From Candidatus Omnitrophota bacterium (GTDB lineage Bacteria; Omnitrophota; Omnitrophia; Omnitrophales; Aquincolibacteriaceae), in assembly GCA_022711115.1 (NCBI GenBank), contig JAKLFP010000011.1, forward strand, positions 1-63,763: a stretch of DNA of 63,763 nt. The letters are read 5' to 3'. Position 1 is the first letter of the stretch. Each line of letters opens with the position of its first letter. Shown here piece after piece: positions 1 through 63,763 of the stretch. A program made the position numbers and the translations under genes. The notes beneath the pieces were generated by a model. It worked only from the letters and a program-made list of their open reading frames with translations, searched no databases and was not told the origin of the DNA.

Positions 1-788
1 TCGTGTTTGACGTGAGCGGGACAACGTCCCTGAAGGTATCCGTGTCGGACAATGTGATTACGGGCACGAATCCTGACGGCACGAATCAATACCGGTCCGT
101 CACGTTACTCTTTACGGGCATCACAGCGACGAACAAATTCATCACGATCACAAGAGCGGATCTTCTGAAAGCGGCCGCGAATTTCGGGTACTCGACGATC
201 ACGTCCGTGGCGTTTGTGGTGGACCAGAAAGTCGCGACGGGAACGGGCACTGTGACGGTGAAAAGTCAGGGGCTTGTGGTAGTTCCATCTGTCCCGAGTA
301 CGGCCGTGGGACCTGTAACCGATATGACAACTTATCGATCTGGTCCCGGATTATTGGGAATTCCTACAAGTGCCGCTTCGAATCTTGTTGCAGAACCAGA
401 CGGCAGTCGATTTGCCTTTGACTATAATATTCGTCCGAATACGGGTGATTTTGGCGGCGTAATCCTGACATTCGGTGCGAACGGAAAACCAATGCCAAAT
501 CTTACGAGCAGTAATCTCGTGTTTGACGTGAGCGGGACAACGTCCCTGAAGGTCTCAGTGTCTGACAATATTGTGACGGGCACAAATCCTAATGGTTCGA
601 ATCAATACCGGTCCGTAACATTGCTATTCACGGGCATTACGGCGACCAATAAATACATTGCGATCACGAAAGAGGACCTTCAGAAAGCGGCCGCGGATTT
701 CGGGTACTCGACGATCACGTCCGTAGCGTTTGTCGTGGACCAGAAAGTCGCGACGGGTACCGGGACCATTACGGTGAGAAGTCAGGGA
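1..788 (+). repeat. Pair of near-identical 272-bp direct repeats inside the large protein gene
   Basis: Bases 1-272 and 517-788 align without gaps at an offset of 516 bp (172 codons). Long identical runs are separated mostly by third-position changes. The second copy is complete; the first is cut by the window edge. High DNA identity means recent duplication or ongoing homogenisation of a protein module. Confidence 0.85.
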
Positions 789-3700
789 CTGAGCTATTCT
801 CCAACTCTGACGAATGTCGCGCCTTATTGTTCTAGCGCTTCTTGCCAGGCCGATATTTCTCACATGACCGGATTCTTGAACCTTGTCGGGTTTAGCAGCA
901 AATTGCCCGATAACGCACCGGCTGTGGCGACGGCTTCGACGCTTTCTGCGACACGCTTTAACGTTACCTATAATGTTACCAATGCGGAAAGTTTCGGAGG
1001 AAGCATCAGCACTTTTGATGATTTTTCGACTGTGCCAAAGGAAAGTCACGATCTTAGCGCATTGACCAATATTGTCCTTGGGTTGCGGTTACAAAGCGGT
1101 ACAGGAAATATCATTTTAGAAATAGAGGATTCAAGCATCCCCAGTCATAAAGCAGGAGTGCGTCTTACAGGTGTGAATACCACCGAACAATTTTATAGAA
1201 TCGATAAAACTCTCTTAACGGGTATCGATTGGGCGCACATATCTAATATCAATATTGTTGTTGTCAGTGAAAATGTCTCCCAAAAAATAGGTGTTCTTGA
1301 AGTTCGGTTTGGGGATAACTACACCATCACATTTACCCCCGGGACAACCTATAATGATGCAGCGATCTCCAGCTTTGGGACTTATTATCCTGGCATTGCA
1401 GCCGGTACAAGTACTGCCGATGGAACGCCGAACGGCAGGCCTAACGCTACGTTGCAATTCAACCTCATCAATGAAAATGAGTTTGAATATCATTATGATA
1501 TTTCAGAGAGCTACACAGCTTTTACTTTTGCATCGATCAATATGGGCGGGGATGCTTTCCGCTGGTCTCCTCCCACGAGCACTTATGTCTTTGCGGCTTT
1601 AGGCAGCGAAGGTGCTCGTCTTAAGATTGAAGTAAAAGATATTAATGACAAAGTTGCAGCCTTCGTCGTTCTCTTGAGTTCATATTATCAAAATTACACC
1701 TTAGATCTGGCGGCAGGAGTCCCGGGTGTTCCTGCGGGTTTTGATTATACGAGGATCAAAGAAGTTGTTTTCGTTCAGGACTGGAGCATCGGTTCACCGC
1801 TTTTGAATGACTACGTGAAAGTTCGTACGAAGAAGCTTGACTTCACAGTCAATCCTTTGCCTGACGCGATGATCGCCACTCAGAATGATTTAACCCAAAG
1901 CGCTCTTGGATATTTTGCTGTAGGAGCAGGTGTGGATCCTTTAACGCATTTCCCTTATGACAATAGGAATGCAACAGGGGTGTTTGCTAAGTTTACACAA
2001 CCCACCCTGATCGGTTTTTATTTACAAATTCTCGGTGATGTTGTGCGAGGGGCATTGAGCAATGGCATGACTCCGGCTCAAGCATTGACGGAGATTAATA
2101 CTGTTGTCGGTAATCTCCTGACGGCCCAAACCACCTACGGTTGGCGAGGCCTCTTGCCTTGGTTAAATTTAAATCCGCTGAGTGCCCAGTCGAACAGCAT
2201 AGGGTTGGGCGATAATGCGAATTTAGCTCAAAGCATAGCTGTGATGATCGGCGCTCTTGAAGCTGCCAGTTTGAGCGCCGCTGATCGCATCATTGCGCAG
2301 CAAATTGTTGCGAGAGCGGATCAATTTTTGAATAATCAAGCGACAGGGTACACATCTTTTGTGGATGCCGGCACGGGTCTTTTCTATGCCAGCGTTCATT
2401 CACAAACCGGTGTTTTCTCCGGCCATATCGACCGGTTAGCCAGTGAGTTTCGCGGAGCGATCGCTTTCCTAAAAGTTCGTTTTCCAAGTTTGCCCAGCAC
2501 CGTCTGGGATAATTTGGTTGTGAAAACTGTCGATTATGTCGATCGCAATGGTCAAACGATCCAGAATTTAGCGGCTTGGGATGGCGGGGCCTTCCAAATT
2601 TTCTGGCCGCTGCTTCGAAATAATGAAATGGGTTTTGTCGGCTTCTATAATGCTCTTTACAACCATCTGATGACCCAATTGGACTATGCGTATCAAAGCC
2701 GGATCCCGGGTATCCTTTCGGCGAGTCTGACGCCGGAAAGCGGTTATAGTGGCGACATCGGAATTCCTCAGATCGCGGAAAGTAATCTGAATCCGAATGC
2801 GCCAAATACGCTATTAATAGATATCGGGTCCACCTACGCCCTTGCAAGTGCCATGGCCGTTGATCCTTATGCGGTCTTGGGCTGGTTGGGTGCTATCGGC
2901 AATCTTTCCAGTATCAATGATACCTATGGTTATTTTGATGCCGCACGATCTAATAGTGAAGTGGGCTATGGATACATCGGCATTGACGTGGCTTCGATGA
3001 TTCTTGGGTTGATGGGGAAAGGTCCGCAGGATTTTGATACGTACCTGCAAAACCGGAACTTGACGGCGAATTTTAATGCCCTGTATGATTCAGTCAGCCG
3101 CCGACTGTATATCACCCCCACCAAGGCCGTTTTTCCGAATGCACCGGAATTTCCTGACCGATCCCTGGCGGTGTTCAGTCATTTTGCATCCGAATCAAGC
3201 ACTCCTGGTTTTCCGAGTTTATCGACAACGAATTATGGAGTAAGATTTCAATACAGTTCGCTTTCAGGAGTTGGGGGGCATTCTTGGACTTTGAATGGTC
3301 CCTACAACGCGACGGCGAATCAGCTGTTCATCCATTATTCCACCCCGGCAACCATTGCTTATTCTCAGCCGATAACAGTTCAGCTGAGTAATGCATCGCA
3401 TCAAGTGGTGTATTCAGGATTGGCGATCCTGCCGGCGGATACTCGGTTTTCAAAGTTGATCATAGATCTGCCTAATCAGACTGCGATCAATAGCGTGACC
3501 GAAGTTTCCATTTTGGTGGATTCCAGTCTCACAGGTTATCCGCGCGGTGATTTCACAATCCATGCGATCAATTTTCAGCATGTTCCATCCGCTCAGAATC
3601 TATTGCCGGAAAGCGGTTTGGGCAGCGCCGATGTCACAGTCCTGCCTGGGAATGGCGTGGGACAGCTTCAAGCCACTTCTCCGAATAGCACCCTGCAGCG

Positions 3701-4079
3701 TTTGGCGCCCAATGTTTTTCAAATGCATTTCGATGTAACAGATGCTGATGCGGTCGCGAAATTGGATCTTAATTTCAACCCAAATAATAATGGAAGCAGC
3801 ATTAATCTTACCGCTGTTCCAAACCTTGTTTTTGGGATTGATTCGACCAAAGCCAAATGGGTCTATCTCAAGATTTGGGATGCGAACGGGAAAACGGCAA
3901 ATTACTTTGTGAAGAACGTGGATGTAGCTCGGAACTATTATCAGTTTCTGACAGCGTTAGCTGCCATGGATATTGATTTGACTCACGTGACGCATATCTC
4001 TTTTGCCGTGACGAGCGCTTGTGTTAACCCTGGAGATGAAATTGGCGATCTTCGTCTGGAAATTGGCGGCTTGCTATAA
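3..4079 (+). CDS. Large repeat-bearing, probably secreted protein with glucoamylase-like region (5' truncated)
   Basis: The reading frame is already open at the window edge, and the upstream bases match the inside of a later repeat, so the N-terminus and any signal peptide are missing; 1358 residues are visible. About residues 1-95 and 110-270 carry near-identical beta-rich modules (VFDVSGTTSLKVSVSDN recurs 172 residues apart). Diverged modules of the same pattern follow to about 625 and again at the C-terminus, resembling jelly-roll carbohydrate-binding modules. Residues 630-1090 look helical and contain TYGWRGLLPWL and YGYIGIDVASMILGLMG, which remind me of the (alpha/alpha)6 glucoamylase-like (GH144/DUF3131) fold. 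No PEP-CTERM tail is present. A role in binding or cleaving polysaccharide outside the cell is inference; the domain assignment is tentative. Confidence 0.6.
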   Translation: MFDVSGTTSLKVSVSDNVITGTNPDGTNQYRSVTLLFTGITATNKFITITRADLLKAAANFGYSTITSVAFVVDQKVATGTGTVTVKSQGLVVVPSVPSTAVGPVTDMTTYRSGPGLLGIPTSAASNLVAEPDGSRFAFDYNIRPNTGDFGGVILTFGANGKPMPNLTSSNLVFDVSGTTSLKVSVSDNIVTGTNPNGSNQYRSVTLLFTGITATNKYIAITKEDLQKAAADFGYSTITSVAFVVDQKVATGTGTITVRSQGLSYSPTLTNVAPYCSSASCQADISHMTGFLNLVGFSSKLPDNAPAVATASTLSATRFNVTYNVTNAESFGGSISTFDDFSTVPKESHDLSALTNIVLGLRLQSGTGNIILEIEDSSIPSHKAGVRLTGVNTTEQFYRIDKTLLTGIDWAHISNINIVVVSENVSQKIGVLEVRFGDNYTITFTPGTTYNDAAISSFGTYYPGIAAGTSTADGTPNGRPNATLQFNLINENEFEYHYDISESYTAFTFASINMGGDAFRWSPPTSTYVFAALGSEGARLKIEVKDINDKVAAFVVLLSSYYQNYTLDLAAGVPGVPAGFDYTRIKEVVFVQDWSIGSPLLNDYVKVRTKKLDFTVNPLPDAMIATQNDLTQSALGYFAVGAGVDPLTHFPYDNRNATGVFAKFTQPTLIGFYLQILGDVVRGALSNGMTPAQALTEINTVVGNLLTAQTTYGWRGLLPWLNLNPLSAQSNSIGLGDNANLAQSIAVMIGALEAASLSAADRIIAQQIVARADQFLNNQATGYTSFVDAGTGLFYASVHSQTGVFSGHIDRLASEFRGAIAFLKVRFPSLPSTVWDNLVVKTVDYVDRNGQTIQNLAAWDGGAFQIFWPLLRNNEMGFVGFYNALYNHLMTQLDYAYQSRIPGILSASLTPESGYSGDIGIPQIAESNLNPNAPNTLLIDIGSTYALASAMAVDPYAVLGWLGAIGNLSSINDTYGYFDAARSNSEVGYGYIGIDVASMILGLMGKGPQDFDTYLQNRNLTANFNALYDSVSRRLYITPTKAVFPNAPEFPDRSLAVFSHFASESSTPGFPSLSTTNYGVRFQYSSLSGVGGHSWTLNGPYNATANQLFIHYSTPATIAYSQPITVQLSNASHQVVYSGLAILPADTRFSKLIIDLPNQTAINSVTEVSILVDSSLTGYPRGDFTIHAINFQHVPSAQNLLPESGLGSADVTVLPGNGVGQLQATSPNSTLQRLAPNVFQMHFDVTDADAVAKLDLNFNPNNNGSSINLTAVPNLVFGIDSTKAKWVYLKIWDANGKTANYFVKNVDVARNYYQFLTALAAMDIDLTHVTHISFAVTSACVNPGDEIGDLRLEIGGLL

Positions 4080-4113
4080 TTTCAGTCTAAAGCTACAATC
4101 TGCAAGTCATTTG

Positions 4114-4135
4114 TGATCCTTGCTCTGAAGGATCA
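4114..4135 (+). other. Short stem-loop between genes
   Basis: TGATCCTT and AAGGATCA form a perfect 8-bp stem with a 6-nt loop, 35 bp after the large gene. No T-run follows, so it is only a weak terminator candidate. Confidence 0.3.
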
Positions 4136-4171
4136 TGGCTGCTGTTATCTTTTAATCCAACAGGAGGATGT

Positions 4172-5044
4172 ATGAATAACCCCATTTCAGGTCTTATCTT
4201 TGTTGCGCTTATCATCCTTGGATTCGTCTTTGGCTCTCCCATTTTTATGGCCCATCAAGGGTTAGGCGGCTTGCTGGGTATTTTATGGTTTTTTGCATCT
4301 ATGATTATAGCCTCTGGAATCCAAGTTGCCGCCCAATGGGAAAAAGGTGTGGTGTTTCAGCTCGGAAAATTCAGCCGTATTTCCGGTCCTGGACTATTTT
4401 TTGTCATTCCTATTATTGAAGAAGTTCGGAAAATCGATATGCGTGTTTTGACCATGGACATCCCAGCCCAACAGGTGATCACGAAGGACAATGTGCCCGT
4501 AAAGATTAACGGAGTTATTTTTTTTAAGGTAGATGATCCTTCGGATGCGATCATCAAAGTGCAAGACTACCGTTTTGCGATTTCACAATATTCCCAGACG
4601 TCGCTTAGGGATGTAATCGGGCAAATGACCTTGGATCAGCTTTTAACGGAACGTGAAGAGATTGGTAAGAAGATCGAGGCCAACGTCGAAAAGGATACCG
4701 AGGCATGGGGGCTTGAGGTGACGGGTATTAGGATCCAGGATATTGATATGCCGGAGGAACTCAAGAAAATGATGTCCCGTCAGGCTTCGGCAGAGCGTGA
4801 AAAACGAGCTACCATCACGAAGGCTGAGGGAGATCGGGAAGCTTCAGCGAATTTAGCGTTAGCTGCAAGGACGATGGCAGAGAGCCCGGGGGCGATGCAG
4901 TTGCGGACGCTCCAAACCATCGATGGGTTGGGTCCGACAGCGTCGAATACGGTTGTCATTGCTGTTCCTGTTGACATTATGAATGCCATTGATCAACTCT
5001 GTCAGTTTACAAAAGGCAAGACAGAAAACAAACAGGGTGTTTGA
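4172..5044 (+). CDS. Slipin / SPFH (band 7) membrane protein
   Basis: 290 residues. Two hydrophobic stretches at the N-terminus (about 5-55) precede a typical stomatin-like SPFH core: QWEKGVVFQLGKF, GPGLFFVIPIIEEVRKIDMR, DIPAQQVITKDNVPVKI, then a helical tail rich in Glu/Arg/Ala (RQASAEREKRATITKAEGDREA). The family forms oligomeric membrane scaffolds that organise microdomains and is often linked to membrane-protein quality control. A strong AGGAGG at 4162-4167 sets the ATG. No NfeD-type partner lies next to it, which is the usual slipin companion, so it appears to stand alone. Family assignment is firm; the cellular role is not readable here. Confidence 0.9.
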   Translation: MNNPISGLIFVALIILGFVFGSPIFMAHQGLGGLLGILWFFASMIIASGIQVAAQWEKGVVFQLGKFSRISGPGLFFVIPIIEEVRKIDMRVLTMDIPAQQVITKDNVPVKINGVIFFKVDDPSDAIIKVQDYRFAISQYSQTSLRDVIGQMTLDQLLTEREEIGKKIEANVEKDTEAWGLEVTGIRIQDIDMPEELKKMMSRQASAEREKRATITKAEGDREASANLALAARTMAESPGAMQLRTLQTIDGLGPTASNTVVIAVPVDIMNAIDQLCQFTKGKTENKQGV

Positions 5045-5357
5045 CACTTCCGATATTTTAGATAAAAAAGCCTCAGCTATAAGTTCGAGAATCCCGCTTT
5101 CTTCAGCCGTAGATGCATGAGCACTTAAAGATATGCTATTGCTTTATCGCTGAAATTCTCAAGCTATCGTAGGTTGCTCACGGCAAATTTATGACCCTTT
5201 TCCGAGAAGCGACAACTCAAGAGTTTTGTTCTTGCTTTGCGTTCCTCGATTTCAAAAAAATCTTTTTAATCCTTCATTGTCCAGGGCTTGTCAGACAGGG
5301 TATTGAAACGATGCTTCTTGTAAATGTATATTGATAAATGAGTTAGGGAGATTCGCT
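5045..5357. other. Intergenic stretch without recognised gene
   Basis: AT-rich spacer between the slipin gene and the riboflavin promoter. I see no ORF with coding character, no FMN-riboswitch core and no clear terminator. Confidence 0.5.
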
Positions 5358-5386
5358 TTGACAAAAAAAGACCTTGTTGCTAACAT
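5358..5386 (+). promoter_or_regulatory. Sigma-70 type promoter of the riboflavin operon
   Basis: TTGACA (5358-5363), a 17-bp spacer, and TAACAT (5381-5386). Transcription would begin near 5393, about 30 bases before the ribBA start codon. Confidence 0.65.
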
Positions 5387-5422
5387 AATAAAAAACGATG
5401 TATTTTTTGAACGGAAAATTTT

Positions 5423-6637
5423 ATGACCTCAATGAACACTACCGAAGAGATTATCCAGGAAATCCGGGAAGGCCGCATGGTCATCATCACTGATGACGAG
5501 ATGCGTGAAAACGAAGGAGATCTTATTTTTGCCGCTGAGAAGACAACGCCCGCAATGGTGAATTTTATGATGAAATTCGGGCGAGGACTGATCTGTGTGC
5601 CGATGGCCGAAGATCGCATTCATGGTTTGGGGCTTGATCCGATGAATCCGACGCCCGAGGATTCCATGAAAACGGCATTTACTGTTTCTGTTGACGCAAA
5701 GGTCGGTATCACCACAGGCATCTCGGCATATGATCGAAACCGTACGATCGAACTTTTGGCGGATCCAAAAACGAAACGTGATGATCTTGTCATTCCCGGG
5801 CATATTTTTCCTCTAAAAGCCAAACGGGGAGGCGTTTTGCGCCGTGCGGGGCATACGGAAGCGGCCGTGGATCTGATGCAATTAGCCGGGTTGGATCAGG
5901 CTGCTGTGATTTGTGAGATTGTTAATGATGATGGGAAAATGGCACGATTATCAGATCTTTTATTGTTTGCAAAAACCCACCATCTCAAGATCGGAACCAT
6001 TCGTGATCTCATTGCATACCGGACGCAACGCGATAAGCTCATCAAAAGGGTGAGTGAAGCACAGTTGCCGACGAAATTCGGAACATGGACCATCCGGATC
6101 TACGAATCTCTTTTGGATGGTGTTCAACATGTAGCTTTGATTCAAGGAGAGATTGGGGATAAGCCTGCTTTAGTGCGAGTCCACTCGGAATGTTTTACAG
6201 GAGAGGTTTTGAGTTCGTTGCGCTGTGATTGTCAGGATCAACTTCTGGCAGCTATGAGGATGATCCAACAGGAAGGAGCAGGGGTGATCCTCTATATGAG
6301 GCAAGAAGGACGCGGCATTGGTTTGGCAAATAAGATCAAGGCCTATGCACTTCAAGACAAACACGGACTCGACACGGTACAGGCGAATGAGGCGCTTGGT
6401 TTTAAGCCGGATCTTCGGGATTACGGGATTGGTGCTCAAATTCTTCATGAACTCGGTCTCTCCCGACTGCGCCTTATGACTAATAATCCACGCAAGATTG
6501 TCGGGTTGGAAGGTTATGGTCTGCAGGTGGTGGAAAGAGTGCCTATCGAAATGGCGGCGAATCCGCTCAATGCGAAATATATAAAAACCAAAAAAGAAAA
6601 ACTGGGACATTTATTCAAAGCAGATTCCTCGACATGA
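5423..6637 (+). CDS. ribBA: Bifunctional 3,4-dihydroxy-2-butanone-4-phosphate synthase / GTP cyclohydrolase II
   Basis: 404 residues, normal for the fusion. The N-terminal half (about 1-205) is RibB, making dihydroxybutanone phosphate from ribulose 5-phosphate; it shows [19 protein letters not shown] and the [11 protein letters not shown] motif. The C-terminal half is RibA, opening GTP to start riboflavin synthesis; the zinc cysteines are in HSECFTGEV and LRCDCQ (around 256-270), followed by [12 protein letters not shown] and LMTNNPRKI. It is the first gene of the rib operon, behind a good promoter, and overlaps ribH by 4 bp (ATGA). A second ATG three codons in (5432) is an alternative start. 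Confidence 0.97.
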
Positions 6638-7131
6638 CCACTTATCACGGCAAGATTTTCGCAAAGAATAAAAAATTCGGGGTCGTGGTTTCACGATTTA
6701 ATGAATACATTACAGGACGACTGCTGGACGGTGCCGTCACGACACTGAAAAAGGCCGGAGTTTCTGAAAAAAATATTCATATTGTTTGGGTTCCGGGAGG
6801 ATTGGAAGTGCCGCTTTTCTGTAAGAAACTGAAGACTCAGACACATTGTGATGCGGTCATTGCCTTGAGCTGTGTGATCCGTGGCGGGACCTATCACTTT
6901 GAATGTGTTTCCAATGAATTAACCCGCGGGATCGATCAGGTAGCGCTTGAAACCGGAACGCCGATCGCAACCGGCGTTATCACGGCGGATAATCTGGAAC
7001 AGGCTATTGATCGGGCGGGTCTTAAATCTGGAAATAAGGGGGAGCATGCGGCTTTGGCGGCGCTTGAAATTGCGAGCTTGAATGACCAATTGATGGTGAA
7101 AAAGAACAAGAAACGTAAAAAACGTCCATAA
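6634..7131 (+). CDS. ribH: 6,7-dimethyl-8-ribityllumazine synthase
   Basis: 165 residues. Condenses dihydroxybutanone phosphate with aminoribitylaminouracil, the penultimate step of riboflavin synthesis; the family forms pentamers or 60-mer shells. Visible motifs: [36 protein letters not shown] with the catalytic His in the usual loop, and [16 protein letters not shown]. The ATG overlaps the ribBA stop. The C-terminus carries a strongly basic tail ([10 protein letters not shown]) that is not part of the family core; whether it binds nucleic acid or a shell partner cannot be told from sequence. Confidence 0.97.
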
Positions 7132-7164
7132 TCTTTTGATCTTTGGCAACAACAGAGGCGGAAT

Positions 7165-7614
7165 GTGATTCGAAGACGAACCCAATCGCGTGAGTGTGCG
7201 CTCCAAATGCTTTATCAATATGAAATCAATCCCGAGCCGTTGGCCGATCTGTTCATGAGATTTTGGCCTGGGCAGGAAGAAAAATTCCCCCAAGATATCC
7301 GGGATTTCACAGAAATGCTTGTCCGGGGTGTGATCGAGCATCAGCAGGAAATCGATCAAATCATCAGTCGGTATGCGGATAATTGGGAGCTTCATCGTAT
7401 GGCCATTATTGATCGCAATATCATGCGTTTTGCCGCTTATGAATTGCTTTATCTTTCCGATGTCCCGCCCAAAGTAAGTATCAATGAAGCTGTCAATCTT
7501 GCCAAGAAATTTTCTCAGGAAGAATCCGGCAAATTTGTCAACGGCATTCTCGACAAAATCAATCATACTGAAGCTCCCAGGAACCCGAAGAAAAATGTCC
7601 CGTCCTCAAGATGA
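7165..7614 (+). CDS. nusB: Transcription antitermination factor NusB
   Basis: 149 residues, family length. NusB binds boxA RNA with NusE/S10 and supports antitermination of rRNA operons. The N-terminus RRRTQSRECALQMLYQYEI and the helix around ELLYLSDVPPKVSINEAVNLAKKF are typical, as is the closing GKFVNGILDKI. The start is GTG at 7165; the overlapping ATG at 7163 would run straight into TGA. Placing nusB between ribH and ribD is common in bacteria and suggests co-transcription rather than a shared pathway. Confidence 0.95.
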   Translation: MIRRRTQSRECALQMLYQYEINPEPLADLFMRFWPGQEEKFPQDIRDFTEMLVRGVIEHQQEIDQIISRYADNWELHRMAIIDRNIMRFAAYELLYLSDVPPKVSINEAVNLAKKFSQEESGKFVNGILDKINHTEAPRNPKKNVPSSR

Positions 7615-8710
7615 AAAATGGATGAGATGGGCATTGGCTCTTGCGGCAAAAGGCCGCTTTACCGTCAGTCCTAACCCCATGGTTGGCGCCTGCGTTGTTT
7701 TAAACGGAAAGCTTGTTGGTTCGGGGTATCATGAAAAGTTCGGCGGATCGCATGCCGAGCCACATGCACTATTGAAGGCTGGGGAAAAATCCAAAGGCGC
7801 GACTCTCTATGTAACGCTTGAGCCGTGCGCTACTTGGCAAAAAACCCCGCCCTGTGCTCCGCTTATTAAAGAAAAGGGAATCAAAGAAGTGGTGATCGGT
7901 TTGTTGGATCCGAACCCTTTGAATCACGGAAAAGGGGTTCGCTATCTTCGAGAACAGGGCATTGCCGTAAGGTGCGGTATTTTAGGCGATGAAGTCAAAA
8001 AGCAAAATGAGGGTTTTTTGAAATATATCTCTGAAAAACGTCCCTTCGTGACTTTAAAAATGGCCCAAACCCTTGACGGAAAAATCGCGACGCGCGAAGG
8101 GCTGTCCCGCTGGATATCGTCACCTCCTTCGAGAGAGTTCGTTCACCGGTTGAGGGCAGAGCACGATGCTGTTCTGGTTGGAAAGAATACCTTTTATCAG
8201 GATGATCCCCGTCTTACGGTGCCGAAGGATTCGCCGGCGTTGATTGCAGGCAAGCCTTGGAAAGTGGTGATGATCTCGGGAAAGGGATGCCCTTCCAAAG
8301 CCCGGGTGCTCAGGGATGATCGCCTCACAATTCTGGTCTTTTCGGAAAAACATCTCAAAGAAATTTGCCGGAACATGAATGATCGGAAAGGATCCGTTAT
8401 GTTCCTGCCGGTCAAAGAGAAAAAAGGACAGCTGAATGTCCGAGAGCTTTTGGAAAAATTGGCATCGATGGGTATTACAAAACTTCTTGTCGAGGGAGGC
8501 GGTGAATTGGCGTGGTCGTTTCTGGAGGGGGGATGCGTTGACCGGGTTATCTGGATCGTAGCGCCGAAGATCTTCGGCGGCCGTTTTGCCAAAACCTCGG
8601 TAGAGGGCCTTGGAGTCAGATCTCCTCAAAAGGCGTTTCATTTCCATGCAAAAAATTTTTTGCAATCGGGAGGCGACTGGATTTTTGAAGGTTATTTGAA
8701 GAAAAAGTAA
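7595..8710 (+). CDS. ribD: Riboflavin biosynthesis deaminase/reductase RibD
   Basis: 371 residues from the ATG at 7595, which gives the family length and N-terminus (EKWMRWALALAAKG); the open frame extends upstream but only as overlap with nusB. The N-terminal zinc deaminase (about 1-145) has HAEPHAL and EPC-8-C. Where many RibDs have SHYGKTPPC it reads ATWQKTPPC, so a usually conserved His and Gly are changed. The C-terminal reductase (150-371) shows TLKMAQTLDGKIAT, VGKNTFYQDDPRLT and LLVEGGGELAWSF. It performs deamination and NADPH-dependent ribosyl reduction between RibA and RibH. The gene overlaps nusB by 20 bp. Confidence 0.95.
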   Translation: MSRPQDEKWMRWALALAAKGRFTVSPNPMVGACVVLNGKLVGSGYHEKFGGSHAEPHALLKAGEKSKGATLYVTLEPCATWQKTPPCAPLIKEKGIKEVVIGLLDPNPLNHGKGVRYLREQGIAVRCGILGDEVKKQNEGFLKYISEKRPFVTLKMAQTLDGKIATREGLSRWISSPPSREFVHRLRAEHDAVLVGKNTFYQDDPRLTVPKDSPALIAGKPWKVVMISGKGCPSKARVLRDDRLTILVFSEKHLKEICRNMNDRKGSVMFLPVKEKKGQLNVRELLEKLASMGITKLLVEGGGELAWSFLEGGCVDRVIWIVAPKIFGGRFAKTSVEGLGVRSPQKAFHFHAKNFLQSGGDWIFEGYLKKK

Positions 8711-8724
8711 AACAAGGAGAATTT

Positions 8725-9375
8725 ATGTTTACGGGAATCATTGAAAATCAGGGGATTGTTTTTAAAAAAGAATTGCGAGGCGGACAGATTCGTTTCGGAT
8801 TCCATTTTCAGCAGAAAGAAAAAAAACTGGCAATCGGAGACAGCATTGCGGTCGACGGTGTTTGTCTTACGGCTGTGCGTGTGAGTCCGCAAATGTTTGA
8901 AGTGGATGTGGTCCGGCAAACTTTGGAGGCGACGACGCTGGGAACACTGGAGCTTGGAAGTCGCGTGAACCTCGAAAGATCTCTGCGGATGGGAAATGCG
9001 CTTGGTGGGCATTTTGTGACCGGTCATATTGACGGGCGAGGGGAGATTGTGAAGATCGAAAAGAGAAAAAAGAATACCACCTTATTCATTAAGGCATCGA
9101 AAGATATCATCTGCCTTCAAGCGGACAAAGGATCTGTGGCGTGCGATGGTATTAGCTTGACGGTTCAAAAAGTTCATGGTTATATCTTCCAAATCGCTGT
9201 GATCCCGCATACCCTGAAGGTAACCACCTTGGGGGGCAAGAAGGTAGGATCCGAAGTGAATCTCGAAGTGGATATTGTGGCGCGGTATCTGCAAAGGTGT
9301 TTTGAAAAAGAAAAGACCCGAAAAACTTTTTCTTCGCGAACGATCTTAAAAGAGCTTTTGTCGCAGGGAGCGTGA
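8725..9375 (+). CDS. ribE: Riboflavin synthase alpha subunit
   Basis: 216 residues made of two homologous lumazine-binding barrels, each ending in an NLE motif (VNLERSLRMG; VNLEVDIVARY). The N-terminus MFTGIIENQG and GVCLTAV / DGISLTV are diagnostic. It dismutates two lumazines into riboflavin, completing the pathway started upstream. AAGGAG lies 8 bases before the ATG. Its stop codon abuts the GTG of the next gene directly, so the rib operon appears to run into the regulatory and Mla genes. Confidence 0.96.
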   Translation: MFTGIIENQGIVFKKELRGGQIRFGFHFQQKEKKLAIGDSIAVDGVCLTAVRVSPQMFEVDVVRQTLEATTLGTLELGSRVNLERSLRMGNALGGHFVTGHIDGRGEIVKIEKRKKNTTLFIKASKDIICLQADKGSVACDGISLTVQKVHGYIFQIAVIPHTLKVTTLGGKKVGSEVNLEVDIVARYLQRCFEKEKTRKTFSSRTILKELLSQGA

Positions 9376-9780
9376 GTGAATAAAAAATTCGAGTTGGTTG
9401 CGCAGTCCGAGGTTTTGCCGCCCCTGCGTCGAGATCTCCGGCAGATCCTGACTCAGATCGGCTGGAACAAGAAGACCACCGCAGAAATCTTGCTGGCTGT
9501 TGATGAGGCTTTGACCAATGTCATTCGTCATGCCTACCAGGGTACATTCGGCAAGATGACGGTTCAAATTGAAGATGCGCCAGAGCGTACTGAGATTATT
9601 CTGGAAGACCAGGGAAAAAAATTTGATCCGACCAAGGCCCCTTTGCCGGAATTGCCACGCCAGAAACCCGGCGGTTTAGGGATTCATTTTATCATGACCA
9701 TCATGGACCAGGTTTTCTATGATGAGAATTATAAAGAAGGCAATCGACTTCATTTGATCAAGCTAAAATCCAAAATTTGA
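9376..9780 (+). CDS. RsbW/SpoIIAB-like serine kinase (anti-sigma factor family)
   Basis: 134 residues, GTG start directly after the ribE stop. A GHKL ATPase fold: N-box AVDEALTNVIRHAYQG, G1-type EDQGKKFDP and G2-type GGLGIHFI. In the known partner-switching systems such kinases bind a sigma factor and phosphorylate a STAS antagonist. No sigma factor is encoded nearby. The next gene is a STAS protein with an intact serine, and the genes after that are Mla transporter subunits, so its target may be the STAS protein alone (inference). Confidence 0.9.
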   Translation: MNKKFELVAQSEVLPPLRRDLRQILTQIGWNKKTTAEILLAVDEALTNVIRHAYQGTFGKMTVQIEDAPERTEIILEDQGKKFDPTKAPLPELPRQKPGGLGIHFIMTIMDQVFYDENYKEGNRLHLIKLKSKI

Positions 9781-9795
9781 AGAGGAAGGGTTTTT

Positions 9796-10140
9796 ATGAA
9801 AATTCAAACAGCCAATCGAGACGATATTCACATTCTTGAGCTTTCGGGGGAACTGGATTACCATTCTTCGCCGGAACTTCGCGAAAAATTAAATGAACTG
9901 ACCGGAAAACAGACTTCCAAGATCCTTATCGACCTTCGAGGAGTGGATTACATGGACAGTTCCGGCATCGCGACTTTTGTGGAAGCTTTCCAGAAGACCA
10001 AACGTTACCAGGGGCGTTTAATTCTAGCCGAACTAACAACCACGGTTCGTGGGGTTTTTGAGATTGCAAAGCTTGACAGTATTTTTGAAATTACCAAAAC
10101 CATGGATGAGGCTTTCGAGCACTTTACTTCTAAAGTCTAA
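9796..10140 (+). CDS. STAS-domain protein (anti-sigma antagonist or MlaB-like)
   Basis: 114 residues, a single STAS domain. The phospho-acceptor loop is canonical: YMDSSGIATFVEAF, with the second Ser as the expected phosphorylation site of an RsbW-type kinase. Position matters: it sits between such a kinase and MlaE, and in Mla transporters the MlaB subunit is itself a STAS protein that binds the ATPase. It could therefore be an anti-sigma antagonist, an MlaB, or both. GAGGAAGG precedes the ATG. Confidence 0.92.
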   Translation: MKIQTANRDDIHILELSGELDYHSSPELREKLNELTGKQTSKILIDLRGVDYMDSSGIATFVEAFQKTKRYQGRLILAELTTTVRGVFEIAKLDSIFEITKTMDEAFEHFTSKV

Positions 10141-10169
10141 AACTTAATTCTTGAGATAAGGTCCAAAGC

Positions 10170-10970
10170 ATGAAAACATTCGCAGGAAAAACAGGGCAGG
10201 CTATTTTATTTGTGTTGGCAGGTGTGGCCCGTCTTTCCACCCTCGGGGCGACCGTGGGGCGTTATGTGGCAGAATCGTTTATCCGTCCGCGAGTGATACC
10301 CCGGGAAACCTTTTTTCACCAAATGGTGATGATTGGTATTGAGTCTACGGCGATTATCTCTCTGGTGGGAGCGTCTGTCGGCACTGTACTGGCCCTGCAA
10401 GCAGCTTATTCACTCAAGACTTTTGGGGCCATCATGTATACAGGCAGTTTGGTAAGCGTTGCGATGACGCGCGAACTAGGACCTCTCATCGCATCCATCG
10501 TCATTTGCGGTCGTATTGGAGCCCGTATGGCAGCTGAGATCGGGACCATGATGGTCCAGGAAGAAGTGGATGCTCTCACGACGATGGGCATCAACCCGAT
10601 CCGTTATTTGGTTCTGCCGCGGTGTCTTGCCCTGGCGCTGATGTTACCGTGCTTAACGGTCATTGCGGACATGATGGGGATGTTGGGCGGTTTTTTGATA
10701 GGCATTACAGGACTTGGAATCAATCCTTATGTTTACATTGCGAAAAGCGTTGATGCCATGGTGCTTAAAGATATCTACACTGGCCTTCTCAAGAGTTTTA
10801 TCTTCAGCATTCTTATCGCGCTTGTGAGCTGCCATCAGGGGCTTTCTGTTTCCGGGGGTGCGGATGCTGTCGGAAAAGCGACAACGCAGGCGGTGGTCAT
10901 TTCAATTGTTTTGATTATTGTGGTGGATTGTTTGGCAACGGCTGTCATTTATTATGCTTTGCCGACCTGA
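10170..10970 (+). CDS. mlaE: MlaE/YrbE-type ABC transporter permease
   Basis: 266 residues, a DUF140 permease with five or six membrane segments. The family signature is present: MTRELGPLIASIVICGR, then GARMAAEIGTMMVQEEVDALTTMGINP, the coupling region that contacts the ATPase. In the Mla pathway it forms the inner-membrane channel for phospholipid transport between inner and outer membranes. It is followed by the ATPase after 6 bp and then by the MCE protein, the standard order. The presence of Mla implies a double-membrane envelope. Confidence 0.95.
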   Translation: MKTFAGKTGQAILFVLAGVARLSTLGATVGRYVAESFIRPRVIPRETFFHQMVMIGIESTAIISLVGASVGTVLALQAAYSLKTFGAIMYTGSLVSVAMTRELGPLIASIVICGRIGARMAAEIGTMMVQEEVDALTTMGINPIRYLVLPRCLALALMLPCLTVIADMMGMLGGFLIGITGLGINPYVYIAKSVDAMVLKDIYTGLLKSFIFSILIALVSCHQGLSVSGGADAVGKATTQAVVISIVLIIVVDCLATAVIYYALPT

Positions 10971-10976
10971 GGATTT

Positions 10977-11783
10977 ATGAGCGAATCTATGCTGCCTATT
11001 ATTGAAGTAAAAAATATAGTGAAGCGTTTTGGGGATCGTGCGGTGCTGGATGGAATCAATGTCGTGATCCCGCAGGGAAAGATCACGGTGATTATGGGGG
11101 GATCGGGCTGCGGGAAAACCACTTTTCTCAGACATCTGATCGGACTTCATACGCCGACGTCGGGAGAGATCTGGGTGGATGGAAAGAATATCGCGGGTCT
11201 TAAAGAAAAAGAGATGAATGAAGTCCGGCGCAAATTCGGAATGCTTTTCCAAGGCTCAGCGCTTTTTAATTCCATGACCGTCGGAGAGAACGTCGCTGTG
11301 CCATTGAAAGAACATACCGATCTTTCCGCGGAGATCATTCGAATTATCGTACGCGTCAAGCTGGAGCTTGTCGGGCTCACGGGTTTCGACGATTTTATGC
11401 CGCATGAGATCTCGGGAGGCATGAAAAAACGTGTGGCGCTTGCTCGTGCCATAGCTTTGGACCCGAAGATTGTTTTCTATGATGAACCAGGTGCCGGTCT
11501 TGACCCGATCACCGCGAGCATGATCGATAGATTGATTCTGGATCTTTCCAAAAAACTCAATATTACTTCAGTCGTGGTGACGCATGAGATGAAAAGCGCG
11601 TTTCGCATTGCGGACCAAATTATCATTCTTCATAAAGGAAAAGTATTGCAGGTTGGAACGCCGCAGGAGATCCAGAATTCAAAGAACTCGTATGTTCAGC
11701 AGTTTATCCAGGGAGAATCAGAAGGTGTGATCCCGTTCAAACAAACAAGCGAAGCCTATTTAAAAGGTCTTTTGGAAACTTAA
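10977..11783 (+). CDS. mlaF: MlaF-type ABC transporter ATPase
   Basis: 268 residues. Walker A GGSGCGKTT, Q-loop in GMLFQGSALFNSMTVGENV, signature SGGMKKRVALARAI, Walker B IVFYDEPGAGLDP and the H-loop VVTHEM are all intact. The SGGMKKR form and the GALF-like QGSALF are typical of Mla/Ttg2 ATPases rather than importers. It powers lipid movement by MlaE. The C-terminal 35 residues extend past the nucleotide-binding domain, the region where MlaF contacts MlaB in studied systems. Confidence 0.95.
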   Translation: MSESMLPIIEVKNIVKRFGDRAVLDGINVVIPQGKITVIMGGSGCGKTTFLRHLIGLHTPTSGEIWVDGKNIAGLKEKEMNEVRRKFGMLFQGSALFNSMTVGENVAVPLKEHTDLSAEIIRIIVRVKLELVGLTGFDDFMPHEISGGMKKRVALARAIALDPKIVFYDEPGAGLDPITASMIDRLILDLSKKLNITSVVVTHEMKSAFRIADQIIILHKGKVLQVGTPQEIQNSKNSYVQQFIQGESEGVIPFKQTSEAYLKGLLET

Positions 11784-11807
11784 AGCTACTTATTGAGGAG
11801 GCATGGT

Positions 11808-12485
11808 ATGGATTCATCGAAGTCTTATTCTTCAGCCGAAGTGAAATTAGGATTCTATGTGATCATCGTCATTGTTTTGCTTTTAGCGCTTACCTTTAAA
11901 GTGGGCGGTTGTTTTAAAGGGGGAACCGATGTGTGGCAGATCCGGTTTGGTAATTTAAACGGCTTGGAAGACAATGCGCCTGTTTATTATGCCGGGCATG
12001 AAGTTGGCAAGGTGGAGCGTATTGATATTCGCAAGGGGGAGCCTCGTCCTGTGATCGTGACTGTTAAGATCAAACCGGATGCCTACCTAAGAAAAGATTC
12101 CGTGGCTTATATTGATACGCTTGGGATGATGGGTGAGAAGTTTGTGGAGCTATCGCTTGGCTCCAAAGATTCCCCGGCCCTACCGGTCGGAAGCATGGTC
12201 GAAGGAGTCGATCCGATTCCGATGCATGTCTTAATAAGGAAGATGAACCTTTTAGCCGATCAAATGTCATTAATGGCCGATAAACTTAATCCATTACTTA
12301 CGTCGCTGGATCCTTTGATTGCGTCTCTGAATCCGATGGCTTCAACGGCAAACAGTCTTTTAGAAGGCCATAAGGAAGAGATCTCCAAGAGTATTACCAA
12401 TCTTCATGAGATCACGATCAATCTCAGGGATATGACTCATGATCTGAAACTTAGACCTTGGCGACTTGTTCGGAAAGGTTCTTAA
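11808..12485 (+). CDS. mlaD: MlaD-like MCE-domain lipid transport protein
   Basis: 225 residues from the ATG at 11808, chosen because GAGGAGG lies 7 bases upstream. One membrane anchor (about 13-33) is followed by an MCE domain with NGLEDNAPVYYAGHEVGKV and VAYIDTLGMMGEKFVEL. The C-terminal tail is helical with heptad-like Leu/Met spacing (LNPLLTSLDPLIASLNP). MCE proteins form hexameric rings that bind lipid in the periplasm and feed MlaE. It belongs to one operon with the two preceding genes. Confidence 0.92.
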   Translation: MDSSKSYSSAEVKLGFYVIIVIVLLLALTFKVGGCFKGGTDVWQIRFGNLNGLEDNAPVYYAGHEVGKVERIDIRKGEPRPVIVTVKIKPDAYLRKDSVAYIDTLGMMGEKFVELSLGSKDSPALPVGSMVEGVDPIPMHVLIRKMNLLADQMSLMADKLNPLLTSLDPLIASLNPMASTANSLLEGHKEEISKSITNLHEITINLRDMTHDLKLRPWRLVRKGS

Positions 12486-12500
12486 AAAAAAGGTGATTCG

Positions 12501-12839
12501 ATGAAATTTAAGATAACTTCTTTTTTACTTGTTCTCTCATGGTTGATCGTTCCTTTTGTTTTTGCCGATGAAACCGCGGGGGACTATTTTTATGGAATCG
12601 GGACCAAATTTGGCCGAGGACTGGAAAATACGGTGACGAGCCTTGCTGAGATTCCGTGTACGATGCGCGTGGATATAAAAGACCAAGGGGGGGGCGGTTT
12701 CTTCACGGGATTCGGAAAAGGAACCGTGTTTATGCTGCGCCGTATGCTTATCGGTGTTACGGAAGTTGGCACTTTTTTTATTCCGATGGAACGCACCATT
12801 CCGCGTGTTTGTCAGGAAACAAAACCGGCAGTTTCCTGA
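12501..12839 (+). CDS. Exosortase system-associated protein, TIGR04073 family
   Basis: 112 residues with a signal peptide (about 1-22, cut near FA-DE). The mature part matches the family pattern: KFGRGLENTVTSLAEIP, then GFFTGFGKGTVFMLRRMLIGVTEVGTF and a closing FIPMERTIP. The family is known only from genomes with PEP-CTERM/exosortase systems; its molecular role is unknown. Here it is the last gene of the Mla operon, 15 bp after mlaD, linking it by context to the outer membrane. It fits with the two PEP-CTERM proteins near 62.4-63.7 kb; no exosortase is in this window. Confidence 0.85.
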   Translation: MKFKITSFLLVLSWLIVPFVFADETAGDYFYGIGTKFGRGLENTVTSLAEIPCTMRVDIKDQGGGGFFTGFGKGTVFMLRRMLIGVTEVGTFFIPMERTIPRVCQETKPAVS

Positions 12840-12853
12840 GGTTCTATTTTATG

Positions 12854-12879
12854 AAATCTTCAGAAGTTCTGAAGATTTT
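12854..12879 (+). terminator. Stem-loop terminator after the Mla operon
   Basis: AAATCTTCAG and CTGAAGATTT form a perfect 10-bp stem around a 5-nt loop, ending in four T. It lies 15 bp after the TIGR04073 stop and just ahead of a new promoter, the right place to end the rib-Mla transcript. The short T-tract makes its strength uncertain. Confidence 0.55.
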
Positions 12880-12891
12880 CAGGATTGCGCC

Positions 12892-12921
12892 TTGACGACA
12901 ATGAGCGTCTCTTCTTATAAT
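12892..12921 (+). promoter_or_regulatory. Sigma-70 type promoter of the Tic20-like gene
   Basis: TTGACG (12892-12897), an 18-bp spacer, and a consensus TATAAT (12916-12921), ahead of AAGGAG and the ATG at 12949. Confidence 0.75.
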
Positions 12922-12948
12922 ACAATGCTTTTAACCTAAGGAGAATTT

Positions 12949-13290
12949 ATGGCCACAGAAGAAACAGCGGCTGCAAATAAAGATCCAGAGATCATCGAGG
13001 CAAAACCTTTTGCCGTTATCGGATATTTTAGTTTTCTTTGTTTCGTTCCGCTTATATTGAAAAAAAAGAACAAATTTGCAATGTTTCATGGCAAGCAGGC
13101 ACTGGTTCTTTTTATTTTGGAACTGGCAGCCAGCATTATGAAGGCCATTCCCGCCTTAGGAGATTTGGTATTTACGCTTTCCTTTGTGGTGTTCGGGATT
13201 CTCTCCCTCGTCGGGATCGTCAAAGTTCTCATGGGCGAGAAATGGGAAATTCCCGTTATCCATGAAATAGCGAACAAGATTTCATTTTAA
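12949..13290 (+). CDS. Small Tic20/DUF4870-like membrane protein
   Basis: 113 residues. After an acidic hydrophilic start (1-23) there are about three or four hydrophobic helices: AVIGYFSFLCFVPLIL, an amphipathic KFAMFHGKQALVLFILEL, and FVVFGILSLVGIVKVLMG. The F-x-x-FHGKQAL motif is characteristic of the DUF4870/Tic20-like family of small bacterial membrane proteins, whose function is not established. It has its own promoter and AAGGAG, and the spacing to the next gene (58 bp) allows a monocistronic unit. Confidence 0.75.
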   Translation: MATEETAAANKDPEIIEAKPFAVIGYFSFLCFVPLILKKKNKFAMFHGKQALVLFILELAASIMKAIPALGDLVFTLSFVVFGILSLVGIVKVLMGEKWEIPVIHEIANKISF

Positions 13291-13348
13291 AAATCGTAAG
13301 CCTCAATCAATAAATTTCTTTTCAATCAAGCTATTCTCAGGGGTCGGC

Positions 13349-14902
13349 ATGCTTATTGGGAATAAGAAAACGCAACAAATTGGACAGGACTGGTTTGTGG
13401 TCCTCAATCCGTTGAAAAGCGAACTCGAGCGTAATAAGATTGCAAAAGAAATCTCCAAGGCGTTCCATCTTCCCGTTCAAGATGCCTTTGATCTGGTTGC
13501 GAATACGCCCATCATATTGATCGATAATCTTCTCTATGCGACAGCCCTTCAGGTAAAGCAATATTTTCGGAGCACGCAAACGGATATTCTTGTGAGCAAT
13601 GACAGCCTTTTAAAACGGCGCTGCTATCGAACAGTATGGCCGACACCTCCCAGTCTTTCCTTTTTGCACCAATTGGATCCTCAGAAGATGCCTCAAAAAG
13701 GCGAGGAGGAAAAACTCGATCAAGAAGAAGCGATTCAAGAAATACGTTCCTGGGTTCAGACCGAGGGGCCCTCGTCGGAGCATGGCGAGCGGACACTTGG
13801 CCCCAAAGGTCTGTCGCATCACCGCCATTTTCGGAATATTCTCGAGGAGGACCGCGAAAAACTTCTTAAGGAAACCATCGGTTTGAAAGAGAGTCTCAAC
13901 CAATTAAGGAAGTCACTCGAAAAAAACCAGACGGAGTTGGCCGAAAAAGAAAAAATGCTTCAAATAAGTGAAACCGCGAGAAAGCAAAAGGAAAAAGAGA
14001 CTGAAGAACTTCGCTCGGTGGCAGGTCATGCGGAAGAAAAATATGAATTGCTTCGCGAGGAGTTCCGTCAAACGCGGCAATATTTTGAGGATAAGCTGGT
14101 ATCCCAGGATAAGAAGTCCGAAGAATTTCTTCGTCAAATTGAAGAGCGGGATCTTATCAATAAAGAACTGTTGCAGGAAAAACAGGTGCTTCAGAAAAGT
14201 TTTCTTGCGGTGAAAAGCGAATCCCAACGTTCCCAAGACGAACAAGAGCAAGTTCGTCGAGAGTGGGAAAACCAGACCGCTCAATTGAATAGGGAATTGG
14301 AAAGTCAGAAAAAAATGATTGCTGAATTAAATGCCAAGATTCAAAATCTTGAAGAAGGAAAGCGAATTGTACAAGCAAGCGGAACACGGCTCATGGCAGA
14401 GCTGGAATTGCAGACCCAACAGGCGAAGCTTTGGGAGCAGAGGACATCCGAACTTGAAAAGGAGATCCGCCAGCTTCGGGAGTCTTTTGAAGACCAACTG
14501 AAGTCTTGGCAGCTTCGCCTTGCGCAATTGGAGGCTCGGGAACATGAGCTGGAGAATGCGCGTCAGCAAATCCAGCATTTGCAATCTGAACTCGACCAAC
14601 GTGAATCCATACAAAAGAAGAATCAGATTCACGAACAACTTGTTGCCAAAGAATCGCGTTTGAAGCATTTAGTCAAGCAACAAGAGAAAATAGAGGCCGA
14701 GATCCGTGATCGAGAAGAGGAGATGCGAAAGCTTTTAGCAGAGCAGGAATCTGTGGAGAAGGAAGTGATTGAAGCGAAGCAGATTCAGCGGCATCTTAAT
14801 GAAAAAATCAAGCCTGAATCTTCCAACCATGATGTTCGTGTGCAAAAAGGCGGTTTTATTTCCAGTATGTCTCAACCTCGTCCTGAGGTTGCTGATGATT
14901 GA
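13349..14902 (+). CDS. Long coiled-coil protein with an L7/L12-C-like N-terminal domain
   Basis: 517 residues. The first about 85 residues (DWFVVLNPLKSELERNKIAK, AFHLPVQDAFDLVANTPIIL, TQTDILVSND) follow the pattern of the ribosomal L7/L12 C-terminal fold, in which a helix with xxDAxxLVxxxP is followed by a strand. After a Pro-rich linker, residues about 150-490 are almost continuous coiled coil, rich in Glu, Lys, Gln and Arg, with no membrane segment. I do not recognise the family. It overlaps the bifunctional nuclease gene by 8 bp, suggesting shared expression. A cytoplasmic scaffold or filament-like role is only inference. Confidence 0.7.
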   Translation: MLIGNKKTQQIGQDWFVVLNPLKSELERNKIAKEISKAFHLPVQDAFDLVANTPIILIDNLLYATALQVKQYFRSTQTDILVSNDSLLKRRCYRTVWPTPPSLSFLHQLDPQKMPQKGEEEKLDQEEAIQEIRSWVQTEGPSSEHGERTLGPKGLSHHRHFRNILEEDREKLLKETIGLKESLNQLRKSLEKNQTELAEKEKMLQISETARKQKEKETEELRSVAGHAEEKYELLREEFRQTRQYFEDKLVSQDKKSEEFLRQIEERDLINKELLQEKQVLQKSFLAVKSESQRSQDEQEQVRREWENQTAQLNRELESQKKMIAELNAKIQNLEEGKRIVQASGTRLMAELELQTQQAKLWEQRTSELEKEIRQLRESFEDQLKSWQLRLAQLEAREHELENARQQIQHLQSELDQRESIQKKNQIHEQLVAKESRLKHLVKQQEKIEAEIRDREEEMRKLLAEQESVEKEVIEAKQIQRHLNEKIKPESSNHDVRVQKGGFISSMSQPRPEVADD

Positions 14903-15299
14903 ATTAATCCTGAACAAGATCAAGGTGGATGAAAGCCGGCACGAACAATTGGTTGTTTTCCGTGAAAAGGCTGGAAAGAGGTTTCTTCCTGTGGTGATTG
15001 GCCTGCCGGAGATTCATGCCATTAAGTTGAAATTGAGCAATGTAAAACCTCCGCGTCCGATGACGCATGATTTGATGCTTCAGATCATTGACGGACTAGG
15101 CGGGAAACTCCAACGAGTTGTGATTGATAAGCTCGAAAATAATACTTTTCATGCCAAACTTTATATCCTAAAAGAAAATGATATGGAAGTAGTGATCGAT
15201 GGCCGTCCTTCGGATAGCGTGGCACTTGCGTTACGGGCTGGGGTGTCTGTTTACGCCGAAGAAGAAGTCCTGAATGCCGCGAGCGTTCTTGAGGTCTAA
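14895..15299 (+). CDS. Bifunctional nuclease (BFN/DUF151) family protein
   Basis: 134 residues from ATG 14895 (GAGG 7 bases upstream); the open frame runs further upstream but only antiparallel to no known motif. Core motifs: FLPVVIGLPEIHAIKLKL, RPMTHDLMLQIIDGLGG, FHAKLYI and DGRPSDSVALALRAG, the last being the family's most conserved block. DUF151 proteins have nuclease activity in the plant founder member and are widespread in bacteria with unclear roles. The C-terminal UVR motif found in some members is absent. Confidence 0.88.
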   Translation: MIELILNKIKVDESRHEQLVVFREKAGKRFLPVVIGLPEIHAIKLKLSNVKPPRPMTHDLMLQIIDGLGGKLQRVVIDKLENNTFHAKLYILKENDMEVVIDGRPSDSVALALRAGVSVYAEEEVLNAASVLEV

Positions 15300-15300
15300 G

Positions 15301-16221
15301 GTGGGCACAAAACTTTATGATGTCATGATTGTCGGCGGCGGCGGGGCGGGACTTACCGCCGCTCTTTATGCCTCACGAGCCAAGCTTGAAACGCTTCTTT
15401 TCGAGAAACTAATCCCAGGCGGGCAAATCGCCACCACGGACCTCGTGGAAAATTATCCCGGTTTTGTCGACGGAATTCTAGGCCCGGAAATCGCCCAAAA
15501 AATGGAAGCACAGGCCAAGCGTTATGGTACACAATTTGCTTACGAAGCAGCGGCCGGGATAAAACAAACCGGGACTGTCTTTGAGGTTCAAACTGCGGAG
15601 GGTGTCTATGCGGGAAGAACCGTTATCCTTGCGATGGGAGCCTCTTACCGGACGCTTGGTGTCCCAAAGGAAAAAGAATTGACGGGGAAGGGTGTTTCCT
15701 ATTGTGCGACATGTGACGGAGCTTTTTTTAAAGAAAAAGAAGTTATCGTCGTCGGCGGCGGCGATTCGGCTCTCCAAGAAGGAATTTTTTTAACACGTTT
15801 TGCGAGCAGAGTGACGGTTGTGCATCGTCGAGACAAGCTGCGAGCAAGTGTGATTCTTCAGGAGCGAGCCAACGCTAATCCAAAGATAAGCTTTATTTGG
15901 GATACAATCATTGATAAAATTGAGGGCAATAACCGGGTGGAAGCGGTGCTTTTAAAAAATGTTAAAACCGCTCGGACGGAGACATTAAGGACGGATGGTG
16001 TTTTTGTTTTTATCGGGCATGATCCAAACACTGAGTTGGTGCGAGGTTTTTTGGATCTGGATGCAAAAGGTTATGTGCTGGCAGACGAATTGCTTCAAAC
16101 ATCGATTCCGGGTGTTTTTGCGGCAGGGGAGGTTCGAAAAGGTTCGACGCGACAATTGATCACGGCATGCGGGGAGGGTTGTGAGGCTGCGTTAGCGGCC
16201 CAGAAGTATTTAGAAAATTGA
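15301..16221 (+). CDS. trxB: Thioredoxin reductase
   Basis: 306 residues from GTG 15301, which follows GAGG and fits the family length; ATG 15274 is an in-frame alternative inside the preceding gene. FAD-binding VGGGGAGLTAALYASRA, redox CATCDG, NADPH-binding VVGGGDSALQEG and the IGHDPNTEL stretch are all present. It reduces thioredoxin with NADPH. One oddity: the FAD-contacting C-terminal motif usually reads AAGD and here is AAGEV (Asp to Glu). Confidence 0.95.
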   Translation: MGTKLYDVMIVGGGGAGLTAALYASRAKLETLLFEKLIPGGQIATTDLVENYPGFVDGILGPEIAQKMEAQAKRYGTQFAYEAAAGIKQTGTVFEVQTAEGVYAGRTVILAMGASYRTLGVPKEKELTGKGVSYCATCDGAFFKEKEVIVVGGGDSALQEGIFLTRFASRVTVVHRRDKLRASVILQERANANPKISFIWDTIIDKIEGNNRVEAVLLKNVKTARTETLRTDGVFVFIGHDPNTELVRGFLDLDAKGYVLADELLQTSIPGVFAAGEVRKGSTRQLITACGEGCEAALAAQKYLEN

Positions 16222-16266
16222 TTTTCATTTAAGAAATTTTCTCATTGGTTTTTAAAGGAGAAATCC

Positions 16267-16581
16267 ATGAATCCCGACAAAGAATTTGAACAAAATATGA
16301 AGCAATTGATGAGACTTCTCAAGAAAATTATGAATCAATACCCGATTCAGGGAAAAGACCCCGCAGAGATGATGAGGATCCTTAAGGATATGAAAGAAAA
16401 AAGCACGGATGTGAATATTTTCTTTTTGAATCTTGCACCTCTTTCTTTTGATGGACTTGAAGAGCTTGAAGAGATACTGGACGGAGGTTTTCTGAGCGAA
16501 CAATTCAGTTCCGGGGAATTAAAATGTGAGCTGAATGCCGAAGACCAGGATTTTCTGAAGAGACACGGTATTCGTTTCTAA
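16267..16581 (+). CDS. Small hypothetical protein
   Basis: 104 residues, no signal peptide or membrane segment. The first two thirds are charged and helical (MKQLMRLLKKIMNQY, MMRILKDMKEK), followed by FFLNLAPLSFDGLEELEEILDGG and an acidic C-terminus ending DFLKRHGIRF. I do not recognise it. AAAGGAG lies 7 bases before the ATG. It sits 45 bp after trxB and 10 bp before a secreted DUF547 protein. Confidence 0.7.
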   Translation: MNPDKEFEQNMKQLMRLLKKIMNQYPIQGKDPAEMMRILKDMKEKSTDVNIFFLNLAPLSFDGLEELEEILDGGFLSEQFSSGELKCELNAEDQDFLKRHGIRF

Positions 16582-16591
16582 TGTCCTCCTT

Positions 16592-17419
16592 ATGAATTTT
16601 AAAAAGATAGTTTTCTTATGGGGTATTGTTTTTCTTCTCCCTGCGTCCACCCTCCAGGCGGCTAATAGGTTCGACCATTCCTTGTGGGATGCCTTTCTCA
16701 AAAAATATGTGAATGAAAAAGGTGAAGTCAATTATCAAGCGGTTGTAAGAGATCCGAAGCTTTTAAATGACTATTGGAATAGTCTATTGTCGTCGAATCT
16801 TCAACTCATTCAGACTCAATTTTCACGCGAAGAATCGCTTGCTTTTTGGTTGAATGTTTATCATGCGGCACTGATCAAGCTTGTCACGGAACATTACCCA
16901 ATAAGTTCTACCCAAAAAATACCGAGTTTTTGGGATATAACACTTGTTCATTTCGGAAAAGAAGGAGACAAAACACGTCAATACAGTCTGAATGATATTC
17001 GCATTAAAAATTTGATGGCAATCTATCGGGATGAAAGGGTTCATCTGGCGTTATCGATGGCGGCACAGGACGGACCTCCCATGATGCGCGAAGCCTTCAC
17101 AGGTCCTAAAGTGCAAGGCCAGATTTTTATTTTGACGCGTCAATTCGTGAATAACCCTAGATTTGTTGATATTGTGCCAAATCGGAAAAAGATTTTTATT
17201 TCTCCAATTTTCAAATGGCATGGAAAAGATTTTAAACTGGATTTTGGTGTTCCGGAACCGATTGGCAATTTTTCAATGGTGGATACCGCTGTGCTTTCTT
17301 TTTTGGCCTATTACCTCGAAGATGAATCTAAGATCGAATATCTTCAGGGGGCTCATTATAAGATAGAATATCCTGCATTTGATTGGACCCTGAATGATTG
17401 GAAAGTAGATGTTTCATAA
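16592..17419 (+). CDS. DUF547 domain secreted protein
   Basis: 275 residues with a signal peptide (about 1-23, cut after LQAA). The DUF547 pattern is clear: LWDAFLKKYVNEKGEVNYQ, SREESLAFWLNVYHAALIKLV, then RVHLALSMAAQDGPPMMREAF and LTRQFVNNPRF. Most members I know of this family have RxHFALNCxxxxCP at the third block; here the cysteines are replaced (ALSMAAQDGPP). The family's function is unknown; some plant members carry it with other domains. Location is probably periplasmic or extracellular. Confidence 0.8.
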   Translation: MNFKKIVFLWGIVFLLPASTLQAANRFDHSLWDAFLKKYVNEKGEVNYQAVVRDPKLLNDYWNSLLSSNLQLIQTQFSREESLAFWLNVYHAALIKLVTEHYPISSTQKIPSFWDITLVHFGKEGDKTRQYSLNDIRIKNLMAIYRDERVHLALSMAAQDGPPMMREAFTGPKVQGQIFILTRQFVNNPRFVDIVPNRKKIFISPIFKWHGKDFKLDFGVPEPIGNFSMVDTAVLSFLAYYLEDESKIEYLQGAHYKIEYPAFDWTLNDWKVDVS

Positions 17420-17506
17420 GCCGTTGTCCTTCAGTTCTCAGTAAATCCCTCTTCCTGCATATGCAACTCGTTTAAATTCAATGAGTTAAGGATATTTTAA
17501 AAAACA

Positions 17507-17535
17507 TTGACAGTCAGGATAAATTCTCTTAATAT
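17507..17535 (+). promoter_or_regulatory. Sigma-70 type promoter of rplU-rpmA
   Basis: TTGACA (17507-17512), 17 bp, TAATAT (17530-17535); 34 bases before the rplU ATG, which is preceded by AAAAGGAG. Confidence 0.75.
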
Positions 17536-17568
17536 ACTGCCTCTCTTACAGTTAAAAGGAGTTATTTC

Positions 17569-17895
17569 ATGGGAAATTATGCCATAGTTGAGACAGGTTC
17601 CAAACAATACTGGGTGGAACCTAAACAAGTGATCGAAGTGGAGCTGTTAGCTGCCACAGAGGGGCAAAAAGAGGTCCTTTTGGACCAGGTTTTACTAGTT
17701 CAAGATGGAGCTAAAGTTAAGATTGGGACGCCCACGGTGTCGGGCGCCAAAGTGATTTGTGAAAATCTTGGAGCCATTCGGGGACCTAAGACCATTCACT
17801 ATAGAATGCGCCGGCGTAAATCATCTCGCCGTAAGCATGGACACCGTCAAGATTACTTGCGGCTGCTTATCAAAGAAATCCAAGTCGGAAATTAA
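17569..17895 (+). CDS. rplU: 50S ribosomal protein L21
   Basis: 108 residues, family length. MGNYAIVETGSKQYWVEPKQVIEVE at the start is the standard L21 opening, and the basic KTIHYRMRRRKSSRRKHGHRQ loop binds 23S rRNA. It leads a two-gene ribosomal operon with rpmA, 19 bp apart, behind its own promoter. Confidence 0.97.
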   Translation: MGNYAIVETGSKQYWVEPKQVIEVELLAATEGQKEVLLDQVLLVQDGAKVKIGTPTVSGAKVICENLGAIRGPKTIHYRMRRRKSSRRKHGHRQDYLRLLIKEIQVGN

Positions 17896-17914
17896 TATTT
17901 TTTAGAGGATAAAA

Positions 17915-18157
17915 ATGGCACATACAAAGGCACAGGGAAGTTCAACTAACGGAAGAGATTCTGTTTCAAAACGCTTGGGTGTGAAGGTTTACGGCGGGCA
18001 GCGAGTAACGGCGGGAAGCATCATTGTCCGTCAGCGCGGGACACGTTATCGAGCCGGCAATTTTGTCGGGCAAGGCAATGATTTCACTCTTTTTGCAAAA
18101 CGTGATGGGATCGTGGAGTTCCGGTCAAATAAATCCGTTCATATTATTCCAAGTTGA
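17915..18157 (+). CDS. rpmA: 50S ribosomal protein L27
   Basis: 80 residues. The N-terminal [16 protein letters not shown] reaches the peptidyl transferase centre in known ribosomes, followed by [24 protein letters not shown]. The N-terminus has no cleavable leader of the kind seen in Firmicutes. A strong terminator follows the gene, so the L21-L27 transcript probably ends before obgE. Confidence 0.97.
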
Positions 18158-18180
18158 TCCGGTTTCTGAGAATCAACCCC

Positions 18181-18222
18181 AAAAGGCTAAAAAGCGATCC
18201 TGAGCTTTTTAGCCTTTTTTAT
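18181..18222 (+). terminator. Rho-independent terminator after rpmA
   Basis: A 15-base arm (18181-18195) pairs perfectly with 18204-18218 around an 8-nt loop and merges into a T-rich tract. The tract ends only a few bases before the obgE ribosome-binding site (AAAGGA at 18227-18232), so any obgE mRNA made from the rplU promoter must be read-through. Confidence 0.9.
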
Positions 18223-18236
18223 TTTTAAAGGATCTC

Positions 18237-19205
18237 ATGCTCGATAAAATTCATCTAATGGTTCAGGGCGGGCGTGGCGGTAAGGGTTGCGACAGTCTTT
18301 ATCGTCGTAAAGACCATAAAACCATTCCGAACGGTGCCGATGGCGGCGATGGAGGGAATGTGATCTTTCGGGCTTCGCATAACGCGCCGGGTTTGGATCG
18401 TCTCAAATTAAAGCAACATCTCATCGCGGAATCCGGAGAGCATGGCGGTAGTGAAAATAAACGCGGAAGAAAAGGTGAGGATTTGATCGTTCTCGTGCCT
18501 CTCGGAACTTCTCTGTATCGTCGTGAGAATCATATGGCGATTCGAGACCTTTGCCACGAAGGTGAAGAAGTGATCGTGGCGCGTGGCGGTCGTGGAGGGG
18601 TCGGGAATAGCGGTGATCGAGAAGCGACTCCGGGTGAGGAAGGCGAATTTTTTGAAATCGATGTCGAGTTTCGAATTATGGCGGATGTGTTTCTTGTCGG
18701 CCTTCCCGGTTCCGGAAAATCATCTCTTTTACATCATCTGACTCGTGCACATGTAGAAGGTAAGGATTATCCGTTTGCGACCCGAGCGCCAGTCATCGGT
18801 GTTTATGCTTATGATGATTATAAACAGATACTTTTTTGCGAATTACCGTCTCTTTATGAAGGTTCGACAGAGGGACGTGGGTTGGGTACGGATTTTCTCC
18901 GGCATCTGGCTCGAGCCAAGCTGGTCGTGTTCATGTTGGATGCCACGATGAAATTTTCAAAAACGGCTGTGGAAGGGCTTAACACGCTACAGAGGATCAT
19001 CTACGAGCATGATACTTCTTTCCGGCAGATTCCGAGTGTTGTGGTGCTGAATAAAATTGACCAAGGAGATGACCTTGGGAAGATGCAGGAAGCGTTGCAA
19101 GGCACGGGACAGTTTTATTTTTTAATTTCGGTGACAACGGGAGAGGGAGTAGAATCTCTTATGAATTTCATCAAAGAGCGCATCGAAGGGGAAAGCCATG
19201 CCTGA
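18237..19205 (+). CDS. obgE: Obg-family GTPase with degenerate G3 motif
   Basis: 322 residues, short for ObgE, with no C-terminal extension. The glycine-rich Obg domain (1-155) is typical: GGRGGKGCDSLYRRKD, GADGGDGGNV, ARGGRGGVGN. The GTPase domain has G1 GLPGSGKSS and G4 NKID, but the switch-II motif, normally DLPGLIEGA, reads ELPSLYEGS, so both the catalytic-site Asp and Gly are changed. ObgE assists 50S assembly and stringent signalling; this one may hydrolyse GTP poorly. It follows a terminator by a few bases and overlaps proB by 8 bp. Confidence 0.92.
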   Translation: MLDKIHLMVQGGRGGKGCDSLYRRKDHKTIPNGADGGDGGNVIFRASHNAPGLDRLKLKQHLIAESGEHGGSENKRGRKGEDLIVLVPLGTSLYRRENHMAIRDLCHEGEEVIVARGGRGGVGNSGDREATPGEEGEFFEIDVEFRIMADVFLVGLPGSGKSSLLHHLTRAHVEGKDYPFATRAPVIGVYAYDDYKQILFCELPSLYEGSTEGRGLGTDFLRHLARAKLVVFMLDATMKFSKTAVEGLNTLQRIIYEHDTSFRQIPSVVVLNKIDQGDDLGKMQEALQGTGQFYFLISVTTGEGVESLMNFIKERIEGESHA

Positions 19206-20313
19206 GCGTATCCGACATGCAAAAAAGATCGTTATCAAGATAGGCACGAGCATTTTAAAAAGCCAAAAAGAAAGTTTCTCTAGAAAAGAACATCACCGTG
19301 TTTGTCAGGAAATCTATGCGCTGATCAAAAAGGGCTACCAGCCGGTGTTGGTAAGTTCTGGCGCAATCGCACTAGGCATGAAAAGCTGCGGTTTCAAAAA
19401 GCGGCCCAAGTCAATGGCAGAACTCCAGGCATGCGCGGCCATTGGGCAGGGCAAGCTGATGCATGCTTATGAGAGTTTCTTTGCAAAGCGAAAAGTCCAC
19501 ACGGCCCAACTTCTGTTAACGCGTGATGGGTTGGAGGATAGGAAGCGGTTTCTTTGTGCCCGCAATACGCTTGTCTCTCTTTTAAAAATGAATGTTTTAC
19601 CGATCGTCAATGAGAACGACACCATCGCGGTCGAGGAAATTGCTTTCGGTGATAATGACATTTTGTCCGTTCATGTAGCCAATCTCATAGGCGCCGATCT
19701 TCTGATCAACCTTTCGGATGCGGAGGGATTTTTGCTTACGGATGGAACTCGTGTGCGGCAAGTAACCTCGGAAAGTGATATTGACAGCAAGCTTTTAATG
19801 CATCTTGTTGATAAAAGCAGTGAAGAAACTGTGGGCGGCATGCGGGCAAAACTCAAGGCGGCTCGTGTTGCCATGCGGCTTGGGATTCCGTTTATGATCG
19901 TCAATGGACATAGGCCGCATATCCTTAGCGATATTATGGGTGGGAAAGACGTCGGCACTTTATTCATCGCGACCAGTGGGCACAAGGATCTTCGAAAAAA
20001 ATGGATCGCATTTTCTGCGACGCGTCAAGGTGCCATTGTTGTGGATAATGGCGCCTACCGGGCCTTGCTCATTGGGAAAAAAAGTCTTTTGCCCGGAGGA
20101 ATTGTGAAAGTAAAAGGAAATTTCAAGGAGGGACAAGTAGTGGAATTGGAAACCGGCGAAGGGAAGATTTTTGGTCGGGGTGTCACTTCTTATCAAAGCG
20201 ATGATCTCATCCGGATTGCAGGAAAGAAAACAGGGCAGATACAAGAAATCCTCGGGAAAAAGTTTCACGATGAAGTCATCCATCGAAATAATCTTGTACT
20301 TTGGGGCGAATGA
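19198..20313 (+). CDS. proB: Glutamate 5-kinase
   Basis: 371 residues: an amino-acid kinase domain (about 1-255; VIKIGTSIL, SSGAIALGM, NENDTIAVEEIAFGDND, GGMRAKLKAA) and a C-terminal PUA domain (about 275-355). It phosphorylates glutamate, the first step of proline synthesis, and is the usual site of proline feedback. It overlaps obgE at its start and proA by 4 bp at its end, so the three are probably co-transcribed. Confidence 0.96.
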   Translation: MPERIRHAKKIVIKIGTSILKSQKESFSRKEHHRVCQEIYALIKKGYQPVLVSSGAIALGMKSCGFKKRPKSMAELQACAAIGQGKLMHAYESFFAKRKVHTAQLLLTRDGLEDRKRFLCARNTLVSLLKMNVLPIVNENDTIAVEEIAFGDNDILSVHVANLIGADLLINLSDAEGFLLTDGTRVRQVTSESDIDSKLLMHLVDKSSEETVGGMRAKLKAARVAMRLGIPFMIVNGHRPHILSDIMGGKDVGTLFIATSGHKDLRKKWIAFSATRQGAIVVDNGAYRALLIGKKSLLPGGIVKVKGNFKEGQVVELETGEGKIFGRGVTSYQSDDLIRIAGKKTGQIQEILGKKFHDEVIHRNNLVLWGE

Positions 20314-21587
20314 TGATCAAAAAAGCTAGTTTTTCTTGGAAGCCGCGTCTTACGAAAATGTTGCTGTGTGCTAATAAAGCAGCCAGCGAATCGAGCCAAG
20401 GGTCCGCTGCCTTTAAAAAGAAGCTTTTGCTTGAGGTGGCTTTGCTTATTGAAAAAAAAGCGGGATGGCTTATCGCGGCAAATAAAAAAGATGTTAAGAA
20501 GGCAGAAAGAAACGGACTATCATCTGCCATGATCGATCGCCTGGCCTTGGATAAAAAGCGGATCAAGGCGATGGCCGATGGTGTCCGTACGGTAGCGAAT
20601 TTAGCCGATCCAATCGGGAAAGTGCAGGCAAAATGGTCTAGGCCGAATGGGTTAAGGCTGCAGAAAGTTACGGTGCCGCTTGGTGTGATTTTAATGATCT
20701 ATGAATCCCGCCCTAATGTCACCGTAGAGTGTGCCTCACTTTGTTTGAAAAGCTCTAATGTGGCTATTTTGCGTGGTGGCCGTGAAGCGATGGCATCCAA
20801 TCGTGCTTTTGTGGCTATTTTCAAGGAAGTGCTTAGAAAGCATGCACTTTCCCCTTTTTGTGTGAATCTTGTGACCATCACAGACTATGAGGTTTTGGAC
20901 TTTTTGTTGCAGCAGGAAGGCAAGATCCATCTTGTGATTCCACGGGGAGGAGAAAAACTCATACGTCGCGTTGTTGAAAAATCCAGTATTCCAGTGGTGA
21001 AACACTATCAAGGCATCTGTCATGTTTATGTGGACAAAAAAGCGGATCTTGGGAAAGCCCTATCGATCACACTGAATGCAAAATTGCAGCGGCCCGGAGT
21101 TTGCAACGCCATGGAAACACTTCTTGTGCACAGATCGATCGCCGGGAAATTCTTGCCGCAAGTTGGAAAAGCGCTTAAGCAAGCTGATTGTGAGATCAGG
21201 GGAGACATCTATACTTGTGACTATATCCCCTGGGCTAAGCGTGCCAAAGCGGGGGATTACGGATATGAATTTTTGGAAAAGATCTTAGCTGTTCGAGTGG
21301 TCAAAGACTTAGAAGAAGCGATCCGGCATATTGAAACCTTCGGGTCTCATCATACGGATGCGATTGTGACAGAAGACAAGAAAGCGGCAGAGATCTTTAA
21401 GACCAAAGTGGACTCTTCCTCCGTGATGGTCAATGCCTCGACGCGCTTTTCCGATGGATTTGAATATGGTTTTGGTGCGGAAATCGGTATTTCGACGGAC
21501 AAAATACATGCTCGCGGGCCGATGGGGCTTGAGGGGCTGACATCTTATAAATATATTGTTGAGGGCAATGGGCATATTCGAATTTGA
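20310..21587 (+). CDS. proA: Gamma-glutamyl phosphate reductase
   Basis: 425 residues from the ATG at 20310, overlapping the proB stop (ATGA); a further ATG follows immediately. Aldehyde-dehydrogenase fold with the catalytic Cys in RPGVCNAMETLLVH, the NADP-binding IYESRPNVTVE, and the C-terminal FGAEIGISTDKIHARGPMGL. It reduces glutamyl phosphate to the semialdehyde that cyclises on the way to proline. No proC is in this window. Confidence 0.96.
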   Translation: MMIKKASFSWKPRLTKMLLCANKAASESSQGSAAFKKKLLLEVALLIEKKAGWLIAANKKDVKKAERNGLSSAMIDRLALDKKRIKAMADGVRTVANLADPIGKVQAKWSRPNGLRLQKVTVPLGVILMIYESRPNVTVECASLCLKSSNVAILRGGREAMASNRAFVAIFKEVLRKHALSPFCVNLVTITDYEVLDFLLQQEGKIHLVIPRGGEKLIRRVVEKSSIPVVKHYQGICHVYVDKKADLGKALSITLNAKLQRPGVCNAMETLLVHRSIAGKFLPQVGKALKQADCEIRGDIYTCDYIPWAKRAKAGDYGYEFLEKILAVRVVKDLEEAIRHIETFGSHHTDAIVTEDKKAAEIFKTKVDSSSVMVNASTRFSDGFEYGFGAEIGISTDKIHARGPMGLEGLTSYKYIVEGNGHIRI

Positions 21588-21602
21588 AGCTAGTTATCCC
21601 GT

Positions 21603-22193
21603 ATGAAAATAGGCATTTTTGGGGGGACATTCGATCCAATCCATGTGGGGCATTTGGCACTTGCTAAAAATGCTCGGTCTCAGTTTTTGCTTGATAAGGT
21701 TATTTTGATACCCGCTTATAATCCTCCTCATAAGAAAAGCATCCCATTTTTGACCTCAGCTCAAGACCGTTATGAAATGGTGAAAGTAGCTGTCGGGCAG
21801 GAACCTTTTCTTGAGGTTTCCGATTGTGAAATACAAAGAAAAGGGATCTCTTACACGTTTGATACGATTGAAGGGCTGGAAAAAAAGTATCCAGGATCCG
21901 AATTTTATTTAATTCTCGGGAAAGATGCTTTCGAAGATGTAGACACGTGGCATAAAGCTTCGTTGATCAAGAAAAAAGTTAAATTTTTGGTTGCAAACCG
22001 AACGGACCATGATAGCCATATCCCGGAAGATGTGATTTTTGATTGGGTGCAAATGCCTTTATGCCCAATCGCTGCTTCAAGCATCCGAGATGCCATCCAG
22101 CATGGGAAACCGGTAGATGCATTTCTTTTACCCGAAGTTTTGCGCTATATCCGGTCACGAAATCTCTACCAAGACCAGAAGTCCCGCTCATGA
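21603..22193 (+). CDS. nadD: Nicotinate-nucleotide adenylyltransferase
   Basis: 196 residues. GGTFDPIHVGHLALA contains the HxGH nucleotidyltransferase signature; PPHKKSIPFLTSAQDRYEMV, ISYTFDTIEGL and ASSIRDAIQ complete the family pattern. It adenylates nicotinate mononucleotide in NAD synthesis. It lies 15 bp after proA, following the widespread obg-proBA-nadD order, and overlaps the next gene by 4 bp. Confidence 0.95.
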   Translation: MKIGIFGGTFDPIHVGHLALAKNARSQFLLDKVILIPAYNPPHKKSIPFLTSAQDRYEMVKVAVGQEPFLEVSDCEIQRKGISYTFDTIEGLEKKYPGSEFYLILGKDAFEDVDTWHKASLIKKKVKFLVANRTDHDSHIPEDVIFDWVQMPLCPIAASSIRDAIQHGKPVDAFLLPEVLRYIRSRNLYQDQKSRS

Positions 22194-23425
22194 ACGTTAC
22201 GCTGCACGGCATCATTCTTATTGTGCTCTTTTTTATTTCCTCTTTTTTGTCGGCGGCTGAAACATCGATTTTTTCATTGTCCAAAATTGATAAACGGAAA
22301 TTAAAAGACCGATATCCGATTTTCTCAAGATGGATTTTCTGGCATTTAGAAAAACCCCGAAAAACTCTCGGAACAATCCTCATCGGGAATCTTTTTGTCA
22401 ATACGTGGGCGACGGCGATTGTGACATTGCTGGTGCTGGAGATTTTGGGAGAGCAGTATCTCGGCGTCTCCATGGTGACGTTTGGTGTGGGCTTGATCAT
22501 TTTTTGCGAAATGATTCCTAAAGTGCTGGCCGTACACAGTAAGATCCCGATGGCTTTATGGGTCGCATTCCCGCTCGAGATCTTTGCGATCCTGCTCGCT
22601 CCTTTTCGTCTTTTCATGCGGGCGATCAGCGACAGGATTTTATCGATCCTTATTCATGAAAAGATCGACCATTCGGATATGATTTCGGAAAAAGAATTAA
22701 AAGTGCTTGTCAAGATCGGCGAAGAGGAAGGCGTCTTGGGCGGGCAGGAGCGCTATATGATCCAGAAATTATTGGATCTGGGTGAGCGTCCTGTCAAGGA
22801 TATCATGACACCTCGCACGGATCTGATCGGTTTGGATGTTGTCGAAACATCTGAACAGCATGAGGCGCTGATTAAAATGCACCAATTCAATCAATTGCCT
22901 GTGTGCCAAGGATCTTTGGATCATATAATCGGGGTTGTGGAGTCCCAACGTTATTTGCTTCAGGAACCCAGGCTCGACATAAAGAAAATTATGCGTGAAC
23001 CTCTTTTTGTCCCAGAGAGTAAAAGGATCGACGATTTATTGGAGACCTTCAGGAGGAAAAACGAAAATTTTTCTGTTTGTATTGATGAGTATGGCGGAAC
23101 GGCTGGTGTGGTGACTCAGGAAGATATTTTGGAAGAGATTTTCGGGGAATTCTATGATGAATATGCCAAGGTCGAACATCCGATTCGCCAAATCGCGGGG
23201 GATGCTTATATGGTGGAAGGAAAGCTAACGCTTCCGGAATTCAATGAATATTTTGGAGCGCATTTGGCCGCTGAAGATGCGAACACAATCGGCGGTTATC
23301 TCTTGGAAAAGATGGGGATAGTGCCTGTCAAAGGTTCCCGGTTTGAAACAGAGGCATTTGAGTTCGTCATTCATGCTATGATTCGTCAGCGCATACATCA
23401 AGTGACCGTGAGGAGGAAGAGATGA
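22190..23425 (+). CDS. CNNM/CBS/CorC-HlyC membrane protein (magnesium/cobalt exporter type)
   Basis: 411 residues from ATG 22190 (ATGA with nadD). Three or four membrane helices form a DUF21/CNNM domain (1-180; SSFLSAAETSIFSLS), followed by a CBS pair (about 200-325; VKDIMTPRTDLIGL, FSVCIDEYGGTAGVVTQEDILEEIFGE) and a C-terminal CorC_HlyC domain (to 411). Relatives bind Mg-ATP at the CBS pair and export Mg2+ or Co2+. The next gene is a shorter paralogue; the two may form a heteromer. Confidence 0.93.
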   Translation: MNVTLHGIILIVLFFISSFLSAAETSIFSLSKIDKRKLKDRYPIFSRWIFWHLEKPRKTLGTILIGNLFVNTWATAIVTLLVLEILGEQYLGVSMVTFGVGLIIFCEMIPKVLAVHSKIPMALWVAFPLEIFAILLAPFRLFMRAISDRILSILIHEKIDHSDMISEKELKVLVKIGEEEGVLGGQERYMIQKLLDLGERPVKDIMTPRTDLIGLDVVETSEQHEALIKMHQFNQLPVCQGSLDHIIGVVESQRYLLQEPRLDIKKIMREPLFVPESKRIDDLLETFRRKNENFSVCIDEYGGTAGVVTQEDILEEIFGEFYDEYAKVEHPIRQIAGDAYMVEGKLTLPEFNEYFGAHLAAEDANTIGGYLLEKMGIVPVKGSRFETEAFEFVIHAMIRQRIHQVTVRRKR

Positions 23426-24375
23426 TGACCCTCGTCGCTGTTTTTCTTGTGACCATTACAATCTCGATATTCTTTTCCGGCTGTGAAATGGCCTTTGTGT
23501 CCGCTAATAAACTAAAACTTAGAGAAATGGCCGATACGGGGAATCGAAACGCCCGTTTTATTATGAAGCTTTACCGGAATCCCCAGTATTTTCTTACGGC
23601 TCTTTTGATCGGTAATAATCTTACCTATGTGGCTTCCACATCCATTTTGACCTACCTTTTTCGGGAATATCTTGGGATTCAAAGCGAATGGGCGATCATG
23701 CTTATTATGGCACCGCTTCTGATCATTTTTACAGAGATGGTTCCCAAGGATTATTGTCGCCTGCGTGCCATTCCGTTTCTGATCGAACAGACCTTCTGGC
23801 TTAAAGGGATTCAACAGATATTTTACCTTCCGAGCCTTGTTTTTTTTAAGGCAGTTGACATCTTTTGGCCGGCTCTGACCAAACGTTCGGAGAGGGAAAT
23901 TTTTGTTAATGAGGAAGAGTTTCGTTCTCTTATTGAGGAAAGTTCCCGGCGGGGTATTGTGGGCCCCCAAGAGGAGAAGTTGATCCAAACGATTCTAGAT
24001 TTCGAGCGCCTTCAGGTTCATTCGGTGATGATCCCTCTTAGTAAGGCGCCGAAGATTGATATTCATGGGAAGGTTGAAGATTTGAAGCGCATTGCGCGGG
24101 AAACGCATGCTAAGATGGTTCTTGTCTATGAGGAGATTTCCTCCATCGTTGTGGGAATGGTTTATATTTTTGATATTCTGTGGGAAGAAGAGAATACAAA
24201 GGGGTTGCATGATTTTCTGAGAGCGCCGATTTTTATTTCCGAATCCACTTCTATTGAGAAGGCTTTTTTAACCTTACAGGAAAAACGGCAATCCTTTGCC
24301 GTGGTCACGGATCAGTCGGGGAATGTCAAAGGTTTTGTGCCTATTGAGCGTCTTCTTATGTTCGATAAGCGATAA
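23422..24375 (+). CDS. Short CNNM/CBS membrane protein, paralogue of the preceding gene
   Basis: 317 residues. DUF21/CNNM domain (FFSGCEMAFVSANKLKLREM) with membrane helices to about 150, a helical EEFRSLIEESSRRGIVGPQEEKLIQ link and a CBS pair (HSVMIPLSKAPKI; FAVVTDQSGNVKGFVPIERLL). It ends right after the CBS pair, without the CorC_HlyC domain of its neighbour, and the CBS sequences are less canonical. AGGAGG lies at the end of the previous gene and the two overlap by 4 bp. Confidence 0.9.
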   Translation: MMTLVAVFLVTITISIFFSGCEMAFVSANKLKLREMADTGNRNARFIMKLYRNPQYFLTALLIGNNLTYVASTSILTYLFREYLGIQSEWAIMLIMAPLLIIFTEMVPKDYCRLRAIPFLIEQTFWLKGIQQIFYLPSLVFFKAVDIFWPALTKRSEREIFVNEEEFRSLIEESSRRGIVGPQEEKLIQTILDFERLQVHSVMIPLSKAPKIDIHGKVEDLKRIARETHAKMVLVYEEISSIVVGMVYIFDILWEEENTKGLHDFLRAPIFISESTSIEKAFLTLQEKRQSFAVVTDQSGNVKGFVPIERLLMFDKR

Positions 24376-24552
24376 CTCTCGCATTTCAAACGTCCGATAA
24401 AATCTGCATACTGAAAAAACTTATTAAACCGCATCTCTGCTTTGTCGCTTCTTGTCGTTTTTCCTAAAATTTAACGCTCACCTTCCTAGCGGGCACTCAT
24501 TACTATAAAGCTTTAGTAAGTCGAGCCGTTAAATAAATGTAGATTCATTTAA

Positions 24553-24558
24553 TATAAT
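24553..24558 (+). promoter_or_regulatory. Possible -10 element of the ParA operon
   Basis: A consensus TATAAT 18 bp upstream of the TTG start, without a good -35 (TAAATA at 24530-24535). The spacer 24376-24575 also holds a palindrome TAAAGCTTTA (24505-24514) flanked by TTAC and GTAA, a possible operator. Confidence 0.4.
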
Positions 24559-24575
24559 GTCAGGAGCGTATTCTT

Positions 24576-25676
24576 TTGAGAATTATCGCTATTGCGAACC
24601 AAAAAGGCGGATGCGGGAAGACCACGACGAGCATTAACTTTTCTGCCTGCCTAAATTTTTTGCAGAAACATGTTCTCGTGATTGATTTAGACCCGCAAGG
24701 TCATACGACGTGTGGGCTAGGTGTGAAAACCCAAAAGGGGATGTACACGCTCTATGACCTCTTGAGCCCTCTTCAACAAGCGACACCCTTATTCTCTCAG
24801 GTGATCTGTGCACTGCAGCCGGGCTTTGATCTTATGCCAAGTAATTCCAGCCTTAATGCGCTTGAGGAAGAATTCGGCTTTATGCCGAACTATCACTTAA
24901 AACTGCGGGAACTTCTTTCCCGCATGGCAGAGCAGCATGGAAAGTATGACTTTGTGGTCTTGGATTGTCCTCCCAATCTTGGAATTTTAACCTGGAATGC
25001 TTTAAACGCGGCCGATGAGGTGATGATCCCTGTCGAGCCATCCTTTTTTTCCTTGCATGGTCTTGCGAAGATCTCAGAAACCATTCAAATTGTGAACCGC
25101 AGCCGTGAGACCCCCTTAATGGTGCACGCGCTCCTGACGCTTTTTAATTCGGAAACGAACTTTGCACAGGAGGTATACGAAGAAGTGAGAGTTCATTTTC
25201 AAAGCAAACTTTTTCGCACCATCATCCATGAGCATGTGCTTCTTAGAGAAGCGGCGGCGGCTGGACGAAGCATTGCTCAACATGCACCGCAATCGCAGGC
25301 CTTTCAGGATTATTTGAATCTTGCCGTGGAATATTTGGAAAGGGAGTGGAACCGAAAGTTGCCAGAGAGGGAATTGGGATGGGAAAAAGTCGTTAAAAAC
25401 CATTTCGGGCCGCGCCCTGTATCAGATGGGATTCTTTTCCAGTTTTTGAGCAAAACAGCGTCATCTGTGGAGATTGCCGGAGATTTTAACCACTGGGTGC
25501 CGGAGATGCTGGTTCAAAGGGGACAGGATGGACTGTGGCAGAAGGTGGTTACGGTCTCGTCGAAAACATTCCGTTACAAATTTATCGTGGACGGAGAGTG
25601 GCAAGTAGATCCGAATCAGCCCCTGCAAAAGGAAAATGCATATGGCGGGGTTGATTCCTATGTGGAGCTTGTTTAG
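24576..25676 (+). CDS. ParA-family ATPase fused to a C-terminal glycogen-binding (CBM48/AMPK1) domain
   Basis: 366 residues, TTG start behind AGGAG (24562-24566). Residues 1-265 are a complete ParA: deviant Walker A QKGGCGKTTTS, Walker A' VIDLDPQGHTT, Walker B FVVLDCPPNLG, and the EPSFFSLHGLAKI segment. Residues about 285-366 are an E-set domain of the AMPK-beta/CBM48 type: ASSVEIAGDFNHWVPEM, GLWQKVVTV, FRYKFIVDGEWQVDPNQP. ParA ATPases place cargo (plasmids, carboxysomes, chemoreceptor arrays) using nucleoid gradients; CBM48 domains bind alpha-glucans. The fusion suggests the cargo may be glycogen or another glucan body. It heads a three-gene operon and no ParB is present. Confidence 0.9.
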   Translation: MRIIAIANQKGGCGKTTTSINFSACLNFLQKHVLVIDLDPQGHTTCGLGVKTQKGMYTLYDLLSPLQQATPLFSQVICALQPGFDLMPSNSSLNALEEEFGFMPNYHLKLRELLSRMAEQHGKYDFVVLDCPPNLGILTWNALNAADEVMIPVEPSFFSLHGLAKISETIQIVNRSRETPLMVHALLTLFNSETNFAQEVYEEVRVHFQSKLFRTIIHEHVLLREAAAAGRSIAQHAPQSQAFQDYLNLAVEYLEREWNRKLPERELGWEKVVKNHFGPRPVSDGILFQFLSKTASSVEIAGDFNHWVPEMLVQRGQDGLWQKVVTVSSKTFRYKFIVDGEWQVDPNQPLQKENAYGGVDSYVELV

Positions 25677-25678
25677 CG

Positions 25679-26488
25679 ATGGATGCAACTAAAAAATTGA
25701 TACGCGGGTTAAAAGATGTCTCCTCGATTTTTCAGGAAGAGCTCCCGGAAACGTCTTTCGTGAGGCAGACGCCAGAACTTCAGGTTCTGGGGGTCTCGAG
25801 TCCGCAGTGTGATAACGATGCCCTTTTTCTTAACACCTATTTTGCGTCTAAGATTGCGAGTCCCAATAAGCCATGTTCCCTGATAAGTCTGCTTTCTCGT
25901 TCATCTAGGGCGGATGGTCTGGATAAAAAAGGTTTCGAACCTCTTGGAGATTATTTGAAGCGACATTGTATCTATTGGGATGAACTTCAGAGTAATCTTG
26001 ACACTTTCCAGAATTCTGGAATAAATAAGCCTGTCAAAAGCCGAGATATTTTTTTGGATTTTGAATACCAACAGCTGCTTTATTCAGAGCAGATTGTACG
26101 GCTGCTCGATAAATGGATTATTTTATTACGGCCGACCGGCGAATCTTTGGCCGAAGGTTATAAGCTCATGAAGGCGGGAGTTGCGATCAACCCTCAGGTT
26201 GAATTTTTTGTGGCGCTTGAAGGAGATGCGGAAAACCTCCACGGGAGTGTTGTTTATGAGTATTTTTCAGATTTTGTTTTTCAACACCTCAATTTTAATT
26301 TGACTTGGCTAGGATGGTTGGACCTATCTTGTACTGATCGGAATATTTCATCTACGCTGCATACAGATTTGTTGCTCTATCAGGCTTGGAATGCGAGGCC
26401 TTGCTTGGAAAAATTTGCTTTGGCGGAGTGGATTGAATCGGTTGAAAACGAAAGTCAAAAAAAATCGCTTGAAGGGGTGTCGTCATGA
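25679..26488 (+). CDS. ParA/MinD-like protein lacking the P-loop
   Basis: 269 residues, 2 bp after the ParA gene. Not recognisable by a single motif, but the order of strands follows a MinD/FlhG-type ATPase: VLGVSSPQCDNDALFLNTYFASKIA sits where Walker A and helix 1 should be, then RDIFLDF at Walker B, DKWIILLRPTGESLAEGYKLMKAG at the usual post-Walker-B helix, and VEFFVALEGD followed by LTWLGWLDL. The GKT of the P-loop is replaced (QCDND), so it should not bind ATP in the normal way. I infer a pseudo-ATPase partner of the neighbouring ParA. It overlaps the third gene by 4 bp. Confidence 0.75.
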   Translation: MDATKKLIRGLKDVSSIFQEELPETSFVRQTPELQVLGVSSPQCDNDALFLNTYFASKIASPNKPCSLISLLSRSSRADGLDKKGFEPLGDYLKRHCIYWDELQSNLDTFQNSGINKPVKSRDIFLDFEYQQLLYSEQIVRLLDKWIILLRPTGESLAEGYKLMKAGVAINPQVEFFVALEGDAENLHGSVVYEYFSDFVFQHLNFNLTWLGWLDLSCTDRNISSTLHTDLLLYQAWNARPCLEKFALAEWIESVENESQKKSLEGVSS

Positions 26489-27021
26489 TGATCAATCAAG
26501 AAGTTGTTGATCGCAGTACGATTTTTCATGCGATTCGTGTTTCTGTTCAGGAACTCCATTCGGATAAAGTGTTTATGGAGGATCTTCATGGGTCGCCTTT
26601 TTTATTTAAAAGTCAGGATGCCAAGGTTTGGGTGCGTATCTTTTATCGTGCGATGCAGGACTTTTCCTTGGAGGAATTGCAGCAAGAAATCAAGAAGCTT
26701 TGGGTCCTTATGCCTGTCGATGCGGTGCTTTATTTGTTTTATCCTTCTTTGGATCGTAAACAAATTCTTGATATGAATGGTTTCAGTGATCGCCTCAGCT
26801 TTTTTGAGTTTGCGAATCTTTCAAACTCTGAAAGCTTCCAGTTTGGGATTCGTATTTGCAAGTGGATCCCGGCGATGACGTTAGCATCTCTTCCGGCGGA
26901 GAATTCCAAAAACAAATTGCAACCAAGCATGAGCAAGAGCAGCTTTCTTCAAAAAACGCGATTGAACGCGAAAGAAATCGAAGGTCTTTCCGAGCTTTCC
27001 TTGGTTTTGATGCGCCTCTAA
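26485..27021 (+). CDS. Unknown protein, third gene of the ParA operon
   Basis: 178 residues, ATGA overlap with the pseudo-ParA gene. No signal peptide or membrane segment. A mixed alpha/beta pattern is visible, with a hydrophobic strand DAVLYLFYPSLDRKQIL followed by FSDRLSFFEFANLSN, and a polar linker rich in Ser/Lys before a helical C-terminus (ARLNAKEIEGL-like). I do not recognise the family. Tight coupling makes it a probable third component or adaptor of the ParA-CBM system. It ends 107 bp before the IS element. Confidence 0.7.
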   Translation: MMINQEVVDRSTIFHAIRVSVQELHSDKVFMEDLHGSPFLFKSQDAKVWVRIFYRAMQDFSLEELQQEIKKLWVLMPVDAVLYLFYPSLDRKQILDMNGFSDRLSFFEFANLSNSESFQFGIRICKWIPAMTLASLPAENSKNKLQPSMSKSSFLQKTRLNAKEIEGLSELSLVLMRL

Positions 27022-27117
27022 AGTAAAGCTCCATCTATCTGAAATTCAACAAATTCGCCTGCTGTTCCTTGGCATTCGTGGGAGTTGAAGAAATACAGCG
27101 CCAGTTTCTCTGAACGA

Positions 27118-28332
27118 TCATGCAATAAGAATTGTGTCCTTTGGAAGTTCGGCGGATTGATCTTCGATAGGGGCGAGTGGTTTTTGTTTGTGTTGGATGA
27201 AAGTAAAGAGTGCGATGTAAAGGTTGCCCCTGCCCTGGAAGTATCCATACCGATGGGTCCAGTCCCGGACCTTATCGATTAAGCTTTCCATGGAATTATT
27301 CGTATAAATCCAGCGCCAATGATCTTTGGGGAAGCGCAGGTAGGTCATGGTTCTTTCGAATCCGGTTACAAACGAGCGTACCGCCCGAGGTTCGCTGCGA
27401 CGCCACTTGTTTTTAAAAGCCGCGAGATTTTGAAGCAGGGATCGTTGGCCGGTAGCGGTCATGTAAACATCCGAGGCGTCTCGGAGGAAACGTTTTTTAT
27501 TTTTTGAGTTTTTAATGTGCTGACCGGCCGCTTTGACTTTGTGGAACATGCAGCCTTGTTGAGGTGTATGGGGAAAGATCATGGCTGCGGCATTTTCGAT
27601 GGCTTTTGAATCGTCGCTGATGATGAGTTTGGGCGTTTGAAGGCCCCGTCGCTTTAAATCGTTCAAAAGTCTCTCACAGCCCTCCTGAGACTCGCTTTTA
27701 AGGATGACAAAGCCGAGGATCTCGGTGTTGTGGTGTTCGTCCATGCCAAACGCCCAAAGGACGCACCACTGCTGGAGTTCGGCTTCTCTGACTCCGACGA
27801 CCATGCCATCGATAAAAACGTAGGGCCAGCGTTTAGAAATAGGCCGGTTGAGCCAATCCTGGAGGTCGTTTTCAACGCGATGGGTTAACTTCTGGAGAAA
27901 CGTTTTTGAGAACCGGGAGTGGCCAAAAGACTGAATGATCTCCTGCGCACAGGCACCCGATCTGCCGAGGAGGTAGGTTTGGAGCATAGCTTCGAGGACG
28001 CCGTCTTCGACCTGCTGCCAACGGTCGAAAAGGGAGAAGCGGATATCGAGGTTTCTAGCTCTTGGGATGCGGATATCTTCGATGCGTCCCACCACGGTTT
28101 CAAGAGAGCGAGTATAGGAGCCGTTTCTTTTGGTCTTGCGGCCTGGCGCACGCTGGTAAGGTTCGGCCCCGATCAGAAAGTTGAACTCCGTTTGGATCAT
28201 TTGCTGGATGATGACCTTGGTTTCGTTCCTGAGTTTCATCTGAAGATCTTCCCAAAAAAGTGCTCTGAATTGCCGTTTACTTTCAAACCACCGGGTTGTA
28301 AGATGCCCCTCGAAGTTAAGTGTGTTGTGCAT
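27118..28332 (-). CDS. IS256-family (mutator) transposase
   Basis: 404 residues on the minus strand. DDE-type catalytic positions fit FIDGMVV, IISDDSKAIENAAAMIFP and TNNSMESLIDKVRDW; the CMFHKVKAAGQH stretch is the family's conserved C-x2-H region. Length and layout match IS256-type enzymes, which cut and paste through circular intermediates. AAGGAGG precedes the ATG by 10 bases, but the start codon is folded into a hairpin (see 28331-28376). The last few codons and the stop lie outside the inverted repeat, in flanking DNA. The frame is intact, so the enzyme could be active. Confidence 0.93.
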   Translation of the reverse strand: MHNTLNFEGHLTTRWFESKRQFRALFWEDLQMKLRNETKVIIQQMIQTEFNFLIGAEPYQRAPGRKTKRNGSYTRSLETVVGRIEDIRIPRARNLDIRFSLFDRWQQVEDGVLEAMLQTYLLGRSGACAQEIIQSFGHSRFSKTFLQKLTHRVENDLQDWLNRPISKRWPYVFIDGMVVGVREAELQQWCVLWAFGMDEHHNTEILGFVILKSESQEGCERLLNDLKRRGLQTPKLIISDDSKAIENAAAMIFPHTPQQGCMFHKVKAAGQHIKNSKNKKRFLRDASDVYMTATGQRSLLQNLAAFKNKWRRSEPRAVRSFVTGFERTMTYLRFPKDHWRWIYTNNSMESLIDKVRDWTHRYGYFQGRGNLYIALFTFIQHKQKPLAPIEDQSAELPKDTILIA

Positions 28333-28412
28333 AGGGTACGAGCCTCCTTTTTTAGACGAAAGAACTCGTACCCTATTTTTTTATCTACCGCCACTTCAAA
28401 AGGACACAATTC
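27129..28412 (-). mobile_element. IS256-like insertion sequence, 1284 bp
   Basis: Terminal inverted repeats are visible: GAATTGTGTCCTTT starts at 27129, and the same sequence is read on the minus strand from 28412. Similarity continues a further 11 bases inward with a 2-base offset (GGAAGT.. versus TGAAGT..). The element holds one transposase gene. The 8 bp flanking each side do not match, so no target-site duplication is apparent. It lies between the ParA operon and the zinc-ribbon gene. Confidence 0.85.
28331..28376 (-). promoter_or_regulatory. Hairpin sequestering the transposase start codon
   Basis: Bases 28331-28342 and 28365-28376 form a perfect 12-bp stem. On the minus strand the loop holds the Shine-Dalgarno AAGGAGG and the 3' arm includes the first two bases of the ATG. 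On the plus strand the same stem is followed by seven T and could act as a terminator for transcripts from the ParA side. Confidence 0.75.
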
Positions 28413-28451
28413 CATATACAGCTTACTCTGAACAACCTTCATATTTCGTTC

Positions 28452-28480
28452 TTGATGGTATCTGTTATCTCTTTTATAAT
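28452..28480 (+). promoter_or_regulatory. Sigma-70 type promoter immediately before the zinc-ribbon gene
   Basis: TTGATG (28452-28457), 17 bp, TATAAT (28475-28480). The predicted start site (28486-28489) is only a few bases before the ATG at 28491, so the mRNA would be leaderless or nearly so. The promoter lies 40 bp outside the IS end. Confidence 0.6.
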
Positions 28481-28490
28481 CTCAGTCTAT

Positions 28491-29207
28491 ATGACAAATC
28501 CAATCACGCAAAATCTGGATCTTTTGAAGCGAGCTCAACAGCTTGATAGTGAAATCTATCATACCCGTCTTCTCTTGGAGGAAATACCTGTGGAACGCGC
28601 GAAGCTCAGCTTAGAGCTTGAGAACGAAAAAGCACGTTCAAACGATTTAGATAAGATTCTCAAGGACATCCAACTCAAATTGAAAACAAAAGAGCTTGAA
28701 CTTTCGCAAAAAGAAGGACAAGTTAAAAAACTGGATGGGCAACTCTCTCAAGTCAAAACCAATAAGGAATACAACGCACTTCAACAAGAGATCGCATCGT
28801 TGAAGGCGGACAATTCACTTTTGGAAGAAGAAATTATTCGTGTTTTGGATGAAGTCGAGGCTGCCAAGGATGAAGCTCGGAAGGAAAAAGAAAAATTTAC
28901 TTTGGTCGCAAAGTCATTTCAAGGGAAAGATGACGAACAGGTTAGCCAGGAAAAAAATCTACAGGGACGTTTGATCGATCTCAAAAAACAACGCGATGAA
29001 GCTGTGATGCAATTGCCGCCAGAGTTGGGAGAGCTTTATAATCGCATTGCATCGAAAAAACAAGGTCTTGCCCTGGCCCTTGTGACAGGAGATGTTTGCA
29101 CGGCATGTCAGATGCAGTTGCGTCCGCAGTTGATCAATGAAGTTCGTCTTGGAGAGAATATTGTGGTTTGCGAAAATTGCTCTCGCATTCTTTACTTTGA
29201 TAGCTAA
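28491..29207 (+). CDS. C4 zinc-ribbon coiled-coil protein (CT398/HP0958-like)
   Basis: 238 residues from ATG 28491; the frame extends upstream to a TTG that coincides with the -35 element. Residues 10-185 are a long coiled-coil hairpin (LDSEIYHTRLLLEEIP, KTNKEYNALQQEIASLKADN is the family's conserved block). The C-terminus is a zinc ribbon, C-x2-C ... C-x2-C (DVCTACQMQLRPQ; VCENCSRILYF). Relatives in Chlamydia and Helicobacter bind RNA-polymerase sigma54, type III or flagellar components. No partner gene is adjacent. No Shine-Dalgarno is seen. Confidence 0.9.
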   Translation: MTNPITQNLDLLKRAQQLDSEIYHTRLLLEEIPVERAKLSLELENEKARSNDLDKILKDIQLKLKTKELELSQKEGQVKKLDGQLSQVKTNKEYNALQQEIASLKADNSLLEEEIIRVLDEVEAAKDEARKEKEKFTLVAKSFQGKDDEQVSQEKNLQGRLIDLKKQRDEAVMQLPPELGELYNRIASKKQGLALALVTGDVCTACQMQLRPQLINEVRLGENIVVCENCSRILYFDS

Positions 29208-29345
29208 ATCCAACCTTTCTCATAAATTTCTGAAGTTTCCAATCTAGTCTTTTTTATATCCGCAAAGTGCTTATTTTTCGTCTCACTTAGTGCCCCACAG
29301 GAAGTGCCATTCCAATTATTGTCAGGCTATTTCGACGCTATGGCG

Positions 29346-29370
29346 AAGCAGCTCTTTTGAGCTGTTTTTT
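29346..29370 (+). terminator. Rho-independent terminator after the zinc-ribbon gene
   Basis: CAGCTC (29349-29354) pairs with GAGCTG (29359-29364) around TTTT, followed by six T. It separates the zinc-ribbon gene from the division cluster. Confidence 0.8.
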
Positions 29371-29396
29371 GGGGGGATCCCAAATAAAAAAGGATA

Positions 29397-29425
29397 TTGA
29401 CACCAGATTAAGGTAAAGCTATACT
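29397..29425 (+). promoter_or_regulatory. Sigma-70 type promoter of the mraZ division cluster
   Basis: TTGACA (29397-29402), 17 bp, TATACT (29420-29425). Transcription would start near 29432, just upstream of the MraZ boxes. Confidence 0.85.
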
Positions 29426-29440
29426 GTCGCCGATAATAAA

Positions 29441-29470
29441 GTGGGAAGAAGTGGGGAATAGTGGGAGATA
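29441..29470 (+). promoter_or_regulatory. MraZ operator: three GTGGG direct repeats at 10-bp spacing
   Basis: GTGGGAAGAA, GTGGGGAATA and GTGGGAGATA follow one another at 29441, 29451 and 29461, with a decayed fourth unit at 29471. MraZ is known to bind such GTGGG/TGGGN repeats near its own promoter and repress the cluster. Their place just after the predicted transcription start fits autorepression. Confidence 0.88.
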
Positions 29471-29488
29471 GGAAAGGGAGTAAAGACC

Positions 29489-29926
29489 ATGTTTTATGGT
29501 GAATTCGAACACGTGATTGATAATAAAAGTCGCGTGATGATTCCCGCGAAGTTCCGAGAGATTTTTAAAGAGCGCTATGTAGAGCGTTTTTTCATCACGC
29601 GAGGCCTCGACCAGTGTTTGTTTGTCTTCACGGAAGAACAATGGAAAACGGAGGAAAAAAAATTTCGCGACATGCCTTTCACGAAGGCCGAGTCAAGAAC
29701 ATTCAACCGGCTTTTCTTTTCAGGTGCCAGTGAGGTGGTGTGTGATAAACAGGGAAGAATTTTAATCCCGGATTATCTTAAAAGTTATGCCGCAATTGAA
29801 GCAGATGTTGTGATCGTCGGTGTTTCAAGCCGTATCGAGATCTGGGCTAAAGAAAAATGGCAAGGTTTTTTTAATAATCATAAAAATCATTTCGAAGAAC
29901 TAGCAGAAAAACTTATCACGGAATAA
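29489..29926 (+). CDS. mraZ: Transcriptional regulator MraZ
   Basis: 145 residues with two SpoVT/AbrB-type half-domains carrying the DxxxR signatures: DNKSRVMIPAKFRE and DKQGRILIPDYL. MraZ forms ring oligomers and represses the division/cell-wall (dcw) cluster from the repeats found directly upstream. It is the first gene of the local cluster STAS-rsmH-ftsL-ftsI. GGGAG precedes the ATG. Confidence 0.96.
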   Translation: MFYGEFEHVIDNKSRVMIPAKFREIFKERYVERFFITRGLDQCLFVFTEEQWKTEEKKFRDMPFTKAESRTFNRLFFSGASEVVCDKQGRILIPDYLKSYAAIEADVVIVGVSSRIEIWAKEKWQGFFNNHKNHFEELAEKLITE

Positions 29927-29940
29927 TCGGGGAGGCAATT

Positions 29941-30279
29941 ATGGTTTATCATGCCAGGACAAAAATCGGTGTGGATGTGCTGAGGTTCGACGGAGATCTC
30001 AATGCGCTTGCGATGATGAAAATGAAAGATCGCATGAATCGCTTGCTTAATAAAAATCACAAAAGGTTGTTGCTTGATCTTAAGGAGACAAAACACGTCG
30101 AGCTCGCCGGGGTGGGTATTCTGGTGGATCGGTTGCGGAAAGTTCGGGAACAGAAAGGGGATATCAAATTATGCAATCTGCGTCCCGAAGTTGAAAAAAC
30201 TTTTCAGATGATAGGGGTCAATGGTCTTATGGAAAGTTTTTCATCTGAAGAAGAGGCAATTCGTAGTTTTGCGTCATAA
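29941..30279 (+). CDS. STAS-domain protein without the phospho-serine
   Basis: 112 residues, a single STAS fold: RLLLDLKETKHVELAGVGILVDRLRKVRE, IKLCNLRPEVEKTFQMIGV. The loop that normally reads DSSG is ELAG, so the serine phosphorylated by RsbW-type kinases is missing. It may be a constitutively active or structural STAS domain. Its place between mraZ and rsmH, with an overlap of 11 bp with rsmH, ties its expression to cell division; this insertion in the dcw order is unusual to my knowledge. Confidence 0.85.
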   Translation: MVYHARTKIGVDVLRFDGDLNALAMMKMKDRMNRLLNKNHKRLLLDLKETKHVELAGVGILVDRLRKVREQKGDIKLCNLRPEVEKTFQMIGVNGLMESFSSEEEAIRSFAS

Positions 30280-31177
30280 TCCCGTTCTTTTACATGAAGT
30301 CCTTGAGTGCTTGGATTTAAAACCCGGCGCAGTGGTGGTGGATGGAACACTGGGAAGCGGCGGGCATGCCGAAGCGATGCTTCAGAGGATTGGCGCTAAG
30401 GGCAGATTCATAGGGTTGGATCAGGATGCCTCGGCGATTACGAGATGCCGGGAAATATTCAAGGCAGATTCTCGAGTAACATTGATTCATGAAAATTTTC
30501 GGAATATCGGAGATGTTCTAAAAGAAATACATGTGGCAAAAGTGGATGCCGTACTGCTCGATGTAGGCATGTCGTCGGAACAGTTGGCGGATGAACAACG
30601 CGGTTTCAGTTTCCAGGTGAAAGGGGAATTGGATATGCGGATGAATCCAGAGGTTGGTTTCAAAGCTTCGGAGCTCATTGCTCAGGCATCTGAGAGCGAG
30701 CTTGCCGATATATTCTTTTATTTTGGCGAAGAGCGGCGCGCTCGGCGATTTGCCCGTGTCATTGTGGAAACCCGCAAGCACCAACCCATCCGGACCACCG
30801 AAGATCTCACTCATGTTGTGGAGCAAGCATTGCCGATGACGATGCGGTTTAAAGAGGGAAATCGACCTGTCTGGGCGCGACGTCATCCAGCGACCCGAAT
30901 TTTTCAAGCTTTACGGATTGCCGTCAACGATGAATTTAATGCGCTGAAGGAGGGCATTCTTGGAGCTTGGGAGCATCTTGCCAGTGCAGGGCGGCTTGCT
31001 GTGATTAGTTTTCACTCGCTTGAAGACCGGATTGTGAAGCTTCAGTTTCGCGAATGGGTAAGCCTTGGGCAAGGAAAATTGATTTTTCGTAAACCAATTG
31101 TTGCAAAACATTCAGAAATGATTAATAATCCGAGATCAAGAAGTGCAAAATTGAGAGCCATAGAGAAAAAATCATGA
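30269..31177 (+). CDS. rsmH: 16S rRNA (cytosine-1402-N4)-methyltransferase RsmH
   Basis: 302 residues assuming the TTG at 30269, which puts the family N-terminus (RHNPVLLHEVLECL) right at the start; the frame is open further upstream inside the STAS gene, and AGAGG lies 12 bases before. SAM-binding motif VDGTLGSGGHAEAML, DAVLLDVGMSSEQL and the C-terminal ISFHSLEDRIVK are diagnostic. It methylates C1402 in the ribosomal P site. A member of the dcw cluster, overlapping ftsL by 4 bp. Confidence 0.94.
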   Translation: MRHNPVLLHEVLECLDLKPGAVVVDGTLGSGGHAEAMLQRIGAKGRFIGLDQDASAITRCREIFKADSRVTLIHENFRNIGDVLKEIHVAKVDAVLLDVGMSSEQLADEQRGFSFQVKGELDMRMNPEVGFKASELIAQASESELADIFFYFGEERRARRFARVIVETRKHQPIRTTEDLTHVVEQALPMTMRFKEGNRPVWARRHPATRIFQALRIAVNDEFNALKEGILGAWEHLASAGRLAVISFHSLEDRIVKLQFREWVSLGQGKLIFRKPIVAKHSEMINNPRSRSAKLRAIEKKS

Positions 31178-31566
31178 AAGGCAGCGGGAAGATATTAATT
31201 TATATAGCATCTTTAGCCTGTTTGATGCTTTTTTATGTGCATCTTCAGATCGCCTCGGTATTGGTGTCTTTTGATATTCATCAGAGTTCGAGGAAGCTTG
31301 CCGAAAAGCAGGAGCTCTATCGAAGGGTTCAATTCAAGGTAGATCAGTTGAGGGCCCCCCGCCTTCTTGAAGCAAAAATGAAAAAACATGATTTGGAATT
31401 AGGACTTCCTGGCAAAATTCAAGTGGTTGAAATACCAACGATGCCTGAAGTGAGTATGCCGGTGCCGCAGATTCAACAGGTTTCACACTCGATTTCTTCA
31501 ACAGTTTCCAATTTTCTCGGTCGTTGGATACAAACAGCTCAAGCCAAGACAGAGTTTTCTTCTTAA
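31174..31566 (+). CDS. ftsL: FtsL-like division protein
   Basis: 130 residues with one N-terminal membrane helix (about 7-28) and a short coiled coil (SSRKLAEKQELYRRVQFKVDQL), then a Pro-rich tail. Sequence conservation of FtsL is low; the call rests on topology, size and position between rsmH and ftsI. FtsL works with FtsB and FtsQ to activate septal peptidoglycan synthesis. Confidence 0.75.
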   Translation: MKGSGKILIYIASLACLMLFYVHLQIASVLVSFDIHQSSRKLAEKQELYRRVQFKVDQLRAPRLLEAKMKKHDLELGLPGKIQVVEIPTMPEVSMPVPQIQQVSHSISSTVSNFLGRWIQTAQAKTEFSS

Positions 31567-31569
31567 ACA

Positions 31570-33330
31570 ATGCGTGCGCAGCTTTCGCCGCGAAGATTCT
31601 GGTTTCTCTATGCGGTTTTGTTTGTTTTGTTCGGCCTTATTGTTTTTCAGATCATTCAGCTGACTTGGTTTCATCAATCAGCGCTTCTCGCAGTCGCTCA
31701 CCGGCAACAGTATCTCGCAGTTGAAACGCCGCCATTGCGAGGTCCCATCACAGACCGTAACGGCAAAGAATTTGTCACGAATTTAAAAATCCCGTCAATC
31801 TATGCTGTCCCAAGAATTTTAAGCCATGAAGAACGAAAAACGCTCAGCTCAGAACTTGCGAAGATTTTGGGACTTGAACAAAAAAGATTGTTAGAAAAAC
31901 TCAAGAAAGACAAATCTTTTGTTTGGATCAAGCGCCGCGTGACTTTTGAAGAAGCCAATAAAGTTAAAAAGTTGGGAAATCCCGCGCTTGGTGTTATCGA
32001 TGAATACAAACGCTTTTACCCGCAGGGGCCGATGTTGGCGCAGGTCCTCGGCTTTTCCAATGTGGATAATCAGGGCCTCGATGGGATTGAGCTTTTCATG
32101 GATAATGAGTTGCGTGGAAAGCCGGGTAAACGTATCACCAAACGCGATGCCCTGGGTCGTGAAATCAAGGCTTTCGAAATCAAGGCACTTCCGGCGATCG
32201 ATGGAAATCGAATTGTCCTGACGATCGATCAGCGTCTTCAATATCTTACCGAAAAATCCCTGGAGTTGGCTTTTAAACAGTGGAAGGCAAAGGGAGCCTG
32301 GGCGATTGTGATGGATCCGTGGACCGGGGAGATCCTGGCGATGGCAAATCAACCCGGATTTGACCCGAATTCCTATGATAAGTCCACGGCTGAAACCAAA
32401 AGAAACCGGGCGGTTACCGATATGTACGAACCGGGTTCTGTTTTCAAGATTGTGACGGCAAGCGGGGCTTTAAATGAAGGAGTGATCACGCCGGAAACGA
32501 AAATTAACTGCGAGAATGGTAAGTGGCACTGGGGCTACAAAGTTCTGCATGACGTACACCCGTATGGGATACTCAGCATGACCGAGGTTATTGTCAAATC
32601 CAGCAATATTGGAACCGTCAAAATCGGTTTAAAACTTGGGCCCACAAAGTTACAACAGTACATCAAAGGATTTGGCTTCGGGGCCTATACGGGCATCGAT
32701 TTGGGCGGGGAAGCTCCGGGATATACTCGACCCCCTTCTCAATGGTCGAAGACTTCGCCTTATAATATTCCCATCGGACAAGAAGTCATGGTAACCGCCT
32801 TACAGATGGTGACTGCTATTTCGGTGATAGCGAATGGCGGTTATTTAGTGAAGCCGTATATCATTTCGAAAATTCAGGATTCGGTGGGTGTGGTCCTTAA
32901 GCAAAAAAAACCATTAATCAAGCAAAAAGTGATCAATGCTGAAACCGCTGCGACGATGCGGAAAATTCTGACTCAAGCTGTTGAAGCAGGAACTGGGACG
33001 AAGGCTAAGATCCCGGATATTCCCGTTGCCGGAAAAACAGGAACTGCGCAAAAGGTCTTACCGGGGGGGAAAGGGTATTCGCATAATACTTTTGTCTCAT
33101 CATTCATAGGTTTTGCACCGGCGGATAATCCTCGCTATGCCATGGTCGTGGTTTTGGATGAAGCTCGGCCGCTGTATTATGGCGGCACCGTCGCTGCTCC
33201 TGTGTTCAAGGAAGTCATGGAAGCAGCATTGTTGACCCAGGTTCAAGATTTTCAGACAAAAAGGCCTAGCATTCCTACGCCTATTTCTGATCATACTCCG
33301 TCGACCGCGGATTTGGCCGTAGCGGACTAA
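31570..33330 (+). CDS. ftsI: Septal penicillin-binding protein (transpeptidase, PBP3/FtsI type)
   Basis: 586 residues: membrane anchor (about 10-35), dimerisation domain starting RGPITDRNGKEFVTN, and a transpeptidase domain with SxxK in EPGSVFKIVTA, SxN in KSSNIGTVKIG and KTG in VAGKTGTAQKV. It crosslinks peptidoglycan at the septum with FtsW. There is no PASTA domain. It is the last gene of the local division cluster; the usual followers murE, murF and mraY are absent and a tRNA comes next. Confidence 0.95.
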   Translation: MRAQLSPRRFWFLYAVLFVLFGLIVFQIIQLTWFHQSALLAVAHRQQYLAVETPPLRGPITDRNGKEFVTNLKIPSIYAVPRILSHEERKTLSSELAKILGLEQKRLLEKLKKDKSFVWIKRRVTFEEANKVKKLGNPALGVIDEYKRFYPQGPMLAQVLGFSNVDNQGLDGIELFMDNELRGKPGKRITKRDALGREIKAFEIKALPAIDGNRIVLTIDQRLQYLTEKSLELAFKQWKAKGAWAIVMDPWTGEILAMANQPGFDPNSYDKSTAETKRNRAVTDMYEPGSVFKIVTASGALNEGVITPETKINCENGKWHWGYKVLHDVHPYGILSMTEVIVKSSNIGTVKIGLKLGPTKLQQYIKGFGFGAYTGIDLGGEAPGYTRPPSQWSKTSPYNIPIGQEVMVTALQMVTAISVIANGGYLVKPYIISKIQDSVGVVLKQKKPLIKQKVINAETAATMRKILTQAVEAGTGTKAKIPDIPVAGKTGTAQKVLPGGKGYSHNTFVSSFIGFAPADNPRYAMVVVLDEARPLYYGGTVAAPVFKEVMEAALLTQVQDFQTKRPSIPTPISDHTPSTADLAVAD

Positions 33331-33349
33331 AGGACAGGTTTTTAGATAC

Positions 33350-33378
33350 AAGACAGGAAGCATGAAATTTGGTATACT
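33350..33378 (+). promoter_or_regulatory. Probable promoter of tRNA-Pro
   Basis: AAGACA (33350-33355), 17 bp, TATACT (33373-33378), about 75 bases before the tRNA. The -35 is imperfect. Confidence 0.45.
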
Positions 33379-33452
33379 TTCGCGTCTTGTGGGGTGTTTT
33401 TTGAGGATATTGTGAAGAGTGGCGTCTCTTAAGGCATCAAATAAATATTCAT

Positions 33453-33527
33453 CGGGGTGTAGCACAGAGGTAGTGCGCTCGGTTCGGGACCGAGAGGTCG
33501 TAGGTTCAAATCCTATCACCCCGACCA
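33453..33527 (+). tRNA. tRNA-Pro (CGG)
   Basis: 75 bases, complete cloverleaf: acceptor CGGGGTG/CACCCCG, D-arm GCAC/GTGC, anticodon arm CTCGG-TTCGGGA-CCGAG with anticodon CGG, T-arm GTAGG-TTCAAAT-CCTAT, and an encoded CCA end. It reads the codon CCG. The sequence immediately downstream repeats and inverts its 3' end (see 33540-33708). Confidence 0.95.
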
Positions 33528-33539
33528 CTATTGATTTAA

Positions 33540-33708
33540 AGAAATATTAAGGAAGTCGGGACTGCGGAGAAGACTCCGCTGCCCCTTCGGTTTGATAGGA
33601 TTTGAAGGGAGCACTTGCAAACAAAACTGACTTATGTCAGTTTTGTAAGTGCGGGTGGCCTACCGAAGCAAAGCGGAGGAGCCAAATTCTATCACCCCGA
33701 CCATTATT
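33540..33708 (+). repeat. Palindromic element with copies of the tRNA-Pro 3' end
   Basis: The segment ends with a second copy of the tRNA tail (CTATCACCCCGACCA at 33689-33703 repeats 33513-33527). An inverted copy of the T-arm (GATAGGATTTGAA, 33594-33606) lies upstream of it and pairs with the repeat. Between them is a long hairpin: 33611-33631 pairs with 33636-33652 around TTAT, with one 4-base bulge. A smaller hairpin GCGGAG-AAGA-CTCCGC lies at 33576-33591. The layout is that of a tRNA-anchored mobile-element remnant or a structured RNA. Confidence 0.65.
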
Positions 33709-33731
33709 TTTTCTGTTCAGCGGGGCAATTT

Positions 33732-33932
33732 ATGGAATGCAAGATCGCGACAAATAAGAAGCGATGCAATTGTTCGTACGAGCCTTGTTCGCGCAAAGGA
33801 ATGTGTTGCGAATGCCTGGCTTATCACCAGCGCCAAAACGAGCTTCCAGCCTGTTTTTTTCCAGAGGATATCGAAAAGACCTATGACCGGTCTCTGGAAC
33901 GTTTTCTTTCCTTACATCAAAAAAGAAAATAA
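33732..33932 (+). CDS. Small Cys-rich DUF6485 family protein
   Basis: 66 residues from ATG 33732; the longer open frame upstream runs through the palindromic element and is not coding-like. Eight cysteines: [31 protein letters not shown] and LPACFFP, the pattern of DUF6485, a family of small presumably metal-binding cytosolic proteins. Function unknown. GGGGC is a weak ribosome-binding site. The next gene begins 24 bp later. Confidence 0.8.
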
Positions 33933-33956
33933 AAAAGTGCTTTGGAATAAAACGCT

Positions 33957-34724
33957 ATGGATGAAAATCAAAAAAAAGCCATCATAATCGGGGCAAGTTC
34001 AGGCATTGGCAGAGCCTTGGCAAAAAAGCTTTCTGCGGAAGGATATCTGGTAGGTCTTGCGGGCCGATCGCTTGAAAAATTACAAGCACTTCAGGCCGAA
34101 CTGCCGGGTGAAAGTCAAGTGAAGCAAATCGATGTTCGGGATACGCGTGAAGCGATCCATTCATTGCGGAATTTGATCATGTCCATGCACGGTGTGGACA
34201 TTCTTGTTGTCAATGCCGGCGTGCTTTTTCAAAACGAAGATTTTGTCTGGCACCATGAAGAAGAGATGATTAAAGTGAATGCCCTTGGTTTTGCAGCTAT
34301 GGCGAACGTGGGGGTCACTTATTTTTTAAGCAAAGGCAGCGGGTGTTTGGTCGGAATTTCTTCCGTAGCCTGCCATCGCGGCAGCGGCCGTTCGCCGTCC
34401 TATAATGCCTCCAAGGCATTCATTTCTAATTATATGGAAGGTCTTCGTCAGAAGTTGTCCGCCACAGCCATCAAAGTTGTTGATATACGTCCCGGGTTCG
34501 TCGATACCGCCATGACTCAGGGGCGCAAGGGACTGTTTGGCGTTATCTCACCCGAACATGCGGCGGTGTTTATTTTTAATGCAATTCAGAAAGGACGAAG
34601 CATCGCTTACGTCCCGTCCTGGTGGGGGATTGTGATGTGGTTTTTAAAACGTCTTCCCGAGAATATTTACCACTTGGGTTACCGCAAGTATCTTGCTTGG
34701 GATAAAAAACCAAGCCATCCTTGA
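33957..34724 (+). CDS. Short-chain dehydrogenase/reductase
   Basis: 255 residues, a classical SDR. Cofactor motif GASSGIGRALAKKL, NAG in VVNAGVLF, catalytic Ser in GISSVACH and YxxxK in SYNASKAF. The Arg at GRSLEKL after strand 2 suggests NADP(H). The C-terminal 35 residues (SWWGIVMWFLKRLPENIYHLGYRKYL) are aromatic and may sit at the membrane, as in the DltE-like group. The substrate cannot be told from sequence. Confidence 0.92.
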   Translation: MDENQKKAIIIGASSGIGRALAKKLSAEGYLVGLAGRSLEKLQALQAELPGESQVKQIDVRDTREAIHSLRNLIMSMHGVDILVVNAGVLFQNEDFVWHHEEEMIKVNALGFAAMANVGVTYFLSKGSGCLVGISSVACHRGSGRSPSYNASKAFISNYMEGLRQKLSATAIKVVDIRPGFVDTAMTQGRKGLFGVISPEHAAVFIFNAIQKGRSIAYVPSWWGIVMWFLKRLPENIYHLGYRKYLAWDKKPSHP

Positions 34725-34726
34725 TT

Positions 34727-35266
34727 ATGAGGAAATTAAGCCATCCTGAACTTGTTGCCCGTCAAATAAAGCGGAAGCAAGAAGCAAAACTTCCTTTTTG
34801 CGTTCTCCTCAATGACATACGAAGTCTCTATAATGTGGGATCTATTTTTAGAACCGTTGACGGTGTGGGTGTTGAGAAGCTTTGGCTCTGCGGGATTACC
34901 GGACACCCGCCCGATTCTCAAATCTCAAAGACCGCCCTGGGAGCCGAAAACGAAGTCCTCTGGGAATACCGCAAGGACGCGTGCGCGGTATTATGCGAAC
35001 TCAAGGCCAAAGGCTATCAGATCGTTTTTTTGGAACAACTCGCGGAGAGCATTCCCTTTCAGCATTATGATCCGGAACCGGGAAAACCTATCTGTCTTGT
35101 GGCCGGCAATGAAATCTCCGGTGTTTCCGATGAACTGATTTCCTTATCTGATAAAACGATTGAAATCGAGATGGCGGGATTGAAAAATTCCTTGAATGTT
35201 ACCGTGGCGCTCGGGATTGTGGCCTATCATATCCGCAATCGAATCCTGACTAGAGTACATTCATGA
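34727..35266 (+). CDS. TrmH/SpoU-family RNA 2'-O-methyltransferase
   Basis: 179 residues from ATG 34727; a TTG two codons earlier overlaps the SDR stop and is an alternative. SPOUT knot motifs: NDIRSLYNVGSIFRTVDG (motif 1), LVAGNEISGVSDELI (motif 2), and MAGLKNSLNVTVALGIVAYHI (motif 3, SAM-binding). It has no N-terminal substrate-binding domain beyond about 25 residues, so it resembles minimal TrmH/TrmL proteins. It overlaps acyP by 4 bp. Confidence 0.9.
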   Translation: MRKLSHPELVARQIKRKQEAKLPFCVLLNDIRSLYNVGSIFRTVDGVGVEKLWLCGITGHPPDSQISKTALGAENEVLWEYRKDACAVLCELKAKGYQIVFLEQLAESIPFQHYDPEPGKPICLVAGNEISGVSDELISLSDKTIEIEMAGLKNSLNVTVALGIVAYHIRNRILTRVHS

Positions 35267-35547
35267 ACGGCCACTGTAAGAGAATGCAGGTTCTTTTTAG
35301 CGGGACAGTGCAGGGCGTCGGCTTTCGGTTTACGGTGGAACGTCTTGCCAGGCGCTTTTCGGTGACCGGATTTGTCCGCAATCTTGATGACGGATGCGTC
35401 GAAGTCCTTGCCGAAGGAGAAGAAACGAAACTGATTGAATTCCTGACCGCCATTCGCGAATCCGGTATGAAAGATTATATCCGTGATGTTGAAGCGCATT
35501 GGGCCAAGGCAGAAAATTGTTTTAACCGTTTTTCCATTAGTTATTAA
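35263..35547 (+). CDS. acyP: Acylphosphatase
   Basis: 94 residues. SGTVQGVGFRFTVERLAR carries the phosphate-binding loop with the catalytic Arg, and VTGFVRNLDDGCVEVLAEG the catalytic Asn. It hydrolyses carboxyl-phosphate bonds. The ATG overlaps the methyltransferase stop, and the phosphoesterase gene follows after 2 bp. Confidence 0.94.
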   Translation: MNGHCKRMQVLFSGTVQGVGFRFTVERLARRFSVTGFVRNLDDGCVEVLAEGEETKLIEFLTAIRESGMKDYIRDVEAHWAKAENCFNRFSISY

Positions 35548-35549
35548 CC

Positions 35550-38299
<2,750 letters not shown>

Positions 38300-38401
38300 A
38301 ATTTTCCCTCAAGAATCTTCACTCTGAACGCATATCTTTGATCCATAACGTTTTGTTTCTGCTGTCTCCAGTCTTGCCTTTTGTTGCCGATATCTGAAGT
38401 G

Positions 38402-39325
38402 ATGGATACTGCGACCTTTACTCAGGAAGTTCCCAAGGACAAGAACCAATTCCTTTTCGAAGAATTTCTCAACTACCTTTCGGTTGAAAAAGGATTGGCT
38501 GCGAACACGCTCATTGCATACCGTCAGGATTTGAATCAATATAATGATTTCTTGAAAAAGCAGAAAATTTCTGACTGGAATAGAGTGACGCGGATTCATA
38601 TCCTGAAATTCCTGAATGCGGAGGGGAAACGGGGGTTGGAATCATCTTCAATCGCTCGCGGTCTTGTTTCGATTAAACTTTTCCACCGGTATCTCACCAA
38701 AGAGCGTTATGTTGAAAATGATGTGACGAGTGTTTTAGAATCCCCGAAACTTTGGAAAAAACTGCCGTATTTTTTGACTATGCAGGAAATGGACGCCATT
38801 TTAAAAACGCCGGATCCGAAGCAAAATTCCGGCATTCGAGATCTTGCTTTGCTCGAGTGTTTGTACGCGACTGGGATGCGGGTGTCAGAGATCACAGATC
38901 TCCGGATCGGGAATGTCTATCTGGACAACAATTTCATCAAGTGCCGTGGCAAGGGAGACAAGGAACGCCTTGTCCCGATCGGAGCTATGGCGGTTTCGGC
39001 ATGTCGCGATTATCTGAAACGTGTTCGGTCCAAGTTGAAAACGACGACGGATCACTTTTTCCTGGGGAGAAGAGGGACAGGGCTTTCAAGGCAATTTGTC
39101 TGGCAGATGATCAAAAAATACGCACGGTTGGCCGGTATCACCAAAGAAATTAAACCGCATACCTTCCGGCATTCTTTTGCCACGCATCTGCTTGAACGGG
39201 GGGCAGACCTTCGTGTTGTCCAGGAACTGCTCGGCCATTCGGACATTTCCACAACACAGATTTACACGCATATCTCAGGAAATCGTCTTAAGTCCATCCA
39301 TGCAAAATTCCATCCCCGAGGATAA
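38402..39325 (+). CDS. xerD: Tyrosine recombinase XerC/XerD
   Basis: 307 residues from ATG 38402. An N-terminal SAM-like core-binding domain (FLNYLSVEKGLAANTLIAYRQDL) is followed by the catalytic domain with Arg in ATGMRVSEI, Lys in GKGDKERLVPIG, HTFRHSFATHLL, LGHSDIST and the nucleophile Tyr in TQIYTHI. Length and the standard C-terminus fit chromosome-dimer resolution rather than a phage integrase. Only one Xer gene is visible here. Confidence 0.93.
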   Translation: MDTATFTQEVPKDKNQFLFEEFLNYLSVEKGLAANTLIAYRQDLNQYNDFLKKQKISDWNRVTRIHILKFLNAEGKRGLESSSIARGLVSIKLFHRYLTKERYVENDVTSVLESPKLWKKLPYFLTMQEMDAILKTPDPKQNSGIRDLALLECLYATGMRVSEITDLRIGNVYLDNNFIKCRGKGDKERLVPIGAMAVSACRDYLKRVRSKLKTTTDHFFLGRRGTGLSRQFVWQMIKKYARLAGITKEIKPHTFRHSFATHLLERGADLRVVQELLGHSDISTTQIYTHISGNRLKSIHAKFHPRG

Positions 39326-39476
39326 AACACCTTTAAAAGCAATCGACGAAATAAATCGGTTAAATCGCAAGTGATTATCTTGTATGCAAGGCGAATTCTT
39401 TCAGCGTACCATATATGGCGTTTCTCATTTTGCGTTTTTCAAACTTATGGTATACTTCCAACCCGAGGTGACCTGA

Positions 39477-39779
39477 ATGAGAAAACATTTTGTAATTTGT
39501 TTTTTGGGAGTACTGATTTTTTCAGTTCTTTGCACACGATTGTGGGCTGTGGAAGGTGAATCTGCCGGGGCTCCTGCGATGACTGGATCTCAGGACGAGT
39601 ACAAGGATCTGGAAAAGACGCTGAAGCAAGACAGAATGGATACTCTTGAGATTAGGATTTCAGATGTCAGTCAAGAGAATAAATTCTTGGCAGAACGTGT
39701 CAAGATGCTCGAGCGAACTGTAAATGACTTGAAAGACAAAGTGAATCAACTGAAGGATCAGGCATACAGATATAATTAG
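39477..39779 (+). CDS. Small secreted coiled-coil protein
   Basis: 100 residues with a signal peptide (1-24, cut after LWAVE-like site). The mature part is acidic, then a heptad coiled coil (DTLEIRISDVSQENKFLAERVKMLERTVNDLKDKVNQLKDQ). It resembles Lpp-like or YbgF-N-like trimerising proteins in layout, without the lipobox. I do not recognise the family. TATACT at 39451-39456 may be its -10. Confidence 0.65.
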   Translation: MRKHFVICFLGVLIFSVLCTRLWAVEGESAGAPAMTGSQDEYKDLEKTLKQDRMDTLEIRISDVSQENKFLAERVKMLERTVNDLKDKVNQLKDQAYRYN

Positions 39780-39803
39780 GCATTGATCTTCAAAGTCATT
39801 TCA

Positions 39804-39832
39804 TTGACATTCGTTTCACGCACCCATATACT
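39804..39832 (+). promoter_or_regulatory. Strong promoter ahead of tRNA-Glu and the purine operon
   Basis: TTGACA (39804-39809), 17 bp, TATACT (39827-39832). The predicted transcript starts near 39839, leaving about 150 bases before the tRNA. That leader holds a small hairpin AGGCT-ATTAC-AGCCT but no recognised element. Confidence 0.8.
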
Positions 39833-39989
39833 GAAATTGTCTTGATGCTTCGAAATCTCCGCAACTTGTTTTTTAATATAGGGTTAGGCTATTACAGCCT
39901 CCGTGTTTTTTCGAGGCATATTGATTTTGATAGGTATGCAGGGGAATCAGTGAAATCCCATCTTCATTGAAATTTTTAAAATAGATCAG

Positions 39990-40067
39990 GGCGCTATCGT
40001 CTAGCCTGATCTAGGACGCTGCCCTCTCAAGGCAGAAACACGGGTTTAAATCCCGTTAGCGCTACCA
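39990..40067 (+). tRNA. tRNA-Glu (CTC)
   Basis: 78 bases including CCA. Acceptor GGCGCTA/TAGCGCT (first pair G-T), D-arm GTCT/GGAC with an 11-base loop, anticodon arm CTGCC-CTCTCAA-GGCAG (anticodon CTC), T-arm ACGGG-TTTAAAT-CCCGT. It reads GAG. It ends 33 bp before purB with no terminator between. Confidence 0.95.
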
Positions 40068-40100
40068 TTGGGTAAGGGCCATAAGGCAGGGGGAACATAA

Positions 40101-41411
40101 ATGATCCCGCGTTATACGCGCGCAGAAATGGCGCAGGTTTGGACAGAAGAGAATAAACTTCGCAAATGGCTGGAAGTCGAGCTTGCCGCATTGGAAGGGC
40201 TTGCGCATTACGGCTATATCCCCAAAGATGTTCCCGCAAAAGTGAGAGCCAAAGCAGCTTTCGATGTTGAACGTGTCAGAGAGATCGAAAAAACCGTCAA
40301 CCATGATGTCATCGCATTTCTTACGAATGTTGCCGAACACGTCGGCCCAGTGGGCCGCTATGTTCACTTCGGTTTAACATCCTCAGATATTCTGGATACC
40401 GGCCTTTCCTTGCAGGTTCAAGAAGCTTCGGATCTTTTGATCCGTGAGCTTAAAAAACTCATCCAGGTTCTCGGCAAAAGAGCCAAGGAACATGCGAAAA
40501 CGCTGATGGTGGGGCGTTCGCACGGCGTTCATGCCGAGCCGATAACTTTTGGTCTTAAAATGGCGCTTTTTTATGCCGAGTTTCAAAGAAACCTTCAACG
40601 GCTGGAAACCGCAAAGGAAACGTTGCGTTGCGGGAAGATCTCCGGTGCTGTCGGGACTTTTGCGAATGTGGATCCGAAGGTTGAAGAATTTGTTTGTAAA
40701 AAACTTGGATTGGAACCGGCGCTTGTTTCCACGCAGATCTTGCAGCGCGATCGACACGCCGAGTATCTCGGAACGCTTGCCGTGATTGGCGGTTCTCTTG
40801 AAAAACTTGCGACTGAGATTCGCGGATTACAAAAAACCGAATGCTATGAAGTGCAGGAGTTTTTCTCAAAAGGTCAAAAAGGATCTTCCGCGATGCCGCA
40901 CAAGCGAAATCCGATCACCTGTGAACGGATTGCCGGTTTGGCGCGTATTCTGCGGGGAAATGCTTTGGCAGGATTTGAAAATATTGCGTTATGGCATGAG
41001 CGGGACATTACCCATTCTTCCGTGGAGCGCGTGATCTTTCCGGACAGCACGATCCTTCTCGATTATATGCTGGGATTAATGATTAACGTGATTGAAAACC
41101 TCGTGGTGAATAAGGACCGCATGTTGAAGAACCTGGAAGCGAGCCGCGGGATGGTCTTTTCGCAGGGGTTGCTGCTGAAACTGGTTGAAAAAGGTCTGAC
41201 ACGGGAGGAGGCTTATAAACTGGTTCAGGACGCGGCCAAGAGACTTTGGGAAGATGAAAGTGTTTTTCTAGAACAGGTCGTTTTGAAGAATCAGAAAATT
41301 TTGAAAATTTTGACACCTCAGGAAATCCGTTCGGTATTCAGTTGTGACAAACACTTGAAAAATGTTTCGGTCATCTTGCAGCGTGTAGGTATTCTGAAAG
41401 CCTCAAAATAG
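40101..41411 (+). CDS. purB: Adenylosuccinate lyase
   Basis: 436 residues. Fumarase/aspartase fold with HFGLTSSDILDT, GRSHGVHAEP (catalytic His) and the signature GSSAMPHKRNPITCERI with the catalytic Ser. It acts twice in purine synthesis, on SAICAR and on adenylosuccinate. First gene of the pur operon, directly downstream of tRNA-Glu. Confidence 0.97.
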   Translation: MIPRYTRAEMAQVWTEENKLRKWLEVELAALEGLAHYGYIPKDVPAKVRAKAAFDVERVREIEKTVNHDVIAFLTNVAEHVGPVGRYVHFGLTSSDILDTGLSLQVQEASDLLIRELKKLIQVLGKRAKEHAKTLMVGRSHGVHAEPITFGLKMALFYAEFQRNLQRLETAKETLRCGKISGAVGTFANVDPKVEEFVCKKLGLEPALVSTQILQRDRHAEYLGTLAVIGGSLEKLATEIRGLQKTECYEVQEFFSKGQKGSSAMPHKRNPITCERIAGLARILRGNALAGFENIALWHERDITHSSVERVIFPDSTILLDYMLGLMINVIENLVVNKDRMLKNLEASRGMVFSQGLLLKLVEKGLTREEAYKLVQDAAKRLWEDESVFLEQVVLKNQKILKILTPQEIRSVFSCDKHLKNVSVILQRVGILKASK

Positions 41412-41420
41412 GAGAGGACT

Positions 41421-42347
41421 ATGGTGAACAACCTTGAAAAAAGTGACGCGATTCTAGAAACACACTTACCGCTGACGCGCGTCGCGGTTGGCAAAGTCCG
41501 CGATATTTACGGGGTAGGCAATGACAAGCTTTTGATCATCACGACCGACCGGCTCAGTGCATTTGACGTTGTGCTACCCCATCCGATCCCCATGAAAGGA
41601 AAGGTCCTGAATCAAATCACACTTTTCTGGCAGGATCATTTTAAGGGATGGATCCCGCAACATTTGATTACGTCGAATGTGGATCAGATGGGATTGCCCG
41701 CGGAAGTAGTGAAGAAATTCCGTCATGAACTCGAAGGCCGGTCCATGCTGGTGCAGAAGGCACAACCGCTTGAGATCGAATGTGTGGTGCGTGGTTACAT
41801 CACGGGCTCGGGCTGGAAGGATTATCTTAAAACCGGAAAGGTATGCGGGCACACGTTGCCGCCGGGATTAAAGCAATGCCAGAAATTTCCGGAACCTTTA
41901 TTCACCCCGTCCACCAAGGCCAAGACGGGACATGATATCAATATTGATCTCGGTGAAGCGATACGGATTGTGGGAAAAGATCTTGCCATGCAAGCCCGTG
42001 ATCTTACCGTGCAACTCTATAAAAAGGGGCAGGAGTATGCGGCTTCGAAAGGGATCATGATTGCGGACACGAAATTTGAATTTGGAGTCCGCGACGGTAA
42101 ACTCATGCTGATCGATGAGATCCTGACACCGGACAGCTCTCGTTTCTGGCCGGCGGATAAGTATGAAGTCGGTCATGACCAACCGAGTTTTGATAAACAG
42201 ATTGTGCGGAATTATCTCGAAACCCTTTCCTGGGACAAACGACCGCCGGCGCCCGAGCTTCCGCAGGACATTATTGAGAAAACGAGCGCGGCTTATTGCG
42301 AAATTTATCGCCGGTTAACCGGTAAAGATATTCGGGAGGTTTGCTGA
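41421..42347 (+). CDS. purC: SAICAR synthetase
   Basis: 308 residues, the long (yeast-like) form. VGKVRDIYGVGNDKLLIITTDRLSAFDVVL, the VVRGYITGSGWKDY block and LIDEILTPDSSRFWPADKY are diagnostic. It ligates aspartate to CAIR using ATP. It lies 9 bp after purB. Confidence 0.96.
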   Translation: MVNNLEKSDAILETHLPLTRVAVGKVRDIYGVGNDKLLIITTDRLSAFDVVLPHPIPMKGKVLNQITLFWQDHFKGWIPQHLITSNVDQMGLPAEVVKKFRHELEGRSMLVQKAQPLEIECVVRGYITGSGWKDYLKTGKVCGHTLPPGLKQCQKFPEPLFTPSTKAKTGHDINIDLGEAIRIVGKDLAMQARDLTVQLYKKGQEYAASKGIMIADTKFEFGVRDGKLMLIDEILTPDSSRFWPADKYEVGHDQPSFDKQIVRNYLETLSWDKRPPAPELPQDIIEKTSAAYCEIYRRLTGKDIREVC

Positions 42348-42351
42348 ATTT

Positions 42352-42609
42352 ATGAAATACAAGGCATTGATCCATACCAGTTTAAAGAAATCGGTTCTTG
42401 ACCCGCAGGGACAGACCACCTTGCACGCGCTGGCATCCTTGGGGTTCAAAGAGGCGCAAAGTCTTCGGATCGGCAAATATTTTGAAATGGTGCTTGAGGC
42501 AGAGAATCACGAGAAGGCCGAGCAAAGTATTCATGTGATGTGCGATAAATTGCTGCACAATCCCGTGATTGAAGAATATTCTTTTGATATTAAGGAAATG
42601 CCTTCATAA
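42352..42609 (+). CDS. purS: FGAM synthase subunit PurS
   Basis: 85 residues. KSVLDPQGQTTLHALASLGFKEAQSLRIGKY matches the small dimeric subunit that bridges PurQ and the short PurL. Its presence, with a 756-residue PurL, shows the three-part (PurSQL) enzyme instead of the single large one. Confidence 0.94.
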   Translation: MKYKALIHTSLKKSVLDPQGQTTLHALASLGFKEAQSLRIGKYFEMVLEAENHEKAEQSIHVMCDKLLHNPVIEEYSFDIKEMPS

Positions 42610-42688
42610 ATTTAAAATCAATGCCGGGTAGGGGTGAGAGAGCAAATGATTCTCATCCAGTGTTCCTATTCGAGCTTCGAGGAAATAA

Positions 42689-43378
42689 ATGAAAGCCGCA
42701 GTGGTTGTTTTTCCTGGTTCTAATTGTGATACGGACTGTTTTCATGCGCTCAAAGACGTCATGAAAGTCCCCGTGGAATTTATCTGGCATAAAGAGAGAA
42801 GTTTTCCTAAGACTGATCTTGTGGTCATCCCGGGCGGTTTCAGCTATGGGGACTATCTCCGGACGGGCGCGATCGCGCGTTTTTCACCTGTCATGGATTC
42901 CGTGACAAAACATGCCCATGAGGGACGGGCCGTGATTGGCATCTGCAATGGTTTTCAGATTCTTTTGGAATCGGGTTTGTTGCCGGGCGCGATGCTTCGG
43001 AACAAGACTTTGGAGTTTATCTGTAAGCATACCTGGATTCGTGCGGAAGAGAATTTGACCATTTTTACAGGCCAGATGGAACCCGGAGAAACACTTTGTG
43101 TTCCGATCGCTCATGGGGAAGGCAATTATTATTGCGACGATGAAACCTTAAAATCGTTGCAGGACCATGCACAGATTGTTTTCCGCTATTCTTCTCAGAG
43201 CGGTGAGGTTCGTGAAGAATTCAATCCGAACGGTTCGCGCGATCATATTGCAGGGATTGTCAATAAAAAGAAAAATGTTCTTGGAATGATGCCGCACCCC
43301 GAGCGCGCCAGTGAAGAGATCCTCGGTTCGCACGGTGGGCGGAAGATCTGGGAAAGCATTTTGAATGCGATAGGCTAA
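42689..43378 (+). CDS. purQ: FGAM synthase glutaminase subunit PurQ
   Basis: 229 residues, class I glutamine amidotransferase. [31 protein letters not shown], nucleophile Cys in [18 protein letters not shown], and His-Glu near [10 protein letters not shown]. It supplies ammonia to PurL. The 79-bp gap from purS holds a hairpin (42642-42668) and is the only sizeable gap in the operon. Confidence 0.96.
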
Positions 43379-43382
43379 ACTT

Positions 43383-45653
43383 ATGCCGACACTCGATGAT
43401 AAAACAACCATCACACCGAAATTGATCGCAGCGCACGGTATTACGCCGGATGAATACAAACGCATCCAGGAGATCCTGGGCCGCGATCCTAACATTACGG
43501 AACTCGGGATGTTCAGCGTGATGTGGAGCGAACACTGTTCTTATAAAAATTCCAAACCGGTCCTGAAACTTTTTTCAAAAATGAATGCCGAATTGCCGCA
43601 TCAGGAAAATCTTCTGGTCAAACCAGGCCAGGAAAACGCCGGGATTGTGGACATCGGAGACGGCTTGGCGGTCTGTTTCAAGATTGAAAGCCATAACCAT
43701 CCCTCAGCGATTGAACCCTTCCAGGGTGCGGCCACGGGTGTGGGAGGGATTTTGCGGGATATTTTTACGATGGGTGCCAGGCCGATCCTGCTGATGAACT
43801 CTTTACGGTTCGGTGATCTTGCGCAACCGGTGAGCCAACGACTTTTCCGCGGCGTCGTTGCCGGCATTGCGCATTATGGAAACTGTATGGGCATTCCCAC
43901 CGTGGGCGGGGATGTCTATTTTGATTCGTCCTATGAAGGAAATCCGCTTGTGAACGCGATGGCGCTTGGGATCATCAAGAAGAATGAAATCGTTCGAGGT
44001 GCAGCCACAGGAATCGGAAATCCTGTTTATTATGTCGGAGCCACGACCGGGCGTGACGGGCTCGGCGGTGCGGCATTCGCTTCCAAGGAATTGTCCGACC
44101 AAAGCCATGAGGATCGACCCGCGGTACAGGTCGGAGATCCGTTCATGGAAAAACTTTTAATGGAAGCGTGTCTTGAACTTTTGAAAACCGATGCGCTCGT
44201 TGGGATGCAGGATATGGGAGCTGCGGGGCTGACATGCGCGGGGTGCGAGACCGCATCACGTGCCAGCACGGGGGTGGAGATCGACCTTGCGTACGTGCCG
44301 CGGCGAGAAACCGGGATGATCCCATACGAGATTTTGCTTTCCGAATCCCAGGAACGCATGCTTGTCATTGTCAAGAAAGGCAAAGAAAAGGAAGTCGAAA
44401 GAATTTTTGAAAAATGGGATCTCCATGCGGTCAAAATCGGAGAGGTGACTCAGGGTGACAAATACCGGGTGCTGGATTCCGGAAAATTAGCGGCTGAAAT
44501 TCCGGCCAAGGCACTCGCGGATGAAGGGCCTATTTATATTCGGGAAGAGGAAAAGCCTGCCTATCTTGAAGAAACTCAAAAGTTGGATCTTGGTTCCATC
44601 AAAGTACCGAGGGATTTCAATCAACTGCTGAAGAAATTACTTGCGCATCCATCGATCGCCTCCAAATCCTGGGTTTGGCAGCAATACGACCATATGGTCC
44701 GCACGGATACGGTTTTTTATCCCGGGCATGATGCCGCGCTTATTCGCATTAAAGGAACTCAGAAAGGAATTGCGGTTTCCACGGATTGTAACAGCTTGTA
44801 TGTTTATTTAGATCCGTTTGAAGGTGGAAAGATTGCGGTTGCTGAGGCGGCGCGTAATGTAGTGTGTTCGGGCGCGAAGCCGGTCGGGTTGACAAACTGC
44901 CTTAATTTCGGGAATCCCATGAAGCCCGAAATTTTTTGGCAATTTCACAGTGCCGTTTCCGGGATGATTGAATCCTGCAAGATGTTTGAAATTCCGGTGA
45001 CGGGTGGGAATGTCAGTTTCTATAATGAAAGCCCGCAAGGAGCGATTTTCCCGACGCCGACAATCGGCATGGTTGGCTTGATGGAAAATATCGAAAAACG
45101 GGTTCCGTCCTTTTTTCAAAACAAAGGGGATCTTATTTTTCTTGCGGGAGAAACTTTTAATGAGATCGGCGGCACACATTATTTGATGATGGAACATGGT
45201 TTGAAGAAAGGACTTCCGCCTCGTTTGGATCTAAAACGTGAAAAAGCGCTTCATCAATTTATTTTGGACGCGGCACAAGGAGGAAAACTTGCTTCCTGCC
45301 ATGATCTTTCCGAAGGCGGCCTTGCACTGGCGCTTGCGGAGTGTTGTTTTAAAAGTGACCAGGAACTTGGTGCTGTGATCAATGGCATGGGTGCGATCCA
45401 GGAAGGCTCAACCGGTCTGCGGACCGATGCGCTTTATTTTGGCGAAAGCCAATCCCGTGCGGTGATTTCCGTAAGCCCCAATCACAAAGATGACATCAAG
45501 AGGTTGGCTCAAAAATACGGTGTGAAATTTTATGAAATCGGTGTTGTCAATGCGGATTCGCTTGTTGTTGAAGACCGGATTCATTTGACCGTGCAACAAA
45601 TGAAAAATATTTTCGAGAGTACCATTCCCAAAACCATGGAGCGATTCTCATGA
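43383..45653 (+). CDS. purL: FGAM synthase large subunit PurL
   Basis: 756 residues, the short form. Duplicated AIR-synthase-like halves: [65 protein letters not shown] and [15 protein letters not shown]. It converts FGAR to FGAM with PurQ and PurS. Overlaps purF by 4 bp. Confidence 0.97.
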
Positions 45654-47071
45654 GCGGTGAAAATATTAAGCACCATTGCGGAGTTTTCGGAATTTACAAC
45701 CATCCTCAAGCGGCCCGTATCGCACACTTAGGGCTTTTCGCGCTTCAGCATCGAGGGGAAGAAGCGGCCGGTATTTGCACCAGTGACGGTTCGGATCTTC
45801 ATCTTGTCAAACGGACGGGACATGTGGGAGAGATTTTTGATGAAGCGGCTTTTGCGCAACTTCCGGGCAAGCATGCCATCGGTCATGTGCGCTATTCCAC
45901 GACAGGGTCGTCCACCATCACGAACGCACAACCGTGTAAGGTGGATTACTCACGCGGGCAAATTGCGATTGCGCATAATGGAAATCTCGTCAATGCGCAA
46001 ATTTTGAGGGCTGAATTGGAGGCGTACGGTTCGATCTTCGGGAGTACGACAGATTCCGAAATTTTTGTGCACTTGATTGCAAAGCCGTCCTACCGTTCCC
46101 ATGTGGAAGGTGTGGTCGAGGCGGCGAAACGGGTGAAGGGGGCTTTTACCCTTACGATCCTTACGGAAGATCAGCTGATCGGGGTGCGTGATCCGTATGG
46201 ATTCCGGCCCCTCTGTCTTGGAAAATTGGGCGATGGGTTTGTGCTGGCTTCTGAAACCTGTGCGCTGGATCTCATTGAGGCGCAATTCATTCGAGAAATT
46301 GAGCCGGGTGAAGTGGTGGTCATCGACAGGAATGGAGTGAAAAGTCATTTTCCCTATAAAGATGCCCAGATCCCGAAAGCTCAATGCATTTTTGAGCATG
46401 TTTATTTTGCACGTCCGGATTCTACGATTTTTCATGACAATGTCGGATTCGTGCGCGAACGGCTTGGACGGCAATTGGCGAAAGAACATCCGGTCGAAGC
46501 GGACATTGTGGTGCCGGTGCCGGACTCCGGGAATTTTGCAGCGATGGGCTACTCGCATGAATCTAGGATTCCTCTGGCGCACGGGTTCATCCGCAACCAC
46601 TACATTGGCCGGACGTTCATCAGCCCTACGGAAGCCGGTCGTTCCTTGAAAGTGAAGATCAAATTGAACCCTATCCGGCAGTTCGTGAAAGGGCAACGCG
46701 TTATTGTGGTGGATGATTCGATTGTTCGCGGGAATACCGCCAAAAGTCGTGTCAAACTTTTACGGGCCGCGGGTGCCAAAGAAGTGCATATGCGCATCAG
46801 TTGTCCGCCGCATATTTCTCCGTGTTTTTACGGGATTGATTTTCCTTCAAAAAAAGAACTTTTGGCTGCGAATAATAGTATGAAAGAGATCAAGCAGTTC
46901 TTGAATGTGGAAAGCCTGGGTTATTTAAGCTTGAAGGGGATGTTGGAAGCGACGATGCAACCAGCGACTGATTTTTGCGCCGCCTGTTTCTCGGGATGTT
47001 ATCCTACCGAGATCTATGATGATGTGGATAAATTCAAACTTGAAAATAAAAGGAAATTCTTTGACCTATGA
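45650..47071 (+). CDS. purF: Amidophosphoribosyltransferase
   Basis: 473 residues. A nine-residue propeptide precedes the N-terminal nucleophile Cys10 in HCGVFGIYN, followed by [11 protein letters not shown] and GHVRYSTTG. The phosphoribosyltransferase domain has [30 protein letters not shown]. Cysteines in [11 protein letters not shown] and [14 protein letters not shown] suggest a [4Fe-4S] cluster as in the Bacillus-type enzyme. It makes phosphoribosylamine, the committed step. Confidence 0.97.
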
Positions 47072-48087
47072 GTGCCTGGACCTATGAAAAAGCCGGCGTA
47101 CCTCATTTAAAAGGGGATGCTGCTTACAACCGTAAGATTGCAGCACTGATCCGTTCGACGCACATTCCGGGAGTTTGTGGAAATACACTTGGATTTGCGT
47201 CGCTTTTTGACTTGTCGAAAACAGACATTAAAAATCCGCTTCTAGTGGCATCAACGGACGGGGTTGGGACGAAACTGGAGCTTGCCAGGCTTTTGGGAAA
47301 GCACAACACGATTGGAGTCGATCTGGTGGCGATGTGTGTAAACGATCTGATTACTTGCGGCGCACAGCCGATTTTCTTTCTGGATTATTACGCGACCGGA
47401 AAATTCCAAACAAAAGTGATCGGGGAAGTCCTTAAAGGAGTTGTCGAAGGTTGCCGGCAGTCGGCCTGCGCGTTGGTCGGCGGAGAAACGGCCATTATGC
47501 CCGGATTTTATTCGGCGGCCATGCAGCACGGTTCGGTGCAATATGATGTTGCCGGCTTTGCCGTGGGGGCAGTGGATCGCAAAAAAGTTGTGACCGGAAA
47601 AACGATCAAAGCCGGAGACGTTCTTCTGGGGATCCAGTCCTCGGGATTTCATTCCAATGGGTATTCGCTTTTGAGAAAAATCTTTTCTATGGCCCAATTG
47701 AAAGGGTCGATTGGACGGAGACTTTTGACGCCGACCATTATTTATGTTCGTCCGATCATGAAACTTGTAAAAACCTTGACGATTAAAGGAATCGTGAATA
47801 TCACGGGCGGCGGTTTTTATGATAATTTACCGAGGGTCATTCCCCGCGGTCTGGGTGCTTCTATCGATGCCGGTGTTTGGCCAGTTCCCGAGATCTTTCG
47901 TGTCACGCAGCGTGCCGGAGGCGTCTCAAACTCTGAAATGTTCAAGACGTTCAATATGGGAATCGGGATGGTGGTGATCTTGGATGATGGTGATGCCAAA
48001 CAGGCCCAACAAATCCTCAAAGGTTTTAAACTGAATTCATGGATCATTGGACAAATTACCAGACAAAATGGAGTCAAAATTTCATGA
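47068..48087 (+). CDS. purM: AIR synthetase (phosphoribosylformylglycinamidine cyclo-ligase)
   Basis: 339 residues. STDGVGTKLELARLLGKHNTIGVDLVAMCVNDLI, GGETAIMPGFY, LLGIQSSGFHSNGYSLLRKIF and ITGGGFYDNLPRVIP are the family blocks. It closes the imidazole ring. Overlaps purF and purD by 4 bp each. Confidence 0.97.
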   Translation: MSAWTYEKAGVPHLKGDAAYNRKIAALIRSTHIPGVCGNTLGFASLFDLSKTDIKNPLLVASTDGVGTKLELARLLGKHNTIGVDLVAMCVNDLITCGAQPIFFLDYYATGKFQTKVIGEVLKGVVEGCRQSACALVGGETAIMPGFYSAAMQHGSVQYDVAGFAVGAVDRKKVVTGKTIKAGDVLLGIQSSGFHSNGYSLLRKIFSMAQLKGSIGRRLLTPTIIYVRPIMKLVKTLTIKGIVNITGGGFYDNLPRVIPRGLGASIDAGVWPVPEIFRVTQRAGGVSNSEMFKTFNMGIGMVVILDDGDAKQAQQILKGFKLNSWIIGQITRQNGVKIS

Positions 48088-49364
48088 AGGTTCTTTTAAT
48101 CGGATCAGGCGGTAGGGAGCACGCGCTTGCATGGAAGATTTCGCAGAGTCCGCTTCTGACAAAGCTTTACGCGGCACCGGGGAATGCCGGCATTTCCCAG
48201 CATGCCGAATGTATTTCCATAGCGGCGGATGATATCGAGGGTCTTTTGAAATTTGCAGCACGCGAAAAGATTGATCTCACTGTTGTGGGGCCGGAAGTGC
48301 CGCTTGTGGCCGGGATTTGGGATCAGTTTCATGAAATTGGGTTAAAGGTTTTTGGACCGACGCGTGATACGGCGTTCATCGAAGGAAGTAAGGCTTTTTC
48401 CAAAGATCTCATGACAAAATATGGAATTCCCACGGCGGCTTACGAGGTCTTTACGAGCCCGAAAGAAGCCAAGCACTACGTGATCGAAGCGGATATGCCG
48501 ATCGTAATCAAGGCGGACGGACTTGCTGCCGGCAAAGGCGTTGTTATTTGCGACAATGCCAAAGATGCTGTGGCCACCATCACACAAATCATGGAAGAAA
48601 AAATCTTTGGAGAAGCGGGATCCAAAGTTGTGATCGAGAAGAAACTGGAAGGGGAGGAGCTCTCTGTCCTTGTGCTTACGGACGGAAAAAAAATCATTCC
48701 TCTCGCGAGCGCGCGGGACCATAAGCGTGCGTATGATCATGATCGAGGACCGAATACGGGTGGGATGGGCGCATTTTCACCAAGCTTTAAGATTCCGGAG
48801 CAGCAGATTGGTGATATGATCGATACGACGGTTCGACCGATGGTTGATGGCTTGGCACAAGACCGTATGTTTTATCGGGGTGTTCTTTATGCAGGGCTTA
48901 TGATGACCAAAGAAGGGCCTTTTGTTTTGGAATATAATTGTCGATTTGGTGATCCCGAGACCGAAGTGATTCTTCCTCGGATGAAATCCGATTTGCTTCC
49001 GGTCATGATGCAAATCGCGCAAGGCAAGTTGACGACAGAAACTTTGGATTGGCATGACAAATCCTGTATTACCATTGTGATGGCGTCGGGTGGGTATCCG
49101 GGCTCGTATCAAAAAGGTTTTCCGATCCATGGGCTGGAGAGTGTTAAATCAACAGAGGATGTTTTTGTATTTCATGCGGGGACCGCGTCGAATGAACAGA
49201 AGCAAATTGTGACGGCGGGAGGCCGTGTTTTGGCCATCACGGCGCTAGGAGAGAATCTGAAGGCTGCGCATGACCGTGCGTATCAAGCGATTTCCAATAT
49301 CCACTTTGAAGGCGGATTCTGCCGCCGAGATATCGGCCACAAGGCCATTGAGGTGCTCAAATGA
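48084..49364 (+). CDS. purD: Phosphoribosylamine-glycine ligase
   Basis: 426 residues from ATG 48084 (ATGA with purM). N-domain [22 protein letters not shown]-grasp domain with [41 protein letters not shown] and [18 protein letters not shown]. It joins glycine to phosphoribosylamine. Overlaps purE by 4 bp. Confidence 0.97.
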
Positions 49365-49864
49365 AAGAACTGGTTTCAATCCTGATGGGAAGTGATTCGG
49401 ATCTTGAAGTGATGCAGGAGTGTGCGGATGTGCTGAAGGATTTTGGCATTCCTTTTAGCATGCAGGTTCTCTCAGCTCACCGGACTCCCGGTTTAGTAGC
49501 GGATTTTGCGGGAAAAGCTCGCAAAAAAGGGATTCGGGTTTTTATTGCCGGCGCCGGCGGCGCAGCGCATTTGGCAGGAGCGGTCGCGGCCAATACGACC
49601 CTGCCAGTCATCGGGGTGCCGCTGAATGCGACTGCTCTCAACGGTCTTGATGCCCTTCTTGCGACCGTGCAAATGCCAGCGGGTGTTCCGGTCGCGACCG
49701 TGGCTGTCGGAAAACCCGGAGCGAGAAACGCCGGTCTTTTGGCTGTTCAGATTCTTTCGCTTACGGATGAGAAATTGGAAGCAAAACTTGTGAAGTATAA
49801 AAATTCTATGACGACCAGCTGTCAGGAAAAAAACAAGAAACTTCAGGCAAGGTTCCAACAATAA
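49361..49864 (+). CDS. purE: N5-CAIR mutase (class I PurE)
   Basis: 167 residues. [55 protein letters not shown] and [19 protein letters not shown] are typical of class I PurE, which needs PurK to make its substrate. No purK, purN/T or purH is in the window, so the pathway must be completed elsewhere. Confidence 0.96.
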
Positions 49865-49898
49865 CGGGCGTGCACAGGGAGGCTTTGAGAAAATCTTG

Positions 49899-50978
49899 AT
49901 GGAAACACCGGCGGTGGTCAAAATGGATGCATATGATCCAGAGATGTCGCGGATCCGGGAAATCGCAAAGGCTTGTCTGGAGAATAAAATCATCGCATTT
50001 CCTACGGAAACGGTCTACGGGATCGGCGGAAGGATGGGGATGCCGGGAATTGCGGAAAAACTTTATGAGATGAAAGGTCGTCCCGGGAGCAAACCGTTTG
50101 CTTACCATATTGCGGATTGGAAAATGCTGGAGATGTTGGGAGTCGTACAGACGCCGAGGCTCCGCTTCATGGCAAGACGGTTTTGGCCGGGCCCCGTGAC
50201 CTTGATTGTCAAAGATACCTTCGGACAAAAGATCGGAATCCGGTTCGTAAAAAACAAAATTGCGAGTATTTTAATCAACGAAATCAGAGAACCGTTGGTT
50301 GCGTCCAGCGCCAACAGGAGCGGGCAGCCGTCGCCTCATACGGCACAGCAGGTCAAGAAAAATCTGGAAGGTGCTTTTGATTTTTTGATTGATGCCGGCA
50401 AGACCGAGTATTCGATCGATTCTTCTGTGGTCGATATTTCCGAAGATGTCCCGGTAATTTTGCGTGTTGGCGCGCTTAAAGCGGAGATTGAAAAGGCGGT
50501 TGATGATATAAAAAGAGGGAAAATTCCGCGTAAAAAAATTCTGATCGTTTGCACAGGGAATTCCTGTCGATCACCGATGGCCGAAGGTTGGCTTAGAAAC
50601 GAGATTGATAAAAGAGGACTTACCGATCAAATCGATGTTTCTTCATGCGGGATGGGGGCACGGGATGGGTTGCCGGCGTCTCCCGAGGCTGAGCTCGTGA
50701 TGAGTAATCGGCAGATCGATATCGGTGGACACCGGACGCATCATTGCAGCAAAAGCGATGTATGGGGAGCGGATTTGATTCTTGCCATGAGCTCTCAACA
50801 TGCTGCAGATCTGTCGCGCTTGATACCCTCGGCAAAAGACAAAACCATAGTGCTTGATGTGGCCGACCCCATCGGGATGGGGATGGATGTTTATGAGGTC
50901 ACGCTGTCGGAAATTGAAAAAAAAATGAAGCAATTTATAAACGAGATCATTAAACTAGATCAAACAGAGAAGGCATAG
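49899..50978 (+). CDS. Sua5/TsaC-type threonylcarbamoyl-AMP synthase fused to a low-molecular-weight phosphatase
   Basis: 359 residues from ATG 49899. Residues about 20-205 are a YrdC/Sua5 domain (IIAFPTETVYGIGGRM, KGRPGSKPFAYH, RRFWPGPVTLIVK, PLVASSANRSGQPSP), which makes threonylcarbamoyl-AMP for tRNA t6A. After a linker, residues 212-359 are a low-Mr phosphatase: the P-loop CTGNSCRSPMAEG fits CX5R-S and VLDVADPIGMGMDVY supplies the late acid. The two enzymes are often neighbours in Gram-positive genomes; here they are one chain. A spare in-frame ATG follows at 49923. Confidence 0.92.
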   Translation: METPAVVKMDAYDPEMSRIREIAKACLENKIIAFPTETVYGIGGRMGMPGIAEKLYEMKGRPGSKPFAYHIADWKMLEMLGVVQTPRLRFMARRFWPGPVTLIVKDTFGQKIGIRFVKNKIASILINEIREPLVASSANRSGQPSPHTAQQVKKNLEGAFDFLIDAGKTEYSIDSSVVDISEDVPVILRVGALKAEIEKAVDDIKRGKIPRKKILIVCTGNSCRSPMAEGWLRNEIDKRGLTDQIDVSSCGMGARDGLPASPEAELVMSNRQIDIGGHRTHHCSKSDVWGADLILAMSSQHAADLSRLIPSAKDKTIVLDVADPIGMGMDVYEVTLSEIEKKMKQFINEIIKLDQTEKA

Positions 50979-50981
50979 GCT

Positions 50982-51437
50982 ATGATGAAACCTAAAATCG
51001 CGATCGCTTCAGACCACCGCGGTGTTAAGATGAAACAAGCGCTGACGGATTATCTTAAAAGTAAAAATTTTGACGTAATCGATTGCGGGGCTTTTTCCGA
51101 AGAGTCCTGCGATTATCCGGATTTCATTTTCGAGGCAGCGGAAAAAGTTGCGAAAAAGGAGTGCCATCGGGCTATTGGGATCTGTTATACCGGTATCGGG
51201 AGTGCGATTGCGGCCAATAAGGTTTGCGGTGTTCGTGCAGCGCTCTGTCAGAATATCGAACAGGCGCGTCTTTCAAGAGGACATAATGATTCGAATATGC
51301 TAATCCTTGGGGCGGGTTTCTTGCCGCAGGATATGCTTTATCCGTTGGTCGATACTTGGCTCAATACACCATTTGAAAGGGGACGTCATGAGATCCGTGT
51401 TAACAAGATTGGGAATTATGAAAAAAAGCATCATTGA
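50982..51437 (+). CDS. rpiB: Ribose-5-phosphate isomerase B
   Basis: 151 residues. [55 protein letters not shown] (with the active-site Cys) and [15 protein letters not shown]. It interconverts ribose and ribulose 5-phosphate, feeding both purine and riboflavin synthesis. It starts 3 bp after the fusion gene and overlaps glyA. Confidence 0.96.
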
Positions 51438-52683
51438 TCATACTCAGCTGAAGCAGACCGATCCGGACATCTATCGCGCCATCCGTGCGGAGGTGCACCG
51501 TCAAAACGAAAATATTGAACTCATTGCCAGTGAAAATTTCACCTCGCTTTCGGTGCTTGAAGCTATGGGGTCTGTTCTTACAAACAAGTATGCCGAAGGC
51601 TATCCGGCCAAGCGATGGTATGGCGGTTGTGAGAATGTCGACGTGGTGGAACAGCTGGCGATTGATCGCGCGAAGCAACTCTTTGGTGCGGAGCATGCGA
51701 ATGTTCAGCCGCATAGCGGAACATCGGCCAATATTGCCGTGTTCATGGCTCTTTTAGCGCCCGGAGATAAGATCCTCGGCATGGATTTGTCGCATGGCGG
51801 ACATCTGTCTCACGGTCATAAGATGAACTATTCCGGAAAATTTTATACCATCATTCCGTACGGGGTTAGTCCGAAAGACGAGTGCATCGATTATGACGCT
51901 TTGGAACAATTGGCTAAAGAGCATAAACCCAAGATGATTCTTTTAGGGGCTTCGGCATATCCCAGGATGATCGATTTTGAACGAGGGCGGAAGATTGCGG
52001 ACCAAGTCGGTGCGCTTCTGATGGTCGATATGGCACATTTCGCGGGTCTTGTGGCGACAGGCCATCATCCGAGTCCTGTACCGTATGCCGATGTTGTGAC
52101 AACCACGACGCATAAGACATTACGAGGACCTCGTGCGGGATTGATTTTGTGTAAAGAGAAATACGCCAAGGCGATCGATTCTGCCGTGTTTCCCGGGATT
52201 CAAGGCGGTCCGTTGATGCACGTCATCGCAGCCAAGGCCGTCGCTTTGAAAGAGGCTCTGAACCCGGCATTCAAAGAATATAGCGGTCAGATCGTAAAAA
52301 ATGCAAAAGTCCTCGCAGAAGCCATGGCTCGGCGCGGCTGGCGGATTGTGTCGGGCGGAACGGATAATCACTTGATGCTTGTCGATGTGACGGTGAAAAA
52401 ATTCAATGGGAAACAGGTGCAAGAGCTTTTGGACAAAGTAAAAATCACCGTCAATAAAAATACAATCCCATTCGATAAAGAATCACCTTTCAAGGGTTCC
52501 GGTGTCCGGTTGGGAACCCCGGCGGTGACGACTCGCGGTATGAAAGAAGGAGAAATGGAGCTGATTGCCGAACTTATGGATCAGACATTGAGTGCTCCGG
52601 AAGATAAAGCCAATCTGGCAAAGGTGAAATCCAGGGTGGAGGAATTGACGCGGAAGTTTCCTTTATATCCGGAATTGCAATAA
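51418..52683 (+). CDS. glyA: Serine hydroxymethyltransferase
   Basis: 421 residues from ATG 51418, which gives the usual N-terminal spacing to [19 protein letters not shown] 51388, behind AAGGGG, would add ten residues. PLP Lys in [16 protein letters not shown], plus [20 protein letters not shown] and [13 protein letters not shown]. It makes glycine and methylene-tetrahydrofolate, supplying the pur operon upstream. Overlaps rpiB by 20 bp. Confidence 0.96.
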
Positions 52684-52700
52684 CCTCAAAAAGGAAGATT

Positions 52701-53159
52701 ATGCGCTGTCCTTATTGTAAAAAGGATTCCGACAAGGTGATCGATTCGCGGGCAGCCAACGAAGGGGAAGTGGTTCGTCGGCGTCGTGAGTGTACGGCTT
52801 GCAAAAAACGGTTTACGACTTATGAACGCGTTGATGAAATCCCGATGTTTGTTGTCAAAAAAGATCAACGTCGTGAAGCTTATGAACGGCAGAAAGTCTT
52901 GGCCGGTGTTTATAAAGCTTGCGAAAAAAGACCCGTACCGCTAGCGGTTCAGGATCAAGTAGCGGATGAATTGGAGGCCACGATGCGTGAAAAGTTTGAC
53001 AGGGAAATCCCCTCGCGTGCGATTGGGGAATTCATCATGCAACGTCTCGCGAAGATTGATCAGGTGGCTTATGTCCGCTTTGCCAGCGTTTATCGTGACT
53101 TTCAGGATGTAAGTCACTTTATGAAAGAACTGAAGTTTCTTTTGGCGAAGCCGAAATAG
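52701..53159 (+). CDS. nrdR: Transcriptional repressor NrdR
   Basis: 152 residues. N-terminal zinc ribbon MRCPYCKKDSDKVIDSR ... ECTACKKRFTTYERVDEIP, then an ATP-cone (FVVKKDQRREAYERQKVLAGVYKAC). NrdR represses ribonucleotide reductase genes by sensing dATP/ATP. It follows glyA by 17 bp, a frequent arrangement. No nrd gene is present here. Confidence 0.96.
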   Translation: MRCPYCKKDSDKVIDSRAANEGEVVRRRRECTACKKRFTTYERVDEIPMFVVKKDQRREAYERQKVLAGVYKACEKRPVPLAVQDQVADELEATMREKFDREIPSRAIGEFIMQRLAKIDQVAYVRFASVYRDFQDVSHFMKELKFLLAKPK

Positions 53160-53195
53160 TGTGAAACGGTATCCCGAGGTGACTAAAAACCTTTA

Positions 53196-53224
53196 TTGTC
53201 GTCTTGGAAACTGTATTGTATGAT
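53196..53224 (+). promoter_or_regulatory. Probable promoter of the SWIB gene
   Basis: TTGTCG (53196-53201), 17 bp, TATGAT (53219-53224), about 75 bases before AAAGGAG and the ATG. Confidence 0.55.
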
Positions 53225-53305
53225 AATAACCCATTAAAGGTCGCAGATGCGGCGCTAAAGTTTTTGGAGTCGAGACTGCAGCCCTAACCAAAAGGAGAAA
53301 GCAAT

Positions 53306-53560
53306 ATGGCGAAAGCGAATTCAGCGTTTATGAAACCGATGAATGTGAGTGCGGATCTTGCTGCGATTGTGGGGCAGGGACCGTTGCCTCGCAGCGAAGT
53401 TGTGAAGAAACTTTGGGTCTACATTAAAAAGAACAAGCTTCAGGATGAAAAGAACAAACGCAATATTAATGCCGATGCGAATCTCAAGGCAGTGTTCGGT
53501 GGCAAATCGGTCGTTAACATGTTCGAGATGACCAAGTTGGTGAGCAAGCACCTTTCTTAG
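53306..53560 (+). CDS. Free-standing SWIB/MDM2 domain protein
   Basis: 84 residues, entirely a SWIB domain: FMKPMNVSADLAAIVGQGPLPRSEVVKKLWVYIKKNKLQDEKNKR, then a LKAVFGGKSVVNMFEMTKLVSKHL tail. SWIB occurs in eukaryotic chromatin remodellers and MDM2; in bacteria it is best known from Chlamydiae, sometimes joined to topoisomerase I, and is thought to bind chromatin. It has its own promoter and a strong hairpin downstream, so it is probably a single-gene unit. Confidence 0.93.
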   Translation: MAKANSAFMKPMNVSADLAAIVGQGPLPRSEVVKKLWVYIKKNKLQDEKNKRNINADANLKAVFGGKSVVNMFEMTKLVSKHLS

Positions 53561-53630
53561 GCCTCTTACGTTTTTTCAGTGTTCCTTTGAATGTGCAAAG
53601 CAGTCAAGGGGTGCATATGAAAAGTTCGAT

Positions 53631-53670
53631 GTAGGAGAAGATCCGAACAATGTTTCGGGTCTTCTCCTGC
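53631..53670 (+). terminator. Long stem-loop after the SWIB gene
   Basis: GGAGAAGATCCGAAC (53633-53647) pairs with GTTTCGGGTCTTCTCC (53652-53667), about 15 bp with minor irregularity, around a 4-base loop. It is followed by A-rich, not T-rich, sequence, so it is an unusual terminator or an mRNA-stabilising end. Confidence 0.5.
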
Positions 53671-53795
53671 CTAAGAAAAAAACTTAATAAATATACGATC
53701 AATGGACTTATAACAACTCTGTCAGTTCCATAATTTTTTGAATCTTAGGGGACCATTTTTAGATTGGTTTGGAATAATTAGAAGGAGATGAAAAT

Positions 53796-54689
53796 ATGGG
53801 TTCAAGATTTGGCATTATAGTGGCTTTTCTCCTTTCAGTGGCTGCCGCAGGCGGTTCTTACTATTTGTATCAGGGCTGGGTCGAAGAACGGACTGTTCGC
53901 GAAAAAGTGGAAGCAGATAAGGATCAGCTCAAGGAGAAGATCCTTGCGGTGCAATCTGAAAAGGATCAATTTAAAACTCAAAGCGAAGAATATCGCGACA
54001 AAGCTCAGGCGATGCAAGGTCAGCTTGATAAACTTCGCGCAGAACAAAGCCGGATCGATACGGAAAAGGCTAATCTAGAAAATCAGCTTAAGAGTCATCA
54101 AAGCTTGATTGTGGAGCTTCAGAAAAAAGTAGAAGATCTCGCAAAACAGGCGGAGGATGCGAAACAGGCATGTCGTGTTTCTCCGGCTGATATGAATCCG
54201 ACAGTTTTGACACCGACTGGTCCGCAGCCTTTAGACAGTACGGTTCCTGTGACTGCAACTTCGACGCCTGCGACATCTGATTCTACGGCGCTTGTTTTTA
54301 AGCCAGCCCCGCAGGGAAATCAGTCAGTCGGTCAAACGTCTGCGCCGGCGACAGCGACGAGTCCGGTTGCTGCGGTGCTGCCGAGCGAAACGTCCGCACC
54401 AGCCGCACCGACTGTTGCAACCCAAGCTCCGATGTCTTCGAGTCCTGCATCAACGAGCACTGCCGCTGCTAAAGTTTTAACGGTAAATCGAAAATTTAAT
54501 TTTGTCGTGGTGAATATGGGTCTCCAGGACGGGATCAAAATGGGGGACCAGCTGAAGGTGGTCAAGGGTGGCAAGGAGGTCGCTACGCTTCAAGCTGAAA
54601 AACTTTATGATAAATTTTCGGCAGCCACCATTATTCAAGAGGATTCAAAAGAGCAGGTGGTTGAAGGCGATGAAATCCGTAAAGTCTAG
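53796..54689 (+). CDS. Membrane-anchored coiled-coil protein with Pro/Ala/Thr linker
   Basis: 297 residues. N-terminal membrane segment (about 5-24), a coiled coil (30-125) rich in Lys/Gln/Glu, a low-complexity Ala/Pro/Thr/Ser linker (135-220), and a small C-terminal beta domain (VNRKFNFVVVNMGLQDGIKMGDQLKVVKGGKEVATLQAEKL). The last part resembles C-terminal domains of envelope proteins with an xFVVVNxGxxDGxxxGD motif. Likely spans from the inner membrane across the periplasm. Function unknown. AGAAGGAG precedes the ATG. Confidence 0.75.
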   Translation: MGSRFGIIVAFLLSVAAAGGSYYLYQGWVEERTVREKVEADKDQLKEKILAVQSEKDQFKTQSEEYRDKAQAMQGQLDKLRAEQSRIDTEKANLENQLKSHQSLIVELQKKVEDLAKQAEDAKQACRVSPADMNPTVLTPTGPQPLDSTVPVTATSTPATSDSTALVFKPAPQGNQSVGQTSAPATATSPVAAVLPSETSAPAAPTVATQAPMSSSPASTSTAAAKVLTVNRKFNFVVVNMGLQDGIKMGDQLKVVKGGKEVATLQAEKLYDKFSAATIIQEDSKEQVVEGDEIRKV

Positions 54690-54921
54690 GACCATTTCCC
54701 TGATTTTTTTTGCTTTCATGCTTTTTTTTATGATCCATCCGCTTTTTGCCGAAGAATCTTGGACGGACCAGATGAAGCGCCAGTTCGATGACATCAAGAT
54801 GCGGTTGGATTTATTGGAACAGCAAAATAAAAATATTCTGGATCAGAAAGATAAAACATTAAAAGGATTAGAGCAGGTGCGCATACAAATGCGCCACAAC
54901 CCGGGGTCGCCAACGCCATGA
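54670..54921 (+). CDS. Small secreted coiled-coil protein, copy 1 of tandem pair
   Basis: 83 residues from ATG 54670, overlapping the preceding gene by 20 bp. Signal peptide to about residue 28 (HPLFAEES), then WTDQMKRQFDDIKMRLDLLEQQNKNI, a short coiled coil. Its mature part is closely similar to the next gene. No known family. Coupled with the anchored coiled-coil protein upstream, it may be an interacting envelope component. Confidence 0.75.
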   Translation: MKSVKSRTISLIFFAFMLFFMIHPLFAEESWTDQMKRQFDDIKMRLDLLEQQNKNILDQKDKTLKGLEQVRIQMRHNPGSPTP

Positions 54922-55181
54922 AAAATACTAGGTCATCGTTTCTTTTAATAAGAAAAATTCCAGTGGTTTGCAGTCTTATGTTTTTTGCCTTTATTTTCAC
55001 GAAATGTGTTGTGAATCTGCATGCGGCTGAAGAGCCTTGGACGGAACAGCTTAGCCGTCAGTTCGATGAGATCAAGATGCGGCTGGACAACCTTGATAAA
55101 CAACAGAAGGAAATCCAGGCGAAGGATGACAAAATTCTTGAGGAACTTGAACGTGTTCGTGTTTGGTCGCGCAGACGTTAA
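54918..55181 (+). CDS. Small secreted coiled-coil protein, copy 2 of tandem pair
   Basis: 87 residues, ATGA overlap with copy 1. Longer signal region (1-37, cut near LHAAEE), then PWTEQLSRQFDEIKMRLDNLDKQQKEIQ. The DNA over the shared mature segment is also similar, which marks a tandem duplication. The signal peptides differ, so that part has diverged or been replaced. Basic C-terminus WSRRR. Confidence 0.75.
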   Translation: MKNTRSSFLLIRKIPVVCSLMFFAFIFTKCVVNLHAAEEPWTEQLSRQFDEIKMRLDNLDKQQKEIQAKDDKILEELERVRVWSRRR

Positions 55182-55192
55182 CAAACTTTTTC

Positions 55193-56485
55193 ATGAGCCA
55201 ACTTTTCTTCCAGGGGCCCGGACAGTTTCGAGGGCCTTATTCGCCGCCTGGCGATAAATCCATATCTCACCGTGCGCTTCTTTTCGGAGCATTAGCCGAA
55301 GGGAAAAGTGTCTACGAAAATTTTCTCGAAGCCGAAGACTGTCTGCATACGCTTGAAGCCTTAAAGGTGATGGGGGCGGATATCCTTCATGAGAAAGGCA
55401 CGAGAAGAGTTCAGATTTATGGAAAGGGTATGCACAGCCTTGCAGCTCCTCACAAGGAGCTTTATTTGGGTAATTCAGGGACTTCGATGCGCCTGCTTTT
55501 AGGTGTTCTTGCCGGGCAGAGATTTGATGCGGTGTTGACTGGCGATCCTTCGCTTTCTCACCGGCCCATGCGCCGGGTGACGGAACCTCTCAAACTTATG
55601 GGAGCTCAGATCAAAGGCAGGGACAATGGCAATTTTGCACCGCTGATGATCCACGGCGGCAAGCTTCGCGGGATTGAGTTCGATAATAAACTAAGCAGTG
55701 CCCAGGTCAAGTCCGCACTTCTTTTTGCGGGCATGTATGCGGAAGGCAAGACGATCATCCGTGAAGTTGTTCCGTCGCGAGATCATACGGAAAGGTTTCT
55801 CCGTGCATCCGGAGCGAGTTTTAGGATTGACGGGGAAACGCTTGCGATAGAAAAAACGGAAAAACTACAGCCGCTCAGCGCTCGTATTGCAGGAGATATT
55901 TCTTCCGCCGCGTTTTTTATTGTCGGTGCGGCCATGACTCCGGGTTCCGATGTGGTGATTTATGATGTGGGGCTGAATCCCACGCGTACGGGGATGCTGG
56001 ATGTTCTGAAGCGCATGGGAGCACGGATTGAAATACAGGTTCAGGAAACAATGCCTGAGGTTCTTGGAACGATTCATGTTTGGGGGACGAGACTCAAAGG
56101 AACAGGGATCAAACATTCTGAAATTCCATCTTTAATTGATGAACTTCCTGTGTTGATGGTGGCGATGGCGCTTGCGGAAGGCGAGAGCCTGCTTTCGGGT
56201 GCTTCTGAGCTTCGGGTCAAGGAAACGGATCGAATTCATTCTATGGTCCAGAATTTGAAAGCCATCGGGGCTTCTGTGGAAGAGCTTCCGGATGGGTCTC
56301 TCATCCGTGGAGTCGAGGTGTTTCACGGTGCGGAAGTGGATAGCTTCGGTGATCACCGGACTGCCATGAGTATGGGAGTCGCGAGCTTAGCGGCCAGAGG
56401 GACGATTGTGGTGAAGAATACGGATTGTATTGCAACCTCCTATCCTTCATTCTTAGACGATTATCACCATCTGCTCAAATCCTGA
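55193..56485 (+). CDS. aroA: EPSP synthase (3-phosphoshikimate 1-carboxyvinyltransferase)
   Basis: 430 residues from ATG 55193. PPGDKSISHRALLFGALAEG, LGNSGTSMRLLLGVLAGQ, GDPSLSHRPMRRVTEPL, SSAQVKSALLFAGMYAEG, and LRVKETDRIHSM are the standard substrate-binding blocks. It makes EPSP in the shikimate pathway. The Gly in LGNSGTSMRLL corresponds to the class I pocket. It lies 11 bp after the tandem pair. Confidence 0.96.
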   Translation: MSQLFFQGPGQFRGPYSPPGDKSISHRALLFGALAEGKSVYENFLEAEDCLHTLEALKVMGADILHEKGTRRVQIYGKGMHSLAAPHKELYLGNSGTSMRLLLGVLAGQRFDAVLTGDPSLSHRPMRRVTEPLKLMGAQIKGRDNGNFAPLMIHGGKLRGIEFDNKLSSAQVKSALLFAGMYAEGKTIIREVVPSRDHTERFLRASGASFRIDGETLAIEKTEKLQPLSARIAGDISSAAFFIVGAAMTPGSDVVIYDVGLNPTRTGMLDVLKRMGARIEIQVQETMPEVLGTIHVWGTRLKGTGIKHSEIPSLIDELPVLMVAMALAEGESLLSGASELRVKETDRIHSMVQNLKAIGASVEELPDGSLIRGVEVFHGAEVDSFGDHRTAMSMGVASLAARGTIVVKNTDCIATSYPSFLDDYHHLLKS

Positions 56486-56505
56486 CATAAAAAACATGTT
56501 TTGGT

Positions 56506-56534
56506 TTGACAGGAAATAAGGCTTTCGATATACT
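56506..56534 (+). promoter_or_regulatory. Sigma-70 type promoter of the mreB cluster
   Basis: TTGACA (56506-56511), 17 bp, TATACT (56529-56534), 51 bases before the mreB ATG. Confidence 0.85.
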
Positions 56535-56585
56535 ACGACCTCTACAAATACAAGCCCACAACAAAGATACGAAAAGGCGACTGTC

Positions 56586-57638
56586 ATGTTTTTAATCGAT
56601 AGATTGTTGGGATTTTTTTCGAGTGATATCGGAATCGATTTAGGCACGGCGAATACTCTTGTTTATGTTAAAGGGCAAGGGGTGGTTCTTTGTGAGCCTT
56701 CGGTTGTTGCGATTGATCGGACAACACACCAGGTTCTCGCTGTCGGTGAAGAAGCAAAAAGAATGCTTGGTCGCACTCCCGGTAATATCACAGCCATCCG
56801 GCCGATGAAAGACGGTGTGATCGCAGACTTCGATATTACCGAAGCCATGCTGCGGTATTTTATACGCAAAGTTCACCGCCGTAAAACAGGGATCAGTCCT
56901 CGCGTGGTAATTGCAGTGCCGAGCGGTATTACGGAAGTTGAAAAACGTGCCGTCAAAGATTCTGCGGAAAGAGCCGGAGCGCGTACACCGGTTTATCTTG
57001 TCGAAGAGCCGATTGCGGCGGCCATCGGGGTCGGTCTTCCGATTCATGAACCGGCCGGGAATATGATTATTGACATCGGCGGAGGCACGACTGAAATTGC
57101 CGTAATTTCACTTTCCGGGATTGTCTTTTCCAAGAGTATCCGCATCGGCGGCGATGAATTTGATGAAGCGATCATATCCCATTTGAAAAAAGCCTATAAT
57201 TTAATGATCGGGGAGCGTACGGCTGAGGAAATCAAAATCCGTATCGGCTCTGCTTATCCATTGGAAGAAGAGACGACGCTGGATGTGAAGGGCCGTGATG
57301 TTCTTGCCGGTCTTCCGAAAACGATTAGTGTGACCAGTGAAGAGATCCGTGAGGCGCTTTCTGAGCCGCTTTCTGCTATTTTGGAGGCTGTGCGCATTGC
57401 GTTAGAGCGGACACCTCCGGAACTGTCAGCTGATCTCATCGATCGGGGTTTGATTTTAGCAGGGGGAGGGTCGCTTTTAAGGGGACTCGATAAATTGATC
57501 AGCGAAGAAACGGGATTACCTGTTCACATTGCAGATGATCCTCTTACCGCTGTGGCGCTGGGTACGGGGCGTTATTTGAGCGATTTTCATCTTCTCAAGC
57601 GTTTGGCGGTGAACAGTAATGCCGGCCGGGAATATTAA
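56586..57638 (+). CDS. mreB: Rod-shape determining actin MreB
   Basis: 350 residues. [60 protein letters not shown] and [15 protein letters not shown] are the actin-fold nucleotide motifs. MreB filaments guide lateral wall synthesis, so the cell is probably a rod. First gene of the cluster mreB-mreC-mreD-PBP2-rodA. Confidence 0.97.
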
Positions 57639-57754
57639 TCATTTTACTGTTTAGATAGATCCCTTCCGAAAGCAAACCTCCTGAGATAAATTACATTTTA
57701 TAAACTATTCCTTTCAGCTCGGCGTAGTTTTAAAGAATCGGAGATTTCAGCCCC

Positions 57755-58555
57755 ATGCGGCGCTGGCGGTCGTATTATTTTTTTGCAGTTCCTCTCATTC
57801 TTTTGATTCTCGCATTCCAATACCCACATCTGAATGAAACAGCCCATGCCGTGTTCAATACGCTTACGCGGCCCTTTTTTGTTATGACGGGAAGTGTGCG
57901 CCAGGGGCTTTTGAATATACGGTATAACGCGGGTAATTTCTTTGGGGCGGTCGCGAAACAGGAAGAATACCTTCGGCGAATTGAAGAACTTGAAGCCCGA
58001 GAGCTTCATGCCCAAGAGCTTGAAAAAGAAAATAAGCGGCTTATGAAACTGCTTTCCTTCAGCCAAACCCTTCCCCTGAAATCCATTGGTGCACGTGTCA
58101 TCGGACAGGATGTCACGCCATGGAAGAAGATCGTGGAGCTCGATAAAGGAAGCCGTCATGGGATCCATCGGGATATGGTGCTTGTGTCGCCGGAAGGATT
58201 GGTCGGGCGGATCCTGGAAGTGGAGATTTTTACTTCTCGGGCGATTCTGTTGCCGGATCCGGATTCCAGGGTAAGCGCTTTAACATCCACCAGTCGTGCT
58301 CAAGGTATTATCACCGGGGTGGGTACTGAAAAGCTTCAAATGAAATACCTTGCGCTAGATGCCGAAATCGCAATCGGCGAGGTTGTGCTAACTTCGGGGA
58401 TAAGTAGTATTTTCCCCAAGGGGATCGAAATCGGCAAGATTGAATCGATTGAAAAAGACAGTGATGGATTACATCTTTTAGCTGTGGTCAAACCGTCCGT
58501 ATCGTTCACCAAGCTAGAGGAAGTGCTATGCCTCGTCTCTTCTCAGCCAAAGTAA
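57755..58555 (+). CDS. mreC: Rod-shape determining protein MreC
   Basis: 266 residues. N-terminal membrane helix (8-25), coiled coil (about 62-108; EEYLRRIEELEARELHAQELEKENKRL), then the beta-rich C-terminal pair (GARVIGQDVTPWKKIVELDKGSRHGI; GEVVLTSGISSIFPKGIEIGKI). It links MreB to the periplasmic synthases. The 116-bp gap from mreB has no obvious terminator. Confidence 0.93.
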   Translation: MRRWRSYYFFAVPLILLILAFQYPHLNETAHAVFNTLTRPFFVMTGSVRQGLLNIRYNAGNFFGAVAKQEEYLRRIEELEARELHAQELEKENKRLMKLLSFSQTLPLKSIGARVIGQDVTPWKKIVELDKGSRHGIHRDMVLVSPEGLVGRILEVEIFTSRAILLPDPDSRVSALTSTSRAQGIITGVGTEKLQMKYLALDAEIAIGEVVLTSGISSIFPKGIEIGKIESIEKDSDGLHLLAVVKPSVSFTKLEEVLCLVSSQPK

Positions 58556-59046
58556 TTTTATACTTTCTTTTTCTCATCGTTCTTGACGGTGCGATCCTGC
58601 CTGTTTTTCATATTGCTTCCGTTTTTCCTAGCTTCCTTTATCTTTTTGTTTGCTATACGGCCTTTGAATGGGGGCCGCAGAAAACAGTCTATATTGCTTT
58701 CTGGGCGGGGTTAGCTCGCGATCTCCTTGGCGGCGGGATGATCGGTGTCGAAGCAACCGGCCTGGTTGCCTTAGCGCTTGGACTTGATTTTTTGGTTCAA
58801 AAGATGGAGCGAGAATTTCCAGGCATGTACTGGATGATCACCTTTCTCTTTGTTTTTTTTGCCGGAATTTTGAGGCTTTTTCTGGGTTTTCCGGATGAAC
58901 TTTCTTCCTCGGTGGCAGGGGAATATTTGGGGATGATTACTCTTGCGGCGCTTTATAGCAGCTTAGTGCTGCCGGTTTTTTATTTCTTGACGAATCGTTG
59001 GTTCGGTCAGTTTACGGGCAAACAATACGAGCTTTTTCGTTCATGA
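58528..59046 (+). CDS. mreD: Rod-shape determining protein MreD
   Basis: 172 residues, five hydrophobic helices and almost no soluble part; FEWGPQKTVYIAFWAGLARDLLGG is the conserved family region. It overlaps mreC by 28 bp and PBP2 by 4 bp. Confidence 0.9.
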   Translation: MPRLFSAKVILYFLFLIVLDGAILPVFHIASVFPSFLYLFVCYTAFEWGPQKTVYIAFWAGLARDLLGGGMIGVEATGLVALALGLDFLVQKMEREFPGMYWMITFLFVFFAGILRLFLGFPDELSSSVAGEYLGMITLAALYSSLVLPVFYFLTNRWFGQFTGKQYELFRS

Positions 59047-60767
59047 TCACGCGCTTTAGCTTTTTTCAATGGATGGTCTTTGGGTTGCTGTTGGTCCTTG
59101 GCTTTGGTCTCTTTCACACTCAGGTGGTTCGAGGGCATTATTACTATGAGCTGAGTCTTCGTAACCATATTCGTCTCATCCCGCTTGAGGCGCCTCGAGG
59201 TCAGGTCTTCGATCAAAAGCGCCGTCTCTTGGCAACAAACCGGCCTTCCTATAATGTTGTTGCGATTCCCGAGGATGTGACGCCTGAGGTCTATCCAAGA
59301 CTCTCCAAACTGCTTCAAATGTCTGAAAAGGAACTTCGACAGAGGATGAGCGCTGGAAGAGAATATCCTTTCGCGCCGGCGATGATTAAGGCCGATGTGC
59401 CTCAGGAGCTTGCTTTCAAAGTCGAGGAACGGCGTCCGGAACTACCAGGTGTAAGTATCCGTGTGGATGGGATACGGCACTATCCTTATGGTGAAACAGC
59501 CTCTCATGTGATTGGTTATATCGGTGCGATTTCCAGGCACGAATATGATTCTTTGCCGCGTGACCGGTTTGGGATGAATTCTACGATCGGGCGGGCGGGC
59601 ATCGAGAGAGTTTTTGATGACGTCCTTCGTGGGTGGCGTGGCGGGGAGCAGATTGAAGTCAACGCGCGCGGGGAACTGGTGAAGGTGCTTTCTAACCGTA
59701 AGCCGGAGCCGGGTTCGGATGTGACGCTGACGCTTGATCTTGAGTTCCAGAAGCGCATTATGGAAATGATCAAAGGACTGCATGCGAGCGTTGCCGTTCT
59801 GGATCTGGAAACAGAAGGACTTTTGGCTCTTGCGAGTGCGCCTGCCTATGATCCGAATATTTTTGTTTCTCCTAGCGCGAACGAACAGCGTTTGGCTTTA
59901 TTGAAAGTACAGGATTCGCCGCTTCTTGATCGGAGCCTTCACGCGGCTTATCCGCCTGGGTCTGTTTTTAAACTGGTGACCGCTCTTGCGGGACTTGAAA
60001 CGGGAAAAATCACTCCGCAGACTCGCTTTGTCTGCCGTGGGACATTTCGATTGGGTCCGAAAGCGAAAGTTGCGCATTGCTGGTTTGCCGAAGGTCATGG
60101 AAGCATCAACCTCTATGAGGCGCTCGAACGGTCCTGCAATGTTTATTTTTTCAATGTTGCCAAGCGCCTTTCTCCGGATGATATTGCCCGCTATGCTCAT
60201 GAGCTTGGACTTGGAGAGCCGCTGAGACTTGAGATCGCCAACCTGGCGCCTGGTTTTATTCCGGATTCTGCCTGGAAAAAATCAAGGTTCAAGCAACCTT
60301 GGTATCAAGGAGAAACCATGAATATGGCTATCGGGCAGGGCTATGTCCAGGTAACGCCGTTTGAGATCTTGAGACTTACTTCGATCATCGCTAAAGATGG
60401 CCGCATCGTCGTGCCTCATTTAGTGTCCCAGGATCCAGCGATAAAAGTCGAACGGTCACATGTTGCGATTCATGAGCAGAATCTCAATGCCATCAAAAGA
60501 GGCATGTTGCAGGTTGTCGAATCGGACTACGGGACCGGACAATTAGCTCGCGTTGATTTTGATAAGTTGGCCGGGAAGACGGGGACCGCACAGGCGCCCC
60601 CTTTGAAAGCACACAGCTGGATGACCGGTTTTTTCCCTTATAAAAATCCGAAACTTGCTTTTGTGGTGTTTGTGGAGCATGGCGGTTCAGGAGGGATCAC
60701 GAGCGCCCGTCTCGTCAAACAAATGCTCGAGACCTGGAAGGACCTCAATGCTACGGCGATTGCTTAA
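59043..60767 (+). CDS. mrdA: Penicillin-binding protein 2 (elongasome transpeptidase)
   Basis: 574 residues from ATG 59043 (ATGA with mreD). Membrane anchor (about 9-27), pedestal domain beginning LEAPRGQVFDQKRRLLATN, HVIGYIGAIS and GRAGIERVFDDVLRG, then transpeptidase motifs PPGSVFKLVTA (SxxK), RSCNVYFF (SxN) and AGKTGTAQ (KTG). It crosslinks the lateral wall together with RodA, encoded next. Confidence 0.96.
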   Translation: MITRFSFFQWMVFGLLLVLGFGLFHTQVVRGHYYYELSLRNHIRLIPLEAPRGQVFDQKRRLLATNRPSYNVVAIPEDVTPEVYPRLSKLLQMSEKELRQRMSAGREYPFAPAMIKADVPQELAFKVEERRPELPGVSIRVDGIRHYPYGETASHVIGYIGAISRHEYDSLPRDRFGMNSTIGRAGIERVFDDVLRGWRGGEQIEVNARGELVKVLSNRKPEPGSDVTLTLDLEFQKRIMEMIKGLHASVAVLDLETEGLLALASAPAYDPNIFVSPSANEQRLALLKVQDSPLLDRSLHAAYPPGSVFKLVTALAGLETGKITPQTRFVCRGTFRLGPKAKVAHCWFAEGHGSINLYEALERSCNVYFFNVAKRLSPDDIARYAHELGLGEPLRLEIANLAPGFIPDSAWKKSRFKQPWYQGETMNMAIGQGYVQVTPFEILRLTSIIAKDGRIVVPHLVSQDPAIKVERSHVAIHEQNLNAIKRGMLQVVESDYGTGQLARVDFDKLAGKTGTAQAPPLKAHSWMTGFFPYKNPKLAFVVFVEHGGSGGITSARLVKQMLETWKDLNATAIA

Positions 60768-61830
60768 AGGGATTCATTTTCCGCTTGTTTTCTCTGTCCT
60801 GGGGTTGGCGGCGGTCGGACTTCTGTTTATCTATAGTGCTTCATTTCGGGATGCGGGGGACTATGAAGCCAAGCAGCTTTTTTGGATTATCCTTGGACTC
60901 GTGGTCTTGATCGGTGTGCCGTTTATCGGCTACCGTTCTTTTCTGAGCATTTCATTTCTTTTTTACATTTTGACGCTTATTCTTCTGGTGCTGGTTGATT
61001 TTTTTGGGAACAGGCATCTGGGTGCCCAGAGATGGCTCGAGTTTGGTCCGGTGGCTATCCAACCTTCGGAGTTTGCGAAATTAGGGGCTCTGCTTGCGGT
61101 AGTGAATTTTCTTGGTTCGCATCATCCCTGGGAAGGCCAAACTAAGACCGTCTCCATCGCAGTACTGTTACTTGCGATCCCGTTTTTTTTGATCGTGAAA
61201 CAACCGGATCTTGGGACCGCGCTTCTTTTTATCCCGATGTCGATAGTGATGCTTTATCTGTGGGGTGTGAGGAAGCGGTTTTTGGTGGGTGTCTTCGGGG
61301 CTTTGGCCCTGGCAGTTCCCGTAACGTGGGGCTTTTTAAAAGGTTATCAAAAAAAGAGACTTTTGGTTTTCTTGGATCCCAATCTGGATCCGTTGGGTTC
61401 GGGTTACACAGCGCTTCAAGCAAAGATTGCAGTAGGATCCGGCGGGCTTTGGGGAAAGGGATATTTGTCGGGGACCCAATCGCAGCTGCATTTTGTGCCT
61501 GAGCATCATACAGATTTCATTTTTTGTGTGATCGGAGAGGAGTGGGGTTTTTTAGGAAGTCTTTTGGTGCTTTGCCTTTATGGGTTTCTGTTTCACTCCA
61601 TTTTCTTGATTATGCAGCATACCACGGATGTCAAAGCAAAAATGCTTTGTGGGGGAGTCTTGGCGCTCTTTGCCGCCCACATTCTGATTAATGTCGGTAT
61701 GACATTCGGGTTGATGCCGATCGCGGGCGTTCCGCTGCCGCTTGTCAGCTATGGGGGCTCATCCTTTCTGATGAACTGCATGGCATTAGGACTTGTGCTC
61801 AGCGTTTACCGCGAGCGGTCCATCTTTTAG
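60748..61830 (+). CDS. rodA: Peptidoglycan glycosyltransferase RodA
   Basis: 360 residues from ATG 60748 (GAAGGA 5 bases upstream), overlapping PBP2 by 20 bp. A SEDS polytopic protein with about ten helices: GAQRWLEFGPVAIQPSEFAKLG, KQPDLGTALLFIP, PEHHTDFIFCVIGEEWGFLG and GMTFGLMPIAGVPLPLVSYGGSS. It polymerises glycan strands with PBP2. A weak hairpin (61836-61853) follows the gene. Confidence 0.96.
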   Translation: MLRRLLKGIHFPLVFSVLGLAAVGLLFIYSASFRDAGDYEAKQLFWIILGLVVLIGVPFIGYRSFLSISFLFYILTLILLVLVDFFGNRHLGAQRWLEFGPVAIQPSEFAKLGALLAVVNFLGSHHPWEGQTKTVSIAVLLLAIPFFLIVKQPDLGTALLFIPMSIVMLYLWGVRKRFLVGVFGALALAVPVTWGFLKGYQKKRLLVFLDPNLDPLGSGYTALQAKIAVGSGGLWGKGYLSGTQSQLHFVPEHHTDFIFCVIGEEWGFLGSLLVLCLYGFLFHSIFLIMQHTTDVKAKMLCGGVLALFAAHILINVGMTFGLMPIAGVPLPLVSYGGSSFLMNCMALGLVLSVYRERSIF

Positions 61831-61984
61831 GTGGCTCGAAAAATTCTTTTCGAATAAAGCAATCTCTTTTACAATAAGACTTTAAGTGAAAATCGGGCTG
61901 TCTTACTTCTATCGTGATCATGAAAACGCAAGAATGAGACAATCCGTTGGTCTTAGGATAAGAAGTTTGTGCATAATGTTACAG

Positions 61985-62025
61985 CGGGGTGTAGCTCAGA
62001 TGGCTAGAGCGCTTGCTTTGGGAGC
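61985..62025 (+). pseudogene. 5' fragment of tRNA-Pro (TGG), broken in the anticodon stem
   Basis: Acceptor 5' strand CGGGGTG, D-arm GCTC/GAGC and anticodon arm CTTGC-TTTGGGA with anticodon TGG are intact, but after GC the sequence departs (TAAAAAGCCC instead of AAG). No T-arm or 3' acceptor strand is found downstream to the window end. The break position in the anticodon arm is a known attachment-site location for tyrosine integrases. Confidence 0.85.
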
Positions 62026-62041
62026 TAAAAAGCCCGTTTTT
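62020..62041 (+). terminator. Terminator built on the tRNA fragment
   Basis: GGG-A-GCT / AGC-CC with an AAAA loop and one bulged A, followed by GTTTTT. The 5' arm is the broken tRNA anticodon loop itself. Confidence 0.65.
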
Positions 62042-62291
62042 ATATTTCATTGAAATTCCACGTTTTGCATTTCCTCTCTTACATTTACAAGAAAATCTCC
62101 TGTTGAATAAGATTCGTCAAAATGACGTTATTTTCATGCATTAAGGCACAATAGCGGCACAAAATCAGGGGGGGGGGTATCTCCCGCCATACACACTTTA
62201 CCCCACCCCCGGGTATCACAGTTATTCCTCGCATTGATAATTCAGCCAATTTTTGAAACCTGATAGCTTCTGCATAAACTTGCTATATCAA
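62042..62291. other. AT-rich non-coding stretch with a G10 run
   Basis: No convincing ORF. It holds ten consecutive G (62168-62177), answered by C-rich ACCCCACCCCCGGGTAT about 25 bases later, which can pair with it. GGCACAATAGCGGCACAAAAT just upstream resembles short repeats seen near phage-type attachment sites. Confidence 0.5.
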
Positions 62292-62321
62292 TGTCCTAGT
62301 ATGTCCTAGGCTGTCCTATTG
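62292..62321 (+). repeat. Three tandem 10-bp repeats TGTCCTANNN
   Basis: TGTCCTAGTA, TGTCCTAGGC and TGTCCTATTG follow directly at 62292, 62302 and 62312. One helical turn per unit suggests a protein-binding array, for example integrase arm sites or an operator for the gene at 62360. Confidence 0.75.
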
Positions 62322-62359
62322 AAGTATGCTCGACAATCCTTTAAGCTTTGATCCTCCTT

Positions 62360-62986
62360 ATGAAGATAAAAATTTTAGTGCTAATTTTGTTGCTCCTGCC
62401 GTTCCTCGCTCCCAATGCTCGTGCCGCCATTATTACCTTTGACGATTTGTCATTAGGTGTTTATGGAGATACTTTGACAATAGGTGATGTCACAATTAAG
62501 TCTCAAATGGGTGGCAAGCTTGCAATAACTGACCAAACAGCAGATGGGTTTGGGAATGCTCATTCATTGCCGAATAAGTTATCTGTCTTTGGTGATGAAC
62601 CATTAGTGCCCAAAGAAAAAGCAAGCTTTCTAATATTTTTTGATAATCCTATCCAGTCTGTTAATTTTTGGATAACGGGTAATGGTCATGACACGAATGT
62701 AGATGCTTACAATGCAGATGGAAATCTTGTGGATTCATTTTTACAGACATACCCTATGAATGAACCAACAGCTCCAGATGGTAGACCATGGGATTATTAC
62801 TACGATGGTGTGTTGAGGCTCATTACGTTAGAAGCTTCCGATATTTCAAAAGTAACCGTTCAACCTTCGGCTTATGATGGTTTCAGCATAGATGATCTTT
62901 CATATACAGCCATTCCAGAGCCATCGACCATGCTGCTGATGCTCTCTGGACTTCTTGGCTTACCATTTGTGAGGAGGAAAAAGTGA
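62360..62986 (+). CDS. PEP-CTERM exported protein 1
   Basis: 208 residues from ATG 62360. Signal peptide (about 1-22, cut after ARA), a beta-rich middle of the jelly-roll type (ITFDDLSLGVYGDTLTIGDVTIKS, IFFDNPIQSVNFWITGNGHDTNVDAYNADGN), and a C-terminal sorting signal: IPEPSTMLLMLSGLLGL then RRKK. Exosortase would cut at PEP and pass the protein to the cell surface or matrix. No Shine-Dalgarno is evident. The gene is AT-richer than the housekeeping genes and overlaps the next one by 4 bp. Confidence 0.9.
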   Translation: MKIKILVLILLLLPFLAPNARAAIITFDDLSLGVYGDTLTIGDVTIKSQMGGKLAITDQTADGFGNAHSLPNKLSVFGDEPLVPKEKASFLIFFDNPIQSVNFWITGNGHDTNVDAYNADGNLVDSFLQTYPMNEPTAPDGRPWDYYYDGVLRLITLEASDISKVTVQPSAYDGFSIDDLSYTAIPEPSTMLLMLSGLLGLPFVRRKK

Positions 62987-63672
62987 AAAAGCTATTACTC
63001 ACCGCTCTCTTGCTGCTTCTATTTGCCACTCCCGCTCATGCCATTACCATGTTTGGCTATGATTTTGAGGATACTGCTTTTAGTGACAATGCGACTTTGG
63101 TTGACGGAAAGCTGGATTACTGGGGATTCAGTAAGTGGGGCTATGTGATTACGGGTAATGATAACGTAGATGTGGATACGGCATTAAATGGCCCAGACCT
63201 GTATGCGCATATCGAGGGGAAGGTTAATAACGCCAACATTAAGAGCGCTTATACCGTTGATGTGGAATTTCTTGATAATTATCTTTTTAATGGGATTGGT
63301 GACGATTTAACTGTTTGGGAAAGAGGCCAGCCAGAACCAATGAACGTTGCGCTTTTTGATCCGAGGACGCAGAATTTTACCTCTAACATTTTATTTGGAT
63401 CAATCAGAGTTGGCGAGTTGCCGGATTCAGTTGATGTTAGTCCGGGCGTTAATGTTGCTGGTATAGATTTTTCACTTTGGGGAATTCCAGAGGATGTTGT
63501 AATCAATAAGATTCGGCTGTCGTCATGGGGCGTTGGTGATCCTTCCCCTGATATTGCGGCTATCGGTGGCTTGAATTCAAGAGCCACTTCTACCGCCATC
63601 CCTGAACCCTCTTCTCTTCTTCTCTTCGGGACAAGTTTGTTAGGCTTAGCATTCAGGCGCAAGCACTCCTAA
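62983..63672 (+). CDS. PEP-CTERM exported protein 2
   Basis: 229 residues, GTG start overlapping the previous stop (GTGA) and preceded by GAGGAGG. Signal peptide (1-20, cut after AHA), a beta-rich body with EDTAFSDNATLVDGKLDYWGF and a C-terminal IPEPSSLLLFGTSLLGLAFRRKHS-type sorting signal. It shares only the sorting signal with its neighbour. Translational coupling suggests the two are made together. Bases 63673-63763 after it show no further gene. Confidence 0.9.
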   Translation: MKKLLLTALLLLLFATPAHAITMFGYDFEDTAFSDNATLVDGKLDYWGFSKWGYVITGNDNVDVDTALNGPDLYAHIEGKVNNANIKSAYTVDVEFLDNYLFNGIGDDLTVWERGQPEPMNVALFDPRTQNFTSNILFGSIRVGELPDSVDVSPGVNVAGIDFSLWGIPEDVVINKIRLSSWGVGDPSPDIAAIGGLNSRATSTAIPEPSSLLLFGTSLLGLAFRRKHS

Positions 63673-63763
63673 ATCCCACCCAAAACCCGTCTAGCCAACC
63701 CTCCGATTCGGATTTATACTACTTGTTATTGATTAAAGGCTTGATGAGAAAATGAGATGAGGA

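Follow-up and report, generated by a model that had tools for sequence, protein, structure and literature searches.

Structure of the locus

The window (the whole stretch of 63,763 nucleotides that was analysed, from contig JAKLFP010000011.1 of a Candidatus Omnitrophota bacterium) contains three closely spaced genes, encoding the fusion protein ParA-CBM and two smaller proteins, OrfA and OrfB (Table 1). The sequence-only reading had described a motif-complete ParA with a C-terminal CBM48/AMPK-beta domain, and this architecture is confirmed: a single 366-aa protein comprises a Soj-type ParA ATPase (approximately residues 1–260) and a CBM48/AMPK-beta domain, with the Pfam profiles AAA_31 and AMPK1_CBM both above their cut-offs. 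In its AlphaFold2 model (mean pLDDT 89.4) both domains are confident, while the linker is weak at approximately residues 268–271. The TTG codon is a plausible start, since it is preceded by an AGGAG sequence and most orthologues share the start residue.

Full-length fusions with 38–82% identity occupy the same position in most genomes of the window's order, which excludes chance and assembly error as sources of the fusion. The genes are found just upstream of an mraZ-STAS-rsmH-ftsL-ftsI cell-division cluster, and this gene order is conserved in the window's order. Glycogen genes are not neighbours at the window locus, where the surroundings are cell-division genes (mraZ, rsmH, ftsI). A Mutator-type transposase gene (27118–28332, minus strand; PF00872, E 7.8e-63) separates OrfB from a zinc-ribbon coiled-coil gene. 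It has no counterpart in the relatives compared and is therefore probably a recent insertion into the conserved operon.

Table 1. Features of the ParA-CBM locus (positions in the window).
Feature	Position	Strand	Remarks
Probable ribosome-binding site AGGAG	24562..24566	+	9 bases before TTG start; from sequence
ParA-CBM ORF	24576..25676	+	366 aa; TTG start at 24576; stop codon ends 25676
Soj-type ParA ATPase domain, residues 1-260	24576..25355	+	deviant Walker A QKGGCGKTT at residues 9-17
Leu222 codon, equivalent of DNA-binding Arg238 of M. xanthus ParA	25239..25241	+	alignment; PMC12462528
CBM48/AMPK-beta type E-set domain, putative glucan-binding, residues 285-364	25428..25667	+	profiles, model
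Trp307, equivalent of AMPK-beta1 W100	25494..25496	+	invariant, 84/84
Lys335, equivalent of AMPK-beta1 K126	25578..25580	+	K/R throughout set A (45/45); K, R or Q in set B
Trp342, equivalent of AMPK-beta1 W133	25599..25601	+	invariant, 84/84
OrfA, candidate ParA-CBM activator	25679..26488	+	269 aa; starts 2 bases after the fusion
ParB-type ParA-activating motif of OrfA, KKLIRGLKDVSSIF, residues 5-18	25691..25732	+	motif residues from PMC12462528
OrfB	26485..27021	+	178 aa; overlaps OrfA end; accompanies OrfA throughout the order

The ATPase domain

The AAA_31 match extends over residues 2–179 (E 3.4e-47). No ParA motif is missing. Lysines K10 (the signature residue) and K15 (Walker A) and the catalytic aspartate D39 are kept in all 84 aligned sequences, as expected of the ParA/MinD deviant Walker A. 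These sequences comprise set A (45 sequences, alignment A5) and set B (39 further Omnitrophota loci), and some are only 33% identical to the window protein. The ATPase half shares 35–41% identity with solved Soj/ParA structures, with a TM-score of about 0.92 by target length. The best 50 matches in a structure search with ParA-CBM were all ParA-type, so the CBM is assigned from sequence profiles and the topology of the model.

In M. xanthus ParA, the substitution R238E abolishes non-specific DNA binding (PMC12462528). The equivalent residue of ParA-CBM, Leu222, was mapped through alignment to structure 8ray, the numbering of which is offset by 19 from that of the published ParA, and which we infer to be M. 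xanthus ParA from the numbering match (L150, G151, L152). Position 222 is non-basic throughout the window's family (L/S/A/M/Q/V/T). It is basic in many other lineages, with K/R in 19 of the 45 sequences of set A and 31 of the 39 of set B. Position 224 is K/R in 79/84 sequences and may contribute a shifted basic patch. At Leu222 the window protein thus lacks the conserved basic DNA-binding residue of ParABS ATPases, and this change and others near it argue against nucleoid binding in the window's lineage. The sequence-only reading had suggested that the protein could tether glycogen granules, or a glucan-coated body, to the nucleoid; sequence evidence supports its glucan side, while its nucleoid side is weakened by the replacement of Arg238 with Leu.

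The CBM48/AMPK-beta domain

The C-terminal domain matches AMPK1_CBM at residues 293–364 (E 5.5e-12; 46.2 bits against a cut-off of 26.8) and CBM_48 at residues 277–342 (both Pfam). In the model, confident beta strands form a sandwich from residue 280 to 364, where an E-set fold had been anticipated after residue 280. When the family profile was compared with solved structures, chains of the AMPK-beta CBM (e.g., 4yef and 1z0n) were matched at E ~1e-10. Six AMPK residues, which we take to be its glucan contacts (W100, K126, W133, L146, T148, N150), were traced through the aligned set. Both tryptophans persist in all 84 aligned sequences, as the proposed glucan binding predicts, and the K126 equivalent is basic throughout set A but Gln in 11 of the 39 further Omnitrophota sequences. 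The positions of L146, T148 and N150 are occupied by Y356, G358 and D360 in the window protein, with Asp or Asn at the last of these across the aligned set. With a profile score above the curated cut-off, an E-set fold, the pair of stacking tryptophans and the lysine, the domain is assigned to the CBM48/AMPK1_CBM type.

Distribution and phylogeny

A search for the combined ParA and CBM48 architecture across genomes showed that the fusion recurs, in 134 of 235 Omnitrophota genomes among the matches listed. The matches, each of which spans both domains, were counted by hand; the count includes members of the window's order in which the CBM was matched separately, and a few genomes (for example G071 and G081) taken as fusions from a long open frame, and leaves out nine further genomes with long open frames. 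Of the 39 genomes examined from the window's order, most carry the fusion. Full-length fusions beyond Omnitrophota were found in Zixibacteria, Nitrospirota-labelled genomes, Acidobacteria gp5 (Acidobacteriota), Myxococcales (Myxococcota) and Methylomirabilota, and on two Pseudomonadota-labelled MAG contigs, amounting to at least six named phyla, although MAG labels can be wrong. One ParA-type match (33% identity, query residues 2–324; G208:C1:1055887-1056849) falls within a 2,641-aa open frame.

A canonical soj-parB pair is found elsewhere in the window's genome, after mnmG. In a tree built solely from 77 fusion ATPase domains and 17 Soj paralogues of Omnitrophota genomes, a single branch (SH-aLRT 100) separates the fusions from Soj; the tree shows this separation and does not date the origin of the fusion. 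Identity of ParA-CBM with the chromosomal ParA was rejected, given the soj-parB pair and the division in the tree. Domain searches found no ParB domain in OrfA or OrfB, so that the adjacent ParB of ParABS systems is missing here.

OrfA and OrfB

The two partner genes stand directly behind the fusion at nearly every locus of the window's order, and OrfA is likewise found there in most loci from other phyla. With a mean column identity of 19% across phyla, OrfA evolves fast, its N-terminus being the exception. In that region R9 and L11 never vary, and L7, G10, S15 and F18 hardly do; the motif reads KKLGRGLEDISHLFLS in other genomes, and versions from other phyla read KKLGRGLEDISHLFLSS. In Acidobacteria and Methylomirabilota the motif stands at the head of shorter proteins. 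L7-R9-L11-V14 of OrfA has the spacing of L11-R13-L15-L18 in M. xanthus ParB, with Ser at the equivalent of I19; mutations of the ParB residues L11, R13, L15 and L18 impair ParA binding or activation (PMC12462528). The genuine ParB of the window's genome starts MIMKKALGKGLSALIPDS, and OrfA starts MDATKKLIRGLKDVSSIF. The pattern L-x-R/K-x-L-x-x-hydrophobic occurs in 33 of 35 OrfA orthologues. A scan of 1290 ORFs of at least 150 aa gave 45 matches, nearly all of them OrfA copies; two of the four matches listed are clearly unrelated.

Residues 1–30 of OrfA have low pLDDT (59–67), consistent with a predicted disordered, basic N-terminus. ATPase activators have been described as modular, with a basic N-terminal peptide grafted onto an interaction domain (PMC7993993). 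OrfA matches this recipe in its disordered N-terminus, its basic and hydrophobic motif and the position of its gene beside the ATPase, and is a candidate activator of ParA-CBM. The rest of the protein has a predicted FlhG/MinD-like fold (FlhG by Foldseek, E 8.6e-9). FlhG and FleN resemble OrfA in this predicted fold, whereas OrfA has the ParB-type N-terminal motif, and no P-loop (Walker A) or GKT motif of the FlhG/FleN/MinD ATPases is recognisable in the aligned OrfA sequences. A profile-profile comparison with the ParA family was weak (P 0.046). The kinship of OrfA with the MinD/ParA fold is weakly suggested by the structure search and by CbiA/AAA_31 matches of outgroup OrfA proteins (E 5e-5, below cut-offs).

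OrfB has no Pfam match. Two outgroup proteins at the OrfB position have sub-threshold matches to NucS_C (E 0.015 and 0.051), from which a nuclease-like fold may be guessed. One member of the order contains a single 304-aa ORF (L026:4117-5031) to which the profiles of OrfA and of OrfB both match, and which is possibly an OrfA-OrfB fusion.

Glycogen genes

Glycogen genes accompany the fusion, as its proposed glucan binding would lead one to expect. The window's genome has two GlgA, a GlgB-like 777-aa ORF with two CBM48 domains, GlgP and GH57. GlgA was detected in all 39 members of the window's order, 37 times above the curated cut-off. Among the matches listed, it is present in 129 of 134 genomes with the fusion and 86 of 101 without (Fisher p 0.004, kinship ignored), which is a weak test since GlgA is very common across the phylum. 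In families f12 and f24, no sampled genome contains GlgA, and the fusion is likewise absent. Searches for glycosyltransferases and phosphorylases also returned open frames of 6,000–13,000 codons (G021, G038, G011, and contig C22 of G000), consistent with the giant proteins already described in this phylum.

Gene neighbourhoods provide a stronger link to glucan than this co-occurrence. GH57 enzymes mostly act on alpha-glucans. Among 39 loci from other Omnitrophota families, 12 have a GH57 gene two places upstream of the fusion, and the genomes concerned hold only 2–4 GH57 matches each. At one other locus an alpha-glucan phosphorylase gene lies three places downstream (TIGR02094, 399.6 bits against 191.7). 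Stand-alone CBM proteins were also observed: in the window's genome a 102-aa AMPK1_CBM/CBM48 protein is encoded directly beside glgA (L050:4430-4738, minus strand), and small CBM ORFs are found in most relatives, several of them adjoining glgA.

Relation to known systems

The cargos known or proposed for ParA/MinD ATPases include plasmids, chromosomes, carboxysomes, flagella, chemoreceptor clusters and divisomes. Carbon stores are not among them, and one in a bacterium would be novel, whether as cargo or as platform. Soj/ParA of chromosomal ParABS systems resembles ParA-CBM and OrfA in its ATPase domain and in the L-x-R/K-x-L-x-x-hydrophobic motif of the partner. ParA-CBM differs in its C-terminal CBM, the lack of an adjacent ParB domain, its separate clade and, in the window's family, the loss of the Arg238 equivalent. 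McdA/McdB and the wider set of ParA/MinD positioning systems likewise combine an ATPase with a small adjacent partner that has a charged N-terminus, and act on non-DNA cargo, as is proposed for ParA-CBM (PMC8262871, PMC10241942); neither source names glycogen. In ParA-CBM, by contrast, the candidate cargo-binding module is on the ATPase, not on the partner. McdA contains SGGQGKT instead of KGGxGKT (PMC9178275), and membership of ParA-CBM in the McdA group was rejected on this motif.

AMPK-beta and other CBM48 domains share with ParA-CBM the fold and the equivalents of W100, K126 and W133. They differ in that the L146, T148 and N150 positions of ParA-CBM are aromatic, Gly and Asp/Asn, and that its domain is joined to a ParA. 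STBD1, a eukaryotic glycogen tether, also links glycogen to cell machinery through a starch-binding domain, as described in the accessible parts of PMC7648618 and PMC4076837. Its domain belongs to another family (CBM20) and it has no ATPase, so the likeness is an analogy only. In the literature searched, which did not extend to subscription papers and preprints, no paper joining ParA to AMPK1_CBM/CBM48 was found, and none among the hits listed linked ParA to glycogen positioning; the parts are of known kinds, while their combination and the proposed glucan cargo are undescribed there. In E. coli, glycogen gathers at the old pole and pushes the nucleoid aside, and the accessible part of the source makes no mention of a dedicated positioning system (PMC12706056).

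Proposed function and alternatives

We consider it fairly probable, from sequence comparisons and structural models, that ParA-CBM, OrfA and OrfB form an alpha-glucan-directed system of the ParA/MinD type. The evidence supports an ATPase apparently aimed at alpha-glucan with a ParB-like candidate activator; positioning is the proposal built upon it. ATP-bound dimers would hold two CBMs and would therefore bind glycogen with avidity. The N-terminal peptide of OrfA would then trigger ATP hydrolysis, upon which the ATPase would be released or redistributed. Repeated binding and release could place, spread or share a glycogen deposit, or localise OrfA and OrfB there; the exact job may be sharing deposits, spreading them or recruiting the partners. 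Where a basic Arg238 equivalent is kept, as in most lineages, the nucleoid could serve as the track, whereas its loss in the window's family makes the glucan itself, or a surface bound by OrfA/OrfB, the more likely platform. The seat of the OrfA peptide would differ, which counts against a glucan-directed system. The original reading of the fusion is thus partly supported, and is extended by a partner gene with an activator-like motif that it had not included. A widespread glucan-binding ParA would make the inheritance of a glycogen store directly testable.

For the window's family, it is tentatively suggested that glycogen itself is the working surface, with ATP-driven binding and OrfA-triggered release taking place on the deposit. 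The loss of the DNA-binding residue, and the presence of a C-terminal glucan module where MinD has its membrane anchor, point in this direction, and the suggestion is given a modest chance. If true, glycogen would join the nucleoid and the membrane as a third type of platform for ParA/MinD ATPases.

AMPK-beta is thought to read the carbon store, and ParA-CBM could likewise be a glycogen-sensing regulator of division, in which glycogen is a signal, not cargo, and a MipZ/PomZ-like ParA switch acts at the division site. Its conserved place before the division cluster in the window's order would fit this role, as would the coupling of glycogen mass to division asymmetry reported for E. coli in the accessible part of PMC12706056. 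In other families and phyla, however, the fusion has no division genes beside it, and ParA-CBM has neither a division gene fused to it nor one as a constant companion. A division regulator is considered unlikely. The E-set domain could also be a protein-protein or dimer-regulating module with a CBM fold that does not bind glucan, the cargo being a protein assembly. CBM48 domains are often structural in GH13 enzymes, and both the altered L146/T148/N150 positions and the 11 sequences with Gln at the K126 equivalent could be explained in this way. This appears quite improbable given that both stacking tryptophans are retained in 84/84 sequences, at identities to the window protein down to 33%, and that GH57 and phosphorylase genes lie nearby in other families.

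The same neighbours, and a match of ParA-CBM to the CBP_BcsQ profile, could indicate a BcsQ-like regulator that gates or recruits enzymes of glucan synthesis or breakdown at the glycogen surface without positioning anything. The BcsQ equivalog nevertheless scores 76.9 bits, far under its cut-off of 157.85, and the BcsQ motif is RGGVGTT (PMC9178275), whereas ParA-CBM keeps K10 and K15 throughout and has a ParB-type activator motif in the adjoining gene. Membership in BcsQ was rejected on score and motif, and no bcs genes were recognised among the neighbours of the fusion loci inspected; a regulator of this type is considered quite improbable.

A candidate second type of partner

Immediately upstream of ParA-CBM, most other Omnitrophota encode a protein of about 190 aa (L145:3359-3919, with homologues in L140-L179). 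It was recognised at 28 of the 39 loci, with a few more added by eye. Its N-terminal motif, typically IYEHLAKIYL or IYDHLAQVYL, is followed by a lysine-rich stretch, one predicted membrane helix and a further 120–140 residues or so. It may represent a membrane-anchored second type of partner that replaces OrfA in these lineages, in which case one mechanism may not fit all. The two types, ParB-like OrfA and the membrane-anchored protein, would offer two testable versions of one ATPase. A separate lysine-rich protein with a weak match to EF-Tu domain 2 (L145:5866-6273 and homologues; E 0.0016, below cut-off) is encoded downstream, at most four genes from ParA-CBM, in 21 of the 39 loci.
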